Assembly: GCA_022566355.1 (NCBI GenBank)
Contig: JADFJB010000036.1
Location: 1-36,259 of the forward strand
Direction of reading: 5' to 3'
Length of the DNA: 36,259 nt
DNA from: a candidate division KSB1 bacterium
Lineage (GTDB): Bacteria; Zhuqueibacterota; JdFR-76; DREG01
The position numbers and the translations under genes are program-made. Shown here one piece after another: positions 1 through 36,259 of this stretch; positions within the stretch are counted from its first letter, which is position 1; every line of letters starts with the position of its first letter. Below the pieces are notes generated by a model. It made no database searches. It was not told where the DNA came from and saw nothing but the letters and a program-made list of their open reading frames with translations.

Positions 1-174
1 CAATACCGTTTGCCAATCGGCTAATGTTCGGATATTATGTTTTGACTTTATATCACCATTGATAACAATGTCATATGGCATAAGGTGTGCAACGCCCTTA
101 CCATGATTTTCTATCCACAATCCCACCTCTTTAGTTGTAGGTTGATTGATAAACAATCTGATTAGAAATGGTCT
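1..174. repeat. Direct repeat copy A (coding, partner at 705-878)
   Basis: This stretch aligns without gaps to 705-878 at an offset of 704 bp, with scattered substitutions. It encodes the start of the C-terminal domain shared by the two minus-strand genes. It is a coding duplication, not an insertion sequence: no terminal inverted repeats or transposase are visible. The left boundary is the window edge, so the true repeat may be longer. Confidence 0.85.
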
Positions 175-408
175 TAACTCGGCTTCAAGGGTTTCCTTTT
201 GATCCTTCCCTATTTTTTCCGTAGATGTCATTTGTTGTTTTATCTTCTCTCGTAGCTCAGCAATTGTCTCTTTTTGCTGTTGAATGGTAAAGTCTCGTGG
301 GCGCACTAAAACTTCATTCGCAACGAACCACGCCAAGGATGCTCCAGCACCAAACATAACCACTACCACGATAACTAAGTGATTTTCTATTTTTTCCTTC
401 AGGTTCAC
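1..408 (-). CDS. Membrane-anchored coiled-coil protein with duplicated C-terminal domain (3' end beyond window)
   Basis: Partial gene; the reading frame is open from a GTG at 408 to the window edge (136 codons). The GTG is chosen because AGGAAAAAG lies just upstream on the coding strand. Residues about 10-36 form one hydrophobic segment (HLVIVVVVMFGAGASLAWF), followed by a charged Gln/Lys/Glu-rich coiled coil (about 40-78) and then a domain starting RPFLIRLFINQPTTKEV. That last domain matches the C-terminal domain of the HNH protein immediately upstream at 49 of 58 residues counted by eye. The layout suggests a single-pass membrane protein that presents a beta-rich domain. No enzyme motif is visible and the function is unknown. 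It lies 83 bp downstream of the HNH gene on the same strand, so the two may be co-transcribed. Confidence 0.75.
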   Translation of the reverse strand, partial: MNLKEKIENHLVIVVVVMFGAGASLAWFVANEVLVRPRDFTIQQQKETIAELREKIKQQMTSTEKIGKDQKETLEAELRPFLIRLFINQPTTKEVGLWIENHGKGVAHLMPYDIVINGDIKSKHNIRTLADWQTVL

Positions 409-491
409 TTACTTTTTCCTCGGTTTTAAGTCATTAAAGTACAAACTGGCTAAAATAGTTTATCAGACTTAATTATTGAATTTTTAGACCG

Positions 492-1352
492 TCAAAACTG
501 AAAGTAAAATTCATTACCCGTTGAAGATTTATATGAAAGAAGAAATTCTATTCTGTCAATAGCTTCAATAAATTTTTGATATCTCTCAATGCTAAATTCA
601 CTCGGTGCAATCCTGAGTACTAAAATTTTGTTTCCAGGCGCAATAACTATTTTCCCTCGAATTGCTGCCATATTTACCCAAGGGTGATTGATCCCGAGCC
701 TTTTCAATACCGTTTTCCAATCGGCTAATGTTTGGATTTTATGTTTTGACTTTATATCACCATTGATAACAATGTCATATGGCGTGAGGTGGGCTATGCC
801 CTTACCACGATTTTCTATCCACACTCCCACCTCTTTGGTTGTTGGTAAATTGATAAACAATCTGCTTAGAAATGGTCTTGATTCCTTTGCAGCTATTTCA
901 AAGATTGGGGTCACAGAGGTGCCCGACGCTATGGCAGATATTGCTTCGGACAAACCATCTGGTGTAGCCGCCGATTCAATCTCATGCAATTTTCCCTTAT
1001 AAAAGTTGGCCAGAGCATATCTGACCTCTGCAAACCCTCCCTTCATCTCTCTCTGTATCTCATCGACCTTTTCAAAGATCGTCTCATCATATCGTTGCAA
1101 TGCATTTCTTTTCAATTCACACGTTTCGTACCAGTAATCCCGCATCTGTATAATGGTTTTCCTAAAATCTGGATTGTTCCCATACGTTCTATGATCACCT
1201 GCACATAGTGGAGCAGCATTGTCTATCGTATTTGGATCACCGTCCTTCTCAGGAATTATGTGATGTACATCGTTAACTAACCCCTGGCACATGCAGCATC
1301 GAAAATCTGCTTTCTTTTTAACTTTCAGTTTTAGACTTTCCCGGAACGGCAT
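492..1352 (-). CDS. HNH endonuclease-like protein with duplicated C-terminal domain
   Basis: 286 aa. The N-terminal 60 residues carry an HNH/McrA-like nuclease signature: C19-x2-C22, the paired H30-H31 in DVHHIIPEKDG, N45, then C50 and H54 (CAGDH). The second zinc pair is therefore C-x3-H instead of the common CxxC. A helical middle section (about 60-155) is followed by a beta-rich domain from R159 (RPFLSRLFINLPTTKEV) to the end, which is also present in the truncated gene downstream. HNH domains cut DNA as metal-dependent nicking or double-strand nucleases. Coupling one to a non-catalytic sensor-like domain is seen in defence effectors, but no partner methylase or known defence gene is visible here. 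The ATG at 1352 has only a weak GGAA upstream. HNH assignment is good; a defence role is inference. Confidence 0.8.
   Translation of the reverse strand: MPFRESLKLKVKKKADFRCCMCQGLVNDVHHIIPEKDGDPNTIDNAAPLCAGDHRTYGNNPDFRKTIIQMRDYWYETCELKRNALQRYDETIFEKVDEIQREMKGGFAEVRYALANFYKGKLHEIESAATPDGLSEAISAIASGTSVTPIFEIAAKESRPFLSRLFINLPTTKEVGVWIENRGKGIAHLTPYDIVINGDIKSKHKIQTLADWKTVLKRLGINHPWVNMAAIRGKIVIAPGNKILVLRIAPSEFSIERYQKFIEAIDRIEFLLSYKSSTGNEFYFQF
705..878. repeat. Direct repeat copy B (coding, inside HNH gene)
   Basis: Second copy of the 174-bp coding duplication described for 1-174. It corresponds to residues 159-216 of the HNH protein. Outside this stretch the N-terminal parts of the two proteins are unrelated. 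Confidence 0.85.
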
Positions 1353-1598
1353 TCGTTTTCCAAGCTATAGGAACTGGGCTAATATATTATTCTATGGTTT
1401 CTTGATAACATTCCCAAAGTTATAAGCTTTTAACTGCCCTCGCAAGAGAAATAACTTCTTGAACAGTGAGCACCACCTTCAAACTTCTTTACGTTGTATA
1501 ATAATTCCAACGATCAATCGTCTGATTACATATTGGCTTTTCCACTGTCGCCAGATCCGAAAAAATCAAAGAGGATTGTTTCTTGAGATCAGGATGCT

Positions 1599-2162
1599 TT
1601 ATTCAATTACATATTTTAAAAAATATTTTGAAGTAATTTTTTGATATGTGAAGAGAATTAACCAGGCTAAGAAAATACCCAAAAGACCTCCGCAAATGAC
1701 ATCGAATGGATAATGGACTCCAACATAAGACCGGGAATAACCCACCGTTCCGGCAAAGATAAAAACAAACAGGTTTGTTTTCGGGTAAAGTCTGGAAAAA
1801 AAGAAAGCTGCGCCAAATATATTGGTTGCATGAGAAGATGTAAACGAGAAAGCCTTGGAACATGAAACCAATAACCGCACACCTTCCAAAGCATTGCAGG
1901 GTCTTATTCGCTCAACTAACGGTTTTATGACAGAACTACTGACATAATCCGTTAATATAATTAACGGAATAATCAGCGCTGCGGCAATCCTGCCCCGTTT
2001 TCCTCCAAAAATAATTAATCCTATCCAAACCAGCAAAATCGGGATTCTAAAATTTTTATCATTTGTAATGAACGGCATAACCACATCGAATACAGAATTA
2101 GCCATTGATTTATTGATCAAAAAAAAGAAATTTGTATCTAAAATCAAAACCCAATCAAACAT
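1599..2162 (-). CDS. PAP2-family membrane phosphatase
   Basis: 187 aa, full length for a small bacterial PAP2 enzyme. The three PAP2 motifs are visible: K80...R87-P88 (KPLVERIRP), the SSH at 109-111 (a variant of PSGH), and R144...H150...D154 (SRSYVGVHYPFD). Several hydrophobic helices lie between and around them. The family dephosphorylates lipid phosphates such as undecaprenyl pyrophosphate, phosphatidic acid or phosphatidylglycerophosphate at the membrane; which one applies here cannot be told. The gene stands alone and is divergent from efp. Its Shine-Dalgarno sequence is poor. Confidence 0.88.
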   Translation of the reverse strand: MFDWVLILDTNFFFLINKSMANSVFDVVMPFITNDKNFRIPILLVWIGLIIFGGKRGRIAAALIIPLIILTDYVSSSVIKPLVERIRPCNALEGVRLLVSCSKAFSFTSSHATNIFGAAFFFSRLYPKTNLFVFIFAGTVGYSRSYVGVHYPFDVICGGLLGIFLAWLILFTYQKITSKYFLKYVIE

Positions 2163-2242
2163 ATTATTTATTCTGGCGATTTTTAGTAGGAAATGATATA
2201 TAAATTAGTAATAATCTTAATAATTTTGAAGCCAACAATCTA

Positions 2243-2271
2243 TTGACTTTTTATGTTATTGCAATTATATT
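2243..2271 (+). promoter_or_regulatory. Sigma-70-type promoter for efp-acc-gcv operon
   Basis: TTGACT at 2243-2248 and TATATT at 2266-2271 are separated by exactly 17 bp, giving a predicted start near 2278 and a leader of about 45 nt before efp. It lies in the AT-rich gap between the divergent PAP2 gene and efp and is the best promoter match seen there. Confidence 0.6.
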
Positions 2272-2322
2272 CTCAAATATTTTTCTGAATTTACTATTTA
2301 TTAATAATAATTAAGGCGGTAA

Positions 2323-2880
2323 ATGGCACAAGCATCGAGTTTTAGGTCGGGTATGGTTCTCGAATTGGAAAAAGAACTCTGGCAAATTACAGAAGCTCAG
2401 CTTGTAATGCCCGGCAAAGGTGGTGCTTTCGTTCGAACAAAATTAAAACATATGAAAACAGGACGAGTCGTTGAGCGGACATTTCGATCTGAAGAGAAAT
2501 TAAAAGATGTTCGAGTTGAAAAAAAGTCGATGCAATATCTTTATAAAGATAGCGATCATTTCTATTTCATGGATAAAAATACATATGACCAGGTTACTGT
2601 GGATGCCGATTTCTTAGGAAATTCTGTAAATTATTTAAAGGAAGGAAATGATTCGGATTTACTTTTTCATGGATCTGAGCCTATTGGTATTGAACTTCCA
2701 TATTTTGTCGAATTGGAAGTCGTTAAAACAGAACCGGGCTTAAAAGGAGATTCTGTGTCTGGTTCAACCAAACCTGCTCATCTGGAAACCGGAGCGACCG
2801 TTCAGGTCCCTTTATTTGTTGAAGAAGGGGACAAACTTAAAATTGACACGCGCACAAACGAATATGTTGAAAGAGTATGA
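2323..2880 (+). CDS. efp: Translation elongation factor P
   Basis: 185 aa, the normal length. EF-P binds between the ribosomal P and E sites and relieves stalling at polyproline stretches. The N-terminal KOW-like domain carries the tip loop MPGKGGAFVRTK, with the modifiable residue as K32. This is the lysine type (beta-lysylated in Escherichia coli and otherwise modified or unmodified elsewhere), not the arginine (rhamnosylated) type. Two OB domains follow, ending ETGATVQVPLFVEEGDKLKIDTRTNEYVERV-like. No epmA, epmB or other modification gene is in the window. The ATG at 2323 follows AAGGCGG. It is first in an operon with accB and accC, an order known from other bacteria. Confidence 0.97.
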   Translation: MAQASSFRSGMVLELEKELWQITEAQLVMPGKGGAFVRTKLKHMKTGRVVERTFRSEEKLKDVRVEKKSMQYLYKDSDHFYFMDKNTYDQVTVDADFLGNSVNYLKEGNDSDLLFHGSEPIGIELPYFVELEVVKTEPGLKGDSVSGSTKPAHLETGATVQVPLFVEEGDKLKIDTRTNEYVERV

Positions 2881-2922
2881 CATTTCAACGTTTCAATATA
2901 AAACCCACTATTGGGAGGAATC

Positions 2923-3420
2923 ATGAATGTTAAAATGATTCGCAATTTAATTAAGCTAGTCGAAGAAAGTAATATTGCGGAATTGGAGGTTTCCCGTTGG
3001 GGAAGGAAAGTTAAAATTATTAAAAATATTAGCGATAATCATAAGTTATCAACCTCAGTTCCGGCAGAAAATATTATCATTACAGAGAAAGTAAATAATA
3101 TTCAGGAAAAATCAATTTCGGAAACCAGTATTTCAGATACACCTGCAGCAAAGCCCTCTATTTCTGATGAACAAACAAAGGACCATGTAATACGGTCTCC
3201 GATGGTTGGTACCTTTCATCGTAAACCGTCTCCGGATAGTGATTTATATGTAGAAATAGGTGACCGGATTACTCCCGGAAAGATTTTATGTATTATCGAA
3301 GCTATGAAATTGATGAATGAAATTGAGGCAGAGGTAAGTGGTACTATCGTTGAAATCCTTGTGGACAATGGAAATCCTGTTGAGTATAATCAACCTCTCT
3401 TTCGAGTAAAAGAAGAATAA
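2923..3420 (+). CDS. accB: Biotin carboxyl carrier protein of acetyl-CoA carboxylase
   Basis: 165 aa from the ATG at 2923, which sits 4 nt behind GGGAGG; an in-frame TTG at 2911 overlaps that ribosome-binding site and is unlikely to be used. The N-terminal [23 protein letters not shown] segment is the usual AccB head (dimerisation and AccC contact). It is followed by a low-complexity Ser/Thr/Pro/Ala linker (about 40-88) and the biotinyl domain. The biotin attachment lysine is K129 in EAMKLMNE; the common form is AMKMMN, so Leu replaces the second Met. The protein carries carboxybiotin between AccC and the AccAD carboxyltransferase, whose genes are not in this window. It lies 42 nt after efp and 32 nt before accC. 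Confidence 0.96.
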
Positions 3421-3452
3421 AATTCAAACAAGGGCTGATTTCCGGAGTAATT

Positions 3453-4826
3453 TTGTTTAATAAAATATTGATCGCAAATCGCGGAGAAATAGCTCTTCGA
3501 GTCATTCGGGCCTGTAAAGAACTTGGCATTAAAACAGTTGCAATTTATTCATCTGCAGATACTGACTCGCTTCATGTTCGTTTTGCTGACGAAGCTGTTT
3601 GTATTGGGCCCCCACCCAGTTATGAAAGTTATTTAAATATCCCCCGCATAATCAGTGCGGCGGAAGTTACGAATGCAGACGCTATCCATCCTGGATATGG
3701 CTTTTTAGCAGAGAACGCCCATTTTGCTGACATTACGGAATCTTGTAATATGCAGTTTATTGGTCCTCCTGCAAGTATTATCGATAAGATGGGAAATAAA
3801 GCCTTCGCTAAAACATTAATGAAGGAAGCCGGAGTACCAATTGTACCCGGTAGCAAAGGAGTTCTAAAAAACAGTGATGCAGCCAAAAAATCAGCCAAAA
3901 CTATTGGTTATCCCATCATTCTAAAAGCATCAGCCGGCGGTGGTGGTAAAGGTATGCGTGTCGTCCACAATGAAAACGAATTGGAAACCGCATATCTAGC
4001 AGCTCAAAATGAGTCCAACGCAGCATTTGGAAATTCGGATTTATATCTTGAAAAATTTCTTCAAAAACCGAGACATATTGAAGTTCAAATTCTAGCAGAC
4101 CATTATGGAAATGTGATCACTCTCGGTGAAAGAGAATGTTCTATTCAGCGGAAGCACCAAAAACTAATTGAGGAATCCCCCTCGCCTGCAGTTGATGATG
4201 AATTACGAAAAAAAATTACATCGGCTGCACTAGAAGGAGCAAAAGCTGCGAGTTATAGAAGTGCCGGTACGATCGAATTTTTACTTGAACCTGATAATAA
4301 TTTCTACTTTATGGAAATGAACACCAGGATCCAGGTAGAACACCCTGTTACTGAAAGTGTATTTGGCATTGACCTTATTACGGAACAAATACGAATTGCA
4401 GCAGGTGAAAGGATCAATGAATTTTCACAGACATTTAAAATGCGTGGTCATGCAATTGAATGTCGCGTAAACGCAGAAAACCCGGATAAAAATTTTGCAC
4501 CCTCACCTGGTACAATAACATATTTTCATATACCGGGAGGATTTGGAATTAGGGTTGACACTCACGCTTATGCTCAGTATGTTATTCCTCCCTATTATGA
4601 TTCGTTAATTGCTAAGCTAATCGTCCAAGGAAAAACAAGGGAGGAAGCACTTAAAAGAATGGAAAGAGCGTTAGAAGAATTTGTAATCGAAGGTATTTCG
4701 ACCACAATTCCCTTGCACCTACGAATTATCAGAAATGAAGATTTCAGGAATGGCAATTTCGATATCCATTTTATGGATACGTTTTTGGAGAACGGGAAAC
4801 AATTGGCAAATCAAAAAGAGGAGTAG
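3453..4826 (+). CDS. accC: Acetyl-CoA carboxylase biotin carboxylase subunit
   Basis: 457 aa, usual length about 450. It catalyses ATP-dependent carboxylation of biotin on AccB using bicarbonate. The N-terminal biotin carboxylase domain ([24 protein letters not shown]), the ATP-grasp glycine loop [10 protein letters not shown] at 162-171, the [15 protein letters not shown] catalytic stretch and the C-terminal cap are all present. Translation must begin at a TTG (3453): it precedes the conserved [10 protein letters not shown] and has CCGGAG five bases upstream, and no ATG or GTG lies in frame before the conserved region. The same fold is used by pyruvate and propionyl carboxylases, but adjacency to accB and the 457-aa length favour AccC. 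gcvH follows after only 3 nt. Confidence 0.96.
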
Positions 4827-4829
4827 GAA

Positions 4830-5204
4830 ATGATCCCCCAAGATTTAAAATATACAGAGGAGCATGAATGGGTGCTTTTCGAAGATAATGTTGCTACTAT
4901 TGGAGTGACAGATTATGCACAAAGCGAACTCGGCGACGTAGTATTTGTAGAATTACCTAATGTCGGTGAACTGGTTCAACATATGGAACCTTTCGGAACA
5001 ATCGAAGCAGTTAAAACTGTTGCTGACCTCTTTGCTCCTATTTCTGGCGAAGTTGTGGAAGTAAATACTTTACTTGAAGAAAATTCCCATTTAATCAACG
5101 AAGATCCATATGGAGAGGGTTGGATTATTAGAATCAAAGTATCAGATCCTGGTGAGGAAGAACACCTTTTGGATGCAGATGAATACGCAAAAATCATAGA
5201 GTAA
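4830..5204 (+). CDS. gcvH: Glycine cleavage system H protein
   Basis: 124 aa, normal length. Lipoyl-carrier protein that shuttles the aminomethyl group from the P protein to the T protein of the glycine cleavage system. The YTEEHEWV head, GVTDYAQSELGDVVFVELP and the lipoylation site K62 in EAVKTVADLFAP are intact. It is preceded by GAGGAGTAGGAA and sits 3 nt after accC, so translation is probably coupled. Placement of a lipoyl-carrier gene directly behind the biotin-carrier/carboxylase pair is unusual; gcvPA follows 26 nt later. Confidence 0.96.
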   Translation: MIPQDLKYTEEHEWVLFEDNVATIGVTDYAQSELGDVVFVELPNVGELVQHMEPFGTIEAVKTVADLFAPISGEVVEVNTLLEENSHLINEDPYGEGWIIRIKVSDPGEEEHLLDADEYAKIIE

Positions 5205-5230
5205 AGGTTAAACCTATTACGAGGAACTGA

Positions 5231-6580
5231 ATGCCATTTATACCAAATACAGAACAAAATGAAAAGAAAATATTAAACACAATTGGAATTGACTCATTTG
5301 AACAGCTGCTTACCGGAATTCCCCAAAATGCCAGAATATCAGGCGAATTAAACTTACCGGCGCAACTATCCGAACTGGAAGCGGTTCGGTTATTGCAGAA
5401 CCTTGCTGAAAAAAATAAAAATATCAACCAATATTCTTGTTTTATTGGTGGGGGGGCGTATGACCATTATGTTCCTAGTGCTGTTGATCATATTATATCC
5501 AGGTCAGAATTCTATACAGCATATACTCCCTATCAACCTGAAGTTAGCCAAGGCACTCTCCAAGTTGCATTTGAATATCAAACGTTGATCTGTGAGTTAA
5601 CGGGAATGGAGATCACTAACGCGTCTCTCTACGAAGGTGGCTCTTCTTTGGCTGAGGCTGTTTTATTAACCAATAGTTCTAAAGATTCAAAGCGGATGTT
5701 GGTTTCCGCAGGGATTAATCCGTATTATAAAAAAGTTATGCAAACCTATGCGGATGGCCAGAAAATTGAGCTAATCAATATTCCACTCAATGAAAATGGG
5801 GTCACTGATTTAAGTGCTTTGAAATCTTTACTTTCCGAACCAACTGGGGGTGTCTTCATTCAACATCCGAATTTTTTTGGAAACCTTGAAATTGTAGATG
5901 AATTAGAACATATCATTCATGATGCTAACAGTTTTTTTGTCGCTTCCATTGATCCAATTTCACTTGGAGTTATTTCCGCTCCAGGTGATTATGGGGCTGA
6001 TATCGTTACCGGAGAGGGACAAGTATTAGGAAATCCCCTAAGCTTTGGTGGTCCATACTTAGGTATTTTTTGCGTAAATAAGGTGCTGGTCCGTAAACTA
6101 CCTGGAAGATTAATTGGCGAAACTGTTGATTCCGAAAACCGTCGTGGATTTGTCATGACTCTTAGAACCCGCGAACAAGATATTCGAAGAGAAAAAGCGA
6201 CATCTAATATTTGTACAAATCAAGCTTTAAATGCCTTGGCGGCGACAATTTATCTTTCATTGCTAGGAAAGCAAGGAATTAAGGAAGTTGCTGAACAATG
6301 TCTACAAAAAAGTCATTATTTAGCTGAAAAGATTTCTCAACTGAAAACTTTTAGTCTTTTGAGCAACAGTTTATTTTTTAAAGAGTTTGTCATAAAATGT
6401 CCTGCGGAAGCATGTACTGTAATTCAAAAACTCAAACATGAAGGAATACTTGCAGGCTTGGATTTAGGAAGAATTTATCCAAACCGAAAAGACCAACTTT
6501 TGGTAGCAGTTACCGAAAAAAGATCAACGGATGAACTTGATGCTTTCGTATCTGCACTAAAAAAATATTTCGAAACTTAA
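5231..6580 (+). CDS. gcvPA: Glycine dehydrogenase (decarboxylating) subunit 1
   Basis: 449 aa, matching the split type of P protein in which GcvPA (N-terminal half) and GcvPB (C-terminal half, carrying the PLP lysine) form the enzyme. The MPFIPNTEQNEKKILNTIGIDSFEQLL head, the FIGGGAYDHYVPSAVDHIISRSEFYTAYTPYQPEVSQGTLQ region and RREKATSNICTNQALNAL are typical of the family. The enzyme decarboxylates glycine and loads the remaining group onto lipoyl-GcvH. The ATG at 5231 follows GAGGAACTGA. Neither gcvPB nor gcvT follows: a convergent gene begins 17 bp later. The enzyme needs GcvPB from elsewhere in the genome. Confidence 0.95.
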   Translation: MPFIPNTEQNEKKILNTIGIDSFEQLLTGIPQNARISGELNLPAQLSELEAVRLLQNLAEKNKNINQYSCFIGGGAYDHYVPSAVDHIISRSEFYTAYTPYQPEVSQGTLQVAFEYQTLICELTGMEITNASLYEGGSSLAEAVLLTNSSKDSKRMLVSAGINPYYKKVMQTYADGQKIELINIPLNENGVTDLSALKSLLSEPTGGVFIQHPNFFGNLEIVDELEHIIHDANSFFVASIDPISLGVISAPGDYGADIVTGEGQVLGNPLSFGGPYLGIFCVNKVLVRKLPGRLIGETVDSENRRGFVMTLRTREQDIRREKATSNICTNQALNALAATIYLSLLGKQGIKEVAEQCLQKSHYLAEKISQLKTFSLLSNSLFFKEFVIKCPAEACTVIQKLKHEGILAGLDLGRIYPNRKDQLLVAVTEKRSTDELDAFVSALKKYFET

Positions 6581-6597
6581 ATTCTGACTATAGGCTT

Positions 6598-7500
6598 CTA
6601 ATAGCTAAACTCATTGAGATTAAATACCTTTTTTGCAACCAGCATGTACCCCATGTGAAATCTCGAATCTCTGTTCCTACCATTTATTTCACTTAGTTCT
6701 TCCCCACAATTAATTGATTTTTCAGGTGTAACTTTCAATAATATTTTTTGTAGCTTTCTTAATATTCGTTCAAACATCGTTAAAATTGTGTTTGGCTTTT
6801 GATTTTTGTTCTCTGACTTTCTTAGCAAATTTATTCCATAGAATATAGTCTGGACTATAGAATTAATAAAATAAGGAATTTTTTTTCCTTTTGAATTAAG
6901 CACTTGAACATTAAACCCATTTTGTTCTGCAAGCATCCTTAAACCATCCGCCGTATAATTTGCAAAGACTGGTCTATCAGTGATAGAGAATTCATTTGAG
7001 ACCATCACGACGAAATGACCATGGCGCTTTAAAACTCTATTGGCCTCACGAAAAAGATGGGTTGGCGATGCAACTTTGTTTAGCATATCCAGGGATAGGA
7101 CAGTATCAAATGATTCATATTTAAAAGGAAGCGTTAATCCATCGGCCCAACAGTCTGATTGATCTTGTTCAATCCAATTTGGCAAATCTATGCCAATGTA
7201 TTTACTGACTAAAGAATTAATCAGAAGAACATATGGTTTATTTCCACAACCTATTTCCAAAAGATTGTCATGAATAAATGGCCATACCTTAATCAAGGCT
7301 TTTGCTCCTAATTCCATAGAATAAAGTTTATTGGCTGGTATGGCAGATGGATCAACTGAATATAAATTTAAGCCTGCATCATAGCAAAGGGCTTGTCGTG
7401 CAATTTTTAGATTATTTCGAAAAGTAATCGAAAAGAGTTTCTTCGCCCAATAATTCCTAATACTAAGGTCTGTCGCGGTTTGTTCTATGCTATTATTCAT
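6598..7500 (-). CDS. Class I SAM-dependent methyltransferase
   Basis: 300 aa. The Rossmann methyltransferase core is clear: motif I LLEIGCGNKP at about 80-89, the acidic strand YIGIDLPN (about 106-113), LTLPFKYESFDTVLSLDMLNKVASP and the LREANRVLKRHGHFVVMV-type post-motif. This is the Methyltransf_11 pattern. The substrate is unknown. The gene lies 12 nt downstream of a GT2-like gene on the same strand, which suggests a glycan or glycolipid context, but that is inference. The C-terminal 80 residues are basic and unlike the core family. No transmembrane segments are evident. It converges on gcvPA with 17 bp between stops and no visible terminator. Confidence 0.85.
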   Translation of the reverse strand: MNNSIEQTATDLSIRNYWAKKLFSITFRNNLKIARQALCYDAGLNLYSVDPSAIPANKLYSMELGAKALIKVWPFIHDNLLEIGCGNKPYVLLINSLVSKYIGIDLPNWIEQDQSDCWADGLTLPFKYESFDTVLSLDMLNKVASPTHLFREANRVLKRHGHFVVMVSNEFSITDRPVFANYTADGLRMLAEQNGFNVQVLNSKGKKIPYFINSIVQTIFYGINLLRKSENKNQKPNTILTMFERILRKLQKILLKVTPEKSINCGEELSEINGRNRDSRFHMGYMLVAKKVFNLNEFSY

Positions 7501-7512
7501 CAGATAGATTCT

Positions 7513-8190
7513 TTAAATGTGGCTTCTAACAAATATGTATTTAGATAACATACTTAAAAATCCATTTGAAACTTTTGGATTATTTGTTTGACTAGACAAA
7601 GCTGTATCGACATTTTCTTGTGCCATTTTGGTTGCAACCTGTATGAGCTTTTCGGAATTGGTTTTATTGTTAAGATTTGGACTAGTCATTTTGCTATTAT
7701 CAAATAAATGCACTAACCAATTTTTATCAAACAGTCCATTTCGGAGAAGGACTAATTTGTCCAAATTTATAAAATCCACTGGATTACCTAAATTTCCATT
7801 TCCATTATGTGCTCCTTCGTTTTGTGTGACAAATCCTGTTACACCAATAACATTTTGTTTAACAAAGTTTGTAATCGCTTCTTTTAACCATTTGGTTTTC
7901 AAGTTTAGGCAAGCATCCATAAATTGAATATATTTTCCTTTTGCTAATGATAATCCCTCAAACCTGGCTTCTTCCTTATTCCATTTTATTCCGCAATCAA
8001 ACTGGATAATACTAAACCTGGATTCAAATTGAGGCACTTTTGGTACTGGTCTTAAAGGAGACATAATTAACAGGAATTCTAATTTATCTTTCGGATATTT
8101 CAATTGAGTCAATGATCTTAGACTTTGCTCAATTTGAGGAAGTGGACAATCAGCTGTTATGATTATGCTTATTAACGGGTAGTTTATCAT
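7513..8190 (-). CDS. Short, degenerate family 2 glycosyltransferase-like protein
   Basis: 225 aa, short for GT2. The GT-A start ISIIITADCPLPQIEQSLRSLTQLKYPKDKLEFLLIMS and the EARFEGLSLAKGKYIQFMDACLNLKTKWLKEAI section follow the GT2 pattern of SIIIPxxN...SLxxxxYPKDxxE and ARNxGxxxAKGEYIxFLDAD. Two expected acidic sites are changed, however. The first nucleotide-binding Asp after strand 2 is missing (LLIMSPLRP), and the DxD metal motif reads MDACLN, lacking the second Asp. No acceptor-binding ED or QxxRW motif is seen and the C-terminal 60 residues are low complexity. It may be an inactive or non-catalytic GT2 relative, or a truncated one. It is co-oriented with the methyltransferase. Confidence 0.65.
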   Translation of the reverse strand: MINYPLISIIITADCPLPQIEQSLRSLTQLKYPKDKLEFLLIMSPLRPVPKVPQFESRFSIIQFDCGIKWNKEEARFEGLSLAKGKYIQFMDACLNLKTKWLKEAITNFVKQNVIGVTGFVTQNEGAHNGNGNLGNPVDFINLDKLVLLRNGLFDKNWLVHLFDNSKMTSPNLNNKTNSEKLIQVATKMAQENVDTALSSQTNNPKVSNGFLSMLSKYIFVRSHI

Positions 8191-8844
8191 CCAAACCTTA
8201 GTTTTTGGATTGCTTTAATCAAGAAATGACAATTGCCTTTATAAGGGCAAATCGCATACCACAAAATATTGATTTTTATACATCCCTAATTGTTTGATTA
8301 TAATAAGGTTATCTATTCATTCTATTTTCTAAAGATTGAAATAAGTGTATCAATAAGAAACAATAGTAATCAATGAGACAAAAAATGGTGATTAATTAAC
8401 CCAATTAGGGTCAAAACCTAGGAAAGATAAGGATTAAACAAAATATTGTAGGAGATAAAAAACGGCGATAGTCATTTATTTCTGTGTTTACCATCACCCC
8501 TCAAGAAAATTAAGCTGATCAAAAACACCGAAGAACATCGAGATTATAAATAATGAAATATTTTGAAGTTAAATCAAAATTATAAAAGTGGATTTTTATG
8601 CAAGAATTAATATTCAAATATTATCTTAACCTCTTGTTTTCATTCAATAATGTTTTTCTGTGTTTCTCTATGTTGAATAATCCAGGTTAATAATCAAAAC
8701 CCGAGTTAATTTTACTGAAACCTAAATTGGATAACTTTTACTGTTTTAAAAAAAAATATTTAATAATGTATATTTATTTCCAAATGAATAACTAAACTAA
8801 CTAATCGATAAGTATTCAATAATGTGTTTAAGAGAGAATGCTTT
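8191..8844. other. Gene-free AT-rich stretch
   Basis: About 650 bp without a convincing coding frame. It holds a short hairpin-like dyad at 8233-8250 (TTGCC...GGCAA) just upstream of the GT2-like gene. It also holds a 16-bp word GAATAATCCAGGTTAA at 8675-8690 that recurs with one mismatch at 30055-30070. Promoters for the GT2/methyltransferase pair and for fadI must lie here, but no clean -35/-10 pair could be assigned. Confidence 0.6.
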
Positions 8845-10146
8845 ATGAAAACTTATAAGCAAAGCATACGAAGAGCAGTTTTGGTTGATGGTTGCCGCAT
8901 TCCTTTTCTACGTTCCAGCACTGAATATCAAGATCTAACTTCATATGATCTTGCACGATATGCAATTAAGGCTTTAATTGACCGTTCTGGAATTGATAAA
9001 AAAATGGTAAACCAGGTTATCATGGGAACTGTTATTTCGAATATTCAAACCAGCAATGTAGCCAGAGAAGCAGCCCTGGCTATTGGTTTACCTCATAATA
9101 TTCCCGCTTTCACAGTGACGCTGGCATGTATATCTTCAAACCAAGCAATAACCAGTGGTGTAGATTTAATACAAACATATCAAGCTGATGTTGTAATTGC
9201 TGGTGGAACTGAATGTATGTCTGACATACCCATACTCTTCAGGAAAAAATTCAGAAAAAAGTTGATCGAAACCCAGAAATATAAAAAGACTACAGATTAC
9301 CTAAAATTCATTAAAGGACTTGGTTTTAGTGATTTGCTGCCGGAAATTCCATCTATTTCGGAATATTCCACCGGCCGGACAATGGGAATGGATTGTGACC
9401 GACTAGCTGCCAGATTGGGTATTTCGAGGGAAGAACAGGATGAATATGCACTTCGGTCGCATTTGGGTGCTGCAAATGCTATTGAAAATGGACTATTCAA
9501 TGAAGAGATCCAACCTGTTATGGCGCCACCTAAATTCATACCAATTCTTAAAGACAATGGTCCTCGTGCAGATTCAACAATTGAAAAATTACAGAAATTG
9601 AGACCAGCCTTTATGAAACCTTATGGCACTTTAACTGCAGCGAATTCCTCTTTTTTAACCGACGGTGCAAGCACTGTGCTTTTAATGGCCGAGGACACAG
9701 CAAAAAGCTTAGGGTTTAAACCTAAAGTTGCAATTAATGCATATACATATACAGCACAAGATCCAAAGGAAGAATTATTACTAGGACCGGCTTATGCAAC
9801 CCCTAAACTTCTAGATATGACAGGATTAACCATTAAAGATATTGACGTATTCGAGTTTCACGAAGCTTTTGCGGCGCAAATTCTTGCTAATTTAAAATGT
9901 CTTGATTCCACTCAGTTTGCAAAAGACAATTTAGGCAAAAGCAAAAAAATTGGCCAAATTCCTATGGATAAATTTAATACACTGGGTGGATCACTTTCCC
10001 TGGGACACCCTTTTGGAGCCACTGGTGCAAGGCTGGCAACAACCACAGCAAATCGACTTATTCGTGAAGACGGTCAATTTGGATTGATCGCCTCTTGTGC
10101 TTCCGGTGCAATTGGTAATGCAATTTTAATGGAGCGTTTAAACTAA
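8845..10146 (+). CDS. fadI: Acetyl-CoA C-acyltransferase (3-ketoacyl-CoA thiolase), FadI-like
   Basis: 433 aa from the ATG at 8845 (AGAGAGAATG upstream); an in-frame GTG at 8824 would add seven residues but has no better site. It cleaves 3-ketoacyl-CoA with CoA to acetyl-CoA plus a shortened acyl-CoA, the last step of beta-oxidation. The acyl-accepting cysteine is C95 in TLACISSNQA, the histidine lies in FEFHEAFAAQ, and GGSLSLGHPFGATGAR is canonical. The second catalytic cysteine, C418, sits in CASGAIGNA, where thiolases usually have a CxxGGxG-type motif, so the oxyanion loop deviates. Length and pairing with fadJ 41 nt downstream match the FadI/FadJ type better than FadA. The trifunctional partner is the next gene. 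Confidence 0.9.
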   Translation: MKTYKQSIRRAVLVDGCRIPFLRSSTEYQDLTSYDLARYAIKALIDRSGIDKKMVNQVIMGTVISNIQTSNVAREAALAIGLPHNIPAFTVTLACISSNQAITSGVDLIQTYQADVVIAGGTECMSDIPILFRKKFRKKLIETQKYKKTTDYLKFIKGLGFSDLLPEIPSISEYSTGRTMGMDCDRLAARLGISREEQDEYALRSHLGAANAIENGLFNEEIQPVMAPPKFIPILKDNGPRADSTIEKLQKLRPAFMKPYGTLTAANSSFLTDGASTVLLMAEDTAKSLGFKPKVAINAYTYTAQDPKEELLLGPAYATPKLLDMTGLTIKDIDVFEFHEAFAAQILANLKCLDSTQFAKDNLGKSKKIGQIPMDKFNTLGGSLSLGHPFGATGARLATTTANRLIREDGQFGLIASCASGAIGNAILMERLN

Positions 10147-10187
10147 ACCATATTCAAACGCATGAATGAGTTTTGGAGGAATTAAAA

Positions 10188-12329
10188 ATGTCGTTCACAC
10201 ATGTAGTCAAAGAAGACGATGTTGCTTTTGTTTGGTTGGATCATCCGCATGATAAAATTAATAAAATATCATTCGATTTGATCAGTGAATTTGAAACCCT
10301 GCTAAATACTTTGGAAAATGATGATGAAGTAAAGGCTATTATTTTGATTAGTAAAAAACCGGACAATTTTATTGCTGGAGCGGATATCGATGCTTTCACG
10401 GCAATTGTAGATGCAACCCAAGCTGAAGAAGCAAGCCGTAATGGGAATCAGCTTTTAAGCCGGCTGGCAAATTTCTCAAAACCGGTCGTTGCGGCAATAC
10501 ATGGAGCAGCACTTGGTGGGGGATTAGAGATTGCACTAGCGTGTCATTACCGCATTGCAAGCAATGACCCAAAAACCATTTTAGGGCTACCTGAAGTCAA
10601 GCTGGGGCTTCTACCAGGCAGTGGGGGTACTCAACGTTTACCGCGTCTTGTCGGAATTCAAAAAGCTTTGAATATAATGCTTACAGGAAAAAATGTTTAT
10701 CCCCATCAGGCAAAAAGAATGGGATTAGTTGATGAACTCCATCACCCTTATGGTTTGGATATTGCGGCAAAAACTGCAGCTCTTTCTCTAATTGGGAAAA
10801 AGCCTCGTAAAGCAAACAAATCGACCTTAGAAAAACTGCTGGAAGGAACGTCATTTGGAAGGAATTTAATCCTTTCCAAGGCCAGGCAAGCTGTTGCAAA
10901 GAGTACTAAAGGGAACTATCCTGCCCCATTAAAAATTATTGATTGCGTTGAAATTGGTCTATCCAAAGGAATGCAAGAAGGATTAAACGCTGAATCCAAA
11001 AGATTTGGTGAGTTAATGGTTTCTCCGGAATCAAAACAGTTGGTCAATCTTTTTTTCAGTATGAATGCAGTCAAAAAAAATCCGATGAAAGAAAAGGCTA
11101 AGCCAGTGGAAAAAATTGGCGTTCTTGGCGCCGGTTTAATGGGTTCGGGAATTGCAATGATCAGCGCAAATAATGGAATGGAGGTTGTACTCAAAGACAT
11201 CAACTATGACTCCATAGGCAAAGGCACAAAAACAATCTGGAAAGAATTAAGCGGAAAAGTGCGTAAAAAAGCTTTGACTCATTTTGAAAGAGACTTAATT
11301 ATGAGTCGAATTTCAGGGTCGATAAACCAGGACACATTAAAAAATGCAAATTTGATTATTGAAGCAGTATTTGAAGATTTAAAATTAAAACAAACGATCT
11401 TGAAAGAGACTGAAGAAATTTCGGATGATAACGCAATCTTTGCCAGTAATACCTCTTCACTCCCCATTTCAGATATTGCCAAAAACGCGATTAAACCTGA
11501 ACAAGTGATTGGTATGCACTATTTTTCCCCGGTTCATAAAATGCCTTTGCTCGAAATCATCAAAACCAACCAAACAGCTGATTGGGTGGTTGCAACGGCT
11601 GTAGAGACTGGAATCAAACAAGGAAAGACTGTGATTGTGGTTAAGGATGGCCCCGGTTTTTATACCACCCGGATATTAGCACCAATGCTAAATGAAGCAA
11701 TACTTCTATTAGAAGAAGGAGGAAATATTGAACAGATTGATGATGCTATGAAGAAATTCGGATTTCCGGTTGGGCCATTTACCTTGATGGATGAAATAGG
11801 GATTGATGTTTGCGCTCACGTTACCGAGGTTTTGTCAAAGCTCTTTGCAAAAAGGGGCGTTGAGGGTAGTACGAAAATGAAAGATCTATTCGAAGCCGGA
11901 TATATGGGCAAGAAAAATAAAATAGGATTTTACCGATACAAGGATAAATCAAAAGTTGACTTTCTCACTAGAAAAAAGAGAAAAAGCATAAATCCCACTG
12001 TTTATGCTTTCTTTGGCGGTGTAAACAGAAAAACGATTGATGATAAGGATATTTACCAAAGATTAACCTGGGCAATGGTAAATGAAGCTGCTTATTGCTT
12101 ACAAGAAAATATATTAAATTCACCTCGAGATGGCGATCTTGGCGCTATTCTTGGCCTTGGTTTTCCTCCTTTCTTGGGAGGACCTTTCAGATATTTAGAC
12201 TCTTTAGGAAGCAAAGAGGTTCTTTCTATTATGGAAAACCTGGAATCTAAATATGGCAAGCGATTCGAAATCGCAAAGATTATCCGCGATTATTCGAAAA
12301 AAGGAAAGTTATTCTATAATTCGTCATAA
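10188..12329 (+). CDS. fadJ: Bifunctional enoyl-CoA hydratase / 3-hydroxyacyl-CoA dehydrogenase
   Basis: 713 aa from the ATG at 10188, seven bases behind GGAGGA (an in-frame TTG at 10173 overlaps that site). The N-terminal crotonase domain has the CoA/oxyanion loops IAGADIDAF and HGAALGGGLEIALACHYRIA, with catalytic glutamates E114 and E136 (GLPEVKLGLLPGSGGTQRLPR). The C-terminal half begins near 305 with the NAD-binding VLGAGLMGSGIAM, then ASNTSSLPISDIA and the catalytic GMHYFSPVHKMPLLEII, followed by two C-terminal dehydrogenase helical domains. It hydrates enoyl-CoA and oxidises the product with NAD. Length equals the E. coli FadJ class, and the order fadI-fadJ agrees. Cytosolic. Confidence 0.95.
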   Translation: MSFTHVVKEDDVAFVWLDHPHDKINKISFDLISEFETLLNTLENDDEVKAIILISKKPDNFIAGADIDAFTAIVDATQAEEASRNGNQLLSRLANFSKPVVAAIHGAALGGGLEIALACHYRIASNDPKTILGLPEVKLGLLPGSGGTQRLPRLVGIQKALNIMLTGKNVYPHQAKRMGLVDELHHPYGLDIAAKTAALSLIGKKPRKANKSTLEKLLEGTSFGRNLILSKARQAVAKSTKGNYPAPLKIIDCVEIGLSKGMQEGLNAESKRFGELMVSPESKQLVNLFFSMNAVKKNPMKEKAKPVEKIGVLGAGLMGSGIAMISANNGMEVVLKDINYDSIGKGTKTIWKELSGKVRKKALTHFERDLIMSRISGSINQDTLKNANLIIEAVFEDLKLKQTILKETEEISDDNAIFASNTSSLPISDIAKNAIKPEQVIGMHYFSPVHKMPLLEIIKTNQTADWVVATAVETGIKQGKTVIVVKDGPGFYTTRILAPMLNEAILLLEEGGNIEQIDDAMKKFGFPVGPFTLMDEIGIDVCAHVTEVLSKLFAKRGVEGSTKMKDLFEAGYMGKKNKIGFYRYKDKSKVDFLTRKKRKSINPTVYAFFGGVNRKTIDDKDIYQRLTWAMVNEAAYCLQENILNSPRDGDLGAILGLGFPPFLGGPFRYLDSLGSKEVLSIMENLESKYGKRFEIAKIIRDYSKKGKLFYNSS

Positions 12330-12368
12330 TTGAATAAAATGAATAATAAACAACTTTTCAAGCAGATT

Positions 12369-13292
12369 TTATAAAGGAAGATTTTGGATATTCGCTTTTA
12401 CTTCATCAGCAGAATTTCGGAGCGCAGTGATATCGCCATCAGACAAAGGAATTTCCAATATTTCTTCAATACCACTGGCTCCCAGTTTCACAGGAACGCC
12501 TACGAATGTATCGGAAATTCCATATTGCCCGGTCAACCAGGCTGCACAAGGCAATACTCTATGATTGTTTTTAGCGATTGCCTCCACCATTTCTGCTGCA
12601 GCAGAACCAGGAGCATAATACGCACTACCACTTTTTAGTAACGATACAATTTCGCCACCGCCTTTTCGAGTCCGTTCGATAATTTGATTGATCTTATCCT
12701 CAGACAAAAAATGCTTTAAGGGAATTCCAGCTATGGTTGTATAATCAGGAAGTGGAACCATACTATCTCCATGCCCACCCAGCACCATAGCTTGAATATC
12801 TCTCACTGATACATTTAATTCCATGGCAAGAAATGACCGGTATCGCGCAGTGTCCAGAATTCCAGCCATTCCCATTACCTTGTTGTGAGAAAATCCACTC
12901 ACCTTATAAGCAACATAAGTCATTACATCAAGTGGGTTTGAAACGACGATTATAATGGAATTAGGCGATTTTTCAACAACGCTTTTTGTTACAGACTTTA
13001 CGATATCGGTATTAGTATTTACCAAATCATCACGGCTCATCCCCGGCTTTCTAGCAATCCCGGCAGTAATAACAACAACATCGGAATTCACTGTTTCCTC
13101 ATAACCATTTGTACCCACGATACGTGTGTCAAATACCTCAATCGGAGCTGATTCCCACATATCAAGACCTTTTCCTTGAGGGATACCGTCCAAAATATCA
13201 ACTATAACAACTTCCTCAGCGATATCTTTATCAGCCACTCTTTGGGAAACAGTAGCACCAACATGCCCTGCACCAATAACTGTAACTTTCAT
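12369..13292 (-). CDS. mdh: Malate dehydrogenase (LDH-like, NAD-dependent)
   Basis: 307 aa, the length of the tetrameric LDH-like malate dehydrogenases. NAD loop GAGHVG at 7-12 and D32 (VVIVDI) point to NAD over NADP. The substrate-discriminating arginine R81 and R87 in GIARKPGMSRDD identify malate rather than lactate (which has Gln at the first site). The catalytic histidine is in VLGGHGDSMVPLP. It interconverts malate and oxaloacetate. It lies 42 nt downstream of rpmA on the same strand with GGAGC before the ATG, so it may be read through from the ribosomal-protein operon. It converges on fadJ with 39 bp between stops. Confidence 0.96.
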   Translation of the reverse strand: MKVTVIGAGHVGATVSQRVADKDIAEEVVIVDILDGIPQGKGLDMWESAPIEVFDTRIVGTNGYEETVNSDVVVITAGIARKPGMSRDDLVNTNTDIVKSVTKSVVEKSPNSIIIVVSNPLDVMTYVAYKVSGFSHNKVMGMAGILDTARYRSFLAMELNVSVRDIQAMVLGGHGDSMVPLPDYTTIAGIPLKHFLSEDKINQIIERTRKGGGEIVSLLKSGSAYYAPGSAAAEMVEAIAKNNHRVLPCAAWLTGQYGISDTFVGVPVKLGASGIEEILEIPLSDGDITALRNSADEVKANIQNLPL

Positions 13293-13334
13293 TGTTTTAG
13301 CTCCGATATGGAAACAAATTAAGAGGAACTCTCT

Positions 13335-13589
13335 TTAAGCTGTAATAACATTTACAACTTTTCTGGAACGTCCTATCTGTCTAAACTCTATCACACCGTC
13401 TTCTTTGGCGAAGAGAGTATCATCATTCCCCTTTCCTACATTTAATCCCGGGTGAATTTTTGTTCCCCGTTGCCGAATAATAATACCTCCAGCTGTTATT
13501 TTTTGACCGCCATATACCTTTACTCCTAACCGCTTAGATTGACTATCCCGGCCGTTTCTTGTACTGCCACCACCTTTTTTATGAGCCAT
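13335..13589 (-). CDS. rpmA: 50S ribosomal protein L27
   Basis: 84 aa from the ATG at 13589 ([24 protein letters not shown]). A longer frame exists upstream but the family begins at MAHKKGGG, with no cleavable N-terminal extension of the Firmicutes kind. L27 reaches into the peptidyl transferase centre with its N-terminal tail. The start lies inside the end of rplU (11-nt overlap), and its GGGAGA ribosome-binding site is made of the last sense codons of rplU, so translation should be coupled. Confidence 0.97.
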
Positions 13590-13920
13590 CATTTTCTCCC
13601 TTCGATGCAACCGCTGTAATTTTATCTATTTGTATTTTTGTGAAATGTTGTCTATGTCCCCTTGTGACCTTATAGCCTTTTCGCCGTTTTTTCTTAAAAA
13701 CGATAATTTTCTTTTCGCGATCGTGGCCTAAAATACTCGCTTTTACTTTTACGCCGTTTACAACTGGTTGACCAATCTTTATCCCTTTGTCAGAAGCGAC
13801 AAGTAATACCCGGTCAAATTCGACTTTCTTACCCTCATCCTCATCTAACAATGGTACTGAAACAACATCATTTTCAGAAATTTTAAACTGCTTTCCTGAT
13901 ATTTCTACTATTGCATACAT
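13579..13920 (-). CDS. rplU: 50S ribosomal protein L21
   Basis: 113 aa starting [23 protein letters not shown] at the ATG at 13920; an in-frame TTG upstream at 13944 would add eight residues unlike the family. L21 is a large-subunit 23S-binding protein. The typical basic stretch [25 protein letters not shown] is near the C-terminus. GAGGAG lies 11 nt before the ATG, rather far. The last codons overlap rpmA by 11 nt. The order rng-rplU-rpmA is common in bacteria. Confidence 0.97.
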
Positions 13921-13995
13921 TAAGAAGATATCTCCTCTTTTCAATCATTTTTTAATTAGACATTTTAGAATAAAATTCAACTGCTGAATATATAT

Positions 13996-14004
13996 ATCAC
14001 CTCC
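13996..14004 (-). promoter_or_regulatory. Consensus Shine-Dalgarno without an obvious gene, in rplU leader
   Basis: On the minus strand GGAGGTGAT, a perfect anti-16S match, lies 8 nt after the rng stop but about 76 nt before the rplU start, which has its own GAGGAG. No ATG/GTG/TTG stands at usable distance; the nearest frame would begin at an AUU and run 14 codons. It could belong to a leader peptide, be a standby site, or be a relic. Confidence 0.4.
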
Positions 14005-14011
14005 ACTTATA

Positions 14012-15547
14012 TCAAGTTTTTATATCGTTAGTTAACTCCTCATCAGTTTTTTTTGAAAGGATTTTAAACTCACCGTAGACCAATTCCAAATCTGACTTCA
14101 GCTGAATTCTAATAAAATATTTTACCATAATTTTTCGTAGTCGATTCCACATGCCATTATTTAAATAATTTTCAAGGATTGGGTGAACAACCAATTTTAT
14201 ACTTCTCTCCTTTGTTCGGTCACGCAAACGTCTAATAGCATGCTCAATTTTTGTAGCAACTGTCGGATTTGAAGGAACTTGCCCAATTCCGTTACAAGTA
14301 GAACATGTTTCAGAGAAAAAATTAATTAAACTCGGCCTCACCCTTTCCCGGGTCATTTCAACTAAACCGAAACTAGATAAATCTGAGATATTAGATTTGG
14401 CTCGATCCTTTTTTAATTCCCTACGAAAAAGAGTGATTAGTTTTTTCTTTCTTTGAGTATTAATCAGATCAATAAAATCAATAATGATTAAACCGCCAAG
14501 GTCACGCAACCGAAGCTGTCTGGCAATTTCATATGCTGCTTCAGAATTAATTTTATAGGATGTTTCGTCATGTTCTTTTTGGCTTACATGCCTGCCACTA
14601 TTAACATCTATTGCAACTAGTGCTTCAGTCTGATCAAAAACAATGGAGCCTCCGCTTTTCAGCCATACCTTTCGAGAAAGACCTTTTTCCACTTCTTTTT
14701 CAATATTGTATTCATCAAAAATTGGATTCATACCTTTATAATATTCTACCTTCTTGGCAAGATCGGGCGATACCTCTCGCAAGTATTTACTAATCTCACG
14801 AAACAATCTTCGCGAATCGACTACAACATGTGATATGTCCGATGTAAAAAGATCGCGGATAATTGAAGAAACCATTCCCATATCTTTATATAGTATAACA
14901 GGGCCATTCTCCCTTTTCGCCTGATGCTCGATTTTAGACCAATTTCGTAATAAATTTTCTAAATCAAATTGCAGATCTTTTTGCGCTTTTCCCTCAGCGA
15001 CCGTTCGAACGATTAAACCAAATCCCTTTGGACGAAGGCTATAAGCAAGCTTTTTTAATCGATTTTTTTCCCTAATATTGGCAATTTTCTTCGAAATACC
15101 AACATGTTTTGAATGTGGCACTAAAACAAGAAAGCGACCCGGCAAAGTAATCTCTGAAGTTACTCTTGCACCTTTTGTTCCTAGAGGTTCTTTTGTAATT
15201 TGAACCAGGATACTTTGGCCAGTAATCAGGGGAACTTCTCTTTTCTTTCCTTCACTTCTATTATTTTTCCTAGGGTTATCGTTTTTGCCACTTTCACCAA
15301 TGGGACCGTAGCTTTCAAAAAATTCACCGATGTCCGAAAATCTCAAAAATGCATTTTGTCCCAAACCAATATCGACAAAAGCAGCGCCCATACCTTTAAT
15401 AACATTTTCAACAATGCCTTTATAAATACTACCAACCATTCTTTCTTGCTCTGGTAGTTCTACATATAATTCAACCAGCTTACTTCTTTCCAGAATTGCT
15501 ATTCTAGCTCCGGAGACAGACGAATTGATAATAATTTCTTTACTCAT
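14012..15547 (-). CDS. rng: Ribonuclease G (RNase E/G family)
   Basis: 511 aa, the RNase G length without the long RNase E scaffold tail. An S1 RNA-binding domain occupies about 36-130 (MVGSIYKGIVENVIKGMGAAFVDIGLGQNAFLRFSDI), interrupted by a charged Lys/Asn insert at about 87-104. The magnesium-binding catalytic aspartates are D314 (ALVAIDVNSGR) and D357 (GGLIIIDFIDL), and the zinc-link is C415-x2-C418 (CSTCNGIGQ). The enzyme is a single-strand endonuclease acting in 16S rRNA 5' maturation and mRNA decay. It heads the run rng-rplU-rpmA-mdh. The ATG at 15547 has almost no Shine-Dalgarno. Confidence 0.95.
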   Translation of the reverse strand: MSKEIIINSSVSGARIAILERSKLVELYVELPEQERMVGSIYKGIVENVIKGMGAAFVDIGLGQNAFLRFSDIGEFFESYGPIGESGKNDNPRKNNRSEGKKREVPLITGQSILVQITKEPLGTKGARVTSEITLPGRFLVLVPHSKHVGISKKIANIREKNRLKKLAYSLRPKGFGLIVRTVAEGKAQKDLQFDLENLLRNWSKIEHQAKRENGPVILYKDMGMVSSIIRDLFTSDISHVVVDSRRLFREISKYLREVSPDLAKKVEYYKGMNPIFDEYNIEKEVEKGLSRKVWLKSGGSIVFDQTEALVAIDVNSGRHVSQKEHDETSYKINSEAAYEIARQLRLRDLGGLIIIDFIDLINTQRKKKLITLFRRELKKDRAKSNISDLSSFGLVEMTRERVRPSLINFFSETCSTCNGIGQVPSNPTVATKIEHAIRRLRDRTKERSIKLVVHPILENYLNNGMWNRLRKIMVKYFIRIQLKSDLELVYGEFKILSKKTDEELTNDIKT

Positions 15548-16127
15548 ATAGCAGATGTAACTATTTTATTCTAAATTTTAAGTTCGAAGTTTAGTATTTA
15601 TTTGTACTTAACTATGGCGAGATAATATAGGACAATTGATAAAATAGTCTATACACCAGGATATTGCACAAATACCTATAATATCCACCTTTAGTGCAAA
15701 ATCAAACAATGACTAGATATGAATTTCCAAATCTAACTATTTATTTTATTTGGGTGATATCGGAGGGATAAACTAGATTAAAGTCAAGCAATTAATAGTG
15801 TATTCAAACACACAAACACTATCCATCCATGATTAATCAAACAACAAAATATTTACCCGCCTAATTAAAACAATTCAATAAAATCTATATTTATAAAATC
15901 TAGCTTAATCTTTTGACCCTAGATTCACCAACCACAGTTAAATTTCCAAAGAACAAATTAATAGAATTGAGATTTCTAAAATATTTTATTCTAATTAAGG
16001 TATTTAATTTAATAGAATATTGAACCTTATTCAATCTAATCTTTTAAGTAGTTTATCTCAATTTAATTATTTACATATTTCTTATAATTAGAATCCCTTA
16101 TTCCTCTCAAAATACATTGTTTTTAAT
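15548..16127. other. Gene-free, very AT-rich stretch upstream of rng
   Basis: About 580 bp with no coding frame I can support. It contains a 12-bp perfect AT palindrome (TAAAATATTTTA, 15977-15988) and other chance-level AT dyads. The rng promoter must be near 15550-15700, but no clear -35/-10 could be picked. Its right end merges into the sugar-kinase remnant. Confidence 0.55.
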
Positions 16128-16376
16128 TTATTCATTTTTCAAAGTTATAATCAGGTACCGTACTGTTTCCGTATAAACAGAATAAATTGTCTGAACGCCT
16201 TCCGATATTAGCCTTTGTTCCATTTCCTTACCATTTGGATCTTTGCCTATACGGCTGAATAGAATACCTTTGTAACAATACTCTCTACATTATGAACAAT
16301 ATTGATCGGGATACTTCCCAGGTATTTTTCATTTGGATATATCGCATAGCAATTCCCCAATTGCTGCAATTTTCAT
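16128..16376 (-). pseudogene. Remnant of PfkB-family sugar kinase
   Basis: Read with two frame changes, the minus strand gives MKIAAIGELLCDI, then PNEKYLGSIPINIVHNVES...VFYSAV, then GKDPNGKEMEQRLISEGVQT...VRYLIITLKNE and a stop. This is the N-terminal third of a ribokinase/fructokinase-type PfkB protein (family pattern IGExLxDxxPxxxxLGGxPxN, then SxVGxDxxGxxxxxxLxxxGV, then TGTVxVxLxxxx). There is a shift after residue 13 and another before GKDPNG, and the catalytic C-terminal half with the GAGDxF motif is absent. It begins 24 bp after the M50 protease stop on the same strand, suggesting a former operon neighbour. The family call rests on pattern recall, not a search. Confidence 0.7.
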
Positions 16377-16399
16377 CTGAAATTCGAACAATTAAACCC

Positions 16400-17263
16400 C
16401 TAAAAATAGAAAGGGACAGGAGTAAAAGTAATTATAAATAGTACGAACATGAAAAATCCAAGCATTTTTCGATTTGAATCCAAAGGTGTAATCTCATCCC
16501 AGGTTGGAGGATGCCTATAAAATAAAAAAACCAATAGAATTAGCATAGGTATCCAACCGGTGAAAAAAAATGAACAGATGGCAAAAAATACCAGCGCAAC
16601 TGCGAAAACGTACCTACACTTTTTACCAAACATCGCATATGCGATATGCCCGCCATCGAGCTGTCCAATCGGCAGTAGGTTAAGTGCGGTTACAAAAAGT
16701 CCAACCCAGCCGGCATATGCCATTGGGTGAACAAAAACATCCATTCCTTCGGGCAATGGTCCGAAAATATAATGTCGTATTACCTGAAATATAATAGGCT
16801 CTCCCATACTGATTGTGTCCTGTAATGTGCTAATTTCCTTTACTTCAGAAAGCTGCAATCCGTACAGTATTGCCGGAAATACAATCACTAGTCCGGCTAA
16901 AGGTCCGGCAACGGCCACATCAAATAATGCTTTCCTATTTGGAATCCTCTGTTGCATAGCAATCACGGCTCCAAATGTACCAAATAGACTAAAAGGAAAA
17001 GGAATAAAATAGGGCAAAGTGGCAGCGATATTATGTCTTCGACACATTAAGTAATGACCCATTTCATGAGCTAATAAAATACTCATAATTGTAACAGAAT
17101 ATACCATACCCCCTACAATATAAGTTGATCCGATAGTCAGGATAAATAATACAATTTGGAGATTGTTATTCTTTCGTTGGAATATTCTTTGAAGATAGGT
17201 AGGACGATACGTATTGTGTTCCCCATATTGATCATAATTTGTACCACCGGAAGGGCTGTTCAT
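16400..17263 (-). CDS. M50-family site-2 intramembrane metalloprotease
   Basis: About 287 aa from the ATG at 17263; a TTG four codons earlier (17275) is an alternative. The zinc motif HEMGH (residues 66-70 from the ATG) lies in a hydrophobic helix, and the third ligand is the Asp of NLLPIGQLDGGH near 203. Six or so hydrophobic segments and the AGPLAG motif complete the site-2 protease core. It lacks a PDZ domain, like the small S2P group. Such enzymes cut transmembrane substrates, often anti-sigma factors or membrane-bound regulators; the substrate here is unknown. It is intact between two decayed genes on the same strand. The ATG lies 4 nt after the stop of the upstream remnant, as expected of a former operon. 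Confidence 0.9.
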   Translation of the reverse strand: MNSPSGGTNYDQYGEHNTYRPTYLQRIFQRKNNNLQIVLFILTIGSTYIVGGMVYSVTIMSILLAHEMGHYLMCRRHNIAATLPYFIPFPFSLFGTFGAVIAMQQRIPNRKALFDVAVAGPLAGLVIVFPAILYGLQLSEVKEISTLQDTISMGEPIIFQVIRHYIFGPLPEGMDVFVHPMAYAGWVGLFVTALNLLPIGQLDGGHIAYAMFGKKCRYVFAVALVFFAICSFFFTGWIPMLILLVFLFYRHPPTWDEITPLDSNRKMLGFFMFVLFIITFTPVPFYF

Positions 17264-17267
17264 ACTA

Positions 17268-17457
17268 TTATCCAATTAAGCTCACAATTTCAACCCGATC
17301 TCCTTTTGTCAAGCCTAACTTTTCCGCAGCATTTTGGTCATTCGCAAATGACAAAAACTTACTTGCTGTCAACATAAGCAATAATATTTTTATAAATATT
17401 TAGCATCACAGCTTTCATAATTCCGACAATGCTAAAATCCGTAATTAATGTAAAAAT
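17268..17457 (-). pseudogene. Internally deleted SAM hydroxide adenosyltransferase (DUF62) remnant
   Basis: The minus strand reads IFTLITDFSIVGIMKAVMLNIY, the N-terminus of DUF62 proteins (pattern ITLLTDFG..YVGxMKGVIL). It then jumps directly to IIAYVD (the mid-protein IxYVDxFGNLxTN site). After one frame change it ends FANDQNAAEKLGLTKGDRVEIVSLIG stop, the C-terminal signature (NxGxAAExLGLxxGDxVEI). Roughly 200 central residues are missing. The intact enzyme hydrolyses S-adenosylmethionine to adenosine and methionine. The remnant ends 4 nt before the M50 protease start. The family identification is from memory of the signatures. Confidence 0.7.
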
Positions 17458-17625
17458 ACGATTTCGGCTATTACTATCATGGTTCTGGAGATAACAAATT
17501 TTGGTAAGCCTTTAAAATTGGAGATTTAAAGTTTTAACTATCAATCTGGTTTCATTTGTTGCAAATATAAATTCAAACCTGGAGAATTTCAAGCAGAATT
17601 AAAAAAGTATTAGCTTGTGATATTT

Positions 17626-19017
17626 TCAATTGCGATTATTGGACTTACTTGGTATTTCAATACCCATTTCGCGGAAATCACGGATCTTATTTCGTAAAGT
17701 ACGAACTGAAATTCCTAATTCTTCTGCCGTTTTTGTACGATTTCCCCTATTTTCTTCGAGAACTTGTAGAATCATTTTTTTCTCAATTTCGCCAAGATTT
17801 TTTATATTTCCATTCAAATTATTGTAATTTTGTGCGGTTTTGTAATCATAAGGCATTAAAAAATGATCAGGTTCAATTGTATCGCCTTTGCAAATAACAA
17901 CCGCCCTTTCGATCGCGTTTTCAAGTTCACGGACATTTCCCGGCCAATCGTAATTCATTAGCATTTTCATTGCTTCATCTGAGATCTTATCAACTTTCCT
18001 GCTGTTTTCTTCTGAGTAATTTTTTCTAAAATGCTCTGCTAAAAGTAGAATATCTTCCTTTCTTTCTTTTAGAGCTGGTAATATAATCGGAACTACATTG
18101 AGACGATAAAAAAGGTCCTCTCTAAATTCACCATTATCTATTAATTTCTTCAAGTCACAATTTGTTGTAGCAATAACACGGACATCTACTTCCATCGTCT
18201 CAGTGCCACCAACCTTCTCAAACTCCTTTTCTTGCAAAACCCTTAATAATTTAGCCTGTAAATTAAGATTCATTTCACTAATCTCATCGAGTAGTAAAGT
18301 ACCTCCGTCTGCAAGTTCAAATCTGCCTCTTGTCTGTTTGATTGCACCGGTAAAAGCACCTTTTTCATGGCCAAAGAGTTCACTTTCCACCAGGCCGTCA
18401 GGAATTGCAGCACAATTTGTTTTTATAAAGGAATTTTTCCTCCTTGGGCTATTGAAATGAATAGCTTTCGCGACTAATTCTTTTCCAGTACCGCTTGCAC
18501 CTTGAATTAGTATTGTGGCTTTGGAATCGGCAACCATTTGTATTACATCAAATACTTCCTTGATTTTTTGGCTCTTGCCAATTATGTTGTCAAAGCCTTC
18601 TAATTTGCCAAGCTGAGATTTTAAGAATTTGTTTTCTGATTGCAACTTATGATAATCGAAATATTTTTCGATAACTATTTCTATTTCATCAGCTGAGAAT
18701 GGTTTTGTTAGGTAATCGAAAGCTCCAATTTTCATTGCTTCCACTGCATTCTCAACTGTTCCATAAGCTGTAATTACAATAACGCCTGTATCTGGGTTGT
18801 TTTTTTTTGCTTTATTTAAAACAACTAATCCGTTGTCGTCTGGTAGTCTAAGATCGGTAATTACGAGGTCATAATTGTTTTCATTCAGTTTGTTTTTAGC
18901 AGATTGAACATCCTCTGCACTATCAAACTCAAAATGTTTTCGTCTCAAAATTTCCAATAGAAATTCATGCAACAGATGATCGTCGTCTACAACTAATATT
19001 TTTTTTCCTGGTATCAC
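17626..19017 (-). CDS. Sigma-54-dependent NtrC-family response regulator
   Basis: 463 aa from a GTG start (19017) with GGAGTGAT upstream. The receiver domain (6-120) has phospho-acceptor D55 (VITDLRLPD) and K105 (LTKPF). The AAA+ domain (about 142-385) has Walker A GASGTGKE 173-180, the sigma-54-contacting loop GAFTGA 220-225 and Walker B LLLDEI 241-246. A Fis-type helix-turn-helix is at the C-terminus (NRTKTAEELGISVRTLRNKI). It is a complete activator of sigma-54 promoters. It follows the histidine kinase by 12 nt and is surely its partner. Targets are not proven; the -24/-12 sites at 22266 and 28623 are candidates. Confidence 0.96.
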   Translation of the reverse strand: MIPGKKILVVDDDHLLHEFLLEILRRKHFEFDSAEDVQSAKNKLNENNYDLVITDLRLPDDNGLVVLNKAKKNNPDTGVIVITAYGTVENAVEAMKIGAFDYLTKPFSADEIEIVIEKYFDYHKLQSENKFLKSQLGKLEGFDNIIGKSQKIKEVFDVIQMVADSKATILIQGASGTGKELVAKAIHFNSPRRKNSFIKTNCAAIPDGLVESELFGHEKGAFTGAIKQTRGRFELADGGTLLLDEISEMNLNLQAKLLRVLQEKEFEKVGGTETMEVDVRVIATTNCDLKKLIDNGEFREDLFYRLNVVPIILPALKERKEDILLLAEHFRKNYSEENSRKVDKISDEAMKMLMNYDWPGNVRELENAIERAVVICKGDTIEPDHFLMPYDYKTAQNYNNLNGNIKNLGEIEKKMILQVLEENRGNRTKTAEELGISVRTLRNKIRDFREMGIEIPSKSNNRN

Positions 19018-19029
19018 AACATCACTCCA

Positions 19030-20262
19030 CTAGTTTACTAAAAACTCAAGGTATAACTTTGTACCCTTATGCTCATTACTATCGATCTTAATAACACCTT
19101 TATGTAAATCTACGATCTTTTTCACGATCGATAAACCCAGACCAGGTTTTCTTGATTTATCACCTGAGAAAGGATTATATATGTTTTCTTTCATATAATT
19201 CGGAATACCCCTGCCATTATCCACCAAAATGATATAAACTTTATCTTCAATTTTTGTTAATTCAATTTCAATCTCACCACTCTCTTCAAGTGATTCAACT
19301 GAGTTTCTAAATATATGAAGAAACATTTGTTGAAATAATTGAGGATCTGCCATCAATTCGACTGGGTAGTTAGGAAACTTCCGAACCAGGTTTATTTTTT
19401 TACCATCTTCATTGGTTTGAAATAAAACAGTCTCAATAATATCATTTAGCATCAATTTTAAGTTTAGCTTTCTTTTATTGGGAGTTATCGGGCGTGCAAG
19501 AAAAACCAAATTCCCGATAATCTTATCCATGTTCCCCACGGCTTCCAATATTTTTCTCACTAACCGTTGTCTAGGATCTCCATATCCTAAGTCTCTTTCA
19601 AGCAAAGCACCAAATCCGGCAATTGCACCCAATGGATTACGGATTTCATGCGCCACATCACCAGCCATTTCACCAAGTGCAGACAGTGTTTTTATCTGGT
19701 GAATTTCGTTCTCTAACTTACGAATCTCCGATAGATCTTCAAAAACTTCCACTACACCAATCTGATCTCCCTGGTCTGACTGTAAAAGGCACATACTGAA
19801 ATTAACGGGAAGCACATTCCCATCTGATCTGGTAATGTTCTTTTGCTGATGAACAATTTGCTTACCGGATTTAACAATCTTTTCTGGGGAAAACTCTTTA
19901 TTTTCAGGATCGAAAAAGCTGTGATAAGTTTTGTTAAGAACGCTAGATCTGGAGTAACCTGTCAATTCCTCTGCAGCGCAGTTAAACATTGTAATTTTGT
20001 TCTTAAGATCGATACAGATCACCCCTGCATTCATACTGGTCAATATATTATCAAGGTAATTTTTTAGTGAATCCGTCTCTTTAAGACTGGATTGCAGTTC
20101 TTTATTTTTCTCTTCTAACTCTAAATTCAATTTGGATACTTGTTCTTCGAGTTTCCCATAGGAAACTTGAAACTCATTAGTGGCATTGGTGAAATATTCT
20201 ACAGCCTGCGTTAGTGAGTATATTTGTTCTATTTTTTGATTTTGTAATCCGGCGGAACTCAT
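19030..20262 (-). CDS. Soluble PAS-domain sensor histidine kinase
   Basis: 410 aa. It has an N-terminal coiled coil (about 25-70) and a PAS domain (about 72-180: NILTSMNAGVICIDLKNKITMFNCAAEELTGYS). The HisKA has phospho-acceptor H205 (GEMAGDVAHEIRNPLGAI), and the HATPase has VDNGRGIP and KPGLGLSIVKKIV. No transmembrane helix is evident, so it senses a cytoplasmic signal or a partner protein, NtrB/AtoS-like in layout. Its ATG overlaps the stop of the FapA gene (ATGA) and the response regulator follows 12 nt later. This tight coupling suggests that FapA or the small upstream protein belongs to the same signalling unit. Confidence 0.95.
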   Translation of the reverse strand: MSSAGLQNQKIEQIYSLTQAVEYFTNATNEFQVSYGKLEEQVSKLNLELEEKNKELQSSLKETDSLKNYLDNILTSMNAGVICIDLKNKITMFNCAAEELTGYSRSSVLNKTYHSFFDPENKEFSPEKIVKSGKQIVHQQKNITRSDGNVLPVNFSMCLLQSDQGDQIGVVEVFEDLSEIRKLENEIHQIKTLSALGEMAGDVAHEIRNPLGAIAGFGALLERDLGYGDPRQRLVRKILEAVGNMDKIIGNLVFLARPITPNKRKLNLKLMLNDIIETVLFQTNEDGKKINLVRKFPNYPVELMADPQLFQQMFLHIFRNSVESLEESGEIEIELTKIEDKVYIILVDNGRGIPNYMKENIYNPFSGDKSRKPGLGLSIVKKIVDLHKGVIKIDSNEHKGTKLYLEFLVN

Positions 20263-21884
20263 CGTACGGTTTTTCTCTCGACTCCATTTGGTTTCATCAT
20301 AAATTTAACCGAGTTCAATTGGTTTGTTATTTCTTCAACATATTGATTCATAACAATCATAACGCCAGGATAAACTTTGTAGTTTGCCTGGATAAATGGC
20401 AATTCTTCGAAATCCGATCCCCCTGAGTTCGATTTCACCAAAGTGTTCTTTTCTTTTTCCAAAGCCCCAATTACGGTTTGAATTTGATCATATTCGTTTT
20501 TGAGTGCTTGCATTTCCGCAAGTTTTTGAGCATTCAAACCCTTTAAGCGTTGTTTAAGAACTGTGAGAAATGAAATATTATCTTTTATTTTGTTTAATTT
20601 CTTCGTTAAATCTTTGATTTTCTTACTTATTCTTTGGGCCTCCAACCATGCCTCAGTATCAATGGATAACCCCATTGCAATTCGAGTCTTAATATTTTTT
20701 GGGGTTCCGAGTTCGCGTGCGATGACTCCTCGCTCACTGTGAACTGCTCCACCAATAATTTGACCCTTGGGAATCTTTACGAATCCTTCAGCATCAATTT
20801 CACAATCCAAAACATATTTATTAAACTCTGCATCCCTTCCAACAGATATTTGCGCATGCTGAGCAAATTCAGCGGACAGATTATATTTTGCAGTTAAGTT
20901 TGCTTTATATTTCCCAAGTATCCCCCCTTTAATGACTATGTCACCCCCTTTAGATTTGATTGTAGCTCCCTCGACACTCCCATTGATTAAAATATTGCCA
21001 TCGGTTTCTACGGTAAAACCCGTTTTTACATCACCATTTATTATCACTTCACCATTGTAATGGATATCCCCTGATGTAAAATCAACATCATGTGACAAAA
21101 CATAGACACGCTCAATATTGATCAAACCGTCAGTTAAGTACAAGTGGCCGCTTATTTTTGAATAAAGGTCACAAGAATCCGGCGAAAAATAAGTATTTAA
21201 TCCACCAGGTAGTTTTAGTGCATTGCCATCCTTGCAAGGGATAGGTTCATTAAATACATTTAAGCCTGGTTTGCCAGCTTTAGCAGAAATTAGATGTGCC
21301 AAGTGTTGATCTTCTTCAACACATTTAATCTCATTTGATCTATGGTAATCTACTTTTCCATCTTCTTTTATTAGCGGTTTAGCACTTTTATCGATATCCA
21401 CCATATAAACAATTTGTGCATCTGTACCGTTTACCGGAGGCACCCCAGAAGAAATAATTTCATTAACAACAAGTTTCTTATTTTGAATGATCCTTTTGAT
21501 TTCATCAATATTTGTTGGCATTCGAATCTTCAACTTATCCAATTTGTAATAGATATCGTTTTCAGTAATTGTTAGATCATTATCATTCGGAAATCTTACT
21601 GTTAAGAAGCAATGTAGCCCGTCTTCTGGTACGTGAACATGGATGTATTTATCTTTAAGTTTGTTATATTTTTGAAAGATTGGTCCAACCCTAATTGGTT
21701 CCGTACTTTTCATCGACAGGACATGATCAATTTTTTTGATATCCGCGTTGATCACCCCGGATTTTATGAGTTCGCCTTTGATTTCATCGATGGTTGCTGT
21801 CCCCCTAAAATCGGAGTTCATACTTAAATAAACACCATCATTTTTGAACTCAAATTTCAATTGTTTGATATAAAGATTTGCCAT
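20259..21884 (-). CDS. FapA family (DUF342) polymerising beta-helix protein
   Basis: 541 aa. The N-terminal half is the FapA domain (DKLKIRMPTNIDEIKRIIQNKKLVVNEIISSGVPPVNGTDAQIVYMVD, then AHLISAKAGKPGLNVFNEPIP). A right-handed beta-helix of short repeats follows (about 245-385: GDIHYNGEVIINGDVKTGF, DGNILINGSVEGATI), resembling bactofilin turns. A long coiled coil (about 410-490) is next. DUF342 proteins are linked to polar flagellum assembly in Vibrio (FapA) and occur in many non-flagellated bacteria with unknown roles. No flagellar gene is in this window. It is the second gene of the operon, overlapping the kinase by 4 nt. A scaffold role feeding the kinase is inference. Confidence 0.88.
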   Translation of the reverse strand: MANLYIKQLKFEFKNDGVYLSMNSDFRGTATIDEIKGELIKSGVINADIKKIDHVLSMKSTEPIRVGPIFQKYNKLKDKYIHVHVPEDGLHCFLTVRFPNDNDLTITENDIYYKLDKLKIRMPTNIDEIKRIIQNKKLVVNEIISSGVPPVNGTDAQIVYMVDIDKSAKPLIKEDGKVDYHRSNEIKCVEEDQHLAHLISAKAGKPGLNVFNEPIPCKDGNALKLPGGLNTYFSPDSCDLYSKISGHLYLTDGLINIERVYVLSHDVDFTSGDIHYNGEVIINGDVKTGFTVETDGNILINGSVEGATIKSKGGDIVIKGGILGKYKANLTAKYNLSAEFAQHAQISVGRDAEFNKYVLDCEIDAEGFVKIPKGQIIGGAVHSERGVIARELGTPKNIKTRIAMGLSIDTEAWLEAQRISKKIKDLTKKLNKIKDNISFLTVLKQRLKGLNAQKLAEMQALKNEYDQIQTVIGALEKEKNTLVKSNSGGSDFEELPFIQANYKVYPGVMIVMNQYVEEITNQLNSVKFMMKPNGVERKTVR

Positions 21885-21957
21885 AATCTTACCCTACTCC
21901 AATCGCCATCATTTAATTCCTTCAAAATTCCGCATTAGTCTATTTGCTGACGGACTC

Positions 21958-22218
21958 TTATTTATTCTCTTCATAATCAAGCACAATCTGAGTTGATTTA
22001 CCGCATGGGCAATTCACTTTAATAATTTTAATAAAATCACCTTCTCGTTGAATCTCAACTGTTGAATTCTCGGAATGAGAATTTTCTTTTATCACATTAC
22101 TGGGGCTAGTTAGAGAAATAAAATTCGCTTTAATCAAGTTTTTACTTTTTCTATTCGGAACTATTTTTTTAATCGCTACTGTTTGAGCGGATAAGTCAAT
22201 AAATTGATCTGATTTCAT
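21958..22218 (-). CDS. Small protein with C-terminal CxCG motif, first gene of FapA-kinase operon
   Basis: 86 aa, function unknown. The N-terminal 55 residues are basic and polar without a signal peptide. The C-terminal 25 form a compact module (GDFIKIIKVNCPCGKSTQIVLDYEE) with a C-P-C-G pair that could be half of a metal site or a redox pair. Only two cysteines are present, so metal binding would need a dimer. It is encoded 73 nt upstream of the FapA gene and downstream of a sigma-54-like promoter. It could be a signal input for the FapA/kinase/NtrC unit; this is inference from position only. Confidence 0.7.
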   Translation of the reverse strand: MKSDQFIDLSAQTVAIKKIVPNRKSKNLIKANFISLTSPSNVIKENSHSENSTVEIQREGDFIKIIKVNCPCGKSTQIVLDYEENK

Positions 22219-22265
22219 TTACTATGGATCCCATATCTCGATTTGAGTATTCCCATAATAGTATA

Positions 22266-22281
22266 TGCAAAGCCTATACCA
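22266..22281 (-). promoter_or_regulatory. Probable sigma-54 (-24/-12) promoter of the FapA-kinase-NtrC operon
   Basis: The minus strand reads TGGTATAGGCTTTGCA, with the invariant GG and GC dinucleotides correctly spaced. It differs from TGGCAC-N5-TTGCA only by T for C at two positions of the -24 box. The predicted start is about 22255, giving a leader of about 37 nt before the 86-aa gene. Its position before an operon encoding a sigma-54 activator suggests autoregulation. Confidence 0.55.
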
Positions 22282-22335
22282 GAAAAACAAAAAGAGAATA
22301 ATTTTTCTATTTATTAATTATTTGTCTACATTAAG

Positions 22336-22354
22336 CTTATTGAATTTCAATAAG
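22336..22354. promoter_or_regulatory. Dyad, candidate upstream activator site
   Basis: CTTATTG - 5 nt - CAATAAG, perfect 7-bp arms, centred about 90 bp upstream of the predicted sigma-54 start near 22255. That is the usual place for an NtrC-family enhancer. A comparable dyad is found at a similar distance upstream of the second sigma-54 promoter. Confidence 0.4.
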
Positions 22355-22444
22355 TTTCCAAGTTTTTATGATGGTGACTATTTTGACAATTAATATAATT
22401 AGTTTATCGGCATAATTTGCCTATTATTCAATAAAACCGGCAAC

Positions 22445-22466
22445 TTTTTTACCATTGGGTAAAAAA
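22445..22466. repeat. Perfect inverted repeat, 9-bp arms
   Basis: TTTTTTACC - ATTG - GGTAAAAAA. Because the U-run is in the 5' arm and no U-tract follows on either strand, it does not fit a normal intrinsic terminator. It may be an operator or cruciform. It lies between the end of carB and the FapA promoter. Confidence 0.5.
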
Positions 22467-22582
22467 CTACCATTTGAATAATTTTCTTAAAGGAGCAGAA
22501 GGTTGAAACCGGCAGTATTGGAGGCTACGAGCTTACTTAAATATGATAGATCAGGTTCGTTCGATGTGTATTTTTTGTTATT

Positions 22583-25500
22583 CTAAACAGCAAAATATTC
22601 TTGTAAACTTTTAACATTAAAATCAGATTGTTTTAAAGCGGTAATCCCTTCTACGACTGCGTTCGCAGCAGATAAAGTTGTGAAAGAAGAAATATTATAA
22701 TCGATCCCTGCACGACTTAACGCGTATTCATCATACCTGGACTTTTTACCTAGCGGTGTATTAATAATCATCTGGACTTCGCCATTAATGATTCGATCCA
22801 CGATATTGGGTCTACCCTCCCCTACCTTAAAAACAAATATTCCATTGATACCAGCTCGTTCTAAGGCCTTTAGAGTTCCGGATGTAGCATAAATTCCAAA
22901 TCCTAGTTTTTGTAAGTCTTTTGAAATGGGTATTATCTTCTCTTTGTCATTATCATTTACGCTTATAAACACATTGCCAAATAGTGGCAAACCTGCCTGT
23001 GTTGCCATTTGAGCTTTAGCAAAAGCTTCTCCAAAGCTCTCCCCAAGTCCCATTACTTCTCCGGTCGATTTCATCTCTGGCCCTAAAAAAGAAGGTGTTC
23101 CCGAAAACTTATTAAAGGGAAAAACGACACATTTTACAGAATGATATTTGGCAATTGGGTCTTCTTTGATTTGTAGATCATCAAGAGTTTTACCGATTAT
23201 TAGTTTTGCTGCGATTTTTGCCATTGGAAAATTTATTGATTTACTCACAAATGGAACTGTTCGAGATGCTCGGGGATTAACTTCGAGGACATAAATGAGA
23301 CCATCCTTTATTGCAAACTGTAAATTCACCAAGCCAATCACATTTAAGGCGAGAGCTATTTTACGGGTTTGCTTCTTAATTTCAGCAATTTGATCATCGG
23401 TTATCCAATACGGTGGCATAACACACGAGCTATCACCTGAATGTATTCCGGCTTCTTCGATATGTTGCATAACCCCACCGATTATTACCTGGTTTCCATC
23501 ACATAATGCCTCCACATCTACCTCAAAAGCATCTTCAAGAAACCGATCGATAAGAATCGGATGTTCTTTTGATATTTTGAGGGCATTTACCATATAAGTT
23601 TCAAGAGATTTTCGATCATAAACGATTTCCATTCCTCTGCCACCTAATACGTAGGATGGACGTATTAGTAATGGATAGCCAATCTCATTCGCAATTTTCA
23701 AAGCTTCCTTTGTTGTATTCGCTGTTCCATTTTCAGGTTGGCGGATTTCGAGTTTATTAAGCAAACAGCCAAATCGCTTTCTATCTTCGGCGAGGTCTAT
23801 ATTGTTTGGTGAAGTTCCCAATATCTTCACTCCTGCCTTTTCGAGCGGTATAGCCAACTTCAAAGGCATCTGCCCCCCAAATTGAACAATCACTCCATCC
23901 GGTTGTTCAAGCTCTACAATGTTCATTACATGCTCAAATGTTATGGGCTCAAAATAAAGGCGATCAGAAGTATCGTAGTCAGTACTTACAGTTTCTGGAT
24001 TACAATTAACCATTATGGCTTCATACCCCTCTTCTTTCAAAGCTTGAACAGCGTGAACGGAGCAATAATCAAACTCGATTCCCTGTCCAATACGATTCGG
24101 ACCACTCCCCAAAATAATTATTTTTTTTCGCTTACTCGGAATTGCTTCGTTTTCCTGATCATAAGTAGAATAGTAATAAGGAGTTTCAGCCACAAATTCA
24201 GCAGCACAAGTATCTACTGTTTTGAATGATGCCGTAACCCCTAAATCTTTCCGTAAATTGTATACAGTTGCTTCATCCACATCAAGTAAACCTGCCAGCT
24301 GAGCATCGGATATCCCGTTCTTCTTTACAGAACGTAATTGTTGTGGTGACACTTGATCAAGTTTTCCACGGTAGTTTGTTATCTCTTTTTCAATATCTAT
24401 AATTTCATTAATTTGATTCAGAAACCAACGATCTATTCCTGTGATTGAGTATAATTCATCATATGAATATCCTAATCTTAAAGCCAAAGCTAAATAATAT
24501 AATCTACGATCAGTCGGGTACTTGAGATTATTTACCAAAATCTCTCTAAGTTCTGTATTCTTTTCATTGGCATCTTCCAGTTCATCCATTGAACCATTAG
24601 AATCCCAGAGTAATAAATCGGTATCTAAAGAGCTAATAGCTTTGCCTAATGCTTCTTTAAAACTTCGACCAATAGACATCACTTCACCAACTGACTTCAT
24701 TTGGGTACCAAGGGTCGTATCTACTCCTGGAAATTTTTCAAAATCCCAGCGTGGTATTTTAACTACCACATAATCCAGTGTGGGTTCAAAGCAAGCAGGC
24801 GTTTTTTTTGTAATGTCATTTGGAATCTCATCAAGGCTAAGCCCAACTGACAATTTGGCTGCAATTTTGGCAATAGGAAAACCGGTTGCTTTAGAAGCTA
24901 AAGCCGAGCTTCTCGAAACCCGTGGATTCATTTCAATGACTACCATTTTACCTGTATCCGGGTGAACAGCGAACTGGATGTTGGACCCTCCGGTTTCCAC
25001 ACCAATGGCACGAATAATATCAATTGATGCATTACGTAGTAATTGATATTCCTTATCTGTTAATGTTTGAGCTGGTGCTACAGTTATACTATCTCCAGTA
25101 TGAATTCCCATTGGATCTAAGTTTTCTATAGAACAAATAATGACTACGTTATCCTTGCAATCACGCATCACTTCTAATTCAAATTCTTTCCATCCAATAA
25201 CTGATTCTTCGATCAAAACTTCTGATATCGGACTATTATGAAGACCCCATGAAACTTGGTTTTCAAACTCTTTTTTATTGTAAACAACACTTCCTCCGGT
25301 ACCTCCAAGAGTAAAAGAAGGGCGGATAATCATTGGAAATTGAATGATCTCGAGTAATTCATGAGCTTCATGAATTGATCGGGCAAATCCACCCAAAGGA
25401 GTTTCATAACCAATTTGTTCTATGACTTTTTTAAACAGCTCTCTGTCTTCAGCTTTTTGAATTGCATCCAATTTTGCACCAATTAACTCCACACCCATTT

Positions 25501-25828
25501 CATCTAAAAAACCACACTCTGCCAAATCCACAGCAATATTTAAACCTGTTTGGCCTCCCATAGTAGGTAGTAGTGCATCTGGTTTTTCTTTAAGAATTAT
25601 TTTTTTGACAAAATCCGGAGTAATTGGTTCTATGTAGGTCCTATGAGCCAACTCCGGATCAGTCATAATAGTGGCAGGATTACTGTTTACTAAAACTACT
25701 TCATATCCTTCATCTCGTAAGGCTTTACATGCTTGAGTGCCTGAATAGTCAAATTCACAGGCTTGCCCAATTACTATTGGTCCGGATCCCACAATGAGTA
25801 TCTTATTAATATCAGTTCGTTTAGGCAT
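22583..25828 (-). CDS. carB: Carbamoyl-phosphate synthase large subunit
   Basis: 1081 aa from the ATG at 25828 ([33 protein letters not shown]). A longer open frame upstream is out-of-register carA sequence. The two homologous ATP-grasp halves are present: carboxyphosphate half with AEDRELFKK and [28 protein letters not shown], and carbamoyl-phosphate half with [11 protein letters not shown] and [12 protein letters not shown]. An oligomerisation domain lies between them. A C-terminal MGS-like allosteric domain ([32 protein letters not shown]) follows. It makes carbamoyl phosphate for pyrimidines and arginine. The start overlaps the carA stop by 8 nt and has no Shine-Dalgarno, so it relies on translational coupling. 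Confidence 0.97.
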
Positions 25829-26966
25829 AAATAGGAGTGTGTTCTTTGTGCTGTTTAACCATGTCGTAAAATTGTCCGAATAAATATCGTGAATCATGAG
25901 GTCCCGGACCTGATTCAGGATGATATTGAACAGCAAAGAGCGGATATTTTAAATGCCGGAATCCTTCGAGGGTACCGTCATTAAGATTCAGATGAGTTAC
26001 TTTGATTTCCAATTCATTGAAAGATTGAGAATCTATTGCGAATCCATGGTTTTGGGAAGTGATTTCCACTTTTCCAGTCTCTAAGTTTTTTACCGGATGA
26101 TTTACACCATGATGACCAAATTTCATCTTAAAGGACTTGCCTTTCAATGCTATGCCAAGTAGTTGATGTCCAAGACATATACCCATGATAGGATATTTCC
26201 CTATTAGGCAAGAAATTGTCTCAATTGCATTCGTAATCGGTTCAGGATCACCTGGCCCATTGGATAAAAAAATCGCATCCGGATCAAAGGCTGAAAGCTC
26301 ATCAAATGTTGTATTCGACGGGAAGACTGATATATCAAACCCGATCGTATATAAAACTCGAAGAATATTCCATTTTACCCCAAAATCCAAAACTGCAACA
26401 CGATATCTTTTTGAATTCCGTTTTCTTAGGAATTGTTGAATTTCATAATTGTTAACTTCAGGTTCCCATTCATATCGAGAACGGGTACTTACAGTACTTA
26501 CCAAGTTTCTGCCAATCATATCCGGTGCCATTTCAATTTTTTGGGCAAGTGATTTCGAATCAAAATCATAAGTTGAAATAATGCCCTTCATGGATCCTTC
26601 GTCTCTGAGCATTCTGGTAATGGCCCTGGTATCTACATCTTCGATTGCTACGATTTGATAACGTCGTAAGAAATCACTTAAACCTATTTGTCCGCGCCAA
26701 CTTGAAAATAACTTTGAGGATTCGTATACTATTAAACCCTCTAAAAACGGGTTTCTTGACTCATAATCTTGAAGATTTATACCATAATTACCAATATGAG
26801 GATAGGTCATAGTAACAATTTGACCACAATAAGAAGGATCTGTTAATATTTCCTGGTATCCGGCCATTCCTGTATTAAATACCACTTCGCCAATAACTTC
26901 ACCATGGTTTCCACAGGAAATCCCCTCAAAAATCCGTCCGTTTTCAAATTGTAGTATTGAATTCAT
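25821..26966 (-). CDS. carA: Carbamoyl-phosphate synthase small (glutaminase) subunit
   Basis: 381 aa, normal length. It hydrolyses glutamine and channels ammonia to CarB. The N-terminal CPSase small domain ([47 protein letters not shown]) precedes the class I amidotransferase domain with NGPGDPEP, nucleophile C264 ([10 protein letters not shown]) and H349/E351 (QYHPES). It overlaps carB by 8 nt. No leader resembling the arginine- or pyrimidine-controlled attenuators was recognised upstream. Confidence 0.97.
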
Positions 26967-27095
26967 TCTAAATAGAAAATATTTTTTTTACTAATAATAG
27001 GTGTTCTCAATATTTTCTTCAAGTAAATATTTATCAACATGCAAGGAACAATTAATTTCAAGAGATTTTGCTTGTTGAATCTATAAAATTAAGAT

Positions 27096-28355
27096 TTAGC
27101 CTTGATTTGAAACGGCAATGATTGAGCGCATCTGGTCTTTTAATTCTTCGATAGATATACTTTGGGTTAAATCGATCTCAAAAATTTGATAGCGGCCGTT
27201 TCTATCAGAGTAGAAGGCAACTCTCTTTCCATCAGGTGAATAACTTGGAGACAGATCTTTTGCACTATCGTTTGTTAATCTTTTTAAATTCTCCGTTCGT
27301 AAGTCAAGTTCATAGATATCATAGTTATTTGTTACTCGACTAAAAAATACAACCTTATTTCCATCTGGCGAATATTTTGGCGCTCCGAAGTCCATGTTAT
27401 GTGATGTAAGCCGAGATACACTACCCCCATCAATATTGGCATCGAATAATGAATAATTCACATCGCTATTGGCTGTAAATAGAAATCGATCTTTGTTTGA
27501 CTGAACACATGGAAAGCTATAATCATAATCTTGAAGCATAAGTGATTGAGTTTGATTTAATTTTATGTTATGACTGAATATCTTGCTTCGATAATTTCCT
27601 TGTATTTCTCTATCGGATACGAATAATATAGTATTGCCACTTTGAGTAGGAGCTGGATTCCAGTCATCCGCCGGATGTACAATAATTGGATTTTCCGTTT
27701 TATCATTCAAGTTATAAGAATAAATATCTCTTTTACTTCCTGATTCATTTTGCTGTCTTGTAAATAATATAGTGTTGTTTTCAGCAAAGACCGGGGATTC
27801 ATCATTCAGAGAATTTGTAATCAATTCAACAGCTTCTCCGGAATTGAGATCAACAATGTGTATATCCCAGTTTTGATTTTTGTTAGATTGCAAAACAATT
27901 CTTTTCCCGGATTTGTCATACATGGGATTAGCATTATCAAAATTTCCATAAGTTAATTGTTTAAGCAAGTATCTTAATCCTGTGGCTTCAGCAACCTTAT
28001 CTAACCATTTTTCAGTGTTTTCTGCAGATAACAAAATCAGAAATTCTTCATATGCTGCTGTTATGTTATTTCTATTAAAATTTAATTCTCCCTTGAAATA
28101 CCTGGCTTCTTGATAATTAGGGTTTATACCGAGGGCAGAATCTGCATAAGAGAGAGCCATCTCTTCATTCCCCCTTAAATAATATGACTGTGCTAATTCA
28201 AAATATGCTTCATAATTATCAGGATTATTGGATATCTCCTTATCCAATTTTATAAAGTTTTTGTCATCTATTCCATTATTTACTGTGGCGATTTCTTTGG
28301 ATCCGGTACATCCAAATAGTATTAATATTGACAAAAAGCAAAGCAACTTTTTCAT
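27096..28355 (-). CDS. Lipoprotein with TPR repeats and TolB-like beta-propeller
   Basis: 419 aa. The signal peptide has a lipobox (LILFGC-TG, C16), so a lipid-anchored exported protein is expected. Two or three TPR units follow (about 38-105: PDNYEAYFELAQSYYLRGNEEMALSYADSALGINPNYQEARYFKGELNF). The rest is a WD40-like/PD40 propeller in which units of the form P-x-x-SPDGKxxxFxSxRxGxxxIYxxDL recur (YSPDGNKVVFFSRVTNNYDIYELDL, YSPDGKRVAFYSDRNGRYQIFEIDL). Such proteins resemble TolB and act in the periplasm in envelope or binding roles. It is divergent from the sigma-54-controlled small ORFs. No partner (pal, tolA) is nearby. Confidence 0.85.
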   Translation of the reverse strand: MKKLLCFLSILILFGCTGSKEIATVNNGIDDKNFIKLDKEISNNPDNYEAYFELAQSYYLRGNEEMALSYADSALGINPNYQEARYFKGELNFNRNNITAAYEEFLILLSAENTEKWLDKVAEATGLRYLLKQLTYGNFDNANPMYDKSGKRIVLQSNKNQNWDIHIVDLNSGEAVELITNSLNDESPVFAENNTILFTRQQNESGSKRDIYSYNLNDKTENPIIVHPADDWNPAPTQSGNTILFVSDREIQGNYRSKIFSHNIKLNQTQSLMLQDYDYSFPCVQSNKDRFLFTANSDVNYSLFDANIDGGSVSRLTSHNMDFGAPKYSPDGNKVVFFSRVTNNYDIYELDLRTENLKRLTNDSAKDLSPSYSPDGKRVAFYSDRNGRYQIFEIDLTQSISIEELKDQMRSIIAVSNQG

Positions 28356-28622
28356 AAATCCTCCAACCGGTGATATCTAAAGATTATTCGGCTTTAATTG
28401 ATCTTACTAATAATGAATTTGCACTCAAAAATTCTAAGCCTCTAAGATTATCGGCTAAACTTCCGATAAAATAATAGTTCGAGATATTTTTACATGCTAT
28501 AAATGCAGTTTATTGTGATATCATGATAAAAAAACGACTAAGTGGACAAAAATAAGTCACTTATAATACTATTAAATAGAAAATCGATTATTGTTTGGAG
28601 CAAGGATTAGCCCGGTTAATTG
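28356..28622. other. Divergent spacer between TPR/TolB-like gene and small ORFs
   Basis: About 270 bp up to the -24 box, with no coding frame. It holds the dyad at 28539-28563 and the predicted upstream control region of the -24/-12 promoter. No sigma-70 promoter for the leftward lipoprotein gene could be chosen with confidence. Confidence 0.55.
28539..28563. promoter_or_regulatory. Dyad, candidate NtrC-type enhancer
   Basis: TAAGTG - 13 nt - CACTTA, perfect 6-bp arms, centred about 97 bp upstream of the predicted sigma-54 start near 28648. The spacer itself contains GAC...GTC. It shares the word AATAAGT with the dyad before the FapA operon. Confidence 0.4.
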
Positions 28623-28638
28623 TGGCACATTATTTGCA
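28623..28638 (+). promoter_or_regulatory. Perfect sigma-54 (-24/-12) promoter
   Basis: TGGCACATTATTTGCA: TGGCAC, 5 bp, TTGCA, identical to the RpoN consensus. The predicted start is 28648-28650, only about 10 nt before the ATG of the 77-aa ORF, with GAGAG in between as ribosome-binding site. It is the best regulatory match in the window. Confidence 0.85.
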
Positions 28639-28658
28639 CATAATATTTTGAGAGATTT

Positions 28659-28892
28659 ATGAAAAAGCAAAACCATTCAGATAAATATATTTTGGAACCA
28701 GAATTGAAAAAAGATGAAATCAAAAATTCACAAGATAATCAAGACAAGAATAGAATTGAGATTGATACACAAGAAATAGATGAAGGTAAAGAAGAGCTAG
28801 AATTCAGCGCAAAGACAACTAATGCCATAGCCCCGGATAAAGTCAATTATCGCTCTTATAAAGTAAGCAAACGTATGAGTCAAAGAGAATAG
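28659..28892 (+). CDS. Small charged protein under sigma-54 control
   Basis: 77 aa, no family recognised. It is almost entirely polar: 17 Asp/Glu and 16 Lys/Arg by count, no cysteine and no hydrophobic segment, so it is probably disordered or a short coiled coil. An acidic centre (IEIDTQEIDEGKEELEF) is followed by a basic tail (YRSYKVSKRMSQRE). The start is fixed by the short leader behind the -24/-12 promoter and by GAGAG. A second tiny ORF follows 8 nt later with its own ribosome-binding site. Sigma-54 control suggests synthesis on demand, perhaps as a stress or adaptor protein; the role is unknown. Confidence 0.75.
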   Translation: MKKQNHSDKYILEPELKKDEIKNSQDNQDKNRIEIDTQEIDEGKEELEFSAKTTNAIAPDKVNYRSYKVSKRMSQRE

Positions 28893-28900
28893 AGGTAATT

Positions 28901-29032
28901 ATGGATAATTTAATTCTAAAATTTCGATTATTCTACTTTCGAACAAGTTTTAGGAAATTGAGAAAACGGCTTATAGCTCACTTAAGTAAAAGCCAAATAA
29001 AAAGTTCCTCCATAAAATCACCATCTTTTTAG
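28901..29032 (+). CDS. Tiny strongly basic protein, second gene of sigma-54 unit
   Basis: 43 aa from the ATG at 28901, seven bases behind AGAGG, ending at a TAG at 29032. By count it has 11 Lys/Arg against one Asp. The N-terminal half alternates hydrophobic and basic residues (LILKFRLFYFRTSFRKLRKR), which can form an amphipathic helix. It could bind membrane, nucleic acid or the acidic part of its 77-aa neighbour. No family is recognised. Confidence rests on the ribosome-binding site and the 8-nt gap to the upstream ORF; it may be missed by gene callers because of length. Confidence 0.55.
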   Translation: MDNLILKFRLFYFRTSFRKLRKRLIAHLSKSQIKSSSIKSPSF

Positions 29033-29056
29033 TAAATTCAAAGTTCGATTTTAATT

Positions 29057-29860
29057 CTATTTAACTGACTCAAGTTGAGTCAAATTTACTAATTGATATT
29101 TTGTTCGATACTTTCTGTCAATCAACCTTCCCAATTTTTGCGCTTCTTCATTTGAATCAAATTTCCCCACACAAACGACATAGTATTTTTTATTGCTAAC
29201 GAATTTTATATAAATATCAGCGTCATAACCTTTATTTACTAAAAATTGTTTTTGGATACGAGCATTGTTGAGGGTAGAGAAAGCATCGGTTTGTACTGAA
29301 TAAATAGCTTTGCGATTACTTTTTTTGTCCTCAGTTGAATTAGACTTATCATCATTTAATGTTAATTGGATAGTTTTATTTAGCTTTGAATGCGGGTACT
29401 TTTTCTGGAATTTCATTATAGTAGATTTAGCTGAATCTGCAGACCCTATTGCCAGCCAGCATCTTGAAACGTAATACAAACCACGTTCCCCATAGTCAGT
29501 CTTTGAATACTTTCTATCCAAAAACAAAAAAGTTTCTCGGGCTGAGTTATATAACCCTGTTGCAAATTTAAATAGCGCTATTCGCTCAATTATAGCTGGA
29601 ATTTCCTTAGAATTAGGATTTTGTTGGACTATTTTTTTGAAACGGTCAACCGCATTTCCTCCTTCTTTATCAAAAAGAGCTTCGATGAATCTCATACCAA
29701 CGTCGGAAGAGGTATCCAAATTCTTTTGATTCAGCCTGTTTTCCAATTCCTCAATTTCTTTTTCTTCATATAACCGCAACTCGGATTGTGCGAACAATTT
29801 CATATTAAAGGAGGATAATAAAAGAAATACACTAATTAATGTTAATAATTTCAATCTCAA
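29057..29860 (-). CDS. Exported TPR- and SPOR-domain protein
   Basis: About 267 aa. A TTG at 29860 with GAGAG upstream is the likely start, leading straight into a signal peptide (LRLKLLTLISVFLLLSSFNMKLFAQ, cleavage near FAQ-SE). A TTG at 29890 is an alternative without a ribosome-binding site. The central part is TPR-like, YbgF/BamD style (DRFKKIVQQNPNSKEIPAIIERIALFKFATGLYNSARETFLFLDRKYSKTDYGERGLYYVSRCWLAIG). The last 75 residues form a SPOR domain (YSVQTDAFSTLNNARIQKQFLVNKGYDADIYI...YYVVCVGKFDSNEEAQKLGRLI). SPOR domains bind denuded peptidoglycan strands at the septum, so a periplasmic cell-wall or division role is likely. Confidence 0.85.
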   Translation of the reverse strand: MRLKLLTLISVFLLLSSFNMKLFAQSELRLYEEKEIEELENRLNQKNLDTSSDVGMRFIEALFDKEGGNAVDRFKKIVQQNPNSKEIPAIIERIALFKFATGLYNSARETFLFLDRKYSKTDYGERGLYYVSRCWLAIGSADSAKSTIMKFQKKYPHSKLNKTIQLTLNDDKSNSTEDKKSNRKAIYSVQTDAFSTLNNARIQKQFLVNKGYDADIYIKFVSNKKYYVVCVGKFDSNEEAQKLGRLIDRKYRTKYQLVNLTQLESVK

Positions 29861-29930
29861 AATACTTCTCTCAAATAATAATCTTCCCAATTAAATTAAT
29901 TAAACTTGATCTATTCATAAACCTTATCAC

Positions 29931-30020
29931 TGTCATCCAGTAGGGATCTATTTTACAACTAATTTATACTTACGATTTTACTATTTCCTTTTTATGGAAA
30001 TAGATTCATCCTGAATGACA
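29931..30020. repeat. Degenerate REP/MITE-like dyad
   Basis: The left arm TGTCATCCAGTAGGGATC... (29931-29953) and the reverse complement of the right arm (29998-30020, ending CATCCTGAATGACA) match at about 18 of 23 positions. A nested perfect repeat CTATTTCC - 7 nt - GGAAATAG lies at 29981-30003. Arms beginning TGTCAT(T/C)C-GA are typical of small palindromic repeats dispersed in many genomes. No transposase is present. Confidence 0.55.
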
Positions 30021-30141
30021 ATTAGGAAATTTTAAGCTTAAAACTATAATTCATGAATTATCCAGGTTAACTATTTGTTATTATTTTATTTAGTTCAATT
30101 TGTTGTTGTTTATATGTTAAAGATTATCCTGTATATCCTGT

Positions 30142-30957
30142 CTAAGACCTATTTTCCAAATACCAATCAACCAATTTTCTCGCAATCCCAGCCCTGGAGG
30201 GTAGATTCGGCAATTTCTCTTTCGCATACCAACCGGCATCTTCTATCTCATTTTGATCGATGGAAATTTCACCGCTTGCATAATCGGCAATGAAGGCAAT
30301 CATTAGAGTGTGGGGATAAGGCCAGGGTTGATTGCCAAAATACCTGATCTTCTCTACTTCAATATTCACTTCTTCCCGAACCTCTCTTTTCACACATTCT
30401 TCAAGGGTTTCGCCCGGTTCCACAAATCCTGCGATAACACTATACCAGCCGGGTTTCCAATGGGGAGAACGGGCGAGGAGGACTTCTTTTCCTTTGATCA
30501 CAGCAACGATAATACAAGGTGAAACAGCAGGATAATCCACTAATTTACACTTCGGACAAACTTTGACTCGTTCATCGGACTTGGTTTCCATCGGCGCGCC
30601 ACATCGACCACAATACTGGTGGTTTTGATCCCAGGTCACAATTTGAGCAGCAAGCCCCGCAACAGCATACAGCTCTTCACTTAAAAGTTCGAATAATCCT
30701 CTTAATGCCCTCAGTACCAGTCCACTAAGGAAAACCTGATTATCCGCCAATTCACCCGAGTAGCAATGCGTTTCATCCAGGGTTCCAAGGTACTGATGCC
30801 TGACAACATTTAGATTTAATTTCGATAGATGCCGAGCACACGGAATGGCAATGATATCGTTTTTGAAATTTACCAATAATTTGTTGTTATTAAAAAGAAA
30901 CCACAGGGAAGGGTTTGTATTAACGATTGGCGGTGTGATTGCTGGATTAAAAGGCAT
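30142..30957 (-). CDS. nudC: NAD(+)/NADH pyrophosphatase (Nudix), NudC
   Basis: 271 aa. It has the NudC layout: an N-terminal domain (about 1-110), then a zinc ribbon with C116-x2-C119 and C134-x2-C137. The Nudix box at 177-198 follows the GX5EX7REUXEEXGU pattern with G177, E183, R191-E192 and E195-E196. The class-specific QPWPYP (210-215, usually SQPWPFP) selects NAD(H). The enzyme hydrolyses NADH to NMNH and AMP and in E. coli removes 5' NAD caps from RNA. Alone 81 nt downstream of aroQ on the same strand. Confidence 0.93.
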   Translation of the reverse strand: MPFNPAITPPIVNTNPSLWFLFNNNKLLVNFKNDIIAIPCARHLSKLNLNVVRHQYLGTLDETHCYSGELADNQVFLSGLVLRALRGLFELLSEELYAVAGLAAQIVTWDQNHQYCGRCGAPMETKSDERVKVCPKCKLVDYPAVSPCIIVAVIKGKEVLLARSPHWKPGWYSVIAGFVEPGETLEECVKREVREEVNIEVEKIRYFGNQPWPYPHTLMIAFIADYASGEISIDQNEIEDAGWYAKEKLPNLPSRAGIARKLVDWYLENRS

Positions 30958-31038
30958 AGATAAAGATTATCGAATTGATTTGCGTTAACTTTACGGATTC
31001 TTAATTTGAAAAAGCCCTATTCTACTCAATGAAAGAAT

Positions 31039-31515
31039 TTAAGCAGCAGCATCAGTTTTGTGAAGCATTTTCATGATAAGTTTTAGGGCAGCATAATAAC
31101 TGTCGGCTCCAAAGCCGGCAATGATACCCCGGCATGCAGGAGCAAGAACAGATTTGCGCCGCCAATGTTCGCGGCTGTGAATGTTAGAAAGATGCACTTC
31201 TATAGTGGGTTTGGCAATGGCAACAATCGCATCATGAAGAGAATATCCGTAGTGGGTTAATGCGCCTGCGTTGATGAGGATACCATCGCTGGATTTACCG
31301 AATTCATGCAGGCAATCAACCATTTGACCTTCATAATTGGATTGGAAACAGCGAACTTCAGTACTGTGCTCCTTGCCCAAACGAATGAGTTCCTGGTTGA
31401 TTTCTTCGAGTGTTGTATGCCCGTAAACTTCAGGCTCTCTTTCGCCGAGGAGATTTAGGTTTGGGCCATGAAGAACAAGTATATGTAGGGTGTTTTCTGG
31501 CAATGTGTTGTCCAA
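31039..31515 (-). CDS. aroQ: Type II 3-dehydroquinate dehydratase
   Basis: 158 aa, normal length for the dodecameric type II enzyme. It converts 3-dehydroquinate to 3-dehydroshikimate. Visible motifs are LVLHGPNLNLLGEREPEVYG (with R26 and catalytic Y31 on the lid), FQSNYEGQMVDCLHE, INAGALTHYGYSLHDAI and the EVHLSNIHSREHWRRKS segment with the catalytic histidine. It is on the same strand as aroKB, 3' to a decayed HEPN toxin gene that separates the two shikimate genes. About 10 residues extend the N-terminus relative to short homologues. Confidence 0.95.
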   Translation of the reverse strand: MDNTLPENTLHILVLHGPNLNLLGEREPEVYGHTTLEEINQELIRLGKEHSTEVRCFQSNYEGQMVDCLHEFGKSSDGILINAGALTHYGYSLHDAIVAIAKPTIEVHLSNIHSREHWRRKSVLAPACRGIIAGFGADSYYAALKLIMKMLHKTDAAA

Positions 31516-31531
31516 TTGTTATTGAAGCTAT

Positions 31532-31864
31532 CTAATCATTTTCAAGCCATTGTAAAATGACGGTTTTTAATCCAGGAATATCATTTTGAACGATTTCCCA
31601 AATTTGTTCTAAGTCTAAACCCAAGTAATTATGAACCAAAACATTTCGGAAAGCGGAAAGTTCACTGCCAATTTATTTCAGGAACGTGTCTTTCAAAAAA
31701 TCTGAAAGTTTTTGAGTTGCCTCTGACATAGTTTTAAGGTTTCGAATAACTGCATCCTGAATTGTATGGGACTTCAAAAACACTTTCTTTCCACCGGTAG
31801 TGTTTTCTTCTATTCGGCTTATGCTTTAATGAATATGATTAATATAAAGAAAATCAGATTTCAT
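31532..31864 (-). pseudogene. Decayed HEPN (DUF86) toxin gene
   Basis: From an ATG at 31864 the frame reads MKSDFLYINHIH-stop-SISRIEENTTGG...IQDAVIRNLKTMSEATQKLSDFLKD, then is out of register for about 10 codons (the alternative frame reads HVPEINWQ). It resumes with SAFRNVLVHNYLGLDLEQIWEIVQNDIPGLK to a TAG at 31532. The HEPN ribonuclease motif R-x4-H (RNVLVH) followed by NY is preserved in sequence. Two in-frame stops interrupt translation: codon 13, and the TAA just before the HEPN motif. Total length (111 codons) equals intact DUF86 proteins. It overlaps the MNT gene by ATGA, the normal arrangement of MNT-HEPN modules. Confidence 0.82.
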
Positions 31865-32151
31865 AAGAGTATTGCTTCATGCAAGACATTATCTTTACAA
31901 AAAGGATTTAGAGCTCTTTCAGTTACTATTTCAACATGTTTGCCGAGGAGTTCTTCCAAATCCAAGATAAGGCCAGCAGGAAACCAAGGGCTGGTTTTTG
32001 ATTCTGTGTCAATCAAAAAATCAATATCACTACCTGGTCTAGATTCGCCTCTAACGATTGATCCAAAAATTCGGATATTAATCGCTCCGTGTTTTGACGC
32101 GATATTTAGAATTTCTTCTTTCTTAATTCTAATCTGATTGAGTTCATCCAT
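31861..32151 (-). CDS. MNT-type minimal nucleotidyltransferase (antitoxin)
   Basis: 96 aa. The nucleotidyltransferase signature is G30-S31 followed by D42-x-D44 (FGSIVRGESRPGSDIDFLID), typical of MNT proteins. In known MNT-HEPN toxin-antitoxin systems the MNT protein adds AMP units to a tyrosine beside the HEPN active site and silences the ribonuclease. The reading frame is intact although the partner toxin gene immediately downstream (4-nt overlap) is broken. It therefore survives as a solitary antitoxin. The pair sits between aroKB and aroQ. Confidence 0.88.
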   Translation of the reverse strand: MDELNQIRIKKEEILNIASKHGAINIRIFGSIVRGESRPGSDIDFLIDTESKTSPWFPAGLILDLEELLGKHVEIVTERALNPFCKDNVLHEAILL

Positions 32152-32190
32152 AAATAACGCTCTTTTTAATGACCCTTAATAGTAAGATTT

Positions 32191-33801
32191 CTAGTCCGCA
32201 AACGCAAGCAGAAGCTCTGCATCTGAATGAATGGGCAAAAGCCGTGTCTTGCCGATTTCCGTCGGAATCACAAATTGCAAAACATCCTGGGACCGTTTTT
32301 TATCCAGCTTAACTCTTGCCAGAATTTTATCGACCGGGTAATTCGGCATGACCACCGGCAACCGGGCAGATTTTAACAAAGTTGTCAATCTCTCGAGTAC
32401 GCCAGGTTCACAAAACCCTCTCCTTATTGCCAGCTTGGTGGCAAGTACCATTCCCACAGCGACTGCCTCGCCATGGCGCAAATCAAACTCACTGACTGAT
32501 TCTAATGCATGGCCCAAGGTATGCCCTAAATTCAACAATGCTCGCCGGCCGCTTTTGTCCAGTAGATCTTCGGCAACAATCGCCAGTTTGATTTTTGCCG
32601 ACCATTCAACGGCCTGTAACAAAACATCCAATCGCCTTTGCTGAATTTGGTCCAGGTTTTTTTCTAAGAACTCGAAAAACTCAGCATCTGCAATTACCGC
32701 TGCTTTAATCATTTCCGCAAGCCCACAGCTAAATTCCTGTTGAGAAAGTGTAAGAAGAAAGAGAGGGTCAAGCAGAGTGTGGTTTGCAGGATAGAATGTT
32801 CCCACCATATTTTTGTTGGTCACAATATTGATCCCGGTTTTGCCGCCTATGGCTGCATCGATTTGTGCCAACAAAGTAGTCGGAATTTGAATCAAACGGA
32901 TTCCTCGCAGGATTGTCGATGCAATGAAACCACCGACATCTCCCAGGACACCACCGCCTAAAACCACCACCGCACTGCTGCGCTGGACGCCTTGATCAAT
33001 CAGCTGTTCCCAGAGTGAAAAAATCACATCACTGGATTTGGTTTCCTCATTTCCCGGTAGCGAAATTGTGATAAATTTGTACTTGTTTTTAGTGAGCTCA
33101 TTCAGCTTTTGCGGCCACCAACTTCCCACTAGGTGCCAAATAGCAGTATCAGCCAGAATGAAAATCGGCGATGAAATCTGATTTTCAGTAAGTAGGTCTG
33201 GTAAACTTGAAATCAGATTGAGGCCGGAGTGAACCTTAAAATCACCGTCATACAAACAGTTATGGGTGCTTACAATATGAACCAGAATTTCTAGTGCCAC
33301 CTGGTAGGGATTTTTATCATCCGTGTTTATTTGTAGCTGCAAACTTTCGTATATCGATTTTCTTTCCTGGTAGATTTTGTTCAAATGGATTTCAGGATTT
33401 ATGCCAAGCAGGGGCCGTGTTTCCGTTTGATTTAGCCTGTCCAAAAGTGTTTCGACTGATGCCTGCAGATGAACGACAAGTGTATTTTCGCATAAATTCT
33501 CACGATTTTTTTCTAGCATCAACATCCCACCACCGGTAGCAAATACGCTATTTTGCCTGGTTTTTAGATCTTCGGCCAACTGGCTTTCCAGGGATCGAAA
33601 ATGTTCTTCCCCTTCATTCGCAAAAATCTCAGTGATCGGTTTCCCGGCTTTTTTTTCAATCATAGCATCGGTATCAATCAACTCCCAGCCTAGATAGCCG
33701 GCAAGCAATTTTCCGATGGTTGATTTGCCGGAGCCCATCATGCCGGCCAGGACAATTCTGGGGTGAAAAAAGGATTCTTGGGGTAGGCGCTGAATATTCA
33801 T
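32191..33801 (-). CDS. aroKB: Fused shikimate kinase / 3-dehydroquinate synthase
   Basis: 536 aa, two enzymes in one chain. Residues about 13-175 are shikimate kinase: P-loop GMMGSGKST 20-28, DTDAMIEKKAGKPITEIFANEGEEHFRSLE and the lid arginine segment TETRPLL. Residues about 180-536 are 3-dehydroquinate synthase: VVLGGGVLGDVGGFIASTILRG, QIPTTLLAQIDAAIGGKTGIN, KNMVGTFYPA, the metal-binding GLAEMIKAAVI, NLGHTLGHALE and RHGEAVAVGM. It catalyses steps 5 and 2 of the shikimate pathway. An aroK-aroB fusion is known from Thermotoga and a few other lineages; here no frameshift or linker stop is present. No strong Shine-Dalgarno precedes the ATG at 33801. Confidence 0.94.
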   Translation of the reverse strand: MNIQRLPQESFFHPRIVLAGMMGSGKSTIGKLLAGYLGWELIDTDAMIEKKAGKPITEIFANEGEEHFRSLESQLAEDLKTRQNSVFATGGGMLMLEKNRENLCENTLVVHLQASVETLLDRLNQTETRPLLGINPEIHLNKIYQERKSIYESLQLQINTDDKNPYQVALEILVHIVSTHNCLYDGDFKVHSGLNLISSLPDLLTENQISSPIFILADTAIWHLVGSWWPQKLNELTKNKYKFITISLPGNEETKSSDVIFSLWEQLIDQGVQRSSAVVVLGGGVLGDVGGFIASTILRGIRLIQIPTTLLAQIDAAIGGKTGINIVTNKNMVGTFYPANHTLLDPLFLLTLSQQEFSCGLAEMIKAAVIADAEFFEFLEKNLDQIQQRRLDVLLQAVEWSAKIKLAIVAEDLLDKSGRRALLNLGHTLGHALESVSEFDLRHGEAVAVGMVLATKLAIRRGFCEPGVLERLTTLLKSARLPVVMPNYPVDKILARVKLDKKRSQDVLQFVIPTEIGKTRLLPIHSDAELLLAFAD

Positions 33802-33816
33802 TGTTTAAAGTATTCG

Positions 33817-33892
33817 TGTCATCCTGATTTGTCAGACTGGCAGAGAAGCGATCTCATTCGGATAGAGGAGGAGATTGCTTTGTCGTCACTCA
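33817..33892. repeat. Degenerate REP-like element in aroKB upstream region
   Basis: TGTCATCCTGA at 33817-33827 is followed by GAGAAGCGATCTC and GGAGATTGCTTTGTCGTCA. This word order resembles the dispersed repeat family with TGTCATTCTGA and GATTGCTTCGTCG elements found in many environmental genomes. It shares its TGTCATCC end with the element at 29931. The family comparison is from memory. Confidence 0.5.
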
Positions 33893-33955
33893 ATTAGTTT
33901 TATAGTGAAACAAATTAAGATGTTGGACTCCTACCAATGACACCGACCTTATATA

Positions 33956-33979
33956 TTATCAAATAATTCAATTTGATAA
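33956..33979. repeat. AT-rich perfect inverted repeat, 9-bp arms
   Basis: TTATCAAAT - AATTCA - ATTTGATAA, located 36-60 bp downstream of the stop of the PQQ/BamB-like gene (minus strand). It could help end that transcript, but it has no U-tract and its stem is AT-only, so an operator or chance are alternatives. Confidence 0.35.
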
Positions 33980-34015
33980 AATTTAGCATACTTCAGTGTA
34001 GATTACAGACTCAAT

Positions 34016-35332
34016 CTATTTTTCAGCAATACAATACAAATATTTCCGGCCGCGCAGGTATATTTCATTATCGACGATTGCCATAGACGCATCGACGTCG
34101 TCGTCCAGTGAATTACTGGCCAGAACCTCGAATGTGGCGCCGTGTTTAATCACAAGGGTTTTACCATCGCGACTGGTTATGTACACTCGATCTTTTGCTG
34201 CCACCGGTGAGGCATAAACATTTCGAATGCCGTCCAAACGTTGCCGGCTGTAATAAGTTTCGCCGGTTTTTGCATTGAGACTTGTGAGAACACCGGAATT
34301 TCCCTTAAGGATATAAATCGTGTTTTTATACAGAAGAGGTGAGGGCACATAGGGTGTGTCTTGATCGTACTGCCAGACAATCGCCTCGGATCCTTTAATG
34401 TTTCCTTTTGCATCATCCAGGCGGATTGCTTGGAGAGCGCTGCCGCGAAATCCACTGGTGACATAAACCATGCCGTCGGCGGCAACCGGCGAGGGAATGG
34501 CATTTAACGTCATTCCGCTGCTCTGCCAAATTAATTCTCCATTCGAAATATCATAACTTCGCACCTTGCCGGTTGCGCTGGTTATAACTTGTCCTTTGCC
34601 GTTATGTTCGACAGCCAAAGGAGTGGTCCACGAAGTAATTTCATCGCGGTTGACCTTCCAAATTTCATCTCCATTATTTTTGTCGAGCGCTGTAATAAAG
34701 GATTTGCCTTCATGATCCCAATTAATAATGATCTTATTGCCATAGAGCGCGGGAGAACTGCCTTCTCCGAAAGCTCTTCTTTTGTTCATGTCTCCCAGAT
34801 CTTTTTTCCATTTCAGGTTTCCCTGCATATCATAACAATACAAACCCCTTGAGCCAAAATATACGTAGAGATTTTCTCCATCTGTAATGGCAGAATTGGA
34901 CGCCCAGGTACCGGTGGCATGGGTCCCTTCATGGGGAAATTCTTCTATGGCGGTTTTTTCCCATGCGATTTTTCCGTCACTTCGGTTGATCGCAAGGATG
35001 CTGAATTTTAGAACCTGGTCCGGCCGAATTCCTCTCCTTCTGCCGCCGGAAGCTTGCCCTTCGCTGTTTTTTGTGTTAATCGCCGTCGTGATAAAAACGA
35101 GGTCCTTCCAGACAATTGGAGAGGATATTCCTAATCCCGCTATCGGGATTTTCCATTTGATATTTTTTTCTTCGCTCCACTGCAAGGGAGGATTTCCAAG
35201 CGGGGATTCACCTGTAGCTAACGGTCCGCGCCATTGCGGCCAATATTTTTCATCATCGTCAATTGGATTGGATTTCCACGATATAGATGAAAAAATCAAT
35301 ACGATGGGCAAAAGTAAAATACTCTTCTTCAT
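34016..35332 (-). CDS. Exported PQQ-like / BamB-type beta-propeller protein
   Basis: 438 aa from the ATG at 35332 (MKKSILLLPIVLIFSSISWK), seven nt behind AGGAG; a longer frame upstream lacks a ribosome-binding site. A signal peptide precedes the mature part YWPQWRGPLATGESPLGNPPLQWSEEKNIKWKIPIAGLGISSPIVWKDLVFITTA. Repeats of the PQQ type recur throughout (ILAINRSDGKIAWEK, ITALDKNNGDEIWKV, VRSYDISNGELIWQS, LTSLNAKTGETYYSR), giving seven or eight blades. No PQQ ligand or dehydrogenase active-site residues can be claimed. It is of the group often seen in Planctomycetes, Verrucomicrobia and soil genomes with unknown substrate. Stand-alone gene. Confidence 0.85.
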   Translation of the reverse strand: MKKSILLLPIVLIFSSISWKSNPIDDDEKYWPQWRGPLATGESPLGNPPLQWSEEKNIKWKIPIAGLGISSPIVWKDLVFITTAINTKNSEGQASGGRRRGIRPDQVLKFSILAINRSDGKIAWEKTAIEEFPHEGTHATGTWASNSAITDGENLYVYFGSRGLYCYDMQGNLKWKKDLGDMNKRRAFGEGSSPALYGNKIIINWDHEGKSFITALDKNNGDEIWKVNRDEITSWTTPLAVEHNGKGQVITSATGKVRSYDISNGELIWQSSGMTLNAIPSPVAADGMVYVTSGFRGSALQAIRLDDAKGNIKGSEAIVWQYDQDTPYVPSPLLYKNTIYILKGNSGVLTSLNAKTGETYYSRQRLDGIRNVYASPVAAKDRVYITSRDGKTLVIKHGATFEVLASNSLDDDVDASMAIVDNEIYLRGRKYLYCIAEK

Positions 35333-35670
35333 GAGAATTCTCCTGATAATATGAATTTGCATAGAGTCAGTTTAAAACTTTGAGAAAAATAAATATAAAG
35401 ATGTAATTGAATACAAACCATTTTTTAACTGAAATATATTCCCAAGTATACAAATAAATAGCCATTCCGATTCATGTGCTGAGAGAAAATTCTAGTTTGA
35501 ACCGCTAGCAGTCCCACAAACGAATTTAAAAGTCATTGATTTGAATAATAGAAAAAATTATGTTGAAAGTTGCAAATATTCTGGAGTACCTGGAGTGATA
35601 AATAAAAAAACTGGAAAGAAGCAAAGTTCGCCAGAAAATTAAATTGAGTTTTTAAAATGGAGTGAAAATC
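35333..35670. other. Gene-free spacer before the DinB-like gene
   Basis: About 340 bp, AT-rich, between divergent genes. No believable coding frame was found. Near 35595-35645 the minus strand reads CTGGCGAACTTTGCTTCTTT, a decayed-looking low-information word, but nothing I would annotate. A promoter for the rightward gene was not identified. Confidence 0.5.
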
Positions 35671-36195
35671 ATGGTAAAAAAAATAAAATGGGTCGAAAGA
35701 AAATTTGAATTCCACGATCCAGTCGGAGTCTTCCCCTGTATTTTATCACGCCTGCAGGGAACCCCGGTTCGGATAGGCGAAATCACCCGTAATTTACCGC
35801 CGGGCATTCTGGTAATCAGAGCGGCTGACAGTTGGTCGATTCAGGAAAATGTCGGCCACTTGCTGGATCTGGAAGAACTGGGTGAAAAAAGATTGGCCGA
35901 TTTTTTGTCAAATGCAGATGTCCTCACTCCCGCGGATATGACAAATGCAAAAACCCACGGTGGGAATCATAACTCTGGTTCTATGAAGGATCTCCTGCAA
36001 AAGTTCAAGGATGCCCGGCAAGCCCTGGTTTCCAAACTGGCAGACCTTAGCGAAGAACAAGTGGCTATCTCTATTTTACATCCTCGCATCAATAAACCCA
36101 TGCGTATCATCGATTGGGCGTTTTTTATGGCAGAGCATGATGACAACCATATAGCGAGAATTATTGAATTAGCGAAGACTTTGCAAAGAGGGTAA
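35671..36195 (+). CDS. DinB-fold (DinB_2) putative metal-dependent protein
   Basis: 174 aa from the ATG at 35671, six nt after GGAGTG; an in-frame GTG at 35662 overlaps that site. The four-helix DinB/YfiT fold is suggested by SWSIQENVGHLLDLEELGEKRL (metal ligand candidate H63) and by the C-terminal WAFFMAEHDDNHIARIIEL (H156 and H160). The three histidines fit the usual nickel/zinc triad. DinB-like enzymes include thiol transferases (bacillithiol, mycothiol) and uncharacterised damage-inducible proteins; a specific reaction is not claimed. Downstream 36196-36259 contains no further gene start that can be read. Confidence 0.82.
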   Translation: MVKKIKWVERKFEFHDPVGVFPCILSRLQGTPVRIGEITRNLPPGILVIRAADSWSIQENVGHLLDLEELGEKRLADFLSNADVLTPADMTNAKTHGGNHNSGSMKDLLQKFKDARQALVSKLADLSEEQVAISILHPRINKPMRIIDWAFFMAEHDDNHIARIIELAKTLQRG

Positions 36196-36259
36196 TAATA
36201 CTTCTTTATGCGAGCGTCCCCGGCAACCGATAGTTTCAGCGTCGTATTTTTCTTACTCT

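Follow-up and report, generated by a model that had tools for sequence, protein, structure and literature searches.

A predicted sigma-54 operon for two small genes

Does a sigma-54 promoter core with an exact match to its consensus drive an operon of two very small genes in a candidate division KSB1 bacterium, and what might such microproteins do? The locus lies on contig JADFJB010000036.1 (assembly GCA_022566355.1), and we refer to the whole 36,259-nucleotide stretch of DNA analysed as the window. The -24/-12 element, TGGCAC-ATTAT-TTGCA (TGGCACATTATTTGCA), occupies positions 28623..28638 of the forward strand, matches 11/11 core bases of TGGCAC-N5-TTGCA and is the sole exact match within the window, where the chance expectation for the exact 11-base core is ~0.02 (4^-11, two strands of 36 kb). 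The original prediction had read it as an exact match to the RpoN -24/-12 consensus, and both the 11 bases without mismatch and the coordinates proved right. The extended sigma-54 consensus has a Y before TGG and a G after CAC, and over this longer stretch the element is imperfect, reading gTGGCACa. The transcription start, inferred from the element at 12 nt past the -12 C, is predicted at 28649 (forward strand); the promoter had been placed about 10 nt before the first open-reading frame (ORF1), a distance that stands for this predicted start (~28649) and fails for the element, whose last base is 20 nt from the ATG. The leaders implied by the predicted start are 10-23 nt long in the six ORF1-bearing genomes of the order. 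A sigma-70 promoter was considered as a better fit and rejected, as the scan returned 7 candidates vs. 3.7 expected (sd 1.9), none of which ends directly 5' of ORF1.

The genome carries the machinery to read such a promoter: rpoN, whose absence would have told against the prediction, was found in 17/17 genomes tested (this genome, G000, and 16 others; PF04552, E 9.2e-60), and G000 encodes 22 sigma-54 activator domains (PF00158), one of them within the window at 17626-19017. One relative (G001) has two rpoN homologues (G001:C502 and G001:C31), the other genomes tested showing one. Genome-wide, the pattern TGGCAYN5TTGCW matched 18 sites vs. 3 when reversed as a control, which shows an enrichment of real sigma-54 sites. 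Several of the 18 precede classical targets (glnA, Hsp20, response regulators and fliM), so that in this organism the pattern identifies genuine sigma-54 promoters. Across the order, gene identities read from sequence place sigma-54 sites upstream of fliM in G000 and G002, of a putative flagellar rod-type gene in G002, and of putative PilZ-like and STAS-domain genes.

Conservation of the promoter and both frames at one locus

The comparison set comprised seven genomes of the order, this genome and six relatives (G001-G006). A single-sequence search with ORF1 returned no relative above chance because only 16 of its residues are conserved; flanking-gene synteny solved this, and the relatives' loci were located through the flanking SPOR and TPR/PD40 genes. 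The promoter-ORF arrangement adjoins the SPOR gene in 6/6 relatives, and over all seven genomes the element is present in 7/7, ORF2 in 7/7 and ORF1 in 6/7. The element is kept in the same position beside the SPOR gene as GG-N10-GC ending in TTGCA: GGGCATAATTATTGCA (G001), CGGTATAATAATTGCA (G002), AGGCACAATATTTGCA (G003), TGGCATAGCATTTGCA (G004), TGGTACTATTATTGCA (G005) and TGGTATTATTATTGCA (G006). An element-like site arises in 10-36 of 20,000 dinucleotide shuffles per ~260-nt region in the seven genomes.

Substitutions between relatives follow the annotated reading frames. Pairwise differences per codon position 1/2/3 were 0.58/0.42/0.67 in ORF2 (residues 1-31) and 0.48/0.22/0.60 in the ORF1 C-terminus, position 3 being the most variable in both, and the mean BLOSUM62 score was 1.57 in frame vs. 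-0.76/-0.41 shifted for ORF2 and 3.12 vs. 0.29/0.32 for the ORF1 C-terminus. Conservation is limited to the annotated frame in both ORFs, with 0 stops in frame 0 and 22 and 7 (ORF2) or 5 and 4 (ORF1) in the shifted frames. Judged by these substitution patterns, both frames are coding, and the possibility that the frames would not be conserved among relatives was checked and found not to apply within the order.

Translation signals are conserved alongside. A Shine-Dalgarno-like GAGAG lies before ORF1 (28650..28654, forward strand), where 6/6 ORF1-bearing genomes have an SD-like purine run, and a Shine-Dalgarno GAGGT precedes ORF2 (28892..28896, forward strand), as an SD does in 7/7 genomes. The latter overlaps the ORF1 stop, which bears out the claim that ORF2 follows ORF1 by 8 nt with its own ribosome-binding site; across the order the gap is 8-20 nt. 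A search of the unit against Rfam found no family, and no terminator-like site was found at it.

The switch and both proteins recur at one chromosomal spot in nearly all relatives and are therefore real genes. We regard it as nearly certain at the sequence level that they form a predicted bicistronic operon under sigma-54 encoding two microproteins, and the prediction of a dedicated RpoN unit for two such proteins is upheld by the conservation of promoter, both SDs and both frames at a single locus. That the core is a chance consensus match in front of chance ORFs, short frames being common in AT-rich intergenic DNA, has a negligible probability, as every element is conserved in diverged relatives and this reading is refuted at the sequence level.

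ORF1 and ORF2 are single copy per genome in profile searches of the order, and neither protein is found in the 75 remaining genomes of the phylum, among them flagellated families that are without the unit. Weak profile matches in G039, G056, G016, G007, G067, G046, G080, G022 and G058 were rejected as pieces of other reading frames that have neither promoter nor partner beside them. No credible ORF2 was found in ~300 further genomes outside the phylum; a profile match in G294 falls within a frame of 813 aa, judged from the match row alone. As far as searched, the predicted operon is vertically inherited and order-specific. Titles and abstracts in the literature on small proteins and RpoN suggested no such operon, and a literature search for KSB1 with sigma-54 found none.

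In G001, promoter and ORF2 are kept and ORF1 is missing; the genome is 77% complete, but a single contig carries the locus intact. The two proteins are therefore not strictly dependent on each other. An SD-like AAGAGGA remains there without a start codon where ORF1 is missing (L064, 539-769).

Two microproteins outside known families

ORF1 (28659..28892, forward strand) encodes a 77-aa, charged and mostly disordered microprotein, and five other genomes have an orthologue of it at this locus. Its length varies from 40 to 102 aa across orthologues, which share conserved residues only at the start and in the C-terminal 16-20. The C-terminal motif, KVNYRSYKVSKRMSQR (28839..28886, forward strand), has the family form Y[RK]xYx[LV]x[RK]R[ML]xxR, in which Y64, Y67, R72 and R76 are invariant, and the ORF1 profile matches (5e-10 to 2e-9) fall, within the order, only at this locus. 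AlphaFold2, given a four-row alignment, predicted no secondary structure (mean pLDDT 66), and confidence rises only at the motif, with a block of 87 at residues 61-70. The pair had been described as complementary acidic and basic micro-proteins; we dropped this partner idea because the computed pI of ORF1 spans 5.7-10.2 across orthologues, and the sole conserved part is the basic C-terminal motif.

ORF2 (28901..29032, forward strand) encodes a strongly basic 43-aa microprotein with orthologues at the same locus in 7/7 genomes of the order (profile E 1e-19 to 6e-15), which share the pattern M..L.LKLRLL.FR..FKK.RKR, a length of 34-44 aa and a pI of 10.2-12.0 (7/7). The counts given earlier for its residues, 11 Lys/Arg and one Asp, are right. 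AlphaFold2 predicts one helix over residues 2-39, but at 100 degrees the ORF2 hydrophobic moment does not exceed that of shuffles and the periodicity peaks at 155-160 degrees in 7/7 genomes, so that the moment lends no support to an amphipathic membrane helix of the classic kind. ORF2 resembles SpoVM-like cationic membrane-surface peptides in being stand-alone, very short, basic plus hydrophobic and predicted helical; it differs in that its alpha-helical amphipathicity does not exceed shuffled sequence and in that the bacteria are unrelated and have no sporulation context.

Neither protein matched Pfam, NCBIfam, PHROGs or PADLOC, and matches to PDB sequences were only insignificant; the six ORF1 orthologues searched against Pfam and NCBIfam gave only unrelated weak matches. 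The statement that neither protein belongs to a known family is confirmed in that no family library tested recognises either.

Gene neighbourhood and candidate activator

The unit is flanked by two genes on the reverse strand that lie outside it: a divergent TPR/PD40 lipoprotein-like gene (27096..28355; Pfam PD40 2.9e-31) and a convergent TPR/SPOR-domain gene (29057..29890; Pfam SPOR 1.1e-8), on which the unit converges with 24 nt between the stop codons in the window. The PD40 gene adjoins the unit in G001, G002 and G004-G006 and is on a different contig in G003. The relatives' gene order is lapA, lapB, SPOR, the unit (on the opposite strand), PD40, carA and carB, followed, where contigs reach, by FapA, a kinase and an NtrC-type regulator after carB; the G002 block is without carAB. 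The lapA and lapB homologues (LPS assembly) then SPOR are seen, for example, in L215 (7862-10198) and L219 (3460-5835), and the window has a NudC-like gene where relatives have lapA-lapB beside SPOR. Elsewhere in the window, an MNT-like nucleotidyltransferase on the reverse strand (31532-32151; PADLOC PDC-S09 5.8e-33) lies beside a HEPN-like frame that an in-frame stop interrupts (FLK*IGSEL); the two may be what is left of a HEPN/MNT pair. Adjacency of the unit to its neighbouring genes may be mere synteny.

About 10 kb away on the reverse strand, at 17626..21884, Pfam matches define a FapA (DUF342), PAS histidine kinase and NtrC-type sigma-54 activator operon. In G002 and G003, too, the kinase-regulator pair is linked to the PD40 gene, almost adjoining it in G002 and with FapA also present in G003; the regulator is 65-66% identical in these two genomes. 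The FapA-linked regulator is the nearest candidate activator of the unit. It is only a lead, because the genome holds 22 activators and the unit has no recognisable enhancer site: we found no inverted repeat above shuffle level, as an upstream activator site might form, in the 200-220 nt 5' of the seven promoters, and no motif common to these regions. The unit is like NtrC-activated sigma-54 operons in its -24/-12 element, in GG/GC cores at the canonical 10-nt spacing, in its short leader and in a genome with rpoN and many activators, and unlike them in encoding two microproteins without known family and in having no recognisable enhancer site.

Possible function and alternatives

Transcribed by sigma-54 RNA polymerase, the operon would stay silent as long as no NtrC-family activator has been turned on. 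An enhancer-binding activator, plausibly the FapA-linked kinase/regulator, would turn the unit on, and ORF1 and ORF2 would be made together through coupled translation. ORF1 could then be a flexible tether that docks, through its C-terminal Tyr/Arg motif, on a single fixed partner, the N-terminal part being a mere spacer (the protein varies over 40-102 aa, with no conserved residues in this part), and ORF2 could be a polycationic peptide that sits on a polyanion, be it the membrane surface or a different one. Together they might adjust an envelope- or motility-related machine for as long as the sigma-54 regulon is on.

These layers deserve different degrees of belief. An envelope or motility context shared by the unit is somewhat probable: we counted towards it the sigma-54 sites at fliM, rod-type and PilZ-like genes, FliM in 7/7 genomes and the lapA-lapB-SPOR adjacency in relatives, and sigma-54 is generally linked to the bacterial exterior in a published survey (PMC3162934). 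To the composite reading, in which an activator-dependent, order-specific sigma-54 operon supplies a pair of accessory microproteins that probably act at the cell envelope or motility machinery, we give an even chance, molecular detail left aside. The detailed roles, with ORF1 as a tether carrying a docking motif and ORF2 as a polycationic surface peptide, are speculative and rather doubtful. A tentative idea, for which we would not give even chances, is that the two new families form an order-specific microprotein switch, co-expressed under sigma-54, that reprograms one conserved envelope or motility complex; if true, this would be a sigma-54 regulon with microprotein effectors instead of enzymes or structural subunits.

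A narrower placing of the unit within the flagellar sigma-54 cascade, as small chaperone-, anchor- or anti-sigma-like proteins switched by the FapA-linked kinase-regulator as a FleSR/FlgSR-type pair, is possible and on balance rather unlikely. It draws on fliM and another flagellar gene with sigma-54 sites in the order, on FliM being found even in the 1.4-Mb G003 as in the other genomes of the set, and on the linkage of the kinase/regulator pair to the locus in three genomes. ORF1 also shares with FlgM-type anti-sigma and small sigma-54-class flagellar proteins its small size, its largely disordered chain and conservation confined to the C-terminus, and it occurs in genomes where flagellar genes have sigma-54 sites. 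However, flagellated genomes of other families in the phylum are without the unit, which itself lies outside any flagellar gene cluster, and with 22 candidate activators in the genome the linked pair is one of many. ORF1 has no Pfam or NCBIfam match to FlgM or another flagellar family, its motif differs from FlgM, and the neighbourhoods read show no link to fliA or flagellin genes.

Could the pair instead bind RNA or ribosomes under stress or nitrogen limitation, through basic ORF2 and the basic ORF1 tail? Both conserved segments are Arg/Lys-rich with aromatic residues, and several Hsp20 genes and glnA have sigma-54 sites in these genomes. Against this unlikely reading, no ribosomal or RNA-binding family was matched, and a peptide that only binds RNA would not usually contain a hydrophobic core such as the L.LKLRLL of ORF2.

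Two small adjacent genes, probably translated together and one of them strongly basic, also recall type II toxin-antitoxin modules, with ORF2 as a toxic cationic peptide and ORF1 as its neutraliser. We consider this very unlikely: the unit is single copy, syntenic and vertically inherited at one locus, G001 keeps ORF2 and the promoter while dispensing with ORF1, ORF1 is not consistently acidic, PADLOC, Pfam and NCBIfam recognise no toxin or antitoxin family, and an activator-dependent promoter is atypical of such modules. Less likely still is that the transcript works as an RNA antisense to the 3' end of the SPOR gene and that the frames are incidental; convergence on the SPOR stop, 24 nt apart and with no terminator-like site found, would allow it, but the strong codon-level constraint on both frames, the conserved SD sites and the lack of an Rfam family argue otherwise.

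ORF1 and ORF2 represent two new families, which as far as searched occur in a single order of an uncultured phylum. Small proteins regularly go unnoticed in metagenome-derived genomes, and here a regulatory element led to two conserved microproteins absent from all family libraries tested. Microproteins would join the targets of sigma-54, with a testable regulator class. By its sequence the unit consists of genes of candidate division KSB1, a little-known uncultured lineage, awaiting function.

Further predicted sigma-54 promoters in the order

Hsp20-like genes repeatedly have exact sigma-54 sites in the order (L011, L140, L147, L152 and L166), which suggests that small chaperones are under sigma-54 control there. 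Two near-identical sigma-54 promoter regions lie ~2 kb apart on one contig of this genome (L017 and L018, G000:C162), each preceding a gene that starts MNRL.RLI (lipoprotein-like in L018), apparently as tandem copies.
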